DNA of 52,532 nt from assembly GCA_030535455.1 (NCBI GenBank), contig JAUNJY010000030.1, forward strand, positions 1 to 52,532. The letters are read 5' to 3'. Shown here piece after piece: positions 1 through 52,532 of this stretch. The position numbers and the translations under genes were made by a program. The stretch is from a bacterium (GTDB lineage Bacteria > Bacillota > Clostridia > Lachnospirales > Lachnospiraceae). Each line of letters starts with the position of its first letter. Position 1 is the first letter of the stretch. The notes beneath the pieces are model-generated. The model searched no databases and was not told where the DNA came from. It saw only the letters and a list, made by a program, of their open reading frames with translations.

Positions 1-1808
1 TCAAATTCATATGTAACAATGTCTCCATTGTACATTTCAATCTTTAAGCTGATTTTTCCTTCTTTAGGAACAGATCCGTCATTAAAGAAACTTGCCTTTA
101 AGTTTAATGTATTATTTGTATAATTAGGTACATAGGTTTCTGTGTTTTGTAAATATCCCCACCAAGAGGAGTTTGGTCCAACACGATTTCCATCTTTATC
201 ATATGCTGTAATTCTTCTTACTTTATTACCATTGTAATTAATGCTTAATTTAACTGGAACTGATGCATCACCTGCATCTGCTGCTGTATATTCAGTATCT
301 TTGCAAGTAGTGATATATTCTAACCAGGAAGCACCTTGGTTAAATTCAAACTTCAATGTTGCAACTGTGTCAAATGTATCATTGCCAGCTGCTTCTACCA
401 TACTCTGTACATAGTCTTTGTTTAAAGTAACCGTTGCAGTTGCTTCATTATAGGTATACTCTTTACCTAATTCTAACGTTTTGTTCTGATCTTTGATGCC
501 TGTTAACTTATTACCGTTTAATGTTAATGGAATAGAAACATTGCTAAATGTATAAGCACCATTTTGCTGTTTCAGATAAATGGTATCTAATCCTGTTGCG
601 TAGGAGGATCTAGTCGTTTGAGATGCTTCTAACCATTCACCGATAATTGGCTTTTTCCATTCGCTACAGTTCTTTGAACGGGTTAACATGGATCCATTAT
701 CCCATAATGAAAGAGCCATTCCATATTTTTTAGCTACATAGTTCATATATTCATAATATTTTAATTCTTCTCCAACTTGCAGGCATTCTTCACCTGAGTC
801 ATAGCCAAGTAGGCCGTACTCTCCAATTAAAACACCAATTCCATTTTTCGTGAAACTGTCGTTAATCATTGCAAATGCTTCATCGATTGCAACTTTTTGT
901 GTGTACGTGTTATTGCCATCCCAAAGTGGTTCCTCAAAAGAGGTTCTTCCAAGATTTGCACTGTACACCCATTCACCATAATAATGAACCGTTGCGATTA
1001 CATTTGGATCCTGTTTTCCATCAACTAAAAACTGTGTCGTAATTTGGTTATAAATTGGTTCACAGTTTCCATGGTTGGTATTAAGTGTTGGAATAACAAT
1101 CATTCTTGTTGCATTATTACCACCGGATTTACGAATGATATTATATGCACAGCTATTAAGCTTTTCTAAGTATGCTTGTTGTTTTGCTGTATCACTTTCT
1201 GTAAATTGTGGCTCATTTAATGTTTCAAAGCATAGTTTATCCCCATAATCTTTAAAGCTTTCTGCAACCTGAGTCCACAATGATGCGTATTTTACATATT
1301 GTTCAGCTGTCTCGTCACCGTTCCAAGTATTGAGCCACATCCAAGATTCGTTATGCATATCCATATCTACATATAATCCTGTGTCTAATGCCATATCTAC
1401 AACTTCTTTAATTCTATTTATCCAATTTTCATCGATTTTATAATTTGTACTACTATCTCCAACAGATCCCTCGTATGTAACTGGAATTCGTACACTGTTA
1501 TAACCTTTTGCTTTAACATTCTCAAAGACTTCTTTTACAACTTTTGGCTGCCCCCATAAAGTCTCTCGATCCGTACCTGCAAGTGCCATTCCTGGACGAG
1601 CCGTATCACAAGACTCCATCGTATTTCCAAGATTCCACCCTGGTGCCATTGCTTCTACATACCTTTGTGAAGCTGTTTTTGTCATTGTTTGTGTGTTTTC
1701 TGTTGTGTTTGTTTCCTCTGCACTTACTGCTTGCCCATTCCCAACAAGCATCGAAGTTACAAGTGAAACACTTAACAACGTTGAAACTAGTCTTTTTGAT
1801 AGTTTCAT
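1..1808 (-). CDS. GH5 endoglucanase (cellulase), secreted, C-terminus cut by window edge
   Basis: 602 codons are visible and the frame is still open at base 1. The ATG at 1808 follows an AAGGTGG ribosome site. Residues 1-30 form a Sec signal peptide ending near VSAEE. The catalytic domain (about 45-390) starts with the GH5 hallmark APGWNLGNTMES. It carries the acid/base Glu199 in ETLNEPQ and the nucleophile Glu330 in IGEYG. Residues about 400-490 resemble the Ig-like CBM_X2 module (LELGKEYTYNE). A further Trp-containing beta domain (SSWWGY) follows. The order GH5-X2-CBM resembles GH5_4 enzymes that end in CBM46, but the last module is an inference. The likely role is extracellular cleavage of beta-1,4-glucan or xyloglucan. 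Confidence 0.93.
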   Translation of the reverse strand, partial: MKLSKRLVSTLLSVSLVTSMLVGNGQAVSAEETNTTENTQTMTKTASQRYVEAMAPGWNLGNTMESCDTARPGMALAGTDRETLWGQPKVVKEVFENVKAKGYNSVRIPVTYEGSVGDSSTNYKIDENWINRIKEVVDMALDTGLYVDMDMHNESWMWLNTWNGDETAEQYVKYASLWTQVAESFKDYGDKLCFETLNEPQFTESDTAKQQAYLEKLNSCAYNIIRKSGGNNATRMIVIPTLNTNHGNCEPIYNQITTQFLVDGKQDPNVIATVHYYGEWVYSANLGRTSFEEPLWDGNNTYTQKVAIDEAFAMINDSFTKNGIGVLIGEYGLLGYDSGEECLQVGEELKYYEYMNYVAKKYGMALSLWDNGSMLTRSKNCSEWKKPIIGEWLEASQTTRSSYATGLDTIYLKQQNGAYTFSNVSIPLTLNGNKLTGIKDQNKTLELGKEYTYNEATATVTLNKDYVQSMVEAAGNDTFDTVATLKFEFNQGASWLEYITTCKDTEYTAADAGDASVPVKLSINYNGNKVRRITAYDKDGNRVGPNSSWWGYLQNTETYVPNYTNNTLNLKASFFNDGSVPKEGKISLKIEMYNGDIVTYEF

Positions 1809-1844
1809 AGTGTAATCCACCTTCCCTTTTTCTTTTTTACAATG

Positions 1845-1885
1845 AATGATTACTGCGCCCCATATGTAAGATTTTGTTAATCATT
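1845..1885. promoter_or_regulatory. Inverted repeat in the GH5 leader (possible operator)
   Basis: AATGATTA (1845-1852) and TAATCATT (1878-1885) are perfect complements 25 nt apart, between the predicted -10 and the ribosome site of the GH5 gene. Position suggests a regulator site or a leader hairpin; the binding protein is unknown. Confidence 0.35.
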
Positions 1886-1894
1886 GTTGTATAT

Positions 1895-1923
1895 AGGATA
1901 TCATATTTTTTGACATATCTCAA
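1895..1923 (-). promoter_or_regulatory. Predicted sigma-A promoter of the GH5 gene
   Basis: Read on the minus strand: -35 TTGAGA (1918-1923), a 17-nt spacer, then -10 TATCCT (1895-1900), about 87 nt upstream of the GH5 ATG. The -10 is imperfect. The position and spacing are right for the only gene it could serve. Confidence 0.5.
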
Positions 1924-2052
1924 CCAATATAATTAAGTGACTAAACTTTTATTCACTTAAAATGTGCCTTTAGCACTTCAGCTCCCTGCCACATGAAAAA
2001 GTAAGGTGCAGCAACGTTCTGACTGTGTTAAAGACACAATAGTATTCCTTTA

Positions 2053-3567
2053 TCAGGACTCTTTTTTCTTTTTAATAGCCTCCTCGATTGCATTTACAAC
2101 AGTCTCTAAGATCTTAATCCTTGCATAATATTTGGAGTTGGCTTCGACTATTACCCATGGTGCATTGGTAGTAGAGGTGCGAACAACCATTTCATCAACT
2201 GCTTCTTCATATAAATCCCATTTAGAACGATTTCTCCAATCCTCTTCTGTAATCTTCCATTGCTTTTCTGGGTCCTCCTGTCTTGCTGTAAATCTCTTTT
2301 CCTGCTCGTCTTTATCAATATGAAGCCAGAATTTTATGACTACACATCCAGAATTGGTCAATAGTTCTTCCATACGATTGATTTCATTATATGCACGTTT
2401 ATATTCTTCCTTAGAACAAAAACCTTCGACACGCTCAACTAATACTCGTCCATACCAAGTCCGGTCAAAGATTGCTATATGTCCTGCTTTAGGCATTGCT
2501 CTAAAAAATCTCCATAAATAGTGATGAGCACGTTCTTCGTCATTTGGAGCTGAAATTGGGATTACTTCATAGCCTCTTGGATCAAGTGCCTGGGTCAGAC
2601 GCTTAATGGCCCCACCTTTTCCTGCTGCATCCCAACCTTCCAAAGCCAACACAACAGGTATCCTTCGTTTTAAGATTTCACTGTGAAGAATGGTCAACCT
2701 ACCTTGCAACTCTTTTAAGCGTTTCTGGTATTCCTCCTTGGTATAGGAATTTGTTAGATCTACATGAGTCAGAACTCCGGGTTTAAATAATGGATTTTCT
2801 TTCTCCTGCTGCCATGTAACTCCTTCTTTTGCCGGTGGAGTTTCTTTTTTATATTTCACCTTGTCTACAGCATCTTTTAACCGAGCCACTACCGTATCTA
2901 AAATCTTTGCTGTTGCATAGCGTCTGTCAGTTGCCTCCACAATCGTCCAAGGCGCATATTCTGTGTCTGTCTTAGCTATCATATCGTCATAATACGGAAC
3001 AATGTTTCCATACTCACCATGATACTTCCAGTCCTGCTTGGTCACTCTCCATGATGTTGCCTTCTTTTCTTCCAGCTTGCGAAACCGTTTCTCTTGTTCT
3101 TTTTTCGAAATATGAAGAAAAAACTTAATCAGTATGGTACCTGCATCACTTAGCTGCTTTTCAAACTCTGTAATTTCATCATAGGAGATATCTGCCTGAC
3201 TTTGTTGCAAATCATCAAATACCCTTTCTTTAATAATATGACTATAGTAGCTTTGATCAAATATATGAATCCTTCCTTTTGCAGGTGTCTCAATCCAGTA
3301 TTTCCGTAGATACGGATATAATTTTTCTTCTTCTAATTCTTCACTGATTGCATATACCTTAAATCCTCTTGGGTCCAAAGGCATAATTAACTTATTGATC
3401 AGTGTTCCTTTTCCAGAGGCACTCCATCCTTCCATAAGGATCATAATTGGTATCTTTTGTTCCTTACATTCTCGTTGTAAAAGCGCTAATTTGCTTGTAA
3501 CAGTATCTATATACTCTTTGTACTCCTCTTTGGTCATCGACTTGTTCAGATTGATCTTTTCTAACAT
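2053..3567 (-). CDS. Two-domain PPK2 polyphosphate:AMP phosphotransferase
   Basis: This 504-residue protein is made of two tandem PPK2 domains (about 10-240 and 270-500). PPK2 enzymes move phosphate between polyphosphate and nucleotides. The fused two-domain class makes ADP from AMP. The C-terminal domain has an intact Walker A (EGWDAAGKGG) and lid/Walker B segment (IFDRTWYGRVLVER). The N-terminal domain keeps Walker A (EGWSASGKGT) but has IFDQSYYSH where DR(S/T)WY is usual. Family studies place catalysis in the C-terminal domain, which fits. The ATG at 3567 follows a GGAATGAGGG ribosome site. The gene stands alone, with more than 200 nt of non-coding sequence on each side. Confidence 0.92.
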   Translation of the reverse strand: MLEKINLNKSMTKEEYKEYIDTVTSKLALLQRECKEQKIPIMILMEGWSASGKGTLINKLIMPLDPRGFKVYAISEELEEEKLYPYLRKYWIETPAKGRIHIFDQSYYSHIIKERVFDDLQQSQADISYDEITEFEKQLSDAGTILIKFFLHISKKEQEKRFRKLEEKKATSWRVTKQDWKYHGEYGNIVPYYDDMIAKTDTEYAPWTIVEATDRRYATAKILDTVVARLKDAVDKVKYKKETPPAKEGVTWQQEKENPLFKPGVLTHVDLTNSYTKEEYQKRLKELQGRLTILHSEILKRRIPVVLALEGWDAAGKGGAIKRLTQALDPRGYEVIPISAPNDEERAHHYLWRFFRAMPKAGHIAIFDRTWYGRVLVERVEGFCSKEEYKRAYNEINRMEELLTNSGCVVIKFWLHIDKDEQEKRFTARQEDPEKQWKITEEDWRNRSKWDLYEEAVDEMVVRTSTTNAPWVIVEANSKYYARIKILETVVNAIEEAIKKKKES

Positions 3568-3664
3568 TCCCTCATTCCTTTCCTATTGAAGACTTTGCAT
3601 GATAGTGTTCCATTATTCCCTTGGATTTATACCAAAAAGAGTGCCTTTATTAGTACTCTTTTAT

Positions 3665-3696
3665 GCTGGTATTATAATTTGATGTTGTATACCAGC
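3665..3696. promoter_or_regulatory. Perfect 8-bp inverted repeat upstream of the PPK2 gene
   Basis: GCTGGTAT (3665-3672) and ATACCAGC (3689-3696) are exact complements separated by 16 nt that include TATAAT on both strands. A weaker hairpin (AAAGAGT/ACTCTTT) lies beside it at about 3635-3660. It could be an operator over the PPK2 promoter. The remaining 3568-3996 space holds only this and the structured element at 3831-3942. Confidence 0.35.
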
Positions 3697-3830
3697 CATT
3701 AAAGTAATAGCCCTTTCTCGTTGGTTCCACCATTTAGATGATATGTAATTGTATGACTTTTTTCATAGCTTTTTCATCCTTCTTTCTTTGTCTTATTCAA
3801 AAGGTAGTTATGATGTAATACAGAACAACA

Positions 3831-3942
3831 TGTCTTCAACACTCTTGGCGCCCCTTTCCTTAATCCCCCGGGAAGACACTTTGCTGCGCCGAACCTGGCC
3901 GCGCTAGCGACATTCTCCTGTCAGGTGAGTGTGCATCTTGGC
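3831..3942 (+). ncRNA. Repeated structured element, copy A (candidate RNA)
   Basis: Copy A of a four-member family. A 5' hairpin pairs TGTCTTC (3831-3837) with GAAGACA (3872-3878). A nested core follows: GCGC (3886-3889) with GTGC (3931-3934), ACCTG (3893-3897) with CAGGT (3922-3926), and GCCGC (3898-3902) with GCGAC (3907-3911) around the loop GCTA. The conserved tail is ATCTTGGC (3935-3942). A hairpin with a T-run follows at 3967-3998. No family name is recognised. Confidence 0.5.
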
Positions 3943-3966
3943 TTTCCTATGTATTAAAAAGCAAAA

Positions 3967-3998
3967 GGAAGCTCCTAAACAGGAACTTCCCTTTTTTT
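3967..3998. terminator. Bidirectional terminator between element A and the Nudix gene
   Basis: GGAAG (3967-3971) pairs with CTTCC (3986-3990), with inner CCT/AGG pairs. On the plus strand seven Ts follow, and on the minus strand TTTTGCTTTTT follows. It can end the Nudix transcript and a plus-strand transcript of element A. Confidence 0.7.
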
Positions 3999-4449
3999 AA
4001 AAATATTTGCGATTTCCCCAAAGATTGCTCTTTTTCAAATATAAATACTCGTTATAAGCCTTCTCTAAGATTTGTTTTTCATTTGAAAATTTCAGCATAT
4101 GATATGCTTCATGATATTTATAATATCCGGAATCCATAAAATATTCTTCACGTTGTGGCTTGCTATAGTAACTATCTGACATCATTAAATACCAATGAAC
4201 ATCTTTTACTACAGTATCTAGGGGAGTACTAAACGAATACTGGCTCTTTCCGACATATTTAATAATATTTGCTTTAACAGAAGTCTCTTCCCTTACTTCT
4301 CTTATCGCTGTCTCTTTGTATTCTTCGCCTTCTTCGACTGTACCTTTGGGCAAAACCCAGCCTTCATACTTGTTACGATAATTTTTATACAGCAATAAAA
4401 TCTTTCCTCTGAAAATAACCACACCGCCACAGCTCGTTGCTTCAATCAT
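3997..4449 (-). CDS. Nudix hydrolase
   Basis: The 150-residue protein has a near-complete Nudix box starting at LPKGTVEEGEEY and ending REVREETSV (G-x5-E-x7-REVxEE; the usual final Gly is Ser). This box binds Mg and hydrolyses nucleoside-diphosphate-linked substrates. The short size and the beta-strand before the box (GGVVIFRGKILLLY) suggest a housekeeping NTP or Ap4A-type hydrolase, but the substrate cannot be read from sequence. The ATG at 4449 follows GGGGG with 7-nt spacing. It lies 84 nt downstream of the PBP gene on the same strand and may be the last gene of that block. Confidence 0.85.
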   Translation of the reverse strand: MIEATSCGGVVIFRGKILLLYKNYRNKYEGWVLPKGTVEEGEEYKETAIREVREETSVKANIIKYVGKSQYSFSTPLDTVVKDVHWYLMMSDSYYSKPQREEYFMDSGYYKYHEAYHMLKFSNEKQILEKAYNEYLYLKKSNLWGNRKYF

Positions 4450-4533
4450 TGCAATGCCCCCTGTATATTTTTGGTGTGTACATACTTGTTGACTAGTATA
4501 ACTCTTTTTAGGGGTTATTTCAACTTAAATCGT

Positions 4534-6084
4534 TTATTTTTTGTAATACGCAGCAAATACTTTTTTTGCAATCGGTACTGCATAACTTGAGCTGGAACCA
4601 GCATCTTCTACACATACGCTGACAACGACATCATTGGCTTCTTTACTGGAGAAACCAACAAACCAAGAATATGGCTCTGCACCTGCAGTCTCTGCCGTAC
4701 CAGTCTTTCCTGCCACTGTGTACTTGCTTGTCTTTAAGGCCGTTGCTGTTCCTTTCGTGACAACCTCTTCCATCATGGAAGTCAATATTTGCGCTTCATT
4801 TCCTGACATTAAGGTTGCATAGGATTTTGGTGTTGTGGTGCTTACCACATGGCCCTGATAGTTTTCAACACGGTCAATCATATACGGCTTCATTAATGTT
4901 CCGCCATTAGCAATTGCTGAAGCAATCATTGCCATATGCATTGGACTTGTTGTAGTATTTCCCTGGCCAATGGCTGTTCTTGCTTCTAATGAGCTGCTGT
5001 CACTTGACTTTAGAGTAAAGCTTGAGCTTCGTACTGATAAATCTAAGTTAAACTCTGTATTAAAGAGCAGCTGTTCATTAGTCTTTTTAAACTCATTGAC
5101 ATCCATTTTAGATAACATAGTTGCAAAGGCACCATTACAGGATTTTGCAAATGCCTCTTCAAGATCTACTTCTCCATGATGTGTGCCGCCTGCACATTTC
5201 ACTACATCATCACCGATTCGGTATTTTCCATTACACGTATACGTAAAATTCTTATACTCATCCGGGAATTGTCTCATATATCCCAATGCAGTCAAGATTT
5301 TATAAACAGATCCTGGTGGATAGGTACTTTGTGTAGCACGATTTACAAGGGCAGACTCGTTATTCGTATCTGCTATTAATGATTCCCATTTCTTATCAAC
5401 AGTATTCGGATTGTAGGTTGGCTTGCTTACCATGGCAAGGATTTTCCCGGTACTTGGTTCCATTACTACAACCGCTCCTTTATTGCTTCCAAGAGCATCA
5501 GATGCAACCTTTTGTAAATCCACGTCCAGAGTAGTGACTACATTATTCCCTTTGCTTCTTTCACCACTAATATCATTAAACACTTTTTCAATTGGATTAA
5601 TGGATGAAGTGAGCAAGGTAAATGTGGTGCTATTCTCAAGACCAGTCTTGGTCTTAAGATAACGACCAACAGTATGACTGAATAAGCTGTCATAAGGGTA
5701 AACACGTGTCATATTGTCATCATCGTCATACACGGACTTTGCCAATACTTCACCTTTGCTTCCCAAAATCATTCCACGTTGTACACTGTTTTCAAGTAAT
5801 TCCTGACGCTTATTATACGTATTGTTAATTACCTTGGGACTGTCAACAATAATGAATTTGGTTAAATAGCCTAGCAATCCAACAAATAAGATGACAAAGA
5901 AATAGGCGATCGTAGAGATCTCACGATTGACTTTCTTTCTTGTCCTCTTTCTCTTTGTGCTTGTCTCATCTTCATTAATCAAATCTGGATCCTGTGCTGC
6001 TCGAAGGGACTCTCTCTTCTTGTCCTTCTTCATTCTGCGGTCCTTTTTCTCTTTTCTATCTTTTCTATCTTTCATTTCCTTCAA
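4534..6084 (-). CDS. Class B penicillin-binding protein (peptidoglycan transpeptidase)
   Basis: The 516-residue protein begins with an extremely basic cytoplasmic tail (residues 1-55, rich in KDRK repeats). One membrane anchor follows (about 57-80), then the extracytoplasmic part. The transpeptidase motifs are complete: SVYK (nucleophile Ser259), SCN (315-317) and KTG (460-462). It lacks the long N-terminal domain of FtsI/MrdA and resembles the PbpA type that partners SEDS glycosyltransferases. Such a SEDS gene lies two genes upstream. The start is probably TTG at 6084, because GAGG sits 8 nt before it. The ATG at 6075 has its purines too close. Confidence 0.92.
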   Translation of the reverse strand: MKEMKDRKDRKEKKDRRMKKDKKRESLRAAQDPDLINEDETSTKRKRTRKKVNREISTIAYFFVILFVGLLGYLTKFIIVDSPKVINNTYNKRQELLENSVQRGMILGSKGEVLAKSVYDDDDNMTRVYPYDSLFSHTVGRYLKTKTGLENSTTFTLLTSSINPIEKVFNDISGERSKGNNVVTTLDVDLQKVASDALGSNKGAVVVMEPSTGKILAMVSKPTYNPNTVDKKWESLIADTNNESALVNRATQSTYPPGSVYKILTALGYMRQFPDEYKNFTYTCNGKYRIGDDVVKCAGGTHHGEVDLEEAFAKSCNGAFATMLSKMDVNEFKKTNEQLLFNTEFNLDLSVRSSSFTLKSSDSSSLEARTAIGQGNTTTSPMHMAMIASAIANGGTLMKPYMIDRVENYQGHVVSTTTPKSYATLMSGNEAQILTSMMEEVVTKGTATALKTSKYTVAGKTGTAETAGAEPYSWFVGFSSKEANDVVVSVCVEDAGSSSSYAVPIAKKVFAAYYKK

Positions 6085-6167
6085 TCTTCTAACCTCATAT
6101 GAATTATTTCAAAAACAACAAATTATTTACATTATACCAAACTCTCCAAACCTTTACAACCTAGAGA

Positions 6168-8423
6168 CTACGCCGTGACTACAAGCCTGTTAGTCTTGTT
6201 AACTTTAACTGTCTTGCTGTAACCACTATAGTATTTCTTATTGTTAAGTTTGATAAACATTCTCACCTTGATCGTATAAGTCTTTTTGCTGTTTAATGAG
6301 ATTGTCTTTTTCTTTACTTTCCCCTTGGTAACTTTCACTGTATAAGCACGTTTGAAGGAACCATTTCCTTGCTTTATATAAATCTCCATATTTCCTGCCA
6401 TCTTGTGTTGAGATATCTTTAATGTCTTAGATCGTTTCTTTCCTGTAAGCTTTATGACAGGCCTTTTCAACGTAGTGGCAGTACTTATCGTATTGGAGTA
6501 TGTTCCCTTAACCTCTTTATTTACGGCTCTTACCTTAAACTTATACTTTGTGTTAGCCTTTAGTTTTGTCACTTTATAGGAATTGCCCGACACAATGCTC
6601 CGCCGCTCATACTTCTTTTTCGTTTCATTATACTGATACACTTCATAGGCCTTTGCGTTACTTGCCTTACTCCATGTCAACATAAGCGTGGTACCACTGT
6701 ACTTGGTACATTTCAGATTAGAGACTTTTCCTACCACCAGCTTCTCTTTCAAATATAGCTTCTTATCAGTTCCATCTAGAAGAATATAATTCACCTTGTT
6801 CTTACATTGTGGCTCTGTGTACCACCCCACAAACTGATATCCTTTTCTGACATACGGTTTTAAGGGATATAGCTGTCCATTCTGTCCACTAGAAACTGTA
6901 CTTATCTTTTTATTCCCATTATAGAACTCAATTATTGTATCTTTCTTGTGAGTAATTTCTTCCTTTACATCTGTGGTAAATGCCTTTATTCGATAATTAT
7001 AGTTAGAGTGCGACCATTTTCCCGCACTATTAATTGAATAACTTTCCCCTTTATTAGCCTTTGCCACAAACTTAATTGCCGGTTCTCCGCCAGCCATGAC
7101 CGTATAAGAGCGGTCATAAGGGATGTAACACATCGTTCCTCCATATTCCACTTCCACTGCAAATACTGTACCTGGTTCTAGCAGGATGCTCTGTTTCAGC
7201 TGAACTGTATGATACCCCGCACTTGGCTGCTTTCCTGAAATAGTCTGAATAAGCATGCCTTTATTCTCAGTATCTTTAAATCCAGTATAAATCCTTACTT
7301 TATACTCAATGTCATCTTGCAACGTGTAAAATGATACCGCCTCAAGACTTTCTTTTTTCTTGGAGCTAGTATAGACATTGGCACATCCTGCCTTATCCTT
7401 CTCCACTTTATAATAAGTGCCCGAGGAACCATCGTATTGATAGGCTGTATCATAATCCTCTGCTAATGAGACATCAATAAAGTTAAAGTCCCGTAAAGAC
7501 TCGTCATAATAAGATACCCAGAAATAGCCTTGGTTTCCCCATTCATCGCCCCAGCTATTTAGCATAAGCCAGGCACCATTCTTTTTCGGCTTGTCTCTAA
7601 AGTTATTTCTGGAATAATTGTCGTTATAACCTATACAGGTCACGGCATGGTTGGTTCCTACCATTCCTTCACTATAATAGCTGCCCTTCTTTTTATTATA
7701 AAAGAACTCATCATAATAGATACCGGTAGTTGCCGCACCGTATTCTTCCAGCTTACGTTTAATCAGACTTCTATTCTTGCTATTAACGATTTCCACATTA
7801 TTGAGGTGGGCCTGGTCTTTCATCTGAAGGGCAATCTTTTCATTTTTTGTGAGTCGTAAAAATGTCTCCTCACTGGATGCAACCTGGTTGTAGTTTCCGT
7901 CTTTCTCATCTGCAAATCCAACCCAGTTGGCCAATGCCATAATTGCAAAATTACTGTCATTACCAAGATCCAAATAATTGCCACTGCCAACATACTTTAC
8001 CGTATCGCCATTGGTACGTCCCCATTTATCCGCTACCCGGTTAAAGAAGAAATATGCTAAATGGGACTCACTTAGATCTAAAAAATCTGTTGTAATTCCT
8101 TTTTTATATAAATTGATTTCTGCAGCACTTGCTAATGAAAACGCCCAGCAAGTACTGTAATCCCCTTGATCTTTCACGGGATATTTTTTTTGTATCTGTT
8201 GTGATAATGTATTTTTTTGATACCCATTCAGTACTGCAACGCTGTATTGCCCATCGGTGGAACGAGAGGCATTTTCCTCTTGTGTCGCCGTATACTCTGA
8301 TGGCTGAAAAAAGCTGTCGGAGGTGAAGGCCCCTAATCCATTGGCGTTTGCCTTTGCATGACCTGATAAGATCCATACAGCCATAGCTATGATAAGTAAT
8401 GAGCTTCCATTCTTTTTTCTCAT
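6168..8423 (-). CDS. Secreted papain-like (C1A) cysteine protease with surface domains
   Basis: Counting from the ATG at 8423 the protein has 751 residues, with a signal peptide at 1-26 (LLIIAMAVWIL core). An AGGAGG lies 15 nt upstream of this ATG, which is rather far, so the start is moderately sure. The catalytic set is present: oxyanion Gln86, Cys92 in YSTCWAF, His in TNHAVTCIGY and Asn in LMLNSWGDEWG. After the protease come a lectin-like beta domain common in clostridial C1 peptidases, an InlB-type repeat (GYQFVGWYTEP), an Fn3 domain and a basic beta-rich tail. It sits between a SEDS gene and a class B PBP gene, 48 nt after the first and 83 nt before the second. Confidence 0.9.
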   Translation of the reverse strand: MRKKNGSSLLIIAMAVWILSGHAKANANGLGAFTSDSFFQPSEYTATQEENASRSTDGQYSVAVLNGYQKNTLSQQIQKKYPVKDQGDYSTCWAFSLASAAEINLYKKGITTDFLDLSESHLAYFFFNRVADKWGRTNGDTVKYVGSGNYLDLGNDSNFAIMALANWVGFADEKDGNYNQVASSEETFLRLTKNEKIALQMKDQAHLNNVEIVNSKNRSLIKRKLEEYGAATTGIYYDEFFYNKKKGSYYSEGMVGTNHAVTCIGYNDNYSRNNFRDKPKKNGAWLMLNSWGDEWGNQGYFWVSYYDESLRDFNFIDVSLAEDYDTAYQYDGSSGTYYKVEKDKAGCANVYTSSKKKESLEAVSFYTLQDDIEYKVRIYTGFKDTENKGMLIQTISGKQPSAGYHTVQLKQSILLEPGTVFAVEVEYGGTMCYIPYDRSYTVMAGGEPAIKFVAKANKGESYSINSAGKWSHSNYNYRIKAFTTDVKEEITHKKDTIIEFYNGNKKISTVSSGQNGQLYPLKPYVRKGYQFVGWYTEPQCKNKVNYILLDGTDKKLYLKEKLVVGKVSNLKCTKYSGTTLMLTWSKASNAKAYEVYQYNETKKKYERRSIVSGNSYKVTKLKANTKYKFKVRAVNKEVKGTYSNTISTATTLKRPVIKLTGKKRSKTLKISQHKMAGNMEIYIKQGNGSFKRAYTVKVTKGKVKKKTISLNSKKTYTIKVRMFIKLNNKKYYSGYSKTVKVNKTNRLVVTA

Positions 8424-8471
8424 TATGTAGCTTGATAACCTCCTATAAGTTAGTAAAAAGCACAAAGCCCC

Positions 8472-9860
8472 CTATACGGGTTGGCCTTGTGCTCTGTCAC
8501 GCATCATGCGTGCCTCTTTTGCTTCCTGAAGCTTTCTTTGGTCAATGTCATCCTGGTTAAGTACGTATAATCCTTGAATAATGTTAAACATGATCAATGT
8601 ACTTAAGATTGAACTACCACCACTGCTGACTAAAGGAAGAGTTACACCTGTAGATGGTATAAACTTGGTTACGCCACCAATTGTTAAAAATACTTGGAAC
8701 ATATACATAATACTGAAGCCAAGTGCGATTAATTTATAGAACTCCATTCGAATCTTCATGGAAATATTGATAAACATGATAAAGCAGCTCATGCATATTA
8801 ATACGATACAGATTGCAACGATACCGCCCATTTCTTCTGAAATGCCAGAAAAAATGAAATCAGATTCAACAACAGGAATGCTGGTTGGAAGTCCCTTGGT
8901 AAGTCCAAGGCCAAACCATCCGCCAGTTCCAATTGCAAATAAAGACTGACACACCTGATATCCTTGTGTATTAATGATGGACCATGGATCTTTCCATGCC
9001 AGTACACGTACTCTTACATGGTTAAATAACTTGTACGCTACAACGGCTGCCATGGAACCACTTAAAAATCCAAGCAATAAATATCGAATATCGCTGGTTG
9101 CAATATAAAGCATAAATAAATATACGATAAAGAAGATCAGTGCACCACCAAGATCCTTTTCTAATACAAGCACTATTACATGAAGTGCCGCAAGAATCGT
9201 AACCTTGACAACCGACTTAAAGTCCTTTGCCTTGCTTAGACAGGATGCCACGAAGAATACAAACAATATCTTAACAAACTCCGATGGCTGCATTGCAAAT
9301 CCACCAATGATAATCCAGTTTTTCGCGCCATACTGTTCTTTACCGATAACAAATACAAGCATTAAGCAGATTAATCCTAATATCCCATAAATCCAGCCAA
9401 ACTCTTTTAGATACTTGATTTTACGAATGATAAATGGAATGATGATACATCCTAGCAGACCAATCGTTACAAAAATCAGCTGTTTGACTGCCTTAGAGTA
9501 TTCCAACCTGGTCTGCATGATCAGACCAAATGCAATGAGCATTAACATATTATTAAATACCAGCCTGGATAATCTCTTATATGCCAGTTTATACGCAATA
9601 ATAAAGATGGAAAATACAATAACTTGGATCAAATACATCACTGCACATTTTATCATATTCTCCAAAGTATCCATATACATCCCTACAAAGATACTTATAA
9701 AACTAAACGCGTGAATTGCAAAAATTAAAAAGATCTGAAATCTAAAAATTCCTGCCTGCGCTTCCTTGCTTCTACGGAATACAGTAAAACCATATAATGT
9801 GTATACCACCACTAATAAGCAAATGATATACTTGCATATTCCGATGATTATTGTTTCCAT
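8472..9860 (-). CDS. SEDS glycosyltransferase (FtsW/RodA/SpoVE family)
   Basis: The 462-residue polytopic membrane protein shows SEDS landmarks: the KNWIIIGGFAMQPSEF segment, the KDPW loop with the key Asp, GYQVCQSLFAIGTGG, ESDFIFSGISEE and the terminal LPLVSSGGSS. SEDS proteins polymerise lipid II glycan strands together with a class B PBP, here probably the product of the gene at 4534-6084. Which cellular process it serves (elongation, division or sporulation) cannot be told from sequence. It starts 8 nt after the end of the U32 peptidase gene, so the two are probably co-transcribed. Confidence 0.92.
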   Translation of the reverse strand: METIIIGICKYIICLLVVVYTLYGFTVFRRSKEAQAGIFRFQIFLIFAIHAFSFISIFVGMYMDTLENMIKCAVMYLIQVIVFSIFIIAYKLAYKRLSRLVFNNMLMLIAFGLIMQTRLEYSKAVKQLIFVTIGLLGCIIIPFIIRKIKYLKEFGWIYGILGLICLMLVFVIGKEQYGAKNWIIIGGFAMQPSEFVKILFVFFVASCLSKAKDFKSVVKVTILAALHVIVLVLEKDLGGALIFFIVYLFMLYIATSDIRYLLLGFLSGSMAAVVAYKLFNHVRVRVLAWKDPWSIINTQGYQVCQSLFAIGTGGWFGLGLTKGLPTSIPVVESDFIFSGISEEMGGIVAICIVLICMSCFIMFINISMKIRMEFYKLIALGFSIMYMFQVFLTIGGVTKFIPSTGVTLPLVSSGGSSILSTLIMFNIIQGLYVLNQDDIDQRKLQEAKEARMMRDRAQGQPV

Positions 9861-9868
9861 TCCTTCAC

Positions 9869-12319
9869 CTACTCTACCCCACGTTTAAAGTGGCCTTTTG
9901 TAAAACTCTTTATCTGAAGATTGCTTGACTTATTTTCTAAGAATTCAAGAGCATAAGCTTCAATAATCTCCTCTACTGTCTTTTCATCCTCCACAGTAAA
10001 ATCTAAACGTATATTACGTGGCTGCAATGACATTACTTCTTTCTTATTACTGATTAAAGCAATTGGATCAGCATTGTAAATAACATTATAACAATATTTG
10101 CAATAATTTAACACTATGAAATTCTTATTCATTCTGTCTTTCAGCTCGTAAGTGCTTGTCTTATGGGTACAGCCAATTGTGTTCTTAACGACACAGTTTG
10201 CAGATGTCATTAATGGAATATGGCCATAAACGATAAAGTCACTGTCACGTTCTGTCATGCCTTTTAACTCATTAAAGTTAAGTTCTACAGGTGTAGTGAA
10301 ATGTCTAAGGCCTCGTTTTTGATAGAATTTCTGCGCCCAAGAGTTCATTGTATACATACTGTAATCTAAGATAATGTCTTTTCCTTGTAATTTTTCATGT
10401 TCCACAAAGTAAAGTTCTTCGTAGCTTCGTACTAAGAAGCCGTCAACATAGTCTACTAATGTAGAATCTAGAATATTCAGCTCATTTTTAAATGCTTCAT
10501 AAGTTTTCTTGCGGAATACGTGAGGCATAAGAAGATAAAATGGTTTTTGTTTCTTCACCACATGTCTGCCAATCTCAAATCCTTCGATTAAAGAAATCTC
10601 ATTCATACGGTAGTAAATAGCTGCCACTTCTTCACGTCTTAATGCCGCTTTTAATTGCTTTTCATTAGAAACGACTACGACTAAGCCCATTGGACCTCTT
10701 TCTACATCCTCAAGTTCTGCCATTTCTTCCTGAACTTGAGCAATGGTATCGATATCTGTCTTTTCTACAACATTAGAACGACGGTAAGAGTCTGCAATCT
10801 GCTCTTCTAACATGGCAATTGCCTGTCTTCTTAACTCGTTGATGTGGCCAACCGGAATAAATAAGTCACCAATCAGTTCAAGGTAAAGGTCTTCAAACTC
10901 AAATGCTGTTGCATTGGTCTTATTTAACTGCTTGCGAAGTTTTTCTTCATTTGCCGGCTGATTGGTTGCTGCCTGAGCAAGTTCACCAAACGCAGTTACG
11001 GAATGTTCGCGAACTGTCAACGTCAAGCTTAGTGGCTCATTTTCCTTTGCATAGAAGAAACCGCTCATAGGAACCTTGCGGTTTACCTTGATAAATTCTT
11101 CTGCTATCTGATTTAATAACTGATCATTTTTAGTACGGTATACCTCATCGCCTTTTTTGAAATGATAGCCAAACTTGAAGTTACTTATAATCGTTCTTCC
11201 CTTATTTGCTGCATCTTTCAACGTATATTCATACTTTTGATCATTATCACCGCGGATTTCAAGTAAATCCTGTGCATTTACATCTTCTACTAGCTTGATA
11301 GTAGCCTGATTTCCTTGAATCTTTTCTACTCTACCAACTAATACCCCATTATGGTTTGGACGGTTGGTAGACATCATCTTCTTGCTATTATGGTTTTCGT
11401 AATAACCAGTAGAGAAGTTTCCACGGTTGTAGATATCCATAATGTTCTTCACATCAGCATCAAATTCTTTTTTGTGCGCTTTTTTATATTGTTCATATCC
11501 GCATGGTCCAAGAGATTGATATAAATCTACATACTTGCGGTATAAACTTGCTACATAAGCAGAATATTCCGGACGCTTCATACGGCCTTCTATCTTAAAA
11601 GAGTCAATCCCAGACTCAACTAATTCAGGAATGATATCAAGTGTACACATATCCTTTGGACTTAATAGATATGCATTGTCCTTGTCGGAAATTGTCTTTC
11701 CATTATCTTTTAATTCATATTGCATACGGCATGTCTGTGCACATCGACCGCGGTTACCACTACGTCCACCAAGCATACTGCTCATTAGGCATTGGCCAGA
11801 ATAGCTATAACATAATGCGCCATGGACAAAGCTTTCGATTTCAAGATCTGTTGTTTGACGAATATGCTTGATTTCATCTAAGGTAAGCTCCCTGCTTGTT
11901 ACAAGACGGGTAATGCCGTAATCCTTAAATAAGTCTGCGCCCTCTGACATGGTAAGTGTCATCTGTGTAGAGGCATGGATCTGAAGATCCGGGAAATGGC
12001 TATGAATAAAGTTCATAACACCAACATCCTGTACGATTACTGCATCTAAGCCTTCTTCATAAGGACGTTTTAAATATCTTAATAAGTTATCTTCAATCTC
12101 TTTATCTTTTAATAACGTATTTACCGTAAGGAACAACTGTTTCCCATGTAAATGTACGTAATGAATTGCTTCAATTAATTCATCCTCTTGAAAATTATTG
12201 GCATATGCTCTGGCACCAAACATGGCTCCACCTACATAAACCGCATCACAACCACCATTGATGGCTGCCTTTAATGTTTCAAAAGACCCTGCGGGGGCTA
12301 AAATTTCAATATCTCTCAT
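9869..12319 (-). CDS. U32 family peptidase-like protein (RlhA/YegQ type)
   Basis: Starting at the ATG at 12319 (TAGGAG 6-8 nt upstream) gives 816 residues beginning MRDIEILAPAGS, the usual family start. The U32 domain (about 1-300) holds the signature GNRGRCAQTCRMQYEL and EGRMKRPEYSA. A middle DUF3656-like region follows. The C-terminal part has four Cys in NCVVKNTIGCTH and NYCKYCYN, which suits a metal or Fe-S site. E. coli RlhA of this family is required for hydroxylation of 23S rRNA C2501, and other members act in tRNA modification. RNA modification is therefore a better guess than proteolysis. In clostridia the gene commonly follows zapA, as here. Confidence 0.9.
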   Translation of the reverse strand: MRDIEILAPAGSFETLKAAINGGCDAVYVGGAMFGARAYANNFQEDELIEAIHYVHLHGKQLFLTVNTLLKDKEIEDNLLRYLKRPYEEGLDAVIVQDVGVMNFIHSHFPDLQIHASTQMTLTMSEGADLFKDYGITRLVTSRELTLDEIKHIRQTTDLEIESFVHGALCYSYSGQCLMSSMLGGRSGNRGRCAQTCRMQYELKDNGKTISDKDNAYLLSPKDMCTLDIIPELVESGIDSFKIEGRMKRPEYSAYVASLYRKYVDLYQSLGPCGYEQYKKAHKKEFDADVKNIMDIYNRGNFSTGYYENHNSKKMMSTNRPNHNGVLVGRVEKIQGNQATIKLVEDVNAQDLLEIRGDNDQKYEYTLKDAANKGRTIISNFKFGYHFKKGDEVYRTKNDQLLNQIAEEFIKVNRKVPMSGFFYAKENEPLSLTLTVREHSVTAFGELAQAATNQPANEEKLRKQLNKTNATAFEFEDLYLELIGDLFIPVGHINELRRQAIAMLEEQIADSYRRSNVVEKTDIDTIAQVQEEMAELEDVERGPMGLVVVVSNEKQLKAALRREEVAAIYYRMNEISLIEGFEIGRHVVKKQKPFYLLMPHVFRKKTYEAFKNELNILDSTLVDYVDGFLVRSYEELYFVEHEKLQGKDIILDYSMYTMNSWAQKFYQKRGLRHFTTPVELNFNELKGMTERDSDFIVYGHIPLMTSANCVVKNTIGCTHKTSTYELKDRMNKNFIVLNYCKYCYNVIYNADPIALISNKKEVMSLQPRNIRLDFTVEDEKTVEEIIEAYALEFLENKSSNLQIKSFTKGHFKRGVE

Positions 12320-12410
12320 AAATACTCCTATTTTGCTAAAAAGATAAGAGACTGCCAAGGTAGTTTTCCCCATGCACAGCCTCTTATCCGATTATTACTG
12401 TCTAATTTAC

Positions 12411-12497
12411 AAAGTGTATCTGACACTTTACTGTGCGTAAACCTGGCCGCAACAGCGACATATTCCATTCAGGTTAATGCGCAACCTGGCATTTTTT
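12411..12497 (+). ncRNA. Repeated structured element, copy B (candidate RNA)
   Basis: Copy B. The 5' hairpin is AAAGTGT (12411-12417) with ACACTTT (12423-12429). In the core, TGCGT (12434-12438) pairs with GCGCA (12479-12483), ACCTG (12441-12445) with CAGGT (12470-12474), and GCCGC (12446-12450) with GCGAC (12455-12459) around AACA. A CCTGGC tail and six Ts (12492-12497) follow. It lies between zapA and the U32 gene, opposite in strand to both. Confidence 0.5.
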
Positions 12498-12542
12498 GTT
12501 TCTTAGAACGCCTAACTGAATGTCGTGATAATTACACTATAA

Positions 12543-12950
12543 TTATCCACGAGATAAATTAAGCTTAGTCTCTAACTCGGTAATCTTCTTTACTGCTTCC
12601 TTGTATTCTGCTTCTAACTGTTCATATGAGTTTGTAAGCTCATCCAGCTTAGTCTGTTTACTAATAATTTCATGCTTTAATTCAAACAAGTCTTTATTGG
12701 TCTCGTCTTGAATCTGCTGCATCTCATTAATACGCTCTTTTGCCTTAAAATAGTCATCTGCTATATTGATGTCAAGAAGCACATTCTTCATATCGAATTC
12801 TAAGCTACGATACCACTCTTCACTCTTTAAGGCAGCTACTTGTCTATTAATATAAGATGCTATCTTCTCTAAATATTCAGCACTCTCGGAACCGCAAATC
12901 ACATACTTTTTGTTATTAATTATAACTTCAACGTCTGTTTTCTGACTCAT
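12543..12950 (-). CDS. zapA: Cell division protein ZapA
   Basis: The 135-residue protein has the ZapA N-terminal domain (VEVIINNKKYVICGSESAEYL, then a helix with ALNIADDYF-type sequence, here VLLDINIADDYFKAK) and a long C-terminal coiled coil (about 75-130, rich in E, K and L heptads). ZapA bundles FtsZ filaments at the division ring. The ATG at 12950 has GGGG 7 nt upstream. It sits about 105 nt downstream of ruvB and upstream of the U32 gene, the common clostridial order. Confidence 0.9.
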   Translation of the reverse strand: MSQKTDVEVIINNKKYVICGSESAEYLEKIASYINRQVAALKSEEWYRSLEFDMKNVLLDINIADDYFKAKERINEMQQIQDETNKDLFELKHEIISKQTKLDELTNSYEQLEAEYKEAVKKITELETKLNLSRG

Positions 12951-13055
12951 CTCATCGCCCCTTATTGAGTTTTATCTTAAATTTCTAAAATAAACACTTT
13001 ATCACATGGTAATTATACCATAAACTGACCATAAGACAAGAAAAAACGTCGAAAC

Positions 13056-14054
13056 TTATACTAGCTTGTCTAAACCAAAATGTTCATACGCTAAATCTGT
13101 AACCATTCGTCCTCTTGGAGTACGTTGTAACAGACCATTCTGAATTAAATATGGCTCATATACATCTTCGATAGTAGAGCTGTCTTCTCCAATAGATGCC
13201 GCAATAGTATCTAAGCCTACCGGTCTTCCATTAAACTTCTGGATCATTGTAAGCAAGATTTCGCGATCAATATGATCTAGCCCTAGCTTATCTACTTCTA
13301 ATAGATCTAGTGCAAAATCTGCCACCTCTTTTGTTATCACACCATCGTATTTTACCTGTGCAAAATCTCGAACTCGTTTTAACAGGCGGTTTGCAAGTCT
13401 TGGGGTTCCTCTGGAACGCTTTGCTAACTCTCTTGCTCCGTCCTCATTAATCTCCACATCCAAAACTGAGGCAGAGCGTACAATGATGTCTGTAAGTTCT
13501 TCGTTGGTATAAAACTCTAAACGATTTACCACACCAAAACGGTCTCTAAGCGGTGCTGTCAGCATACCTGCCCTTGTGGTTGCACCCACTAAGGTAAACT
13601 TCGGTAAGTCCAAACGGATGGATCTTGCAGTAGCACCTTTTCCTATTACGATGTCGATTGCGTAATCTTCCATTGCTGGATACAGCACTTCCTCTACCTG
13701 GCGATTTAATCGATGGATTTCATCCACGAATAAAAGGTCGCCGTCTTGTAAATTATTTAAGATTGCCGCCATCTCCCCTGGCTTTTCAATAGCTGGTCCG
13801 CTGGTGATCTTCACATTTACATTCATCTCGTTGGCTATAATGCCCGCAAGCGTCGTCTTACCAAGCCCTGGAGGTCCATATAAAAGAACATGGTCTAAAG
13901 ACTCTTTACGTGCCTTGGCAGCTTCTATATATACTTTTAAATTATCTTTAACTTTCTTCTGACCGATATAATCCTTTAACAACTGAGGACGCAGATGGTT
14001 TTCTATCTTTTGGTCTTCTTCCATAAGTTCTGTCGTTATGACACGATTATTCAT
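13056..14054 (-). CDS. ruvB: Holliday junction branch migration ATPase RuvB
   Basis: RuvB is the hexameric AAA+ motor that drives Holliday junction branch migration with RuvA. Seen here: [13 protein letters not shown] near the start, Walker [10 protein letters not shown], Walker [11 protein letters not shown], sensor 1 LVGATTRAG and the C-terminal winged helix ending in [17 protein letters not shown]. Starting at ATG 14054 gives 332 residues beginning MNNRVITTE, the usual family length. An in-frame ATG at 14093 with AAGG upstream would add 13 residues and cannot be excluded. It follows ruvA by 64 nt. Confidence 0.96.
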
Positions 14055-14118
14055 TGCATTCAAACCTTTCTTACGTTCTTGTCCTTCACCCATGATACCT
14101 TATTCTATCGTTACTATA

Positions 14119-14751
14119 TTAGAATAAAGACATCTTCTTTAAACTTTGTTTCAATACGTCTTCCACATCTGTAGTCTCTGTTATCAATACTTCTCTTACG
14201 GCTTTTAATGCTTCCGTATTGGAGTATCCTAATGCTACTAATGCCTGTACGGCTTCGCTGCGGATTTCTTTTGGATCTTTGATGCCAAGTGCCCTTGTAA
14301 GATCTGTCTGTACTGGCGCTTTTGCTAATTTGCTTTCAAATGCATCTTCTAATTTTAATTTATCTTTTAATTCTAAAATCAGCTTGCTTGCTGTCTTTGG
14401 TCCAATTCCTGGAGATTTACTGATTGCTTTGGCATCATCTGATAATACTGCAAAACGTAAATCATCTGTGCTAAGTGTAGATAAGATACCAAGCGCCGCC
14501 TTTGGCCCTATGCCATTTACCGTAATTAACAACTTAAATACATTCAAATCATCTCTTGATGAGAAACCGTATAATTTCATTGCATCTTCACGTACATACA
14601 TATAAGTATGTATACGTACTGTCCCACCAACATTAGGGAGTTCTTCCAATAGTGAGCTTGGAATGCTGATCTGATATCCGATGCCTCCTGCTTCTACTAT
14701 AATGCAATCCTCTGATATATATTCTAATTCACCTTTAATAAATGCGATCAT
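14119..14751 (-). CDS. ruvA: Holliday junction branch migration protein RuvA
   Basis: The 210-residue protein has the RuvA order: an N-terminal OB fold ([12 protein letters not shown]...[11 protein letters not shown]), two helix-hairpin-helix motifs ([14 protein letters not shown] and [23 protein letters not shown]) and a C-terminal three-helix domain that contacts RuvB ([12 protein letters not shown]). It binds the four-way junction and recruits RuvB. No ruvC is seen, as expected for Firmicutes, which use RecU. A promoter with a LexA-type box lies 27-55 nt upstream. Confidence 0.96.
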
Positions 14752-14777
14752 ACTAACTCCTTGACTTTTATTATTTA

Positions 14778-14806
14778 ATAATAGAACAATAGTTCGGTAT
14801 TGTCAA
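14778..14806 (-). promoter_or_regulatory. ruvA promoter with LexA (SOS) box
   Basis: On the minus strand, -35 TTGACA (14801-14806), a 17-nt spacer and -10 TATTAT (14778-14783) form a strong sigma-A promoter. Within the spacer lies CGAACTATTGTTCT (14783-14796), one mismatch from the Gram-positive LexA consensus CGAAC-N4-GTTCG. Bound LexA would cover the promoter, so ruvAB is probably DNA-damage inducible. Confidence 0.8.
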
Positions 14807-14896
14807 CCGAAACGCCATACTATAGCATAGGTAGGAGCGTGTTTTTTATGGTTTCATGTACCAGTAGTTTCACCGTAAAATAACAACATTACAAAA

Positions 14897-15011
14897 TGTG
14901 TGTTCCATATACTCTCGCGTCTTGGGTTCTCTTCAAGGAACACACACTTTGCCCGCGCCGAACTCGGTCACGACAGCGACATCCCTCTTTTGAGTGAGTG
15001 CGCATCTTGGC
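14897..15011 (+). ncRNA. Repeated structured element, copy C (candidate RNA)
   Basis: Copy C, in the 379-nt gap between ruvA and the sigma gene. A 10-bp 5' stem pairs TGTGTGTTCC (14897-14906) with GGAACACACA (14937-14946). In the core, GCGC (14955-14958) pairs with GCGC (15000-15003), ACTC (14962-14965) with GAGT (14992-14995), and GTCAC (14967-14971) with GCGAC (14976-14980) around GACA. ATCTTGGC occupies 15004-15011. It is on the same strand as the sigma gene and could be part of its leader. A GGC-T7 run follows at about 15046-15055. Confidence 0.5.
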
Positions 15012-15130
15012 CTTCTGTTAATTAAAAAAATTCTACTAGTAGTGTGGCTTTTTTTACTGTTCACATGTATTAGTAGTATAAGACCTTTTAAAAGGAAATA
15101 AATCAGGGCCCAAAAGAGGAGGACAAAAAT

Positions 15131-15640
15131 GTGTATGATCCAATGCCGAATATAACTTCGCAAATTGATTACGCAGTTGATCGATACCAAAACATGGTTT
15201 ATCGAATTGCCATGAATCAAGTAAAGAATAAAGAAGATGCTGACGACGTCTTCCAAGAAGTATTTTTAAAGTACATAACTTATGTAGGAAAATCAAAAGA
15301 CGGAGAGCCATTTGCGACTGCCGAACATGAAAAGGCATGGCTAATCCGTGTTACAATCAATACCAGTATTAATCATTTAAAGAAAGCATGGCATAAAAAA
15401 GTCTTGCCGCTTACCGAAGATATTCCAATCAAAGACAAGGAAGACCGTGAACTTTACCAGGTGGTACTTAAGCTTCCTCAGAAATACCGTACGGTAATCC
15501 ATTTATTTTATTATGAGGACATGTCTGTTCATGAGATCAGCAGCCAGTTAGACATAAAAGAATCGACAATTCGAGAGCAATTAACCAGAGCGCGAAGACT
15601 CTTAAAAAAATATCTAAAAGGAGATTATGACTATGTTTAG
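15131..15640 (+). CDS. ECF-type RNA polymerase sigma factor
   Basis: The 169-residue protein has sigma region 2 (YRIAMNQVKNKEDADDVFQEVFLKY) and region 4 with a helix-turn-helix (LPQKYRTVIHLFYYEDMSVHEISSQL, broken here for length). There is no region 1 or 3, so it is an ECF sigma. The start is GTG at 15131 with GAGGAGG 8 nt upstream; nearby ATGs are in another frame. Its 3' end overlaps the next gene by 8 nt, and that membrane protein is its probable anti-sigma. The signal and regulon are unknown. Confidence 0.92.
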   Translation: MYDPMPNITSQIDYAVDRYQNMVYRIAMNQVKNKEDADDVFQEVFLKYITYVGKSKDGEPFATAEHEKAWLIRVTINTSINHLKKAWHKKVLPLTEDIPIKDKEDRELYQVVLKLPQKYRTVIHLFYYEDMSVHEISSQLDIKESTIREQLTRARRLLKKYLKGDYDYV

Positions 15641-17054
15641 AAAACACTATAAAGATGCAAATAACGATTATGTTCCAAGTCAGTCTTTAATCAATGATAC
15701 AAAGCAAAAGATGTATGACCGTTTATGTGAGATTGAATTTTCGGATGTTTCAGAGGCTGCGCACGATATCACTGATACTTCAAAAGCCGAGGTCATCCGT
15801 ATTAACTCGAGCTTAAATACCTCTCAAAAAAGAAGTGCTTCCCATTCGTTAAAGATTGCCTGCTCCGTTGCTGCATGTGCCGCTATCGTCACTACTACAG
15901 CAATCGCCGGAAAAAACTTATTAAACCCACATTCCGGACAGCCACAGGCTAGCTTTACAGCTACAGAAGCTCCTACGGATCCAACTACCACTCCTGCTGC
16001 CCCATTTAAGCTAGCTGATATTGTAGGTACTTACTTTCAGTCCTATGATAAAAATAATTATGCAACGATCACCCTTTCTAATGCGACTGATCAAGGGGTA
16101 CACTTTGTTTATACTAGCGTAGATGACGGAAAAAGCTTTAAAGAAGAGGGCATGGCAACTCTGACCAAAAACAATACCTTAACCTACGAAAATACTACTG
16201 ATAAATATGGATTTAGCATATTCTTTGAAGACACCTACTTATGCTTTTCTACACATGGCGGTTTAATAAATAATTTCAATAAAACCGGACAGTACGTTAA
16301 TGTTGATGGCAAGAATAAGTTCAGCGATAATAATTTATTCGCTTTCCCGTATTATTTTCACAGTGATACCACTTATAAATTTGACATTGATCATGATGGC
16401 ACAAATGAAACGATTAAGTATTCCAACGGCATCCTTACTGTTGATGACAAACAAGTCAATACTGGTGTGTATTCAGAAAACCTGAGAACTGATGGCTTTT
16501 ATCTTGTTGATCTTGACACCTCCGATAATCAAGTTAACATCATGCTCCAAGATGATGGCCCAAGCAACGACCCTGTAGTCTCCATTATTACTTATAAAGA
16601 AGATGGAAGTATTACTGAAGATCAGTTATTAGGTGATATTACCAATGACTCCTTATTCTGCGATACTGCCGGCAGAATTACTGGCCTGATGAGATTTTCC
16701 TTACTTCAGACTTGGTATGGTGAATGTTCTTGGACATTCTCCGATGGACACCTTAAGCTCATGGAACAAGACTTATATGCCGGAGTCGACCCAAGATTGT
16801 ATGCCGGTCACAAAGTGGAACCTTCTCTTAAGAAAGCCATCAAACTGAACCAATCTATGGACCAGTCCAGTGAAATGCTTACCATGAAGCCACAAAAGGT
16901 TGAGTTTACCGTAACGGATAACAAACACTGGGTTAAAGTCATCGGATTAGAAGACAAGACTGAAGGATGGCTATACTTAGAAGATTTCAATATAATCCCT
17001 GCAACAAAAGAAAAAGCTACTGAATATTTTACTAATCTTTGGTTAGCTGACTAA
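15633..17054 (+). CDS. Probable membrane anti-sigma factor with large extracytoplasmic domain
   Basis: The 473-residue protein starts at ATG 15633, 9 nt after GGAG; the ATG at 15627 is too close to it. A cytoplasmic stretch of about 70 residues would hold the sigma. A membrane helix (KIACSVAACAAIVTTTAIAG) follows, then a Thr/Pro-rich linker (EAPTDPTTTPAAP). The rest is outside: a beta-rich lipocalin-like part, an EF-hand-like FDIDHDGTNE segment and an SH3-like C-terminus (WVKVIGLEDKTEGWLYLEDF). No named anti-sigma domain is recognised, so the role rests on its overlap with the ECF sigma gene and its topology. Confidence 0.72.
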   Translation: MFRKHYKDANNDYVPSQSLINDTKQKMYDRLCEIEFSDVSEAAHDITDTSKAEVIRINSSLNTSQKRSASHSLKIACSVAACAAIVTTTAIAGKNLLNPHSGQPQASFTATEAPTDPTTTPAAPFKLADIVGTYFQSYDKNNYATITLSNATDQGVHFVYTSVDDGKSFKEEGMATLTKNNTLTYENTTDKYGFSIFFEDTYLCFSTHGGLINNFNKTGQYVNVDGKNKFSDNNLFAFPYYFHSDTTYKFDIDHDGTNETIKYSNGILTVDDKQVNTGVYSENLRTDGFYLVDLDTSDNQVNIMLQDDGPSNDPVVSIITYKEDGSITEDQLLGDITNDSLFCDTAGRITGLMRFSLLQTWYGECSWTFSDGHLKLMEQDLYAGVDPRLYAGHKVEPSLKKAIKLNQSMDQSSEMLTMKPQKVEFTVTDNKHWVKVIGLEDKTEGWLYLEDFNIIPATKEKATEYFTNLWLAD

Positions 17055-17092
17055 ATTGTAACCTGTAAACAAAATAACTCCTTGCAAACAAA

Positions 17093-17136
17093 AACTACGC
17101 CGTTCTTCTAATCCCAGGAAGATCGGCGTAGTTTTT
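17093..17136. terminator. Bidirectional terminator
   Basis: AACTACGCCG (17093-17102) pairs with CGGCGTAGTT (17124-17133) with T-runs on both strands. It separates the plus-strand sigma operon from the convergent beta-mannosidase gene. Confidence 0.9.
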
Positions 17137-17147
17137 ATTATTAATAT

Positions 17148-19619
17148 TTATTTATCAATATCATACACACTTCTCACAGTCAGTCCCTTAGGAATTCCGC
17201 TTAGCACTGTAATTTCCTTTGTTCCTGCGTTCATGTCAAAGTAGTTATCATCAAACACAAGGTCCGTTTCTTCAGAATCAAGCTCCACCCCTTTGGCGTA
17301 AGCTTCACTATGAACTAAGATCTTATTTCCAAGAATGTCATAGGTAATCTTCGGGTCCAAAAATTCAAAATGCTTTGGTGCGGTAAACAACGTAGTCCCT
17401 TCACTTACGATCTGTCCGTCCACTAAGAAGAAATAGCTAAAATAATGGCTAAATTCATCATACTCCGAAAAATCCAGTTTATTTAGCCAGACGCTGGATA
17501 GGGCAGGCACTGTTACCCGCTTGTTTCCTCGCTTCACAACGGAACCGTCAGACCTTCTAAGAGACCACATTACCACACCTGTCACATCTTCCATGGTCTC
17601 ATTTGCAACATTCAGAGTCGCAGACTTCTCAATTTCCTTTGGTTCCTCTACACAAGATGTTCTCTCACTGACCTCTCCCTTTTCTTCACAAGAAATCATA
17701 ATAGGGGCAAAAAATCGCTTCTCCCCATAATGTAGCGCTTTTAACCGCCCATAGTAATCAATGCTGGACCAGGAAGCCGTTGGCCAGATATCGTTAAGCT
17801 GCCAAACTATGGCGCCCATACACCTGCCACGATTCCTTCTAAAATGTTCTACACCATAGCGGATGGCATCCATCTGAAGCAGCTGAGAGGTATAAATTAC
17901 ATGTTCAAACGAACTTGGGTATAAATAGGTCTGGGAAATATATTTCATAATCTTTCCGTTTGCCATGGCATTCCTTTGATGCATTTCCATTACTCTGGAC
18001 AAGATATTGCGGTCTTCCGGCTTTGTAAAGCTTTTGACCGTCTTAATTGAAGGAAAGGACTGAAAACCAAACTCAGAAACATATCGAAAATAAAACTTGC
18101 GATACTCGGTAATTGGCTTTTCTCCATGCCAGACATCCCAGTAATGAGTATCTCCCCTGTTTTCATCCCAAGGTTCGTCGTAATTTCCTCCGGAAGAAGG
18201 ACTGGATGGCCAGTAAAACGTATTAGGATCCGTTTCTTTTACTAACTTTGGGATAATGTATTCAAAAATCTTAATATAATCATAGTACTGCTTTTCACTT
18301 GGTTTCCACATCTTATAATACATCTGTAGTTCCATTTCATTGTTACCACAGTATAAGGCAAGGCTGGCATGATGACGAATCCGTCTTATGTTCTGCCTGA
18401 TTTCTTCCGAGATATTCTCCTCGAATTCTTCATTTAACTCATAGCTGGAGCATGCAAACATAAAATCCTGCCATACAAGGAGCCCTAACTCATCACAGAT
18501 ATCAAAGAAATAATCATCCGGATAATAACCACCACCCCATACTCTGATACAGTTAAAATTTGCTTCTTTCGCTTTTGTAAGCAACATCAAGGTACGAAGG
18601 CGATTGGTCCTTCCAAGAAGGTTATCCTCTGGAATATAATCCGCTCCCATCGCGAAAATGCAGACACTGTTGACTTCATGGCAAAAGCTCGATCCCCATT
18701 CATCCTTCTCCTGTCTTATTGTAATTGTCCGAAGCCCGATCCGCTTCTTCTTTTGATCAATTACAATCCCATCTACCTGCATTAGCTCGACAGTCACCTC
18801 GTACAATGGCTGCTCCCCATACCCATTGGGCCACCAAATATCTGGGTTCTCAATTACAATTGGTTCACCGTTCTTGCTTGTATATGTCTCACCAGCATTG
18901 GAGACTACCGTAATGATCACATCGTAATCATCCATATGCGTTTTTTTCTTTCTCAGTTCTGTTACCTTCACATCAAAAGAAAGTTCCACTGTTCCATTTT
19001 CATGTTTTTGCGTTATGTAAACGTCTTCAATCTTTGCAGTCTTATTAGAGATTAGCTGTACTCCTCTGAAAATTCCTGCATCAGGAAGCCTTGGCCCCCA
19101 ATCCCATCCAAACATACAATGTGCCTTACGTAGATGAGGATAGCCTTCCATGCAATCTGAAGAGCCTCCTGTATAGCGCTTTTCATTTTCCTCTTTTATG
19201 TACTTTGTTGGAGAATAGATATGTACTCGTATTTCATTTTCTCCTATCTTAACGATCTTACTAACATCATATTCCCATTCACGATGCATATTACTCACGA
19301 AGCCCAAATATGTTTCATTTACATAAATATCTGCCAAGGTATCAATACCATCAAAATGAAGTAACAGCTCGTCCCCCGAAAGCATACTCTTATTTACCTG
19401 AAAATGCTTTCTATATTCAAACTCATTGTCCATCAGCTTTGTTGCCTTTAGCTCATTCATTCGATAGAAAGGGTCCGGCATAATTCCTTGCTCTACAAGG
19501 GCCGAATACACCGTTCCCGGCACGGTTGCTTGAATATAATCTTCTTTTGTCTGATATTCATTTTCCCCAATCATTCGTAAATTCCAATTCCCGTTCAGTG
19601 ACAGAACACTTTTAACCAA
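17148..19619 (-). CDS. Beta-mannosidase (GH2)
   Basis: This 823-residue GH2 enzyme has no signal peptide, so it is cytoplasmic and probably removes mannose from imported manno-oligosaccharides. It shows the jelly-roll start (LNGNWNLRM), the beta-mannosidase motif CMFGWDWGPRLPDAG and CIRVWGGGYYPDDYFFD. The acid/base is Glu428 in CGNNEME and the nucleophile Glu516 in VSEFGFQ. It begins at TTG 19619, supported by GGAGGTGG just upstream. It ends at the shared terminator with the sigma operon. No mannan transporter or other mannan gene is adjacent. Confidence 0.93.
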   Translation of the reverse strand: MVKSVLSLNGNWNLRMIGENEYQTKEDYIQATVPGTVYSALVEQGIMPDPFYRMNELKATKLMDNEFEYRKHFQVNKSMLSGDELLLHFDGIDTLADIYVNETYLGFVSNMHREWEYDVSKIVKIGENEIRVHIYSPTKYIKEENEKRYTGGSSDCMEGYPHLRKAHCMFGWDWGPRLPDAGIFRGVQLISNKTAKIEDVYITQKHENGTVELSFDVKVTELRKKKTHMDDYDVIITVVSNAGETYTSKNGEPIVIENPDIWWPNGYGEQPLYEVTVELMQVDGIVIDQKKKRIGLRTITIRQEKDEWGSSFCHEVNSVCIFAMGADYIPEDNLLGRTNRLRTLMLLTKAKEANFNCIRVWGGGYYPDDYFFDICDELGLLVWQDFMFACSSYELNEEFEENISEEIRQNIRRIRHHASLALYCGNNEMELQMYYKMWKPSEKQYYDYIKIFEYIIPKLVKETDPNTFYWPSSPSSGGNYDEPWDENRGDTHYWDVWHGEKPITEYRKFYFRYVSEFGFQSFPSIKTVKSFTKPEDRNILSRVMEMHQRNAMANGKIMKYISQTYLYPSSFEHVIYTSQLLQMDAIRYGVEHFRRNRGRCMGAIVWQLNDIWPTASWSSIDYYGRLKALHYGEKRFFAPIMISCEEKGEVSERTSCVEEPKEIEKSATLNVANETMEDVTGVVMWSLRRSDGSVVKRGNKRVTVPALSSVWLNKLDFSEYDEFSHYFSYFFLVDGQIVSEGTTLFTAPKHFEFLDPKITYDILGNKILVHSEAYAKGVELDSEETDLVFDDNYFDMNAGTKEITVLSGIPKGLTVRSVYDIDK

Positions 19620-19649
19620 AAGACCACCTCCATACGATAACCAAACCCA

Positions 19650-19759
19650 TCATTCACTTCCCAACCCGTAGGAAGTCAAGGAAAGACTTGACCAAACATC
19701 TTTATGTATCTGGCGAATGAGGTCGTCAGGAGATTGCTCTCCTGATCCTCTCGCTTTTT
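19650..19759 (+). ncRNA. Structured intergenic element ending in hairpin and T-run
   Basis: In the 140-nt gap between beta-mannosidase and cardiolipin synthase, TCATTC (19650-19655) can pair with GAATGA (19715-19720). These enclose ACTTCC/GGAAGT and GTCAAG/CTTGAC hairpins. A strong hairpin TCAGGAG/CTCCTGA (19726-19732, 19739-19745), extended by GAGG/CCTC, follows and leads to TCGCTTTTT. The T-run points to the plus strand. On the minus strand the same sequence would be the mannosidase leader. No known riboswitch class is recognised. Confidence 0.35.
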
Positions 19760-21340
19760 CTACATTAATGTTGAAAACAGACTTATTACATTTTGATATG
19801 CCTTAAGCACCCAAGGTCGATTTCTCCATTCATCATAAGTGAATTCATGACACTCTTCTAAGGTCTTCACAAAGTCCTTACGAATTACTTCGATCACTTC
19901 TCGATTGGACATCCAGATTCCATTTTCATAATGCAGATAAAAGCTTCGGTAATCCATATTAATCGTACCTACTATGCCTGTGCTCTCATTAATGATCGTC
20001 TTTGCGTGAATAAATCCCGGAGTATATTCATAGATTTTGACACCTCCACGAAGCAAAGCACCATAATTAAAATTGGTCAAACATTTTACATTTTTCTTAT
20101 CTGGGATACCCGGACAAATAATTCTTACATCAATCCCACTTTTTGCAGCCAAAATCAGCGCCTCACGCATATCATCCTCGATAATCAGATATGGAGTGGT
20201 AATATATACATACTCTGTCGCATATTGAATCATCTGCATATAGATATTTTCAATAGGATTATTGGGATTATTGGCAGGTCCATCTGAAATCACCTGGCAA
20301 TATACTTGGTTTTCTTCAAACTTCATAGTTGGTTTGTATGGACTGTAATCAATTAGTTCTCCATCCGTGCAAATCTCCCACATCTGGAGAAACGTTACGG
20401 TAAGTCCCCATACAGCATCACCAACAACCTTGACCCCATTGTCCTTCCACACACCAAAGCGGGTCACCAGGTTGGCATACTCATCTGCAATATTAAAACC
20501 ACCTGTATAACCAATATTTCCATCAATTACAACTATTTTCTGATGAGAACGATAGTTCATGTACAGCTTATTTAAATATTTATGAACCGGATTAAAAATA
20601 CGTACTTCAAATCCTTCTTCAATTAACTGGTGTTCAAACTCTTTATTCGTTCGAAACATGGCTCCAAAATCATCATACATAAACATGACTTTGACTCCTG
20701 CCTTAATTCGGTCTAGCAGGATTGCATGCAGGTGGTCCCAGATAGCACCTTCTGCCACAATAAAGAAATCAATCATTATGAAATTCTTCGCATTTTCCAG
20801 TTCTATAAAAATATCATTAAACGCATCTTCTCCCATCGGGAAATATGTCACTTGATTGTTTTTAAATAGTGGAAAGCCTTCTTCTCTCATGTAGTTGGCC
20901 ATCCGGTATTTCGTTGGATACTCCAGTCGGTACTGTTTTAAGACCTCTTCCTCCTGAACCGCAAAGGTAAATCCATGTCGTAATTTTGTTAACAGCATAT
21001 TATCAATCTTGCTCTTTGCATTGGCTTTTCCCCAAAGGGCATACATGATATGGCCTGAAATCGGAAGCAGCAAAACGATATAGACCCATGCCATCTTGTA
21101 CGACATGCTTCTTTGATCATTCACTATGCTAAAGATCAAGCACACACTTAATATAATCAATGCCAGATAGAGATAAATTGTATACTGGCTAAATAAAAAT
21201 GGCAACGCAATGATAAAGCCAAATTGAAATAATACCAATACCCCCACAACAAATGCTCGTAAAAAGCCGCTAAAATGACTTTGCACACGGCCTTTTACAT
21301 GTTCTCTTATGGGATTAGTAAACCTAGTTGTGTTTTTCAT
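19760..21340 (-). CDS. cls: Cardiolipin synthase (two PLD domains)
   Basis: Cardiolipin synthases join two phosphatidylglycerols in the membrane. This 526-residue protein has two N-terminal membrane helices (about 27-75) and two phospholipase D domains. The first HKD motif is HQKIVVIDGNIGYTGGFN. The second is HAKTIINESTGIVGTINMD, where the usual Asp is Glu (HxKx4E). The ATG at 21340 is preferred over 21343 because the AAGAAGGG purines are better spaced. It is followed by the CmpB-type gene upstream on the same strand with a 36-nt gap, so co-transcription is likely. Confidence 0.93.
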   Translation of the reverse strand: MKNTTRFTNPIREHVKGRVQSHFSGFLRAFVVGVLVLFQFGFIIALPFLFSQYTIYLYLALIILSVCLIFSIVNDQRSMSYKMAWVYIVLLLPISGHIMYALWGKANAKSKIDNMLLTKLRHGFTFAVQEEEVLKQYRLEYPTKYRMANYMREEGFPLFKNNQVTYFPMGEDAFNDIFIELENAKNFIMIDFFIVAEGAIWDHLHAILLDRIKAGVKVMFMYDDFGAMFRTNKEFEHQLIEEGFEVRIFNPVHKYLNKLYMNYRSHQKIVVIDGNIGYTGGFNIADEYANLVTRFGVWKDNGVKVVGDAVWGLTVTFLQMWEICTDGELIDYSPYKPTMKFEENQVYCQVISDGPANNPNNPIENIYMQMIQYATEYVYITTPYLIIEDDMREALILAAKSGIDVRIICPGIPDKKNVKCLTNFNYGALLRGGVKIYEYTPGFIHAKTIINESTGIVGTINMDYRSFYLHYENGIWMSNREVIEVIRKDFVKTLEECHEFTYDEWRNRPWVLKAYQNVISLFSTLM

Positions 21341-21379
21341 CATTAACCCTTCTTACTTCATTACATATTAAAGACCTTG

Positions 21380-22321
21380 CTATTCCTTCTTTCCATTATG
21401 CATATTGATTCGTTCCTTCAGCTCTTGTAAATAATAACGGCCTTTTGTAAACGTCAGGCTAGGAAATGCCTTGATTAATCGTTTATGTATTAAGTTATTA
21501 TTGCGTAAATTCAGCTTATATTTGGCAGTAAACGTCTTAAAACGTTTCTCAAGGTCATTTCTAAATCCTGCTACCTTTTCTTCCACTTCTGCTGGCTTCA
21601 TTTCTTTCGATAAGGAGTCACGGAACTTGCTTGTAAGCGAACTCATAATACTGTCTTTTGTCTGTGTCAATTTTGAAAACGTTGCACTTGTAAACGTTTC
21701 TTTTAACTCGGTAGACCGTTCTACCATCTTGGTATTAAGCAAGTACGTAAGGAATTCTTCTCGAAGTTCTGAAATACGGTGTACCTGTTCAGATAGCTGC
21801 AACGTATAAAATACGGTAACAGACAAATCGATCAGTCCTAGGATGATCAGACCTGAACAAACATATTCTCCGCTTCTTCTTGGAATTCTCTCAATCAAAC
21901 TTTTTACCAAAGGACCTAAGATTTTCACATCAAGTATCGATAAAATTCCCCAAAAAAGAGAGGCCTTTAAGCTGATTCTTCCCTGAAACTGTATTTTGTA
22001 ATCGCTATAGTCCCACCATTTCGCATGAAATGCATTTTCCATTATGACAGCGGTCAAATACTCTAGCACCGTCGCCAATAACATTCCAAGTAAGAACAAA
22101 GCTCCTACATTATCTGCAAATCCAAATAGTGTAATATAGACGACAGTTCCACCAATCCCGTAAATAGGAATAATCGGTCCATTTAAGAAGCCACGGTTTA
22201 CAAAGCTCTTACGTTTATAGCTGGAAAAACAGGTTTCCCAGATCCATCCCAGAAAACTGTATATAAAAAAACTAAATGCTATAAAAAAGAAATCAAAACC
22301 TAAAAAATTTACATTCCACAT
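21380..22321 (-). CDS. CmpB-type putative ABC transporter permease (PF06541-like membrane protein)
   Basis: The 313-residue protein has an N-terminal half with about five membrane helices and the family stretch FFIYSFLGWIWETCF followed by RGFLNGPIIPIYGIG. The C-terminal half (about 195-313) is charged and helical, probably cytoplasmic. The family is named after a putative ABC transporter component but its function is unproven. The ATG at 22321 has GAGG 7 nt upstream. It is upstream of cls on the same strand. Confidence 0.8.
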   Translation of the reverse strand: MWNVNFLGFDFFFIAFSFFIYSFLGWIWETCFSSYKRKSFVNRGFLNGPIIPIYGIGGTVVYITLFGFADNVGALFLLGMLLATVLEYLTAVIMENAFHAKWWDYSDYKIQFQGRISLKASLFWGILSILDVKILGPLVKSLIERIPRRSGEYVCSGLIILGLIDLSVTVFYTLQLSEQVHRISELREEFLTYLLNTKMVERSTELKETFTSATFSKLTQTKDSIMSSLTSKFRDSLSKEMKPAEVEEKVAGFRNDLEKRFKTFTAKYKLNLRNNNLIHKRLIKAFPSLTFTKGRYYLQELKERINMHNGKKE

Positions 22322-22342
22322 ACTATTTCCTCAGTTTCTATT

Positions 22343-22361
22343 GTATACATATTTAGTATAC
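22343..22361. promoter_or_regulatory. GTATAC-N7-GTATAC repeat in divergent promoter region
   Basis: Two self-complementary GTATAC hexamers (22343-22348, 22356-22361) lie in the short gap between the divergent CmpB-type and YprB-like genes. The right one forms part of an extended -10 (TGGTATACT) for the minus-strand gene. It could be an operator, but TA-rich promoters yield such repeats by chance. Confidence 0.3.
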
Positions 22362-22452
22362 CATAATCCATTTGAAATACTAAATGAAAATTGCTATTTT
22401 TGCTCTATTGTGCTATTATTTGTTCAATCTTATGCACTGCGAGGTATTAGAA

Positions 22453-23571
22453 ATGGAACTATATAAGCAAAATTTACAAATAGATCTTCCATATCCTATG
22501 GAGCAGCTATTTACTAGCCAAAATACTTACAAAAAAGAAGACTTTTTATTCTTTGATATTGAAACCACAGGCTTATCTGCCGATGTTTCTAACCTGTATT
22601 TAATTGGGTGTCTTTATTATGAAAATGAGGAGTTCCATATGAAGCAATGGTTTGCAGATTCCTACGATAGCGAGACAGCACTGATCCAGGCTTTTTTTGA
22701 AGAATTAAAGAACCACAAAGTCCTTCTCCATTACAATGGAAATGGCTTTGACATTCCTTATTTGCAAAAGAAAATAGCTGCATTTGAACTTCCATACTCC
22801 TTTGACTGTATAGAAAGTATCGATTTATATAAAGCTATTAGGCCATACAAGAAAATATTACAGCTTCCCAATCTAAAGCAAAAAACCATCGAAGCCTTTC
22901 TAAACATTGGACGAGAGGATGAATATAATGGAAAAGAGTTAATTCCTGTCTATGGGGAATATATGAAGAAGAAATTCTGTAGAGAAGATAATAGCAAGGA
23001 ACTCTCCCTGCTGCTCCTTCATAATGACGAGGACCTTAAGGGCATGGTGGAGCTTCTTAGCCTTTGCTACTATATAGACTTATTTAAGAAGAAACATAAG
23101 ATTTTGTCGGTTGGATTAAAAGACTCCATTGTCACTGCCGTGCTTTCCTTGGAGCATGCCCTAGAAAACCAAGTAAAATACCATAATGAAGGATTATCTT
23201 TTGAAACGATTGGCAATGAACTTCATATAAATCTTTTATTACACCAGGGGGAACTTAAGTATTTCTATCCAAACTATAAGGACTACTATTATCTTCCTGC
23301 TGAAGATATGGCGGTTCATAAAAGCGTGGCGGAATATGTAGACAAGGAGTTTCGCGAGAAAGCGAAAAAATCCAACTGCTATATTAAGAAAACTGGGCTC
23401 TTCCTTCCTGTTGATGAGGAAATGGCAAAGGAAATAAATACTATGGTATTCCGTACGGATGCTTCGTCGAAACAAGGGTTTATGGAGATTAGCGAAAGCT
23501 GGCTTACGAACTTAGAACATCAGGATCTGTTAGAAGACTATTTGCATATGCTGATTTGCAATTTGAAATAA
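22453..23571 (+). CDS. YprB-like ribonuclease H-like domain protein (putative exonuclease)
   Basis: Starting at ATG 22453 (GAGG 9-10 nt upstream) gives 372 residues beginning MELYKQN; in-frame codons further upstream lack a ribosome site. The N-terminal half is a DnaQ/RNase H-like fold with the exonuclease motifs FFDIETTGLS (Exo I) and LLHYNGNGFDIPYL (Exo II). It corresponds to the YprB_N family (PF13482). The C-terminal half is not recognised. Its in vivo substrate is unknown. It is a single gene, divergent from the CmpB-type gene and closed by a bidirectional terminator. Confidence 0.85.
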   Translation: MELYKQNLQIDLPYPMEQLFTSQNTYKKEDFLFFDIETTGLSADVSNLYLIGCLYYENEEFHMKQWFADSYDSETALIQAFFEELKNHKVLLHYNGNGFDIPYLQKKIAAFELPYSFDCIESIDLYKAIRPYKKILQLPNLKQKTIEAFLNIGREDEYNGKELIPVYGEYMKKKFCREDNSKELSLLLLHNDEDLKGMVELLSLCYYIDLFKKKHKILSVGLKDSIVTAVLSLEHALENQVKYHNEGLSFETIGNELHINLLLHQGELKYFYPNYKDYYYLPAEDMAVHKSVAEYVDKEFREKAKKSNCYIKKTGLFLPVDEEMAKEINTMVFRTDASSKQGFMEISESWLTNLEHQDLLEDYLHMLICNLK

Positions 23572-23576
23572 AAAAA

Positions 23577-23611
23577 GCATCCAGATTTATTAAACGTCTG
23601 GATGCTTTTTT
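23577..23611. terminator. Bidirectional terminator
   Basis: GCATCCAGA (23577-23585) pairs with TCTGGATGC (23597-23605). It is flanked by an A-run and a T-run, so it serves both the YprB-like gene and the convergent anti-sigma gene. Confidence 0.92.
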
Positions 23612-24460
23612 CTATTTCAATGTTTCAACAAACTCCTTGATCTGCTGTACCTTTAGGTTCCAAGCTGTAAAACGGTAATATACATTATTATACGTGAATT
23701 CTGCCCGCTTTTGGTCATCGCCATCTCCTCTTGATACTTGATATATTACAATTGGTACGTCTAGCGATTTACTCTTATACTCTGCTAATAACTTCATATC
23801 TCCATCACAATTGACCTCTCCGGCCACTACACCCGAGTCCTCTTTTAACGCATTCTTTGTAAATACGGTCGCGTTATAGCAAATCATTTGCTCTTTCTCT
23901 CCATCATATACGATATACTCAGATGCATCAATATAAAATGCGTCTAATCGTATGATTTCACCGCCTTTCTTAGGATACTTCTTTGGATACTTTGTCTTTC
24001 CCATTGGAGAGTATTGAATTGTTCGAACTCCTGTCATTAAGTCGCTGTCTGGTTTGAAATGATACTTTAGATCTTTGGAATATTGACTTGACTCTAGGAA
24101 CTTCACTCCGGTCACTCTGCTTACATCAGCAATTGTTTCATATGTAGTATCTTTAAGCGGTGCATCCGCACTTACCTCAATATACTTTCCTTCCTTCTCC
24201 AATTCTACTGTCTGCCCATTATTAAACTCCAATGTAGTTGCCCAGTTCCTATTAATGATGTTTTTCGCGGATTTAACGATACCAGCCCGGTTTACTACTA
24301 AAATAGTAAATATGGTGAAAGCAACTGCTGCCTTTATGTAAGGTACATATCTGAATTTTTTCTTGTGTGTCTGCTTTAATACCTTGTCCGTTACATTAAA
24401 TTCAGGAATTTTTGACGTTTCATAACTTTCTTTCATATATTGTTCAAAAGGATCTCTCAT
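23612..24460 (-). CDS. Probable membrane anti-sigma factor
   Basis: The 282-residue protein has a short basic cytoplasmic part (1-38), one membrane helix (about 40-60, YIKAAVAFTIFTILVV) and an extracytoplasmic domain rich in beta strands (LEFNNGQTVELEKEGKYIEVS and on). Its C-terminus resembles DUF4367-type domains found on clostridial anti-sigma factors. Its ATG overlaps the stop of the ECF sigma gene by 4 nt (ATGA), so the two are translationally coupled. Function is inferred from this pairing. Confidence 0.7.
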   Translation of the reverse strand: MRDPFEQYMKESYETSKIPEFNVTDKVLKQTHKKKFRYVPYIKAAVAFTIFTILVVNRAGIVKSAKNIINRNWATTLEFNNGQTVELEKEGKYIEVSADAPLKDTTYETIADVSRVTGVKFLESSQYSKDLKYHFKPDSDLMTGVRTIQYSPMGKTKYPKKYPKKGGEIIRLDAFYIDASEYIVYDGEKEQMICYNATVFTKNALKEDSGVVAGEVNCDGDMKLLAEYKSKSLDVPIVIYQVSRGDGDDQKRAEFTYNNVYYRFTAWNLKVQQIKEFVETLK

Positions 24461-24993
24461 TTCACTACCTCCTCAACTAGGCAATCACCGTTACTGCTTT
24501 CTAATGCCTTTTTTAGCTTTTTCTTAATTCTCTCAACTTGCTTTCTTAATGATGCTTCCGACTTTTTATAAATACTGCTCATTTCCTTATATGTCATTTC
24601 CTCAACTATTTTATTATAAATAATCGATCTCTCTTGCGGTTTTAGTGTCATTAGTGCTTGAAATAGTTCTTCTGAAATTAGTGGCTTTTCATATTGTTCT
24701 TTTTGCTCTTTCAAGGGAATTAACAATAATTTGCGCTTTCGAATAATATCAATTGATGTTGTATACGCAATACGGTATAAATACCCTGTGATTTCTTCTG
24801 TATTTTTTATACTTTTTCTTTTCTGGTACAGCTTGATAAAGGTAATCTGTACTACATCCTCAGCATCCTGATAATTTCCCAAGATATTATAACAGTACCT
24901 GCCAAGCCTATTTGAGTATGTATTCATTAGATGTACAAATGCTTGTTCATTTCCCTGTATGAACTCATCTATGTACGCTTGATTATCCTCCAC
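24457..24993 (-). CDS. ECF-type RNA polymerase sigma factor
   Basis: The 178-residue protein has region 2 (YCYNILGNYQDAEDVVQITF) and region 4 (LKPQERSIIYNKIVEEMTY, then YKEMSSIYKKSEASLRKQVERI). The start is GTG 24993 with GGGGG 8 nt upstream. It is coupled to a membrane anti-sigma gene. A promoter with ECF-like spacing lies 46-72 nt upstream, which suggests autoregulation. It is distinct from the other ECF sigma at 15131, with which it shares only general features. Confidence 0.92.
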   Translation of the reverse strand: MEDNQAYIDEFIQGNEQAFVHLMNTYSNRLGRYCYNILGNYQDAEDVVQITFIKLYQKRKSIKNTEEITGYLYRIAYTTSIDIIRKRKLLLIPLKEQKEQYEKPLISEELFQALMTLKPQERSIIYNKIVEEMTYKEMSSIYKKSEASLRKQVERIKKKLKKALESSNGDCLVEEVVK

Positions 24994-25038
24994 TTGTATT
25001 CCCCCTTTATTTTTCTATAAATGCATTTATATAGATAA

Positions 25039-25065
25039 GACGAATTCTCTTTCTTAATTGTGACA
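25039..25065 (-). promoter_or_regulatory. Predicted ECF-dependent promoter of the sigma operon
   Basis: On the minus strand TGTCAC (25060-25065), a 17-nt spacer and CGTC (25039-25042) match the general ECF layout (AC-containing -35 and CGTC-type -10). No good sigma-A promoter is visible at this place. It would let the sigma activate its own gene. Confidence 0.5.
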
Positions 25066-25091
25066 TACTTTTAAAGTTTTTTACAAGCTTT

Positions 25092-25330
25092 GGATGAAAT
25101 CAGGATTTCATCCAGTGCCGTGGGAAATGATTAGTGCTCATTCGTGCAAGTCCTTGTAAAACAGGACCTATTCACACTAATCCGATATCCGAAAAGCGCG
25201 GTTTCCGGATATCGATTCAAATGAAAACCCAGGTTTTCAAACTTTCCTCCAAGCAGTGCGTTGGAGTGAATGCAAGATTTCATTTGTCTACAGTCTTAGA
25301 GGCCTCCTGAAATTCAGGGGGCCTCTTTTT
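25092..25330 (+). ncRNA. Multi-hairpin region ending in an intrinsic terminator (candidate RNA)
   Basis: In the 345-nt gap 24994-25338, five hairpins follow one another: GGATGAAATC/GATTTCATCC (25092-25113), GATTAGTG/CACTAATC (25129-25182) with an inner GTCCT/AGGAC, CGATATCCG/CGGATATCG (25183-25214), TGAAAACC/GGTTTTCA (25222-25239) and CTCCAA/TTGGAG (25247-25266). A 14-bp hairpin with T5 then ends the series (25299-25330). The T-run direction makes the plus strand the likely transcript, although both neighbours are minus-strand genes. No coding frame or known RNA family is recognised. Confidence 0.5.
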
Positions 25331-25338
25331 AACATTAT

Positions 25339-26475
25339 TTAGTAAATAGCTTCTGGAATGCCTTCGTACTTTATATCTTTTGGCATATCTTTGATCTTGG
25401 TCACCTGGCCCTTATTTAAATCCACCCATACTTCTACGATAGGAGTAAGTGACTTCGTATCTTTTAGAATTTCTTTTCCTGTGCTGATAGTATTCTCTCT
25501 TAGTTCCGGACTGGTGAGAATTAACTTATATTGTGAATGGTCATAGTTAGCTGGCGAGCTATGGCCTTTCCTATACTCAATGCCATTCATCGGGATTTCT
25601 GCAGCAAACCATTCTGTCGGTAAAATATAATTTAGTTGGAATTGAGAATTCGCATAGCGGTCTAAATACCGTTGCACTTCTTCCTCTTTTTTTGCTATCT
25701 CGACAATCTGATTGATGTTGGATGTTTCTAACTGACACAAGGCTACGGTTGCGCTCTTTTCATCATATGAGGCATATAGGCTGTTGACGGTAACTTGATT
25801 TAATAGGCTTGCACCTGCAAACATTACGGTCAGCGTTACCACATACGCCGCCGCTGTCATTCCTGCTTTCTGTCCTTTAGTTCTTGCTTTCCTAACCTTT
25901 TGTTCTTTCCTCAACAGGTTAGGAAAAAATCTCCCTGTCTTTACTTCATATTCGATATAACTTTGCCCAAATTTCTCCTCACATTCTACTTCCTCTGCTC
26001 TAGCAAGAAAATAATAGGCAAATACTAATGTTACAAAGAAAATAATAACGATATATCTTGGCCATAACAATAGCATTCCAAAACTACATACGATAAAAGA
26101 AGTATATTGCGGATGCCTCACATATCTATATAAGCCGCCTAACACAGCTCCTTTTTTCCGGAGCTTGCTATAGTATACCTGGCAGGCACCTATGATAAAA
26201 AGTACAAATCCTGCCACGCTACACACAATATCAACAATTTGTAAGACACCAATGACCGGTGAAGCCGTCTCTCTTACAACATGAGGAAGGAAAAATCTGA
26301 CCAGCCCTGACAGTACCGGTATCTTATTTAGGAAATTAAGGACCGGGCTGTATAAGGAATAAAAATAAATTGCAAATGGGCCTGCCATATAGGCAAACTC
26401 GAATGCTACAAAAAAGTAAAATAGAAATACACCAAGAAACCCTTTCTTTGCTCTTTTCACTTGCTTTTGACTCAT
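25339..26475 (-). CDS. Membrane protein with isoprenylcysteine/phospholipid methyltransferase-like domain
   Basis: The 378-residue protein has several N-terminal membrane helices. Its methyltransferase core has YRYVRHPQYTSFIVCSFG and ARAEEVECEEKFGQSYIEYEVKTGRFFP, the two signatures of the ICMT/PEMT membrane methyltransferase group. A last helix and an extracytoplasmic tail of about 150 residues follow, which is longer than usual. The substrate is unknown; prenyl-cysteine is unlikely in a bacterium. It lies 69 nt downstream of a histidine kinase gene on the same strand. That gap contains three CTTTG repeats. Confidence 0.82.
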   Translation of the reverse strand: MSQKQVKRAKKGFLGVFLFYFFVAFEFAYMAGPFAIYFYSLYSPVLNFLNKIPVLSGLVRFFLPHVVRETASPVIGVLQIVDIVCSVAGFVLFIIGACQVYYSKLRKKGAVLGGLYRYVRHPQYTSFIVCSFGMLLLWPRYIVIIFFVTLVFAYYFLARAEEVECEEKFGQSYIEYEVKTGRFFPNLLRKEQKVRKARTKGQKAGMTAAAYVVTLTVMFAGASLLNQVTVNSLYASYDEKSATVALCQLETSNINQIVEIAKKEEEVQRYLDRYANSQFQLNYILPTEWFAAEIPMNGIEYRKGHSSPANYDHSQYKLILTSPELRENTISTGKEILKDTKSLTPIVEVWVDLNKGQVTKIKDMPKDIKYEGIPEAIY

Positions 26476-26544
26476 ATATTGTCTCCTTTTCTTTTTTTCT
26501 TAATAGTAACTTTGAAATCTTTGAACTTTCTTTGATTTCATAGA

Positions 26545-27435
26545 TTAGTTAGAAAAAAAGAAAATTTTAACCTCGGTACCCGAACCATATACGCTGTTAA
26601 GTGTTATTTTCCCTCCATGTGCCTCCACAATCCATTTTGCAATGGGCAGTCCAAGTCCTGAGCCACCTTGGTTTCTAGTTCTTGCTTTATCTACTCTGTA
26701 AAATCGTAAGAATACTTTTTCTACCTCATCCTTTGGTATACCCTCACCATTGTCAGAAACAGATATCTCGATATGCTTTCCATTTTTTTTAGCCATGATC
26801 CTGATTTCTCCTGGTCTTCCCATATAGTTAATTGCATTCTCAATCAGTATGGTGAACAACTGGCTAATCCGAGCGACATCTCCCTTCATCAAAAGGGTAT
26901 CATCAATCTTCGTATGAATCTGTATGTGTTTCTTTCTTGCCAAAGCCTCTAATGCCTCTACTCGTCCATTAACGATAATTGCAAGTGGTATGTCCTGTAA
27001 CGCTAGTGTTTGCTCCTTTGTATCGGCTCTAGATAATGTTAGTAAATCTTCGACTAACTTCCCCATTCGTTCTGTCTCTACACGAATGTTTTCTAACCAC
27101 TTTTCCTGGTCTTTCACCGTCTCATCTTCATTCTCCAGAACTATTTCCAAATTGGACTGAATTACTGCAAGAGGCGTTCGCAATTCATGGGAGGCATCGG
27201 CCGTAAAATCCAACTGACGCTTCCATGACTCTCCAATTGGCTTGATCGCTATCTTTGACAATAACAAACTACCTGCAAATACAAGGGCTATAATAATAAC
27301 AACGAGTAAAATAGTTCGGTCATAGTTGATTGGACTTTTGGTTCCAAGAAAAAATAAAAACATTACCATACTCAATATTAAACTGACCACAATCATGGTA
27401 TACACAATAAATCGTTTTCTAATCTTATTTATCAT
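26545..27435 (-). CDS. Sensor histidine kinase
   Basis: The 296-residue kinase has two membrane helices with only a short loop between them (residues 10-31 and 40-62), so it senses within the membrane or through a partner. The H box is FTADASHELRTPLAVI. The ATPase has N box ENAINYMG, G1 VSDNGEGIP, F box FLRFYRVDKAR and G2 GGSGLGLPI. There is no HAMP domain. Its ATG (27435) lies inside the end of the response regulator gene (11-nt overlap), so the two are translated together. Confidence 0.93.
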   Translation of the reverse strand: MINKIRKRFIVYTMIVVSLILSMVMFLFFLGTKSPINYDRTILLVVIIIALVFAGSLLLSKIAIKPIGESWKRQLDFTADASHELRTPLAVIQSNLEIVLENEDETVKDQEKWLENIRVETERMGKLVEDLLTLSRADTKEQTLALQDIPLAIIVNGRVEALEALARKKHIQIHTKIDDTLLMKGDVARISQLFTILIENAINYMGRPGEIRIMAKKNGKHIEISVSDNGEGIPKDEVEKVFLRFYRVDKARTRNQGGSGLGLPIAKWIVEAHGGKITLNSVYGSGTEVKIFFFSN

Positions 27436-28111
27436 GTTGCACCTCCAAAAGGGTGTACCCCATTCCCCTGACTGTCTTTAATTGAAGTTCTGCCTCTAAA
27501 AAATTAATTTTCTTTCTTAAGTAGAAGATATATAACTCCACATTGCCATACATGACGCTTTTATCAAATCCCCATATTCGATCTAATATCTGTTCTTTCG
27601 TTAACGTTTGCCCTAAATTTCTAAGAAATAGCTCTAACAATTGAGCCTCTGTCCTTGTCAAACTGACCTCATGGTCTGCCCAGGAACATTTCCCCTGGTT
27701 TACATTTAATCTAAGCGTTCCAGCCTGTAACTCCTCATCCATAAGTAATCGGGCATTTCTCCGTAATAATGCCTTGACTCTTGCTAAAAGCTCCTTATTG
27801 GCAAATGGCTTTACCAGGTAATCATCGGCCCCTGCTTCTAATCCCTCCACACGATCGTCAATCCCGCTCTTTGCGGTTAAGAACATTGCCGGAGTATGTA
27901 TCTTGTTTTCTCGTACTGTCTTTAATATCTCCACACCCTCTTTTCCCGGCAGCATCCTATCCATAATCAAGACATCATAACTATTTGTCAATGCATAGTC
28001 TTCGCCCGCAATACCATCATAGGCAACATCCACTTGATACTTGTTCTTCTTTAAAATATATTCTAATGCATCCGCCAATGCCCTTTCATCCTCAATTAAT
28101 AAAATCCTCAT
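27425..28111 (-). CDS. OmpR-family response regulator
   Basis: The 228-residue protein has a receiver domain (acidic pair IEDE, phospho-Asp in VLIMDRMLPG, Lys in YLVKPF) and a winged-helix DNA-binding domain (LTRTEAQLLELFLRNLGQTLTKEQ, split here by role: recognition near YGNVELYIFYLRKK). Its cognate kinase overlaps it directly downstream. It starts 27 nt after the membrane protein gene, so it is probably in the same transcript as marR. Confidence 0.94.
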   Translation of the reverse strand: MRILLIEDERALADALEYILKKNKYQVDVAYDGIAGEDYALTNSYDVLIMDRMLPGKEGVEILKTVRENKIHTPAMFLTAKSGIDDRVEGLEAGADDYLVKPFANKELLARVKALLRRNARLLMDEELQAGTLRLNVNQGKCSWADHEVSLTRTEAQLLELFLRNLGQTLTKEQILDRIWGFDKSVMYGNVELYIFYLRKKINFLEAELQLKTVRGMGYTLLEVQHDK

Positions 28112-28138
28112 TTAACCCCTCCCCATAGAACACTACTT

Positions 28139-28990
28139 TCACCTCTTAAACAGCTTAAGCGAACAGTATGTACATGTTACAAATAACACTGGAAATACAA
28201 TTAATTCTAACGGTTTCATTTCCACTCCACGTATTCGCATTAAAATCGCCATAGCACTGACTGCTGCTGTCATGGTAACTGCTTTGCAGACCAATACGAC
28301 TGCTAGCAGGTACCCCCATTCCTTCTTTTTCTTAAGCAGATAGCCGGATACAAAACAGGCCGGAACGACAACTCCCAGATCCAGTGTCTGTATGCCTAGC
28401 GTAGAATAATGTTCTAATCCAGCAGGTGCCGTATTCGTAGTAATTGTAGGCACAATTCGACCTAACCACATCATGCCCAATACTAGCCCAGTAATTATTA
28501 GAAACCTGCTAATTAGTTTTACTGGGAACTGCTTTTCAAGTCTCTTGCAAAGTCCACCTTGAAGAATTGCTTTCATACAGAGAATAAAATCATACAAACT
28601 CAACGTCATAATCGCTACATAGATAAGGTATAACGGATTATAGGTAATTAAAAAGGAATAGGACATGTAGGTGTAAAGAAAATAGGCAATTGTTCCAGTC
28701 AATAAAAATGCCCCGACTGCTTTACGATTATGTAATAGACACAGAGACAATGTAACTAATGGAATTCCAATCACCAGCGTAATAAAGTCCTGTGCAATCG
28801 CCTGAGTTGCCATGGATACCGAATCTCTTGCATACAATCCTTTGTTATATAGCTTGATTGTTTCTCCAAATGCTGTTTTGATATCGTCATATTCCTTTGC
28901 TCCGCTGCTAAATAGTCCGATTAGTGCGGCAATTCCTGCTAAAGCCACTATTAGTACTGTTAACACTTTTATTGTCTTTATATTTTCCAT
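28139..28990 (-). CDS. Polytopic membrane protein of unknown function
   Basis: The 283-residue protein has about eight hydrophobic helices and no motif I recognise. It lies 49 nt after marR and 27 nt before a response regulator gene on the same strand. The position suggests it is a MarR target, perhaps involved in transport or stress at the membrane. Confidence 0.7.
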   Translation of the reverse strand: MENIKTIKVLTVLIVALAGIAALIGLFSSGAKEYDDIKTAFGETIKLYNKGLYARDSVSMATQAIAQDFITLVIGIPLVTLSLCLLHNRKAVGAFLLTGTIAYFLYTYMSYSFLITYNPLYLIYVAIMTLSLYDFILCMKAILQGGLCKRLEKQFPVKLISRFLIITGLVLGMMWLGRIVPTITTNTAPAGLEHYSTLGIQTLDLGVVVPACFVSGYLLKKKKEWGYLLAVVLVCKAVTMTAAVSAMAILMRIRGVEMKPLELIVFPVLFVTCTYCSLKLFKR

Positions 28991-29039
28991 TTACTTTTCC
29001 AACCTTTCCTTATTTCACTCCTATTCTTTTATCATCCTA

Positions 29040-29525
29040 CTATTTGGTCCTGGAGTTTGCAAAATACTCTTCTAAATAATCAATCCCATTCATCATTTTA
29101 ATAGAAAGCTTATAGTACAGCTCTACTTCTTCCTCTGTAAATTCCTGATATAAGATTTTATGAACCTCCTTCGTAAACTGCTCACGTTCCTTTGTATATT
29201 GCATTCCCTTTTCAGTTCTTTTTACACATAATGCTCTTGCGTCTGCTAACGATTTTTCCAGTATCACATAGCCATCCCGCTCTAAACAAGCTGCTATCTT
29301 TTTTACATTCTGTCTCGAACATCCCATTGTTTCTGCTAGTGTGGACAAATCCGGTGCCTCCTCAAATGCTTGACAAACAGACAATAGCATCCATTGCTTT
29401 ACTGACATGTCATTATATCTGTCAAACACTGCATGTAATCGATTTTCCTGGATAAAGACTCCAACAAATAACAGCTTTTTTATCCAGGCAGGATCTTTTC
29501 CCATCTCTTCATACTTTGTATTCAT
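29040..29525 (-). CDS. MarR-family transcriptional regulator
   Basis: The 161-residue protein starts at ATG 29525 with GGGAGG 7 nt upstream. The winged helix is visible: the helix-turn-helix LSTLAETMGCSRQNVKKIAACLERDGYV and wing residues LEKSLADARALCVKRTEKG. MarR proteins are dimeric repressors released by small ligands. Two palindromes overlap its own promoter, so it is very likely autorepressed and controls the downstream membrane protein. Confidence 0.9.
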   Translation of the reverse strand: MNTKYEEMGKDPAWIKKLLFVGVFIQENRLHAVFDRYNDMSVKQWMLLSVCQAFEEAPDLSTLAETMGCSRQNVKKIAACLERDGYVILEKSLADARALCVKRTEKGMQYTKEREQFTKEVHKILYQEFTEEEVELYYKLSIKMMNGIDYLEEYFANSRTK

Positions 29526-29547
29526 AATCCGCCTCCCTATTTTACCA

Positions 29548-29600
29548 AAATAAGGTAACTCATTACCGCTATTATAGTAACAAGTTACCTTATTTGTCAA
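29548..29600 (-). promoter_or_regulatory. marR promoter with two operator palindromes
   Basis: On the minus strand, TTGACA (29595-29600), an 18-nt spacer and TATAAT (29571-29576) form a consensus promoter. GTAAC-AA-GTTAC lies in the spacer and GGTAA-N4-TTACC just downstream of the -10. The outer arms AAATAAGGTAACT (29548-29560) and AGTTACCTTATTT (29583-29595) are perfect 13-bp complements. This layout is typical of MarR autorepression. Confidence 0.8.
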
Positions 29601-30322
29601 CATTACTTTCCTAAGAATACATTCTACTTCCAGACAAGTATCCTATAACTGTTCTCCATTTTCTCTTACGATATTTTTTCGACTACCACAAAAGGCGGAA
29701 ATGTACAAGATTTTATTACATCCATTGTATTATTTTATTCTTGTTTAGCATAATTACGATATAATGGTCATACTAAAACTCTTGCTTCCATAAATAAATA
29801 GAGGTATTATGCAGGTGAAATAGAACACAGTTTTATGGGGAAGGGAGATTTTATGAGAAGTAAATACCGTTTGATCCATGTATTTCTACTCACCTTTATT
29901 CTTGTTTTCAATCTATGCGCAACAACCACATTGGGAGCAGAGACCGAAACTACCTATGAGCAAACTGCAATACATACTTTAAGTGCAAAAAAACAGGTAA
30001 GTCCATCCATTAGTAAGACTAGCTGTACCCTAGTAAAAAGTCAGACAACAACGCTAAAGATTAAAAATGCCACTAAAAAGGTTACGTGGTCATCCTCCAA
30101 TACCAAAGTGGCCTCTGTCAACAAAAGTGGCAAAGTTACTGCTAAATCCAAAGGAAAAGCTACCATTACTGCTAAAGTAGGAAGTAAGAAGCTAAAATGT
30201 GCCATAAAAGTTGAGACGCCTAAGATCAACTGTTCTTCTGTCAAGCTTAATGTCCGCAAGAAGAAAACCCTGTCACTTTCTGGAAATTCTCAAAGAATAA
30301 CCTGGAGTTCCTCCAGTCAAGA

Positions 30323-30341
30323 CCACCGGCTTAGCCGGTGG
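30323..30341. repeat. Subterminal hairpin of the IS, tnpA 3' side
   Basis: CCACCGGC and GCCGGTGG with a 3-nt loop (TTA) lie six bases inside the element's edge. Such imperfect-end hairpins are what TnpA binds in IS200/IS605 elements. The matching one is at 31109-31126. Confidence 0.8.
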
Positions 30342-30519
30342 CTTGCTCTGCCCCTATAAGGGGCTTTTCCTGCTTGCGCCCGGGAGGCGCCTGATGTGGA
30401 TTGCCAACCGCACTACATTCTCAGGCTAGCCCTAAAGGGCTTTTTTATTGCTTCCTCAGCCTTGCAAGCTCCTTGAGCTCCTCCCTATGGCTTTCTTCCC
30501 CAGCTGTCCCTATCGGGAC

Positions 30520-30993
30520 TTATCTTCTGCTTTTTTGTACCGGCTCACCCGTGAACGGGTCTATATATTCGTTCAACGTCATTTGATCTGCTTCCAAATC
30601 TTCTTTCAATTGATTTGCAATATATTCTTGAATTTTTTTTGTATTCTTTCCTACCGTATCTACATAATATCCCCTGCACCAAAAATGACGATTTCCATAC
30701 TTATATTTTAAATTTGCGTGTCTTTCAAAAATCATCAATGAACTTTTTCCTTTTAGATATCCCATTATTTCGGACACACTATATTTTGGTGGAATTCTCA
30801 CAAGCATATGAATATGATCTTTGCAGCACTCTGCTTCAATAATTTCTATTCCTTTTCTTTTACAAAGAGTGCTTAAAATCTGACCTACATCTTCTTTGAG
30901 TTTTCCATATATAATCTGTCTTCTATACTTTGGTGCAAACACCAAATGGTACTTGTATTCCCATGTTGTATGGGCTAAACTGTTGGTATCCAA
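30520..30993 (-). CDS. tnpA: IS200/IS605-family transposase TnpA (Y1 HUH)
   Basis: The transposase cuts and rejoins single-stranded DNA. The start is TTG 30993 with AAAGGAGG 7 nt upstream, giving 157 residues. It has the family start (YKYHLVFAPKYRRQIIYG), the HUH pair in DHIHMLVRIPP and a Tyr-bearing helix following RGYYVDTVGKNTKKIQEYI. All key residues are present, so the enzyme may be active. The longer frame to 31038 has no better start site. Confidence 0.93.
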   Translation of the reverse strand: MDTNSLAHTTWEYKYHLVFAPKYRRQIIYGKLKEDVGQILSTLCKRKGIEIIEAECCKDHIHMLVRIPPKYSVSEIMGYLKGKSSLMIFERHANLKYKYGNRHFWCRGYYVDTVGKNTKKIQEYIANQLKEDLEADQMTLNEYIDPFTGEPVQKSRR

Positions 30994-31108
30994 TTGGATA
31001 ACCTCCTTTGCTTTTATATTTTTGGTTGCAATCCTCAAATATTATAAGCACAGGAGGTTTTTCTCGTATAGGGAGTATTTTGCTTGAAGCTAAAGCTGTC
31101 TGGGGACA

Positions 31109-31126
31109 CACCGGCATAGCCGGTGG
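31109..31126. repeat. Subterminal hairpin of the IS, tnpA 5' side
   Basis: CACCGGC and GCCGGTG around ATA, 19 nt from the predicted boundary at 31145. Stem sequence is the same as that of the hairpin at 30323-30341, in direct orientation, as the single-strand transposition mechanism requires. Confidence 0.8.
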
Positions 31127-31480
31127 TTTATTGTTTCTAGTGATACAATAAGGCCATCGCTACTGTTAGCAGCAAAGGCCTAGTAACTGCTAAAAAGGCC
31201 GGGACAGCAACAATAACCGCAAAAGTTGCCAGCGGCAAGACATATAAATGTAAAGTCACTGTACCTAAGGCAACCGTTAGCAGCACCGTATATATTACAA
31301 GAACGGGGAACTGCTATCATAAAAGTGGGTGTAGATGTTTAAGCCGCAGTAAAATCGCAATTTCGCTTAAAGATGCTAAGGCAAAAGGCTACACTCCATG
31401 TTCCATCTGTTTTTAGATTATGTAAATGTCATCTTTTATCCAGGTAAGTGCACAAACAAAGCATCCTAAATTTTGAAGTG

Positions 31481-31512
31481 AACCCCTTTTGTTAGACAAA
31501 AGGGGTTTATTT
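31481..31512. terminator. Bidirectional terminator
   Basis: AACCCCTTTTG (31481-31491) pairs with CAAAAGGGGTT (31497-31507), followed by TATTTT on the plus strand. It ends the Big_2 gene and probably also the convergent hydrolase gene. Confidence 0.8.
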
Positions 31513-31562
31513 TATGCGCACTTATCTGAAAAGATAAGGTCCAACATACTTTGGTATTACAT

Positions 31563-32657
31563 CTATTTTGTGAGGTATTTAAAGTCCGGTGCACTGCCAA
31601 GTTCAAATTGCACATAGTCTGAGTTGTTCATCAAATCATTTAAGTCAACACATTGAACTCTTTGATTTTTGTAGGTAGTCCAGTAGAAACGTAAGCTCTC
31701 TGAACACATTGCACTTGTATATACAGTATAATCATAAGGAATGACATCCTCATTATAGTCAGACGTTCCTTTATCTTGTGTTATTTCCACCAATCCAAGC
31801 GGAAATGCTACATTATGAAAAAGATGAAGCAGATTGATAATCCCATCTTCCTCATTTTCACCTTTTATCCCATACTTTTTCAAAAAAGAAAGGCGAACAA
31901 AGCGGGAAGGTGAGCTGCAGTCTCCAGGTAATCCATGTGCCCCATTTCCGGAAAAACACTGTTCTAGCTTATCTCCATTTATGTCTAATACGTCATAATC
32001 AAGACTTCGTATATCAAAATAATTCAACAGATTTAGTCGATGCCAAGAATAACTTGGACTGTTTGTCATAACACCCATACTATTTCGATAAATACTCATT
32101 CCAGTTTCATCTGGCTCGATAATCACCACTTCTCCTGTCCGATCGGAAAAAGCCCAATGGACGGTAGGAACTGTTCCAAGCATTGGAAGGTCTACTACTG
32201 TTATCTTAGTCTGAAATGCATCTACTACTTCCGCAACACTTGCGCATTGTGTAAGAAGATAGGTAACTACAAATCCAGCCTGTAATGGAATGGTTCCGGT
32301 TACTGTCTCAGAAGAAAAATGTGCAAAATTACGATAATATAATTGTCCGCCCATTAGTCCCTTTTCATTGATGCCCTCATATAAGACAGGCGTACATGGT
32401 ATGAGAAGGGATCCGGTTCCGACTGCTCCGTAACGTGACTCAAACTTTGATGTTTCAACAACATTATTCTCTATACTAGTTCCGCAACCATAAAAATTCT
32501 TACCTTTTGGAATATACGTAACTTTGCTTCCCTGGGTAAGTCGATTAAAGTCAAAATTTCTTCCCCATAAATGTTTTTCATCCTTGGTAGTCCATCCCAT
32601 GGAACTACATCCGGCATTCATGGCTGATAAAAGCTGTTCTGTAACGTTTGAATTCAA
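31563..32657 (-). CDS. Choloylglycine hydrolase / penicillin V acylase family (Ntn hydrolase)
   Basis: These enzymes cleave linear amides such as conjugated bile salts, penicillin V or acyl-homoserine lactones. The 364-residue protein keeps the active set: nucleophile Cys17 (AGCSSMGW), Arg33 and Asp36 (GRNFDF), Asn in VMTNSPSYSWH and Arg in SSPSRFVRLS. In bile salt hydrolases the Cys follows Met1, but here a 16-residue propeptide precedes it. That resembles, but exceeds, the 3-residue one of Bacillus penicillin V acylase. The start is TTG 32657 with GAGG 8 nt upstream; the ATG at 32621 has no ribosome site. The substrate is unknown, and with no signal peptide the enzyme is probably cytoplasmic. 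Confidence 0.88.
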   Translation of the reverse strand: MNSNVTEQLLSAMNAGCSSMGWTTKDEKHLWGRNFDFNRLTQGSKVTYIPKGKNFYGCGTSIENNVVETSKFESRYGAVGTGSLLIPCTPVLYEGINEKGLMGGQLYYRNFAHFSSETVTGTIPLQAGFVVTYLLTQCASVAEVVDAFQTKITVVDLPMLGTVPTVHWAFSDRTGEVVIIEPDETGMSIYRNSMGVMTNSPSYSWHRLNLLNYFDIRSLDYDVLDINGDKLEQCFSGNGAHGLPGDCSSPSRFVRLSFLKKYGIKGENEEDGIINLLHLFHNVAFPLGLVEITQDKGTSDYNEDVIPYDYTVYTSAMCSESLRFYWTTYKNQRVQCVDLNDLMNNSDYVQFELGSAPDFKYLTK

Positions 32658-32681
32658 TGTCTATTCCTCATTTCACGTGTC

Positions 32682-32714
32682 ATAATATAGTACTCTTTTC
32701 TGATACTATATTAT
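32682..32714. promoter_or_regulatory. Perfect 11-bp inverted repeat upstream of the Ntn hydrolase gene
   Basis: ATAATATAGTA (32682-32692) and TACTATATTAT (32704-32714) are exact complements around an 11-nt loop, 25 nt upstream of the TTG start. On the minus strand TTAATA-N17-TATAGT overlaps it and may be the promoter. It is a likely operator. Confidence 0.5.
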
Positions 32715-32785
32715 CCAGCAACAAACATATTAATTCACTCTTGCTCTATCAAAAAATAGATGTACTTTAGCTCGTTGTTCGCGTA

Positions 32786-32842
32786 AATAAAAAAGAAGGA
32801 ACTACTTAGTTCCATATTTCTATGAGAATTAAGTAGTTCCTT
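32786..32842 (-). terminator. Terminator of the small-peptide cassette
   Basis: AAGGAACTACTTA (32796-32808) pairs with TAAGTAGTTCCTT (32830-32842), 13 bp without mismatch. On the minus strand TTCTTTTTTATTT follows. It separates the peptide genes from the downstream hydrolase gene. Confidence 0.85.
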
Positions 32843-32858
32843 TGTAAAAACTGTTTCC

Positions 32859-32887
32859 GGCTTATAGGGCTTTATGTCCTATAAGCC
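32859..32887 (-). repeat. 3' hairpin of peptide gene copy 2
   Basis: GGCTTATAGG (32859-32868) and CCTATAAGCC (32878-32887) form a 10-bp stem with a 9-nt loop. It overlaps the last codons and stop of copy 2. The same hairpin follows copy 1 directly after its stop, at 33020-33050. Confidence 0.7.
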
Positions 32888-32968
32888 ATACCTGTCGATT
32901 GGCTCATCTCCGACAGAACTGTATTCGTTAGCCTCTTTTTGATTGTTTTGGTTACTTAGATTGTCCAT
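32879..32968 (-). CDS. Small peptide gene, copy 2 (29 residues)
   Basis: ATG at 32968 with GAGGAGGG 7-8 nt upstream; the peptide starts MDNLSNQNNQK and continues EANEYSSVGDEPI-DRYGL. It is acidic, has no Cys, no hydrophobic segment and no signal peptide. Compared with copy 1, the stop TAA is TAT, so translation runs three codons into the 3' hairpin. No family is recognised; a signalling peptide or a leader-type precursor is possible, but no modifying enzyme is adjacent. Confidence 0.6.
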   Translation of the reverse strand: MDNLSNQNNQKEANEYSSVGDEPIDRYGL

Positions 32969-33019
32969 CGCGGTTCCCTCCTCAATCTGTATTTTTACAC
33001 AATTGTAAAAATATGCTTC

Positions 33020-33050
33020 GGCTTATAAGACTTTTTACATCCTATAAGCC
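33020..33050 (-). repeat. 3' hairpin of peptide gene copy 1
   Basis: GGCTTATA (33020-33027) and TATAAGCC (33043-33050) directly follow the copy 1 stop codon on the minus strand. No good T-run follows, so read-through into copy 2 is likely. It may stabilise the message. Confidence 0.65.
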
Positions 33051-33134
33051 TTACTTGCCGATTGGCTCATCTCCAACAGAACTGTATTCGTTAGCCTCTG
33101 AAGATTGAATGCTTTGGTTACTTTGACTTTTCAT
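33051..33134 (-). CDS. Small peptide gene, copy 1 (27 residues)
   Basis: ATG at 33134 with TAGGAGG 8 nt upstream (a near-perfect ribosome site). The peptide starts MKSQSNQSIQSS and continues EANEYSSVGDEPIGK. The 13-residue block EANEYSSVGDEPI is identical to that of copy 2, with one silent base change. The upstream stretch TTGTGTAAAAA is also shared. Tandem duplication of a whole cassette with conserved translation signals argues for a real gene, too short for default gene callers. Function unknown. Confidence 0.62.
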   Translation of the reverse strand: MKSQSNQSIQSSEANEYSSVGDEPIGK

Positions 33135-33266
33135 CGTTGTTACCTCCTACATTCAGAATTGTTTTTACACAACTAGTATGTGTCGATTGAAAAGTTCTTA
33201 TTCGTACTTTTAAGACTTTTTTTCAAGTCGATAATAAATAGACGTTCTTCATTAATATAAGCTTTT

Positions 33267-33354
33267 TGGCATATACGAAATTTTTTTGTAAAATATGCCC
33301 AAATTCATAGTATCTTCTAAGAAAAGCAGGATCGTTCTGGCATATAGAAAATTT
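33267..33354. promoter_or_regulatory. Repeated TGGCATATA-type boxes upstream of the peptide cassette
   Basis: TGGCATATACGAAATTT (33267-33283) and TGGCATATAGAAAATTT (33338-33354) are direct repeats. An inverted ATATGCC (33293-33299) lies between. They sit 130-220 nt upstream of peptide copy 1 and downstream of the murE terminator, so they probably belong to the peptide promoter region. The binding protein is unknown. Confidence 0.4.
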
Positions 33355-33410
33355 TATAGCACAAATGCCTGCTTTGAAACTCAAGACTTTTGACACCCGA
33401 ATTCTATACA

Positions 33411-33439
33411 GCAAAAACGCCCTGAAAATCAGGGCGTTT
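33411..33439 (-). terminator. murE terminator
   Basis: AACGCCCTGA and TCAGGGCGTT (33416-33438) with TTTTTGC following on the minus strand, 28 nt after the murE stop. Confidence 0.85.
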
Positions 33440-33466
33440 CAGCATGGCGACAAAGTCGACATGCAC

Positions 33467-34933
33467 TTACGCTTGTTGTAATTCTTCTAATACTTCTTTG
33501 ATTAATACACGTTCATCCATGTCATGTTTTACACCCTTAATTTCTTGGTATGTTTCGTGACCTTTTCCTGCAAGAACGATGATATCACCTTTCTTTGCAT
33601 GTTCGATACTGTATTTGATTGCATCTTTACGATTTTCGATAGCAATATATTCGCCGTCTGCTTTTTTCACACCAGTAATGATGTCTTCCATAATTTCTTT
33701 TGGTTCTTCAAATCTTGGGTTATCGCTTGTTACGATGGTAAGGTCAGATAACTTAGATGAGATTTCACCCATTTCAAAACGTCTAGAACGAGCACGGTTA
33801 CCACCACAGCCAAATACTGTTACGATTCTTCCCGGATTGTATTCACGGATTGTTGTAAGCAAGCTTTCTAAACTCATTGCATTATGAGCGTAATCGATCA
33901 TTAATGTGAAGTCATTGCTTACCGGAATTAATTCTACACGTCCTTTTACATGGACATTTTTTAATACCTTGCTGATAATCGCATGATCTACGTTGAAGTT
34001 TTGTAAGGTAGAAATAGCAGCTAAGGAATTGTAAACGCTGAACTTACCTGGTACGTCAACTTCAAAATGATCGTTTACTTTGCCGGATACGTCAAAAGCA
34101 ATACCAATTACACCATTTTCATTTACTAAGGAAACATTGTCTGCCTTAATATCTGCTGGCTTATTAAGACCAAATGTGGTTACGTCACAAGTACAGCCTT
34201 CGATCATCTTTTCTGCATGTTCATCATCAATGTTGAAGATACCATGTTTACATTGTTTGAATAATAACTGCTTACAACGTAAATAATCGTCGAAGTCTTT
34301 GTGTTCGTTTGGTCCGATATGATCTGGCTCAAGATTTGTAAATAAGCCGTAATCAAACGTAAATCCAGAAACGCGGTGCAACATAAGTCCTTGAGAAGAA
34401 ACTTCCATAACAACATGAGTACAGCCTGCTTCTACCATTTTAGCGAAGTATTCTTGCACCATGTAGGATTCTGGAGTGGTATTTGCTGCTGGGATATGAG
34501 TCTCCCCAATAATTGTCTCAATTGTTCCAATTAATCCAGTTTTAAATCCAGCGCCTTCTAAGATTGACTTAATCATATAAGTCGTTGTTGTCTTACCTTT
34601 TGTTCCTGTAATACCGATTGTTGTCAATTTTTCAGCTGGATTTCCAAAATAAGCTGCACTGATGCATGCTAATGCAAGTCTGGCATCTTTTACTTTGATT
34701 ACTGTAACGCTGTCGTCAACTTCTACGTCATCTTCTACAACGATTGCAGTCACACCTTTTTCTACTACTTGGTTTACAAATGTATGGCCGTCTACTACCG
34801 CACCTTTGATACAGATAAATAAGCCGTTTTCTGTGGCTTTTCTAGAGTCATAGCTAACTGTGGAGATTTCTTTGTTCGCATCTCCTGTGATGCTTACGAC
34901 TTCAACTTTTTCTATTAATTTATTTAATAACAT
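33467..34933 (-). CDS. murE: UDP-MurNAc-L-Ala-D-Glu:meso-DAP ligase MurE
   Basis: MurE adds the third amino acid to the peptidoglycan precursor in the cytoplasm. Starting at ATG 34933 (AAAGGA 9-10 nt upstream) gives 488 residues. Seen here: the N-terminal UDP-binding part (TVSYDSRKATENGLFICIKG), the ATP loop GITGTKGKTTTT, and the motif SDNPRFEEP, whose DNPR marks meso-diaminopimelate as substrate. This fits the dapF gene 52 nt upstream on the same strand, which makes meso-DAP. The pair is probably an operon supplying cell-wall synthesis. Confidence 0.95.
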   Translation of the reverse strand: MLLNKLIEKVEVVSITGDANKEISTVSYDSRKATENGLFICIKGAVVDGHTFVNQVVEKGVTAIVVEDDVEVDDSVTVIKVKDARLALACISAAYFGNPAEKLTTIGITGTKGKTTTTYMIKSILEGAGFKTGLIGTIETIIGETHIPAANTTPESYMVQEYFAKMVEAGCTHVVMEVSSQGLMLHRVSGFTFDYGLFTNLEPDHIGPNEHKDFDDYLRCKQLLFKQCKHGIFNIDDEHAEKMIEGCTCDVTTFGLNKPADIKADNVSLVNENGVIGIAFDVSGKVNDHFEVDVPGKFSVYNSLAAISTLQNFNVDHAIISKVLKNVHVKGRVELIPVSNDFTLMIDYAHNAMSLESLLTTIREYNPGRIVTVFGCGGNRARSRRFEMGEISSKLSDLTIVTSDNPRFEEPKEIMEDIITGVKKADGEYIAIENRKDAIKYSIEHAKKGDIIVLAGKGHETYQEIKGVKHDMDERVLIKEVLEELQQA

Positions 34934-34985
34934 GATGAACACGTCCTTTCGTCTGTTGCATTTTAAAGCATTCTTAGCAATTATA

Positions 34986-35831
34986 TTATAATTCGCCCTC
35001 AAATACAATAGTTGCTGGTCCTGTCATAAATACGTGTTTTGTCTCTTTATCATAACGGATTGATAAATCGCCACCTAATAAATGAACAGTCACAGAATCG
35101 TTTAAATATCCTCTGCTGATTCCTGCTACTGCACTTGCGCAAGCGCCTGTACCACAAGCAAATGTTTCGCCGGAACCACGTTCCCAGACTCTCATATTGA
35201 TTGTGTCACGATCGATTAATTCGATAAATTCTACATTGACTCCTTCTGGGAAGGCTGGATCTTTTTCAATGACTTTACCAACAGATTCCACGGGAGCTTC
35301 TTTTGTCGATTCAATAAACATAATGGCATGTGGATTACCAACATTTACACTTACTAACTCGATTTCATCGGCACCTGCATTTGTTGCAGGATTAGTTGCT
35401 AATTTATTCAAAGTAATTGGATGGTCCTTTACTGCCTTTACCACAACAGGCTCTTCCACTTTGACTTCTCCCATGTCTACAGTTGCAGAAATCATTTTTC
35501 CGTCTTCTACCTGTAGATCTAAGTACTTTATACCACTTTTTGTCTCAATTGAAAGTTGCGTTTTATCGGTTAATCCCTTGTCATAAACAAATTTTGCTAC
35601 ACAACGGATGCCATTTCCACACATCATGCCCTCAGAACCATCCGCATTATACATTGCCATTCTAAAATCAGCAATATCTGAAGGTTTAATTAAGATCAAG
35701 CCATCGGAACCTACGCCGAAATGACGGTCACTTACCTTAATTGCTAACTCCCCTGGATTTTCGACCTTTTCTTTGAAACAATCTACGTAAACATAATCAT
35801 TTCCACAACCATGCATTTTTGTAAATTTCAT
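34986..35831 (-). CDS. dapF: Diaminopimelate epimerase DapF
   Basis: The 281-residue enzyme turns LL-DAP into meso-DAP for lysine and peptidoglycan. The two catalytic Cys lie in MMCGNGIRC and TFACGTGACAS. The start MKFTKMHGCGNDYVYVD is typical. The ATG at 35831 has GAGGAGG 9 nt upstream. It precedes murE, which uses its product. Confidence 0.96.
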   Translation of the reverse strand: MKFTKMHGCGNDYVYVDCFKEKVENPGELAIKVSDRHFGVGSDGLILIKPSDIADFRMAMYNADGSEGMMCGNGIRCVAKFVYDKGLTDKTQLSIETKSGIKYLDLQVEDGKMISATVDMGEVKVEEPVVVKAVKDHPITLNKLATNPATNAGADEIELVSVNVGNPHAIMFIESTKEAPVESVGKVIEKDPAFPEGVNVEFIELIDRDTINMRVWERGSGETFACGTGACASAVAGISRGYLNDSVTVHLLGGDLSIRYDKETKHVFMTGPATIVFEGEL

Positions 35832-35940
35832 AATAAAACGCCTCCTCTAATTTTTTGTTATTTTCATATTTCTTATAGTATAACCAAGCGCATTCTATTG
35901 CAACCGACTCCGAATAGGTTCACATTTTTTACAAGATAAG

Positions 35941-35974
35941 CAAAAAGAGATAGCACTTTTTGCATGCTATCTCT
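35941..35974 (-). terminator. Terminator of the GH13 gene
   Basis: AGAGATAGCA (35946-35955) pairs with TGCTATCTCT (35965-35974); on the minus strand TTTTTGC follows. It lies just after the GH13 stop at 35990. Confidence 0.85.
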
Positions 35975-35989
35975 AATGATTTGCTCTAT

Positions 35990-37621
35990 TTACTTCAAAA
36001 GGACTATTGCATAAGGTGGTAACGTAATGTTTTCTCCATCCAATGTCACTTCTTCCCCATTTACCGTCAGATACCCTCTTATCTCTTTATATCCCAAATC
36101 TTTCTTGCTTAAAATCACTTGTTTTGTCTCTTTTGACAAGTTATATAAAAGAACAAGTTTGCTGTCATTATATGTCTTAGTGATGGCTGTAATATTCTGA
36201 TCTGTCACACTATCGATTTTTTCTACTGTTCCCCTTGCAATTTCCGGATTCTCATTACGCATACGGATTGCACGTTTAAAGTAGTTATAGATCGACGTAT
36301 CCTCCTGTTTTTGCTTTTCTACGGACTCAAAATGATTTTCCTGTTTTTCCATGGTTGGCGGACCGACGGTCATGCCAGAACCATCCTCATTCCAATACAT
36401 TGGAGCACGCTTATTGGGATCTGCTCCACTTCCTGTCATGCCAATCTCTTCCCCATAATAGGTAAATGTTGTTCCTGACATCATAAGGTTCATGCCTGCT
36501 GCCAGTTTAATCTTCTCTGGAGAAAACGCCAAAAAGCTCGCAGCACGAACTGTGTCATGGTTGGTAAAGAACTCTGCATCAATAGCATCCTTATTGATAC
36601 ACTTGATATTATTTTGAACCCGGATCATATCATCTGCAAATGCAATACCATCAGCCTGCATCAAATCACTTGCGATAGCACCATCAATCTGTGAAAAATC
36701 AAAATTAAACATACTGTCTACACTGCTGTTATAATATTGTATCGTCGTGTAAAAATCCTGCCATGCTTCAGCGACTACATAGGAATTTTTCTTCTTGTTA
36801 TGTACATAATCCGAAATAAATCCAACCATCTCCGTATTTTTATCTGTTCCACCGGAGTAATATTCCTTTACTCCATCCAAACGAAAACCATCCGTTCCAA
36901 GGTCCATCCAGAAATCAATGATATTCTTAATCTCCTCCCGTACTGCCTGGCTGCTTAAGTTTAGATCAGGCATGGCCACATCAAAGTTACATTCATAATA
37001 CCAGTTGCTGTCTCCAATCTGGGCATATCCTCCTTGGTCCGTCTTATACTTAAAATTATAGTACTCCACATACTTACAATCGGATGCATTCAGCTCCTCT
37101 TCCTTCTCTATTGACTTTAAGTAAGATACTGCCTGCTTAAACCAGGGGTGCTCCGATGAGGTATGATTGACTGCCAGGTCGATAATTAGTTTTATGCCTC
37201 GTTTGTGACACTCTTCTACCAATCGCTTAAAGTCGTCAATAGTCCCATAACTTTTATCTATCGAACAATACTCCATGACATCATATTTATGATAAGATGG
37301 CGATGGCATGATTGGCATCAGCCATATTCCGGTAAAGCCAAGACCTGTGTCGGTTTTATCATCTCCATCATTAATATAATCAAGTTTGGAAATCAGCCCA
37401 TTGATATCTCCAATTCCATCTCCGTCACTATCACAATAGGAATACAGGAAAACCTCATAGAAATTGCGATAATTGTCATCCAACATGTTCAGTTCATGAT
37501 TATATTTATAGGATATCTTTTGGGTGGCATCCGTCGAACTGTCCTTTGGGCTACAGCTAAACATGGTCATGGTCAAGCACATACAAAGGAACCCGCTTAC
37601 TGCCTTTTTTACTTTATTCAT
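35990..37621 (-). CDS. GH13 alpha-amylase family lipoprotein
   Basis: Starting at ATG 37621 (AAAGGAG 7 nt upstream) gives 543 residues. A signal peptide ends at Cys23 (MTMFSCSP), so the protein is probably a lipoprotein outside the membrane, although the lipobox is loose. The GH13 regions are complete: DLAVNH, DGFRLDGVKE with nucleophile Asp249, VVAEAW with acid/base Glu285 and FFTNHDT. DSDGDGIGDINGL (64-76) is the calcium loop found in alpha-glucosidase and amylase subfamilies. It hydrolyses alpha-glucans outside the cell; the exact bond preference is unknown. Upstream lies structured element D. Confidence 0.92.
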   Translation of the reverse strand: MNKVKKAVSGFLCMCLTMTMFSCSPKDSSTDATQKISYKYNHELNMLDDNYRNFYEVFLYSYCDSDGDGIGDINGLISKLDYINDGDDKTDTGLGFTGIWLMPIMPSPSYHKYDVMEYCSIDKSYGTIDDFKRLVEECHKRGIKLIIDLAVNHTSSEHPWFKQAVSYLKSIEKEEELNASDCKYVEYYNFKYKTDQGGYAQIGDSNWYYECNFDVAMPDLNLSSQAVREEIKNIIDFWMDLGTDGFRLDGVKEYYSGGTDKNTEMVGFISDYVHNKKKNSYVVAEAWQDFYTTIQYYNSSVDSMFNFDFSQIDGAIASDLMQADGIAFADDMIRVQNNIKCINKDAIDAEFFTNHDTVRAASFLAFSPEKIKLAAGMNLMMSGTTFTYYGEEIGMTGSGADPNKRAPMYWNEDGSGMTVGPPTMEKQENHFESVEKQKQEDTSIYNYFKRAIRMRNENPEIARGTVEKIDSVTDQNITAITKTYNDSKLVLLYNLSKETKQVILSKKDLGYKEIRGYLTVNGEEVTLDGENITLPPYAIVLLK

Positions 37622-37801
37622 ACTCCTTCTCCTTTCCTTAGAGTGCGCATTGCACATGTTTTTTCTATTGTAATTTATCCACTATTCCAATTTTCCAAAG
37701 GGTTTTGTGTCCTTTTTTTGTAAGTACAGTATTTTTTTACGCACAACTTTCCCTTACCGCTTTTGTAAAAGAACTTTTCCAGCCTCTGCTTCTCAGAACA
37801 A

Positions 37802-37907
37802 AGTGTTTTACTTGCAAAACACTCCGCGCTGAACGCAATCACGAAGTGATAAACTCCTTCCGCGTAAGTGCGCATCTTGGCTTTCTGGTTTTTAGAAAGC
37901 CTTTTTT
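37802..37907 (+). ncRNA. Repeated structured element, copy D (candidate RNA)
   Basis: Copy D, in the 406-nt gap 37622-38027. The 5' hairpin is AGTGTTTT/AAAACACT (37802-37823). In the core GCGC (37826-37829) pairs with GCGC (37870-37873), ACGC (37833-37836) with GCGT (37862-37865) and ATCAC (37838-37842) with GTGAT (37846-37850) around GAA. Then ATCTTGGC. Here the tail forms a real terminator: GGCTTTCT (37879-37886) pairs with AGAAAGCC (37894-37901), followed by T6. This fixes the plus strand as the likely RNA strand. Confidence 0.55.
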
Positions 37908-37950
37908 AATTGATAGGAGACTTCTCAAAGAGAAATTTCCTATCAATTAA
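37906..37950. repeat. 13-bp perfect hairpin
   Basis: TTAATTGATAGGA (37906-37918) and TCCTATCAATTAA (37938-37950) lie between the terminator of element D and that of the aminotransferase gene. It may strengthen termination on either strand. Confidence 0.6.
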
Positions 37951-37992
37951 AAAAAACAGGAGGCTATCACTAGTTAAAATGATAACATCCTG
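37951..37992 (-). terminator. Terminator of the aminotransferase operon
   Basis: CAGGAGGCTATCA (37957-37969) pairs with TGATAACATCCTG (37980-37992) with a 3x3 internal loop. Eight Ts follow on the minus strand. Confidence 0.8.
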
Positions 37993-38027
37993 CTCTTTAC
38001 TTCGAAATATCAATAATCTTCGATATA

Positions 38028-39164
38028 TTATGAATTTATGATAAGTAGTTTGAAGGTTTCCTCTAAACTTGCATTTAGCGAAACTCCAAGTTTATGAAAT
38101 ACTCCGTCTAATCCATGAAATACTTCCACCATGTTCTCTGCCTGTGCATTATATCCCATATGTCCAATACGAATGACCTTGCCTGCAAATGCATCAAAGG
38201 AGCCTGCTAGCATAATCTTATAATCTTCTTTCATTGCAGATAAGATCTGCTCTGCCGTAACGCCCTCCGGAATATCGAATACCGTTACTGTATTGGAAAA
38301 CCCACTGTTTTGATGCAGTTTCAGACCAGCCTTCTTAATTGTCTCCCTTGTAGCACTTGCAATACGGGCATGTCTTTCATATACATCTTTTTCTGCCTTG
38401 ATATTTTCAAAGGCTGCGCGTAATCCATAGATATCGCTGATTGGCATTGTATATGGGAACCATTTGTTTTCATAATACCCTTCAAAGGTCGTCAAGTTGG
38501 CATAGAAAGAGGCAATTCTAGTCTTTCGGTCTCTCATGGCTTGTTTTGCATCCTCACTTACAACTACGAATGTCAGCCCTGGAGGTGCTGAAACTGCTTT
38601 TTGAGAACCTCCGCAAAGCAAGTCAATTTGAAACTCGTCCACCTTTACCACTTCTCCAAACATGGCAGAGACACTGTCCACTACCGTCAATATGCCATAT
38701 TTCTTTAGCATCCTGCATATACTCCCAATATCATTTAACATGCCACTTGGCGTATCGCAATGAACCACGGTGGCATATTTGTAGTCATGAGAACTCTTAA
38801 GGTAGTCTTCTAACTTTAAGACGTCAATTTCATTCTCATAATCAAAACTTAGTATATCCGCCTCTCCTCCGTACATCGTAACAAAGTCTGCAAAACCTTT
38901 TCCATATATTCCGTTATCTAATACCAATACTTTATCGCCCTGTTCCGTTAAGGAAGCACATGCAGCTTCTAATCCTAAAATTCCTTCTCCGGAAAGGATC
39001 AACGTTTCATTCTCTGTATAGAGAAGCTCACTGATTAACTCACATGTCTCTTTATAAAACTCAACAAATTCTGTATCTAAATCCGGATTAGTACATTCCA
39101 GACTTCTTGCCATTCGAACATTTTCTGGAACCATGGTTGGTCCCGGTGTCATTATCTTATACAT
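38028..39164 (-). CDS. Class V PLP-dependent aminotransferase (alanine/serine-glyoxylate type)
   Basis: The 378-residue enzyme begins MTPGPTMVPENV, as in alanine-glyoxylate, serine-glyoxylate and 2-aminoethylphosphonate aminotransferases. PLP residues are Asp163 (VVDSVSAMFGE) and Lys189 (GGSQKAVSAPPG). The exact substrate cannot be set. It starts 13 nt after an ECF-transporter S component gene, so the transported compound may be its substrate, product or cofactor precursor. Confidence 0.88.
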   Translation of the reverse strand: MYKIMTPGPTMVPENVRMARSLECTNPDLDTEFVEFYKETCELISELLYTENETLILSGEGILGLEAACASLTEQGDKVLVLDNGIYGKGFADFVTMYGGEADILSFDYENEIDVLKLEDYLKSSHDYKYATVVHCDTPSGMLNDIGSICRMLKKYGILTVVDSVSAMFGEVVKVDEFQIDLLCGGSQKAVSAPPGLTFVVVSEDAKQAMRDRKTRIASFYANLTTFEGYYENKWFPYTMPISDIYGLRAAFENIKAEKDVYERHARIASATRETIKKAGLKLHQNSGFSNTVTVFDIPEGVTAEQILSAMKEDYKIMLAGSFDAFAGKVIRIGHMGYNAQAENMVEVFHGLDGVFHKLGVSLNASLEETFKLLIINS

Positions 39165-39177
39165 TTGTATTTTCTCC

Positions 39178-39723
39178 TTACACTAGCTTTCTTGCTGCCT
39201 TTTCTAACTGTCCGGCCACCAGTAATACTACAACGATTGCCGTTCCAACTTGTATTATATTGCCCGGAATTGAATATACTGGCACAATCCAGTTTCCTGC
39301 AATTATTCCTTCTGCAATATAGTATCCAATAATCTTTATTCCTAATGCCATAAGCATGGCTGTCAAATTCCAGACGAACCCATGTTTTTTCTCTGTCACT
39401 GCTCCTACCACATATCCCATAAGTCCTACGGTAATCAATGTAAATGGTGCCCATAATGTCCAGCCGCTTAGCACATCAAACATGGCCATTCCAATTCCGC
39501 CTGCCAGCGCTCCTGTCTTTCTACCAAACAGAATTGCCCCAATAAACAGCGGGATATTACCAAGATGAATTAATCCCCCATTTCCGCCAAATGGTAGACG
39601 TACATTGACAAATGCAGTAAACACATAGGTAAGTGCAATAAATACTGCTGCAATTACCATTTGCTTGATTTGTTCTGATGAGCTTGTTTTGCTCTGTTTC
39701 TTTGTCGTGTATGTATTATTCAT
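39178..39723 (-). CDS. ECF transporter S component (substrate-binding membrane subunit)
   Basis: The 181-residue protein has about five or six membrane helices. It shows S-component landmarks: VIAAVFIALTYVFTAF at helix 1, GNIPLFIGAILFGRKTGALAGGIGMAMFD and SIPGNIIQVGTAIVV. It would bind a vitamin-like substrate and use a shared EcfAAT module encoded elsewhere. Substrate unknown. ATG 39723 has GGGGAG 10 nt upstream. It is co-transcribed with the class V aminotransferase. Confidence 0.85.
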   Translation of the reverse strand: MNNTYTTKKQSKTSSSEQIKQMVIAAVFIALTYVFTAFVNVRLPFGGNGGLIHLGNIPLFIGAILFGRKTGALAGGIGMAMFDVLSGWTLWAPFTLITVGLMGYVVGAVTEKKHGFVWNLTAMLMALGIKIIGYYIAEGIIAGNWIVPVYSIPGNIIQVGTAIVVVLLVAGQLEKAARKLV

Positions 39724-39755
39724 GTCATTTTTTCTCCCCTCGTGTTTTTTTATTT

Positions 39756-39784
39756 ATGATAACGAGGATGTGACCATTTGTAAA
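39756..39784 (-). promoter_or_regulatory. Predicted promoter of the S component operon
   Basis: On the minus strand TTTACA (39779-39784), 17 nt, TATCAT (39756-39761), about 33 nt before the ATG. No riboswitch fits in so short a leader. Confidence 0.5.
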
Positions 39785-39818
39785 CGACCAGTTTCATCTT
39801 TTTCAAGCATGCCAGAAA

Positions 39819-39851
39819 GGGGAAGTGGCATGTTTTACTCACCACCTCCCC
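39819..39851 (-). terminator. Terminator of the DUF2225 gene
   Basis: GGGGAAGTGG (39819-39828) and CCACCTCCCC (39842-39851) pair with one G-U on the minus strand, directly after the DUF2225 stop. Confidence 0.65.
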
Positions 39852-39857
39852 TTATAT

Positions 39858-40610
39858 TTATTCTTCTTCTCCATGAGTAGATTGAATTACATCTTTTAAA
39901 TCCCTTGCTTTTTCTTTTACCCTCTGAGATGCCGAAGGAGACGATATCACTGAAGAAATCCATCGTCTTGCTTCTTTAATATGCTCCGTCTTATATGCCA
40001 GATCAGCAAGCAGATATGAATAAGTTACTTCGTCCATGCCGCACATTGGGAAGTCTTCTTTAATATACGCTTCCGAAAATCCATGATATGCTTTCGTAAT
40101 ATACGCCTGTTCCTCATTCCATAATTTTGCTTGTTCTTCCTGATTTACAGCTCCTTCTCTAATATAAAGCTCCCGTTCTCCACGATAGAGCCAGGCAATC
40201 TTTAGACATGTATATGCCTGCTCAGAAAGTTTCGCTTCTTTTACCATGGAGCATAGTAAGGCAAACTTATGTCTGCGAATGGACTCCTCATACGTATATG
40301 CTGCTGGTTCCTTTCCGGTCCCTTTAAAATTATTACATACCTTTTCTGTAAGATTTTTCTTTTGCACCGGTAGAATTGGCTCATCAAAAAACTTCTTTAA
40401 CGTTGCATAGCCACAATGTGGACAAAATACTACATCATATTTTAAGGAGTCTATATTATGATATACTGGTCTTAAGTCCTCATCTGTTGACTCCAGTTTA
40501 CACTTCCCTGTCTTTATTGTCTTTGCCTTGATTTCCCTATTACAAATCGGACATTCAAATGTCTTATCGAATATGGCCTCTTTTTCAACTGTGCTTATTA
40601 CTTCAGCCAA
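39858..40610 (-). CDS. DUF2225 zinc-ribbon-like protein
   Basis: The 250-residue protein has two CxxC pairs, CPICNREI and CPHCGYAT, which form a zinc site, and then a helical repeat region (about 110-240) with a TPR-like look. This matches DUF2225 (PF09986), common in Clostridia and of unknown function. The start is TTG 40610 with GGAG 9 nt upstream. Confidence 0.85.
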   Translation of the reverse strand: MAEVISTVEKEAIFDKTFECPICNREIKAKTIKTGKCKLESTDEDLRPVYHNIDSLKYDVVFCPHCGYATLKKFFDEPILPVQKKNLTEKVCNNFKGTGKEPAAYTYEESIRRHKFALLCSMVKEAKLSEQAYTCLKIAWLYRGERELYIREGAVNQEEQAKLWNEEQAYITKAYHGFSEAYIKEDFPMCGMDEVTYSYLLADLAYKTEHIKEARRWISSVISSPSASQRVKEKARDLKDVIQSTHGEEE

Positions 40611-40695
40611 CTATATTCACTCCTTCTCTTTCGTTAAAACCTTTAATGTTTATTGGCTATTATAACATCTTTTCCCTAAATACGACATAGTTCTT

Positions 40696-40724
40696 TTGTA
40701 TCCTTTCAAGGAACATGATAAAAT
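40696..40724 (+). promoter_or_regulatory. Predicted promoter of the ABC exporter operon
   Basis: TTGTAT (40696-40701), 17 nt, TAAAAT (40719-40724), 100 nt upstream of the permease ATG. Confidence 0.5.
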
Positions 40725-40823
40725 ACAACTACTCACTGTAAGAATTTATTTATAATTTCGTCATTACCAAGTAAGAAACACTTCGTAAACTGATAGTATC
40801 AAATGAAAGGAAGGATGAACCTC

Positions 40824-43124
40824 ATGTGGGTAAAAAAATTAAAAAAGAAAAAAATGCAATTTATGGTCCTTGGCATCATCCTATGCCTTGCCTCTTCTAT
40901 TCTTACCACTTGCTTAAGCTTTAGCGATGAAGTGGAACGTTATATTAACAAGCAATATGATGCAAACGAAAATGCCTCCCTTATGGTATATGTCACAAAA
41001 GGAACCACGGCTTACCTTGCAAACCAGCTTACAGCCAATAAGGAGATTGAGCACTATACCACCTATCAATGCTTTGCAGTTGCAACTACTCCGCTAAAAC
41101 ATCATGATACCCTTGTTAAGGATTATATCAATCCGCTAACTGCAATTGTAATTGACGATAAAGATACTTTGCCCTTTCACATTACTTGTGTAAAAGGGGA
41201 TACTGCCTCTGCTTCACCAAAGAAAGGCCAGATATGGGTACAAAACATTGTAGCTGAAAATCATGATATACATACTTTAGATGAATTTACTATTAACACT
41301 ACGAAGTTTTCCGTGAGCTCGTTGGTTAACGACACAAGAAAGCCAGTTTCCATGACCACCGGCTCTTGTATCTTTATTAACAAGGAAGATGTCTCCTATT
41401 ATTCTTCCGATCAGGAACTAGAGCTGCTATGCATCTATTCGGATGCTAAAAGTGAGACCCTTCTCTCTTGGCTAAACGATCAATATACGGATGAGTTCTT
41501 CTCTACTTCCTATGACCAATTAAGCGATATGAAGTTAAAAGCTACGCTTATGACCAGTTTGATTTCCAAATTAGGGGCTGCCTGCGCATTGTTTATGTTT
41601 ATTGCAACCCTGGTGATCATTGTTTTCTTTATCCGAAGTACGATCCTTGCTGAATATAACGCCATCGGCATATATAAATCTGTCGGTTTTTCCACAAGAA
41701 AAATTATCGGCTTTTATGAAAAATCCTACGCTCTTGTAGGTATAACCTTTATTACCATAGGAGCATTTTTAGGGCTTCCTCTCTCCAAGCTGATCGGTAA
41801 CATCATTATGAAATATATTGGCGAGTACCATCTGACTAGCCAGTCCTTGCTGATTGCAGGCAAAGTAATTCTTGCTACCTGTCTCACCCTGATTGCCATC
41901 GTCTTTCTAGCCCTGTTACGGATACGAAAGATTTCTCCTGTTGATGCCATTTCTACCGGAAAGAAATCAACAAAGGCCAAATTAAAGAAATCTCTGATTA
42001 AAAACGCCCACTCTTCTTTCACTATGGCGATCAATGACAGTTTCAAGTATAAAGGCCGTTCCTTGATCATCGTCGTAGTGGTAACGCTTTCCTTCTATAT
42101 TGCAATCCTATTGCTAAACATGTGCCTGTGTTTTGACCGAATGGAAGACAATGCTCCGGGATGGGTCGCAATGCCAAATAGTAACTGCTTTGTTGGGATC
42201 GACGACGACGCAATTAGCGAAGATTTTCTTGCGTATATTAAAGAAAATCCAGATATTAAAAACTATATTACAGGAAATATCACTACCAACGTCAAGGTGG
42301 AAGCAAAGGATCCTCAAGTAAACTTAAAGTATGCAACTGTACTTAATTTTGATACGTATGCATTTGATAAGACCGGAATCTCTTATCTAAATGGGAGACC
42401 ACCAGAAAACAAGCAGGAAGTCGCAATCAATACTGCTTCCTTAAAGAACACTGATTATGCTCTTGGCGACACCATAACCCTGCTTATTAACAAGCAAGAA
42501 TTGGACTTTATGATTACTGGCATCTATGATACCATGATGGCTCCTTCTGTAGCCCTGACTTCGGATGCACTTTCTTTCCTTCCGGAAAAAGACTATCGAA
42601 ATATGGTTGGCGTGCAGTTTACGGATCCTAATAAATCTGCTGCCTTTGGCGAACAGATAAAGGCAGAGTTTCCGGACTATAAAATCATCACCATGTTAGA
42701 CCTAGTAGACAATATCAAGGTATCCGTTATGCAGATCATGATTCCGGTTACGATCATTATCATTGCCATGTTCTTTTCCTTCACCCTGTTAAATATCATC
42801 AACCTGATTCTGATGAACAACAGCGAGCAAAAGACCAGCTTTGGCATCCTTAAGGCTTATGGATTTACGACCGGCTATATCATCCGAAGAAATGTAATCC
42901 GCATCATGCTCCTCAGTTTCTTGGGCTTAGGTATTTCTTTTCTAATAAATGGATTGCTTAACAAACGGCTCTTTCATGGCATTCTTGGAGTAGATGCTTA
43001 TATCACAAATATGCCTGAAACCAGTCTTCTGCTTGTGGGTGGTTTTTTCATCATCCTAGCCTTCAGCATACTGCTTAGCTTACCAATACGTAAGATCGCA
43101 CCAAAAGAATTAATGGAAGAATAA
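40824..43124 (+). CDS. FtsX-like ABC transporter permease
   Basis: Starting at ATG 40824 (GGAAGG 9 nt upstream) gives 766 residues. The layout is one N-terminal helix, a large outer domain, three helices of an FtsX domain (about 245-385), a further helix and outer domain, and a second FtsX domain of three helices at the C-terminus ending RKIAPKELMEE. This double-FtsX form exports lipids, peptides or toxins, or acts in antimicrobial-peptide resistance. The ATPase gene follows 22 nt later. The RKISPVDAIS and RKIAPKELM repeats after each FtsX set are typical. Confidence 0.9.
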   Translation: MWVKKLKKKKMQFMVLGIILCLASSILTTCLSFSDEVERYINKQYDANENASLMVYVTKGTTAYLANQLTANKEIEHYTTYQCFAVATTPLKHHDTLVKDYINPLTAIVIDDKDTLPFHITCVKGDTASASPKKGQIWVQNIVAENHDIHTLDEFTINTTKFSVSSLVNDTRKPVSMTTGSCIFINKEDVSYYSSDQELELLCIYSDAKSETLLSWLNDQYTDEFFSTSYDQLSDMKLKATLMTSLISKLGAACALFMFIATLVIIVFFIRSTILAEYNAIGIYKSVGFSTRKIIGFYEKSYALVGITFITIGAFLGLPLSKLIGNIIMKYIGEYHLTSQSLLIAGKVILATCLTLIAIVFLALLRIRKISPVDAISTGKKSTKAKLKKSLIKNAHSSFTMAINDSFKYKGRSLIIVVVVTLSFYIAILLLNMCLCFDRMEDNAPGWVAMPNSNCFVGIDDDAISEDFLAYIKENPDIKNYITGNITTNVKVEAKDPQVNLKYATVLNFDTYAFDKTGISYLNGRPPENKQEVAINTASLKNTDYALGDTITLLINKQELDFMITGIYDTMMAPSVALTSDALSFLPEKDYRNMVGVQFTDPNKSAAFGEQIKAEFPDYKIITMLDLVDNIKVSVMQIMIPVTIIIIAMFFSFTLLNIINLILMNNSEQKTSFGILKAYGFTTGYIIRRNVIRIMLLSFLGLGISFLINGLLNKRLFHGILGVDAYITNMPETSLLLVGGFFIILAFSILLSLPIRKIAPKELMEE

Positions 43125-43146
43125 TGATAGAAAGAGGGAATTTAGT

Positions 43147-43914
43147 ATGAATAAAGTAGAAAAGCAAACAATCATTAAGACAAACGACTTATGTAAGTCT
43201 TACATTATAGGAAAGAACGGAATCAATGTATTAAAGAATATTAATTTGGAAATTTATGCTGGAGACTTTACTGTAATCATGGGGAGCAGCGGAGGCGGAA
43301 AATCCACCCTGCTATACTCCATCAGCTCTATGGATCGTCCAACCAGCGGCTCTGTATCCATCCTTGGACATGAAATTACTGATATGGCCGAGAAGGACTT
43401 GACCAATTTTAGAAAATCACAGGTCTCCTTTGTATTTCAAAGCATGAACTTATTAAATGATCTGACTGCGTTTGAAAACATTGCCTACATTGGATATAAT
43501 ACGGCTTCCAAACAGGAGGTAAACAAGCGAACCCTTGAACTTCTTTCAGACTTTGGCCTGCTAGAGCAAAAAGACAAATACCCAAGTGAACTATCCGGCG
43601 GCCAGCAACAGCGAATTGCCATCTGCCGTGCCTTAATCAGCAATGCCAAGATTATCTTTGGTGATGAACCTACCGGGGCATTAAACTCTGCTGCCGGGCG
43701 TCAGGTATTAGATACCCTTACTGACTTAAATAAGGATGGCCAGTCCATCGTCATGGTTACCCATGATCTTAAGGCTGCTACCAGGGCAAGCAGACTGCTC
43801 TATATGTCAGATGGTCGAATTCTTGCCGAACTTAATTTAGGACCTTATGAGCAAGAACAAGAACTCGACCGTAAGTCTATTGTCTACGAGTTTTTACAAC
43901 AACAAGGCTGGTAA
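43147..43914 (+). CDS. ABC transporter ATP-binding protein (MacB/LolD type)
   Basis: The 255-residue ATPase has Walker [12 protein letters not shown] loop VFQSMNLL, signature [15 protein letters not shown], Walker [13 protein letters not shown] and the H loop VTHDLK. The GALNS motif is typical of the MacB/LolD/BceA group that powers FtsX-type permeases. It is paired with the preceding permease gene. Confidence 0.94.
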
Positions 43915-43916
43915 CC

Positions 43917-44540
43917 TTATAAGCTGGCATTCAGCACAAAGTTACGACTACTGATTTTCTTAAATCCACTAACCTTAAACCCTTTGCTGCTTAATAGGGT
44001 CGTAATTTCCTTCTTGTCATAGATATGGAAATCCCCTGATTTCATCCATCGTAAAGTCCAATTTAAGAATTTTAGATATAAAGAAAATGGAGCGGTTGGA
44101 TCCCCTAGGATCAACGTTCCATTTTTCTTTAGTACCCGTTTCATTTCCTCAACCACGCGAATAGGATTGGTATAATGATGAAATGACGCATTACATACAA
44201 TTACATCAAAGGAATTATCTTCATAAGGAAGATCCTCCGCATTTGCTACACAAAACGTACCGGTAGGAACCCTTTTCATTGCTTCCTCAACCATTTGACT
44301 AGACAAGTCCGCACCAAAAAGCTTGATTTTATTATCAGACATTAACTCTGCCAAAACATTGCCATTTCCACAACCAAGATCTAATACCGTTTTAGGTTTT
44401 TCTTTCCGTATTCGTTCCACCAGCTCCGGATACATGGATCTAACATATTTTCCGTCAAAGCTAGTATCATAGTCCTTTGCAATCTGGTCAAAATACTCTT
44501 TCGATACTTCTGTCCTGCTTCCTTTTTCACTTTCTGTCAT
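43917..44540 (-). CDS. Class I SAM-dependent methyltransferase
   Basis: The 207-residue protein has motif I VLDLGCGNGNVLAEL, motif II acidic FGADLS, a NAEDLPYEDNSFDVIVCNASFHHY-type motif (seen as NAEDLPYEDNSFD and VCNASFHHY) and a final LILGDPTAP strand. It resembles UbiE/Methyltransf_11 proteins acting on small molecules. It starts 11 nt after the tetR gene, so both share one promoter and probably one inducer. Confidence 0.9.
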   Translation of the reverse strand: MTESEKGSRTEVSKEYFDQIAKDYDTSFDGKYVRSMYPELVERIRKEKPKTVLDLGCGNGNVLAELMSDNKIKLFGADLSSQMVEEAMKRVPTGTFCVANAEDLPYEDNSFDVIVCNASFHHYTNPIRVVEEMKRVLKKNGTLILGDPTAPFSLYLKFLNWTLRWMKSGDFHIYDKKEITTLLSSKGFKVSGFKKISSRNFVLNASL

Positions 44541-44551
44541 ATTTAAGCCTC

Positions 44552-45115
44552 CTAATTAAATAATTTTGAAATAAGCTCCGTTAATATAGCGATCTTCTCC
44601 TTAGCCGTCAATGTATTATCATTAATAATTGGCATCTGTCCATGTAAAAGAAAAAGTGCGGTTGCCTTGCAATCTTTCAAATGAAACTGTTCTTTTTCAT
44701 TTAACCTTTCGATCAGACGTATCATATATGGAGATAAGATGACAAGCATCTCATATTCTAGCTGGCTATGAAAAATCTCACTTCCTTCTCGATGAAAGAA
44801 CTCATGATACTTCTCCTTGCCATCTATCTGTAAAAATCGTTCTGACAGACATTTCATATATTCCTCTGCTGTATCAAACTCCTGCTTCATAATGGCAATC
44901 ATAGGTTTGCAGGACTCCACTGCGTAATTATGTAGTGCTGTGTGATATAACTCTTCCTTTGATTTAAAATATCGATAGCATAATCCTGGCACTACCTTCA
45001 TCTCTTTGGCAATGTCGCTCATAGACGTGCCCTCATATCCATTCCTGGCAAATAGATGCATTGCCGTATCGATCATCTCTTGTTTTCTAACCTCAGGATC
45101 TTTTGATATTCTCAT
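44552..45115 (-). CDS. TetR/AcrR-family transcriptional regulator
   Basis: The 187-residue protein has the TetR DNA-binding domain (LFARNGYEGTSMSDIAKEM and PGLCYRYFKSKEELY) and a helical ligand domain. ATG 45115 has GGAG 8-10 nt upstream. A perfect 7-bp inverted repeat lies in its own promoter, so it is probably autorepressed. Targets are the methyltransferase and perhaps the convergent ABC exporter. Confidence 0.92.
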   Translation of the reverse strand: MRISKDPEVRKQEMIDTAMHLFARNGYEGTSMSDIAKEMKVVPGLCYRYFKSKEELYHTALHNYAVESCKPMIAIMKQEFDTAEEYMKCLSERFLQIDGKEKYHEFFHREGSEIFHSQLEYEMLVILSPYMIRLIERLNEKEQFHLKDCKATALFLLHGQMPIINDNTLTAKEKIAILTELISKLFN

Positions 45116-45146
45116 ACTTTTCTCTCCTATCGCTCTTTCTACTGGT

Positions 45147-45175
45147 ATAATATTCCTTTAGTGAATATTTGTCAA
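45147..45175 (-). promoter_or_regulatory. tetR promoter with operator
   Basis: On the minus strand TTGACA (45170-45175), 17 nt, TATTAT (45147-45152). In the spacer AATATTC and GAATATT (45149-45155 and 45163-45169) form a perfect inverted repeat with a 7-nt centre, the size and place of a TetR operator. Confidence 0.75.
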
Positions 45176-45223
45176 TGGCAATTATTCATTCGTTTATAAA
45201 TTATTTTTCCTTGTTGCTCGTTG

Positions 45224-45313
45224 TTTGCAGGACAACTTGTGCCTTGCAAATACATTTTCCTGTGTTGCTTGGTGGGAAGCTTCTAGCATATGTCAAATCG
45301 TTCAAAGCTTCCC
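45224..45313. other. Two hairpins in the tetR-PAP2 gap
   Basis: TTTGCA/TGCAAA (45224-45250) and GGGAAGCTT/AAGCTTCCC (45274-45313, 22-nt loop) lie in the 286-nt gap 45116-45401. They may be part of a transcript, but no coding frame or known RNA is recognised. Confidence 0.3.
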
Positions 45314-45334
45314 TTCCGAAGAGGATTTCCTATA

Positions 45335-45366
45335 CAAAAAAAGAAGTTCCAACAAAGAAACTTCTT
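45335..45366 (-). terminator. Terminator of the PAP2 gene
   Basis: AAGAAGTT (45341-45348) and AACTTCTT (45359-45366) with TTTTTTTG on the minus strand, 36 nt after the PAP2 stop. Confidence 0.75.
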
Positions 45367-45401
45367 TCTCAAAAAACACTATTTATACTCCCTTTGATCC
45401 G

Positions 45402-47762
45402 TTATTTCAAGGACTTTACACTACTCCAATCACCATAAATCTTCTGTTTTCCTACTGACTTGTAGGCTCTGACGCTTACATAGTATCTCTTGTTCTTTTT
45501 CATTCCCTTAAGAGTCTTTGATACTACAGTATTCTTTGTTACTCTAACTGTCTTTGTTGTCGATCTGGTAAATTTCTTACTGGTTGAATAGCGAATTTCA
45601 TAACCGGTTGCTTTGGTTGCCCTCTTATAGGTAACTTTTGCTGAAGTAGATGATACTCGTTTTACTGAGGAAAGGCTTGCTTTCTTTGGTCTTACAGTAA
45701 TTGAAACACTCTTTTTTGTTTCCTTGTATTTACTGTTTCCAGCTGCTGTAGCTGTAATTTTTGCCTTTCCACAGCCTTTTATTGTTACTTTTCCCGTCTT
45801 ACTGTTTACCGTCACTACGGACTTATTGCTGCTTGCATAAGTAACTTTCACTCCTGCTGCATTGGTTTTTGCCTTTACCGTAAATGCCTTGTCTCCATTG
45901 GTCTTTGTATAAGATGATTTTGTAAACTTAATTGACTGAGATACCTTTTTCACTATCTGGTCTGGTTTTGTAACAGATGGAGCAGTGGCTTTTTTATTAC
46001 AAAGGTAAACGCCATCTGCCTTATAAACAACTTCTTTCTTGCTTGCATCCTTTAATCCATTGATCGTAACATGGTCAAACGTCTGACTTGCTGTCCTATT
46101 CGTATAAGATATCACTTTCACTGTATCTGCAGGTACATACCCGTTCGTAAAGTTTAGTGTAAGACTTCCGTCTAACGTTGCCGTTCCCTTAACTGCAAAT
46201 ATATCTGCCATGCTGCCAACTGTAAGAACTAAGTTAGATGCGTCCTTTTGTACATAATCTCCTTTTATCGCAACTTCTCCTGTAACGTCTTCAGAAACCT
46301 TGCTCTCATTTGTTACGCTTCCATTACCAAATGCCGTTTTTGATGCTGCGTTAACCGTTCCTTTGATCACCTTCGTTCCACCTGAATAGGTATTATTACC
46401 GGCTAACGTAAGGGAGCCCGTTCCTGTCTTTGTCAAGGAACCAGAACCTTCAATATCATTTCTCCAGACATCAGATGCGCTATATCCGCCTTTAGAAGCA
46501 TCCATGTTGACTGTAACATCTTTTACAAACGCTCCATAACCATTTGCTGCTTCAAACAGGTTTAATCTTCCCCATCCTTCTTCATCATCAAGGACAGGAT
46601 ATCCTGACTCTAATCCTGTTGTATAAAGTACATAGCGGCGTTCTGTCGCACTTAGGTAAGGAAGTCTTGTTTCTAATAATACTTCTGCCCCTTTGGGTAC
46701 TACCATAGGTTTTGTCGTATCGCCTATTTGCTGAAATCCATATGTTAAACGTTCAAAATTCTTTTTCTTGTTCTCTTCATAATTAGAATACTCGTCATTA
46801 CCACTTTTCGTTTCTTTAAGTAGTTTACGTGCTGCATCATATGCTTCCTGTTTCACCTTTGTATTTGCCGGGTCATTTAATGCACTTGCTGCTACTGCGG
46901 TTGCCATAACACGTCCGCCCATGACGTCAAGACATGAATGCATTCCTGCTACAATACGGTTATTGCCAAGTTCAGAAGCCCTTGTTATTAATTCCTGATA
47001 TCTCTCCGGCATAGCATAGGCAAGTCCAATTGACGCAAGATATGCTGCATTGGTATGCCCACTTGGAAAGCCGCCGTCACTGCTTGGATCTGATTTTTCA
47101 CATGGTTTTAGGAGAGGTTCGATTTCCACCAGATTTGACCAGCGAAACGGCCTCATATAGTTATAAAATGCTTTTGCCGAAGATGTTGAGGCTGCGGAAT
47201 TACGAATGGTATTGACTAGCTTCACCATTCCGCCGTATGTAGTAGCTTCATCAGCCCAGGTACCATTGGAATTTCCAGCGTCATCATACTTCACTGTGGT
47301 CGCATCACTTGGTATGGTGTCCAAAATGGTAGTCCCTGCATTGGTCCCTTTTTTAAATGCATCCGCATAGTCTCCTAATCCCGAAATCATGCTATAATTT
47401 TGATTTCGGCGGTCATCTAGGTATGCTGCCTCTTGCATCTTTTCTGTCCTGCTGTTTGCAATCACTGCAGAATTGATGATATTCGTATTTAAGACCGAAA
47501 CATTTTCTTTAGTACCGGTATTCCATGAATCACCCGGTGTAAATAATTCTAAGAACTTTGATAATACGCCTATGGATGGATTTGTCTCCGGTGTCATATT
47601 GCTTTTATCGTTGTTCTTATACACATCCACGTAATATCCGTATGCTGCCTTGTGCGGTTCAATTTCGCTACCTTTCGTTGCCTGCACGGGAAGATTACTG
47701 CTTGTAAATGCAATGGATAATGTTAAGGCTCCCGTCAAAGCCTTTCCTGCAAGTTTTCTCAT
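45402..47762 (-). CDS. Secreted PAP2 phosphatase with autotransporter-type strand repeat, Ig-like and Fn3 domains
   Basis: The 786-residue protein has a signal peptide (1-29). Its PAP2/class A acid phosphatase domain has all three motifs: K197-x6-R204P, PSGH (233-236) and R269-x5-H275-x3-D279. Residues about 425-545 contain an autotransporter-associated beta strand repeat (GSLTKTGTGSLTLAGNNTYSGGT). Then come an Ig-like region (VTYASSNKSVVTVNSKTGK) and an Fn3 domain. It is a surface or secreted phosphomonoesterase. No sortase motif or S-layer domain is seen. ATG 47762 has AGGAG 7 nt upstream. A two-component system lies just upstream. Confidence 0.9.
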   Translation of the reverse strand: MRKLAGKALTGALTLSIAFTSSNLPVQATKGSEIEPHKAAYGYYVDVYKNNDKSNMTPETNPSIGVLSKFLELFTPGDSWNTGTKENVSVLNTNIINSAVIANSRTEKMQEAAYLDDRRNQNYSMISGLGDYADAFKKGTNAGTTILDTIPSDATTVKYDDAGNSNGTWADEATTYGGMVKLVNTIRNSAASTSSAKAFYNYMRPFRWSNLVEIEPLLKPCEKSDPSSDGGFPSGHTNAAYLASIGLAYAMPERYQELITRASELGNNRIVAGMHSCLDVMGGRVMATAVAASALNDPANTKVKQEAYDAARKLLKETKSGNDEYSNYEENKKKNFERLTYGFQQIGDTTKPMVVPKGAEVLLETRLPYLSATERRYVLYTTGLESGYPVLDDEEGWGRLNLFEAANGYGAFVKDVTVNMDASKGGYSASDVWRNDIEGSGSLTKTGTGSLTLAGNNTYSGGTKVIKGTVNAASKTAFGNGSVTNESKVSEDVTGEVAIKGDYVQKDASNLVLTVGSMADIFAVKGTATLDGSLTLNFTNGYVPADTVKVISYTNRTASQTFDHVTINGLKDASKKEVVYKADGVYLCNKKATAPSVTKPDQIVKKVSQSIKFTKSSYTKTNGDKAFTVKAKTNAAGVKVTYASSNKSVVTVNSKTGKVTIKGCGKAKITATAAGNSKYKETKKSVSITVRPKKASLSSVKRVSSTSAKVTYKRATKATGYEIRYSTSKKFTRSTTKTVRVTKNTVVSKTLKGMKKNKRYYVSVRAYKSVGKQKIYGDWSSVKSLK

Positions 47763-47862
47763 CTTACACTCTCCTTTGTTTTTTATTATGTCCTTAGCCT
47801 AACAAAGGGGTGTAAATTCTAAACATTTTATAGGTAAAAAACATCTTATATTTATGTAAGCT

Positions 47863-49200
47863 TTATATTGGAATGTAAAACCTAAATTCCGTCCATTTCC
47901 CCAAAATACTATCACATTCTATCTGGCCCTGGTGTTCTTTTACAATATACTTTACGATGGATAACCCTAGCCCGGAGCCTGGCACGTTCAATGTCCTCGC
48001 CTTCTCTCCACGGTAAAACTCATCAAAGATCATTGGCAGATCCGTTGCTGCAATGCCCATTCCTGTATCACGTACGGATATATAAAACTTATTATTGTTC
48101 AACTCAAATGACACCGTTATGCCTCCCTCTGTGGTAAACTTCATTGCATTTCCAATGAGATTGGTCATGACCTGCTTCATTCTCTGTGTATCAAGCTCCA
48201 GAATCACCTTGGGAATTTTGTTTACGGTAAAGGTAAGTCCCAGCTTCTCTACATCTTTTTTTGCCTCTTCCATAAGTACGCCAAAATATTCATCCGAATA
48301 CACTTCGCTCTTCTTGATGCTAAGCTCGCTAAGCTGCGCCTTGGAATGTTCTAGTATCTCATCAATTAGCTGGTTTAGCATGGCAATCTTATTGAGAATA
48401 ATTGTCGTATAGTCATGGACACGGTCTCCGCTTACGATCTGATTATGGATTCCTTCTACATAACAGGAAATAATTGCAATGGGTGTTCGTAGATCATGGG
48501 AGATATAGGCAAGCAAAAGTTTTTCCTTCTCTTTCAGTTTCTTTTCGTTATTCATGGAAAATAACAGTTCTTCCCGCAATGCCTCGAAGTCATGACAGAG
48601 CGTACCAATTTCGCCGTCATAATCATAATCTAGAGCTTCATTAAGTACTCCCTGTCGAATTCGGTTGGTCAGCGCATGAATTTGCTCCATCGGAGCCAAA
48701 ACATCCTGAAGGACCATCTTCCCAAACATCCAAATCACAAGCATAAGATAGAGGCATACTATTCCTACTGCCACATAACGTCCATATGCAGGTATTTCTA
48801 GTTCCGAATAAGGTACATAGATATAAATGATACCCTTTTGAACTTTTCCCTCTAAATAAGGCGCTGAGTACGTCATTTCCATTTTCTTATTATTTCCCAT
48901 GGAATTCCCGGAAACCATGCCAAGATCAACCTTGCTTCCGATGGGCCACTCTTCATCATTGGAATACAAAACGTTTCCTCTCAGATCCAAAACACTATAT
49001 CGGTAGCTTTCTAATTTTCCTATATCTCCTTGATTTGCCTGGTAAATGGCATTATGAAGTAATACGCTGCACTTTCCATAAAGCTCATTTTTATCTACTC
49101 TGCTTCCGCTAGACAACGCCAGTACTGAAAGTGCTACAACTCCAAGTAAAATTCCTATAACAAATAAGTAGAACTTTCTTTTTATTGTTAGCTTTCCCAT
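47863..49200 (-). CDS. Sensor histidine kinase with extracytoplasmic domain
   Basis: The 445-residue kinase has helix 1 (9-28), an outer domain of about 100 residues, helix 2 (about 135-157), a HAMP domain, and the H box LLAYISHDLRTPIAII. The ATPase shows NLIGNAMKF, VRDTGMGIA and GSGLGLSIV. Its start overlaps the response regulator gene by 13 nt. The signal is unknown. Confidence 0.94.
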   Translation of the reverse strand: MGKLTIKRKFYLFVIGILLGVVALSVLALSSGSRVDKNELYGKCSVLLHNAIYQANQGDIGKLESYRYSVLDLRGNVLYSNDEEWPIGSKVDLGMVSGNSMGNNKKMEMTYSAPYLEGKVQKGIIYIYVPYSELEIPAYGRYVAVGIVCLYLMLVIWMFGKMVLQDVLAPMEQIHALTNRIRQGVLNEALDYDYDGEIGTLCHDFEALREELLFSMNNEKKLKEKEKLLLAYISHDLRTPIAIISCYVEGIHNQIVSGDRVHDYTTIILNKIAMLNQLIDEILEHSKAQLSELSIKKSEVYSDEYFGVLMEEAKKDVEKLGLTFTVNKIPKVILELDTQRMKQVMTNLIGNAMKFTTEGGITVSFELNNNKFYISVRDTGMGIAATDLPMIFDEFYRGEKARTLNVPGSGLGLSIVKYIVKEHQGQIECDSILGKWTEFRFYIPI

Positions 49201-49877
49201 TTATAACCTACTCCCCATACCGTCTTTATGTACTCGATCTTGGCCTTCGAAAGCTTCTCGCGAATTCTTCCAATATAGACAGCAATCGTATTGTCATCAA
49301 TAAATTCGCTATATCCCCATACTTGGTCAATCAGCTGTTGCTTGGTAAACACCTGGTTTGGTGAATCTGATAAGAAATCAAGCAGCATAAACTCCTTCGG
49401 TGAAAATTCAAGCTTAGTGCCATTAGCAATGACTTCAAAAAAATCCGAATGTATGACCAAGTTTGGAAACTCTTTACTCTTTTTATGTATGCTTGGTGCT
49501 GCCACAAACTGGGTTGCACGTCTTAAATGAGATTTTACCCTTGCAACAAGTTCAATCATGGAAAATGGTTTTGTCAAATAATCGTCTGCTCCCACGCCTA
49601 AAGCCAGTACCTTGTCATAATCGGATGCTTTTGCTGAAATAATCAAGATAGGCAGTACTTTCGTCTCCCTGATTTTCTTACACACATTGATACCATCCAT
49701 CCCCGGCAGCATAATATCTAATATAACAAGATCCGGATTTATGCTTTCAACTAACTCCACTCCCTCTGCCCCAGTAAATGCCTGACTCACCTGATAGGCC
49801 TCTACAGTCAGGAAATCTCGAATTCCATTGGATAAATCTATATTATCTTCAATAATAAGTATCTTTTCATTTGCCAT
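49188..49877 (-). CDS. OmpR-family response regulator
   Basis: The 229-residue protein has a receiver domain (IEDN, phospho-Asp in LVILDIMLPG, Lys in YLTKPF) and a winged helix (FSPKEFMLLDFLSDSPNQVF, then DDNTIAVYIGRIREKL). It is coupled to the kinase by overlap. GGAG lies 9 nt before ATG 49877. The PAP2 gene downstream on the same strand is a candidate target. Confidence 0.94.
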   Translation of the reverse strand: MANEKILIIEDNIDLSNGIRDFLTVEAYQVSQAFTGAEGVELVESINPDLVILDIMLPGMDGINVCKKIRETKVLPILIISAKASDYDKVLALGVGADDYLTKPFSMIELVARVKSHLRRATQFVAAPSIHKKSKEFPNLVIHSDFFEVIANGTKLEFSPKEFMLLDFLSDSPNQVFTKQQLIDQVWGYSEFIDDNTIAVYIGRIREKLSKAKIEYIKTVWGVGYKWES

Positions 49878-49900
49878 CTCATTAATCTCCTTTTAACTCT

Positions 49901-49930
49901 ATTATAACTAAGTATATCAGTTTTTCTCAA
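49901..49930 (-). promoter_or_regulatory. Predicted promoter of the two-component operon
   Basis: On the minus strand TTGAGA (49925-49930), 18 nt, TATAAT (49901-49906), 23 nt before the response regulator ATG. The -10 is consensus. Confidence 0.6.
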
Positions 49931-49933
49931 TCA

Positions 49934-49975
49934 GAAAAAACAAGAGGCATGTCTGAAAAACTGACTGCCTCTTGT
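49934..49975 (-). terminator. Terminator of the alpha-hydroxy-acid oxidase gene
   Basis: ACAAGAGGCA (49940-49949) and TGCCTCTTGT (49966-49975) with TTTTTTC following on the minus strand, directly after the oxidase stop. Confidence 0.85.
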
Positions 49976-49992
49976 CTCTATTCCTATTTTTA

Positions 49993-51012
49993 TTATGGAA
50001 GGTATATCATATCTCTTGTGATGTCCTCAAGAGAATAAGCCCCACACATTGCCATTGTATCCTTTAACTCCTCTGCCAGCTTGTTGACATACATCTCAAC
50101 ACCTTCTTCGCCGCCTCCATATAAAGCAGTTACAAATGGACGACAGATTAAGACACCATCTGCTCCTAATGCCAATGCCTTAAAGATGTCTGTACCGGAA
50201 CGAATTCCTCCGTCTACAAATACTTTCATACTTCCACCAACAGCATCTACAATCTGTTCTAACACTTCTGCAGTTGCAGGACATCCATCTAACACACGTC
50301 CGCCATGATTAGAAACTACGATTGCTTCTGCACCAGCTTCTTTGGCTTTTAATGCTCCTTTTGCAGTCATAATTCCTTTCACGATAAATGGAATTCCTGC
50401 ATCATGAATGATTGCTTTCATTTCATCTACCGACTTGCTTCCTGCCGGTGGTGTCATATTTTTAAGAAATGGAAGACCTGCGGCATCAATATCCATTGCT
50501 ACTGCAATTGCATCTGATTCACGTACCAGCTGAAGCTTTTCATGTACTGTTTCATAGTTCCAAGGCTTTACTGTAGGAACACCAACGCCCTGTTCTTTCT
50601 TGATTGCCTTTGTTGCAGCATCCATAACCACAGGATTTACACCATCACCTGTAAATGCCATAATTCCTGCTTTTGCACATGCAGACACTAATGCATTGTT
50701 GTAAGTAACGTCATCGTATTTTTCTCCATAATGAAGGTTTACTGATCCTACCGGTGCTGCAAAAAATGGAAACTTAAATTCATGTCCAAAAAAGCTACAT
50801 GTAGTGTCTACTGAACGGTTTTCATTCATAGTATCCATGTTTACACGGATTTCTTTCCATTTTTCATAGTTACGGATTGTAGTGTCACCTACGCCTTTGG
50901 ATCCAGGTCCTGGAATTTGGTTTTTACAAGCCTTGCCGTTGCATTCAGGACACGCTTTGCAATAATCGCCTAATACGGGTCTTGCTTGTTCTAATAGTAC
51001 TTGATATGTCAT
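49993..51012 (-). CDS. Alpha-hydroxy-acid oxidising FMN enzyme
   Basis: The 339-residue TIM-barrel protein of the lactate oxidase / glycolate oxidase / IDI-2 group has the catalytic His-Arg motif VVSNHGGRVLDG, the Lys in IVKGIMT and the FMN phosphate segment FVDGGIRSGTDIFKALALGADGV. The clostridial N-terminus has a Cys cluster (CKACPECNGKACKNQ) that may bind metal or be redox active. The substrate, perhaps lactate, cannot be fixed. ATG 51012 has GAGG 9 nt upstream. Confidence 0.85.
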   Translation of the reverse strand: MTYQVLLEQARPVLGDYCKACPECNGKACKNQIPGPGSKGVGDTTIRNYEKWKEIRVNMDTMNENRSVDTTCSFFGHEFKFPFFAAPVGSVNLHYGEKYDDVTYNNALVSACAKAGIMAFTGDGVNPVVMDAATKAIKKEQGVGVPTVKPWNYETVHEKLQLVRESDAIAVAMDIDAAGLPFLKNMTPPAGSKSVDEMKAIIHDAGIPFIVKGIMTAKGALKAKEAGAEAIVVSNHGGRVLDGCPATAEVLEQIVDAVGGSMKVFVDGGIRSGTDIFKALALGADGVLICRPFVTALYGGGEEGVEMYVNKLAEELKDTMAMCGAYSLEDITRDMIYLP

Positions 51013-51127
51013 TATGTTTTTCCTCGTTTTAGTTTATTTTTAATATGTTCTATAAAGATTAATTACACTATATAAGTATCATATAATACTAACTTTTGCA
51101 ATATGTTCTGAATATTATTCTATTCAT

Positions 51128-51170
51128 AAAAAAAACCTCGTACTATTGATTACTCAATAGATACGAGGTT
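51128..51170 (-). terminator. Terminator after rpmF
   Basis: AACCTCGTA (51134-51142) and TACGAGGTT (51162-51170), extended by an inner ATTGA/TCAAT, with eight Ts following on the minus strand. Confidence 0.9.
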
Positions 51171-51177
51171 CATAAAA

Positions 51178-51357
51178 TTATTCAGCAGAAATAATTTCTT
51201 TTTTGTTGTAAGATCCACAAGCTTTACAAACTCTATGTGGCATCATTAATTCACCGCACTTACTGCATTTTACTAAGTTTGGAGCAGTCATTTTCCAGTT
51301 TGCTCTACGGCTATCTCTTCTTGCTTTAGAAGATTTATTCTTTGGACAGATAGACAT
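51178..51357 (-). CDS. rpmF: 50S ribosomal protein L32
   Basis: The 59-residue protein starts MSICPKNKSSKARRDSRRA at ATG 51357, 7 nt after AGGAGG, and has the zinc-ribbon pairs CSKC and CKAC. The ribosome site lies in the last codons of yceD and the two genes are 2 nt apart, so they are translated together. Confidence 0.97.
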   Translation of the reverse strand: MSICPKNKSSKARRDSRRANWKMTAPNLVKCSKCGELMMPHRVCKACGSYNKKEIISAE

Positions 51358-51359
51358 GG

Positions 51360-51887
51360 TCACACCTCCTTAAAATTGTTAAAGATATCGCGGATTACTG
51401 ACATTCTAGGGTCTAGAACCGTGTCATCACAGCCACAAGTCTCATGGTTCAAATTTGCACCGCAAGCCTTGCACAAGCCTTTACAGTCCTCTTTACATAA
51501 AACATGTAAAGGAAAATCTATGACAAGCTCGTCGCAGATTAATTTATCTACATCGAGACTATATCCACTTATATAATTCGCTTCATCTAATTCTTTGATC
51601 CTGTCTTCATCAGTATCGTTGAAATCTAATTCTTTTGATACGTGAATATCAAAAAATGTTTCCACGTCGTCAAGACATCTGTTACATGGAATATTAAGAG
51701 AAACTGTCGTTTCACTGTCCACTTTTACTTTTCGTTCTCCTAGATGAGTAATCGTCAAACGGACTGGGTTCTTCTCCTTAAAAGGATACGATACACCATC
51801 TAATTCAAACATATCAAGTTCGAGTGGCGCTTCAATTTGTTCGACTTTGCCTTTTACAGACATAATCTTTGCTAAATCTATAAGCAT
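51360..51887 (-). CDS. YceD family protein (DUF177)
   Basis: The 175-residue protein starts at ATG 51887 (GGAG 6 nt upstream). It has a beta-rich core with CNRCLDDVETFFDI and ends in a Cys cluster (CKEDCKGLCKACGANLNHETC). YceD proteins lie next to rpmF in most bacteria and are linked to 23S rRNA or L32 handling. The order ackA-yceD-rpmF is the usual clostridial one, but plsX, often next, is absent here. Confidence 0.93.
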   Translation of the reverse strand: MLIDLAKIMSVKGKVEQIEAPLELDMFELDGVSYPFKEKNPVRLTITHLGERKVKVDSETTVSLNIPCNRCLDDVETFFDIHVSKELDFNDTDEDRIKELDEANYISGYSLDVDKLICDELVIDFPLHVLCKEDCKGLCKACGANLNHETCGCDDTVLDPRMSVIRDIFNNFKEV

Positions 51888-52094
51888 TGTGGTCTCCAAT
51901 TCTCCCTAATTTTCACACTTTTATTATTATACTTATAAGGAATAAGTTTGTCAACTCATTTTCGAATGAAAAATAAGTTATTTTTTCTGGTATTCATAAT
52001 AGGAAAAAATTTGCAGAGCATATTTCTCCCGTTATTGCAACCGTCACCAAGGTTTTGTAAGCAAGACTTTGGCTTGTTATACACGCAAATAAGT

Positions 52095-52128
52095 AAATTT
52101 AGGAACAGTATCAACTGCTCCTAAATTT
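52095..52128 (-). terminator. Hairpin after ackA
   Basis: AAATTTAGGA (52095-52104) and TCCTAAATTT (52119-52128), 10 bp, just after the ackA stop. The following Ts are broken, so termination may be weak. The 251-nt gap 51888-52138 holds nothing else I can name. Confidence 0.6.
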
Positions 52129-52138
52129 CAGATTATAC

Positions 52139-52532
52139 CTAAACTAATTCTACAGTTTCGCGGCAGATTGCTAATTCTTCGTTAGTTGGAATTAAGCAAA
52201 CTTTAACTTTGCTGTCATCAGTAGTGATAATTCTTTCTTCTCCACGGATATCGTTTTTAACGTCATCAATTTCGATACCAAGGTAACCAAGGTATGCACA
52301 AACGTTTTTACGAGTAACTTTATCGTTTTCTCCAAGACCTGCTGTGAAAGCGATAGCATCAACGCCGTTCATAGCTGCTACGTAAGAACCAATATATTTT
52401 GCTACTCTGTAAGTGTAAACTTCTAATGCAGCTTTAGCTAATTCATTACCAGCTGCAGCAGCTTCTTCAAGATCTCTGAAATCGCTTGAAAGTCCGCCGG
52501 ACATACCAAGTACACCAGATTCTTTGTTTAAT
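52139..52532 (-). CDS. ackA: Acetate kinase, C-terminal part (cut by window edge)
   Basis: 131 codons are visible before the right edge. LGMSGGLSSDFRDLE, FTAGLGEND and the end IPTNEELAICRETVELV are typical of the acetate kinase C-terminal domain. The enzyme makes ATP and acetate from acetyl phosphate, a main energy step in fermentation. Confidence 0.96.
   Translation of the reverse strand, partial: LNKESGVLGMSGGLSSDFRDLEEAAAAGNELAKAALEVYTYRVAKYIGSYVAAMNGVDAIAFTAGLGENDKVTRKNVCAYLGYLGIEIDDVKNDIRGEERIITTDDSKVKVCLIPTNEELAICRETVELV

Follow-up and report, generated by a model that had tools for sequence, protein, structure and literature searches.

A family of structured RNA elements with a forespore-type promoter and a short open reading frame

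Arrangement of the tandem element and its surroundings

The window, by which we mean the whole stretch of 52,532 nucleotides that was analysed, is one entire contig of a 4.35-Mb genome of the Lachnospiraceae. It carries two short reading frames on the minus strand, of 27 and 29 codons, with 13 residues in common (EANEYSSVGDEPI; Table 1). A preliminary description of this DNA had reported the pair, and reading of the sequence confirmed it. Within the 13 conserved codons, the sole base change between copy 1 and copy 2 is GTT/GTC, which is silent, as had been stated. Also as claimed, each copy has TTGTGTAAAAA upstream of the frame, an AGGAGG site and a GGCTTATA hairpin, and one 13-bp terminator is shared by both. 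A 40-base block occurs twice in the window, and its maximum count was 0 in 100 dinucleotide shuffles with up to 3 mismatches allowed. The window's genome gave these two copies and no more.

Copy 2 has TAT at the position of the TAA of copy 1, and this loss of the stop had likewise been noted. Because the second copy of the relative G001 has TAA, the loss probably arose in the lineage of the window. The whole unit exceeds what had been described: a forespore-type promoter is followed by two tandem RNA domains and then by the single terminator. The upstream stretch forms one side of a stem, P1, and the partner strand lies 3' of the stop hairpin. This partner strand, a hairpin at the start region, the promoter and the relatives in 20 other genomes were absent from the preliminary description.

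Table 1 Features of the tandem element and its downstream neighbours in the window
Feature	Position	Strand	Basis or remark
Forespore (sigma G/F-type) promoter	33174..33203	-	Pattern match; -35 GAATA, 18-base spacer, -10 CATACTA
RNA domain 1 (copy 1)	33002..33170	-	Covariance-model match, E 2.2e-30
P1 5' strand, copy 1 (TGTAAAAAC)	33161..33169	-	Fold and alignment
P1 3' strand, copy 1 (TTTTTACA)	33004..33011	-	Alignment and single folds
Shine-Dalgarno AGGAGG, copy 1	33143..33148	-	Within P2 hairpin
27-codon frame, copy 1 (MKSQSNQSIQSSEANEYSSVGDEPIGK, stop TAA)	33051..33134	-	ORF reading
P3 stop hairpin, copy 1 (GGCTTATAGG...TCTTATAAGCC)	33020..33050	-	Fold and alignment
RNA domain 2 (copy 2)	32841..33000	-	Covariance-model match, E 1.7e-23
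Shine-Dalgarno AGGAGG, copy 2	32977..32982	-	Sequence reading
29-codon frame, copy 2 (MDNLSNQNNQKEANEYSSVGDEPIDRYGL), passing TAT into the hairpin	32879..32968	-	ORF reading
P3 stop hairpin, copy 2	32859..32887	-	Reading and fold
Final P1 3' strand (GTTTTTACA)	32843..32851	-	Tandem fold; pairs with the first 5' strand, of copy 1
Terminator, 13-bp stem AAGGAACTACTTA/TAAGTAGTTCCTT and T tract	32789..32842 (stem 32842-32796)	-	Reading and fold; common to both copies
Choloylglycine-hydrolase-family gene, PF02275	31563-32657	-	Downstream neighbour
IS200/IS605-type transposase gene, PF01797, NF033573	30520-31038	-	About 1.7 kb downstream of the element

The upstream neighbour in the window is a Mur-ligase gene, which we take to be murE. 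The choloylglycine-hydrolase-family gene downstream scored under the NCBIfam cut-offs for bile salt hydrolase and penicillin V amidase. The other units viewed adjoin different genes. No conserved exporter, receptor or modifying enzyme was seen by eye beside the element in nine stretches from six genomes (three from Niameybacter, two from G445 and one each from G543, G060, G003 and G084), in six short loci or in the window. The sole neighbours found in common were TIGR03915/TIGR03916, beside two units of the GAYPP type described below, and a gene upstream of the element that is the same, by eye, in A. populeti and UBA5725; this common gene points to vertical inheritance in that pair. A riboswitch or leader of the downstream gene was ruled out by the element's own terminator and by the lack, by eye, of a common downstream gene.

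Distribution and promoter of the family

Peptide, pattern and covariance-model scans found the element in 21 genomes, from the Lachnospiraceae, the Cellulosilyticum/Niameybacter family and two Clostridium species; the family itself, its fold, the type of its promoter and the open frame are what the analysis shows. A search with the copy-1 peptide matched 6 of 98 relatives at E 1, the window's own genome counted. A peptide profile matched 11 of 397 family genomes at E 0.1, of which just the 6 at E 6.1e-10 or below were accepted as real; of the five dropped, four lay within frames of at least 176 codons and the fifth showed no element on reading. A DNA pattern returned 14 stretches in species genomes, 13 of them real by inspection; a match in Phaeocystidibacter (L025) was judged by eye to be chance. 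The covariance model (R1), built from 11 units, matched 11 of 392 order-level genomes, 10 of 24 genomes of the Cellulosilyticum/Niameybacter family and all 14 genomes picked as known carriers. Under stricter filters it matched the window's genome alone among 352 class-level genomes. The DNA pattern used at class level does not match the window's own copies and so misses part of the family; its single match in 391 genomes, which precedes a longer reading frame and has no 3' stem strand, was rejected as chance.

One or two copies were present in 20 of the 21 carriers, with a partial one and a third G003 match (E 0.099) left uncounted, and tandem copies occurred in three genomes. Element sites mostly differ between carriers. 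Niameybacter had eight matches, two of them degenerate; six of its copies (four intact, two degenerate) lie within about 18 kb in the region 338000-364000 (L092, L093), with at least one glycyl-radical enzyme gene among the clustered copies. Thirty units were tabulated, a set that omits the two degenerate and one intact Niameybacter copy (359868) and a partial match in G535.

A second type, designated GAYPP, comprises four complete units (G543, G576, G570 and G060); a unit in G587, cut by a contig end, is intermediate in sequence. All five match the covariance model (E 2.5e-7 to 2.5e-4) and keep the P1 5' strand, the start hairpin P2, the start codon and the ribosome-binding site, which in G570 has become AGAGG. 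The four complete units keep the whole of P1 and have a frame of 26 to 28 codons that encodes M(R/K)(Y/H)...SY.A..GAYPPK; by eye they have no P3 hairpin. Two of these units, L098 and L099, from two genera (G543 and G060), lie near TIGR03915/TIGR03916 putative DNA-repair radical SAM genes, which suggests that they derive from one ancestral site.

The strict promoter sequence GNATA-N17/18-CATANTA was present in 15 of 27 units (second tandem copies omitted), each time ending 3 bases before the element, compared to a mean of 0.0125 and a maximum of 1 in 2000 rounds of single-base shuffling. The strict form was missing in 12 units, of which 7 had a looser form and 5 had neither. Genome-wide, the strict pattern was not enriched (54 matches compared to 58 for a reversed control), so the case for a promoter rests on its fixed position. 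Judged by its pattern, and standing at a spacing that suits a transcription start, the promoter is of the forespore (sigma G/F) class, with sigma F and sigma G not distinguishable; the consensus letters used are those that we presume for these factors. Excerpts from the literature describe a sigma G/F promoter consensus without giving its letters.

A promoter matrix was trained on 24 units (second tandem copies, G445b, Niam3 and G060 omitted) and run on up to 200 bases upstream of SASP genes in the carriers. From 58 SASP matches listed, 29 of 31 stretches were tested; the starts of several genes were placed at the edge of the Pfam match, where no start codon was found. In 18 of the 29 the score was reached by no more than 10 of 200 shuffles, 8 of the 18 being near-identical orthologues, and the other 11 had no matrix signal. 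The combined promoter pattern was found upstream of none of the three SASP genes in the window's genome, one of which is preceded by CATAATA. SASP genes were present in 20 of 21 carriers and in 196 of 299 genomes of a family sample (Fisher p = 0.003); in this comparison some carriers are also part of the sample, several families are represented among the carriers, and related genomes do not count as independent. Carrier G205, which is 86% complete, had no SASP match.

RNA structure and coding signal

From 5' to 3', a unit usually consists of GNATA, 17 or 18 bases, CATANTA, three bases, the P1 5' strand (U)UGUAAAACC, a short spacer, GAAUG, AGGAGG, AUG, the frame, in most cases UAA with the P3 hairpin, the P1 3' strand GGUUUUA(C/U)A and the terminator. 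P1 pairs the probable 5' end of the element with the stretch just 5' of the terminator. The start region is held in the conserved hairpin P2, and the stop hairpin P3 is present in most copies. Within P2, GAAUG is paired with CAUUC of codons 8-10, CC forms pairs with the final two G of the Shine-Dalgarno, and a small helix takes in the AU of AUG. In the second copies of the window and G001 the pairing is GAUUG/CAAUC, a compensatory change that alters the peptide.

The tandem fold gave a z of -6.77 relative to shuffled sequences, and none of 100 shuffles was as good. In an alignment of 23 units, which was fitted to the covariance model and is biased towards this fold (G001 copy 2, G003 copy 2, G445b and the GAYPP type omitted, one row incomplete), 96.7% of 717 cells were paired, and slid-structure controls fell to 31-44% (31-59% at most when the second pairing count is taken in as well). 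In the same 23 units, 13 of 32 pairs had changed on both sides, compared to a shuffled mean of 5.5 (0/500). Most of this covariation lies in P3 (9 of 11 pairs); one compensated pair is found in P1, one in P2 and one in each of two inner helices. The terminator stem also covaries (9 of 13 pairs changed on both sides in 22 units). In most of those units its core, CUUA/UAAG, is kept and its flanks are what covaries, a pattern that seems out of the ordinary for a stem that is only a terminator. When 30 units were folded singly, P1 pairing was at least 0.95 in 26, and 0.42 to 0.67 in both G003 copies, the contig-end cut unit G587 and G576. In the GAYPP type, single folds kept P1, P2 and a start-codon hairpin formed by different bases, and were modest against shuffles (z -1.4 to -2.6). 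By eye and in single folds, the frame also shows a possible fourth stem, GGCU/AGCC or GGAUUAAGUU/AGCUUAUCC, which stands outside the pair counts. The element has conserved structure with covariation, a criterion for a dual-function small RNA. The covariation, promoter and coding tests share a phylogeny, and so their counts are not independent.

Of 28 units measured, 20 have a frame of 27 codons, with lengths running from 26 to 32 overall, and the start codon and ribosome-binding site are at similar spacing in the units read. Coding tests of the window's type, designated GDEPI, omitted two copies with a 3-base deletion, the GAYPP type, G445b and G587. No stops were found in the frame of 22 units, where 10.3 were expected with columns shuffled among sequences; among 11 units from different genomes there were 0 compared to 3.8 expected, a result reached in 35 of 5000 shuffles. 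Silent changes were not in excess (521/3179, or 0.164, compared to 0.158 when permuted; 166/400), and BLOSUM similarity was only mildly high (30/400 permutations). Differences at codon positions 1, 2 and 3 numbered 1229, 1959 and 1908, so the second position varies most. At some codons the third position is fixed in all 22 units, for example GAG at codon 13 and ATT at codon 9. The centre of the frame (codons 15-20) changes fast, and both ends are conserved. Pooled over eight close pairs, one of which had 6 amino-acid-changing and 0 silent differences, pN/pS was 0.61. The lack of a silent excess and this ratio suggest that the nucleotides of the GDEPI type are held mainly by a constraint other than the protein code, and the type appears to be conserved mainly as RNA, with little coding signal.

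In the three close GAYPP units, 18 of 26 pairwise codon differences were silent (0/1000 permutations), and 32 of 67 were silent with G060 added (1/1000); pN/pS was 0.29, with two pairs sharing one sequence. Although the changes are few, this silent excess is the best evidence for translation of the frame. For selection on the encoded peptide, stop avoidance and the GAYPP silent excess stand against the lack of such an excess in the GDEPI type. Among the peptides printed, 24 of 24 of the GDEPI type were net negative and 4 of 4 of the GAYPP type net positive. No hydrophobic leader was seen by eye, and four GDEPI-type peptides matched no Pfam or NCBIfam family, SASP PF00269 included (Pfam at E 1).

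Loss of the frame with the structure kept, which the preliminary description had named as evidence against a conserved peptide, was seen once, in G445b (1 of the 30 tabulated units). There P1, the P2 strands and the terminator are retained, the frame reads MKI-stop and the Shine-Dalgarno is altered. The same genome also holds an intact copy, and G445b may therefore be a decaying paralogue.

Proposed function and relation to known systems

The element is probably a self-closed mini-mRNA made in the forespore, with a translated peptide and a fold that is under selection in its own right. From the family, the fold, the promoter class and the open frame we infer forespore expression, and translation of the peptide is likely. 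In the developing spore, a forespore sigma factor (sigma G, and perhaps sigma F as well) would transcribe the tandem structured RNA gene, and the transcript would probably start at or within the P1 strand and end at its own terminator. P1 would join the 5' end to the stretch before the terminator and close the RNA on itself, and P2 would enclose the start codon along with part of the Shine-Dalgarno. Translation of the short frame would give a small peptide, acidic in the GDEPI type and basic in the second type. As a guess, closure might shield the RNA ends and give a long-lived RNA that could be stored in the spore, and the start hairpin might gate or delay translation, perhaps until germination. 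The promoter, closing stem, start-region hairpin, ribosome-binding site and frame length are all much alike across the two types. We offer only tentatively, and think rather improbable, the bolder proposal that these parts form a forespore RNA chassis with an exchangeable peptide payload, a self-closed message stored in the spore and read as the start hairpin opens at germination.

The RNA-level role that had been set up as a rival to the tiny peptide is at least as well supported as the peptide, since there are covarying helices that overlap with the frame and no silent excess in the GDEPI type. In its strongest form, which we consider possible but doubtful, the element is a forespore small regulatory RNA that acts by structure or base pairing, the frame being incidental or a by-product in the GDEPI type. 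The lack of silent excess in that type, the third codon positions fixed in 22 of 22 units and the structure of G445b, kept without a frame, argue for it; yet the frame is open beyond chance, the start codon and ribosome-binding site are kept at similar spacing (as AGAGG in G570), and the GAYPP type has its silent excess. It is unlikely that the element is simply a small spore peptide gene, with mRNA structure that serves stability only and a fold with no role of its own. The GAYPP pN/pS of 0.29, with its two pairs sharing one sequence, and the uniform charge of each peptide type would suit such a gene, but the nucleotide-level constraint within the frame and the retention of the closing stem and start-region hairpin with exchanged base pairs would not.

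A non-autonomous mobile repeat with a spore-type promoter as mere cargo could account for flanks that mostly differ, for the tandem copies in three genomes and for the eight Niameybacter matches, two degenerate. It is very unlikely, however, given that 20 of 21 carriers have just one or two copies, and given the covarying helices and the common site, by eye, in A. populeti and UBA5725. The tiny-peptide reading of the preliminary description is upheld in part, by the open frame and the GAYPP silent excess, but the signalling, export and precursor roles suggested with it found no support, nor did a role as a RiPP precursor. Fast-changing codons 15-20 between conserved ends might be expected of a signalling peptide or unmodified exported precursor; we nevertheless regard this as the least probable reading of all, as no common exporter, receptor or enzyme was seen by eye beside the stretches viewed, the peptides have by eye no hydrophobic leader, and the promoter is of forespore type.

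Rfam 15 gave no match in the whole window. At nine loci searched at E 5, chance-level matches fell at some unit ends, far below gathering (for example 24.5 of 60 bits); the sole strong Rfam match at these loci was a T-box leader near the L. phytofermentans unit (L013 2075-2285, plus strand). Phage and plasmid records yielded no similar DNA, and one scan of viral contigs gave no matches. Thirteen viral pattern matches were rejected as chance, 12 having no 3' strand and L081 no start codon at the right spacing. A word search of the literature, with excerpts from PMC9147052, PMC12456014, PMC3789822, PMC7438776, PMC11109978 and PMC8501984, found no description of this RNA.

SR1 of Bacillus subtilis, as described in excerpts of one of these articles, is a dual-function sRNA of 205 nt that encodes the peptide SR1P and affects sporulation (PMC8501984). 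Like the element, it is a small RNA that also encodes a small peptide, and it is set apart by description, having a sigma A promoter and a 39-residue peptide (PMC8501984), whereas the element has a forespore-type promoter and a 5'-3' closing stem. Bvs196 and CsfG, forespore sRNAs of Bacillus, were compared by description only; unlike the element, they are described, in the excerpts available, with no mention of an encoded peptide. The SASP genes (PF00269) resemble the element in the similar promoter before 18 of the 29 tested in carriers, but the four scanned peptides have no Pfam match and the RNA of the element is structured. In type I toxin mRNAs of the hok type, a 5'-3' fold-back stem closes a tiny mRNA with a structured start region. 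The element likewise has a closing stem that joins its 5' and 3' regions and a structured start region; it differs from the hok type in its forespore-type promoter and in the GDEPI peptides, which carry charge and look hydrophilic.

The family shows that the seemingly strong conservation of a 27-codon frame can be due mainly to its RNA. The element is short enough for complete testing, and as a compact, folded message of forespore type it would offer a defined object for asking whether spores store RNA that is ready to be translated.
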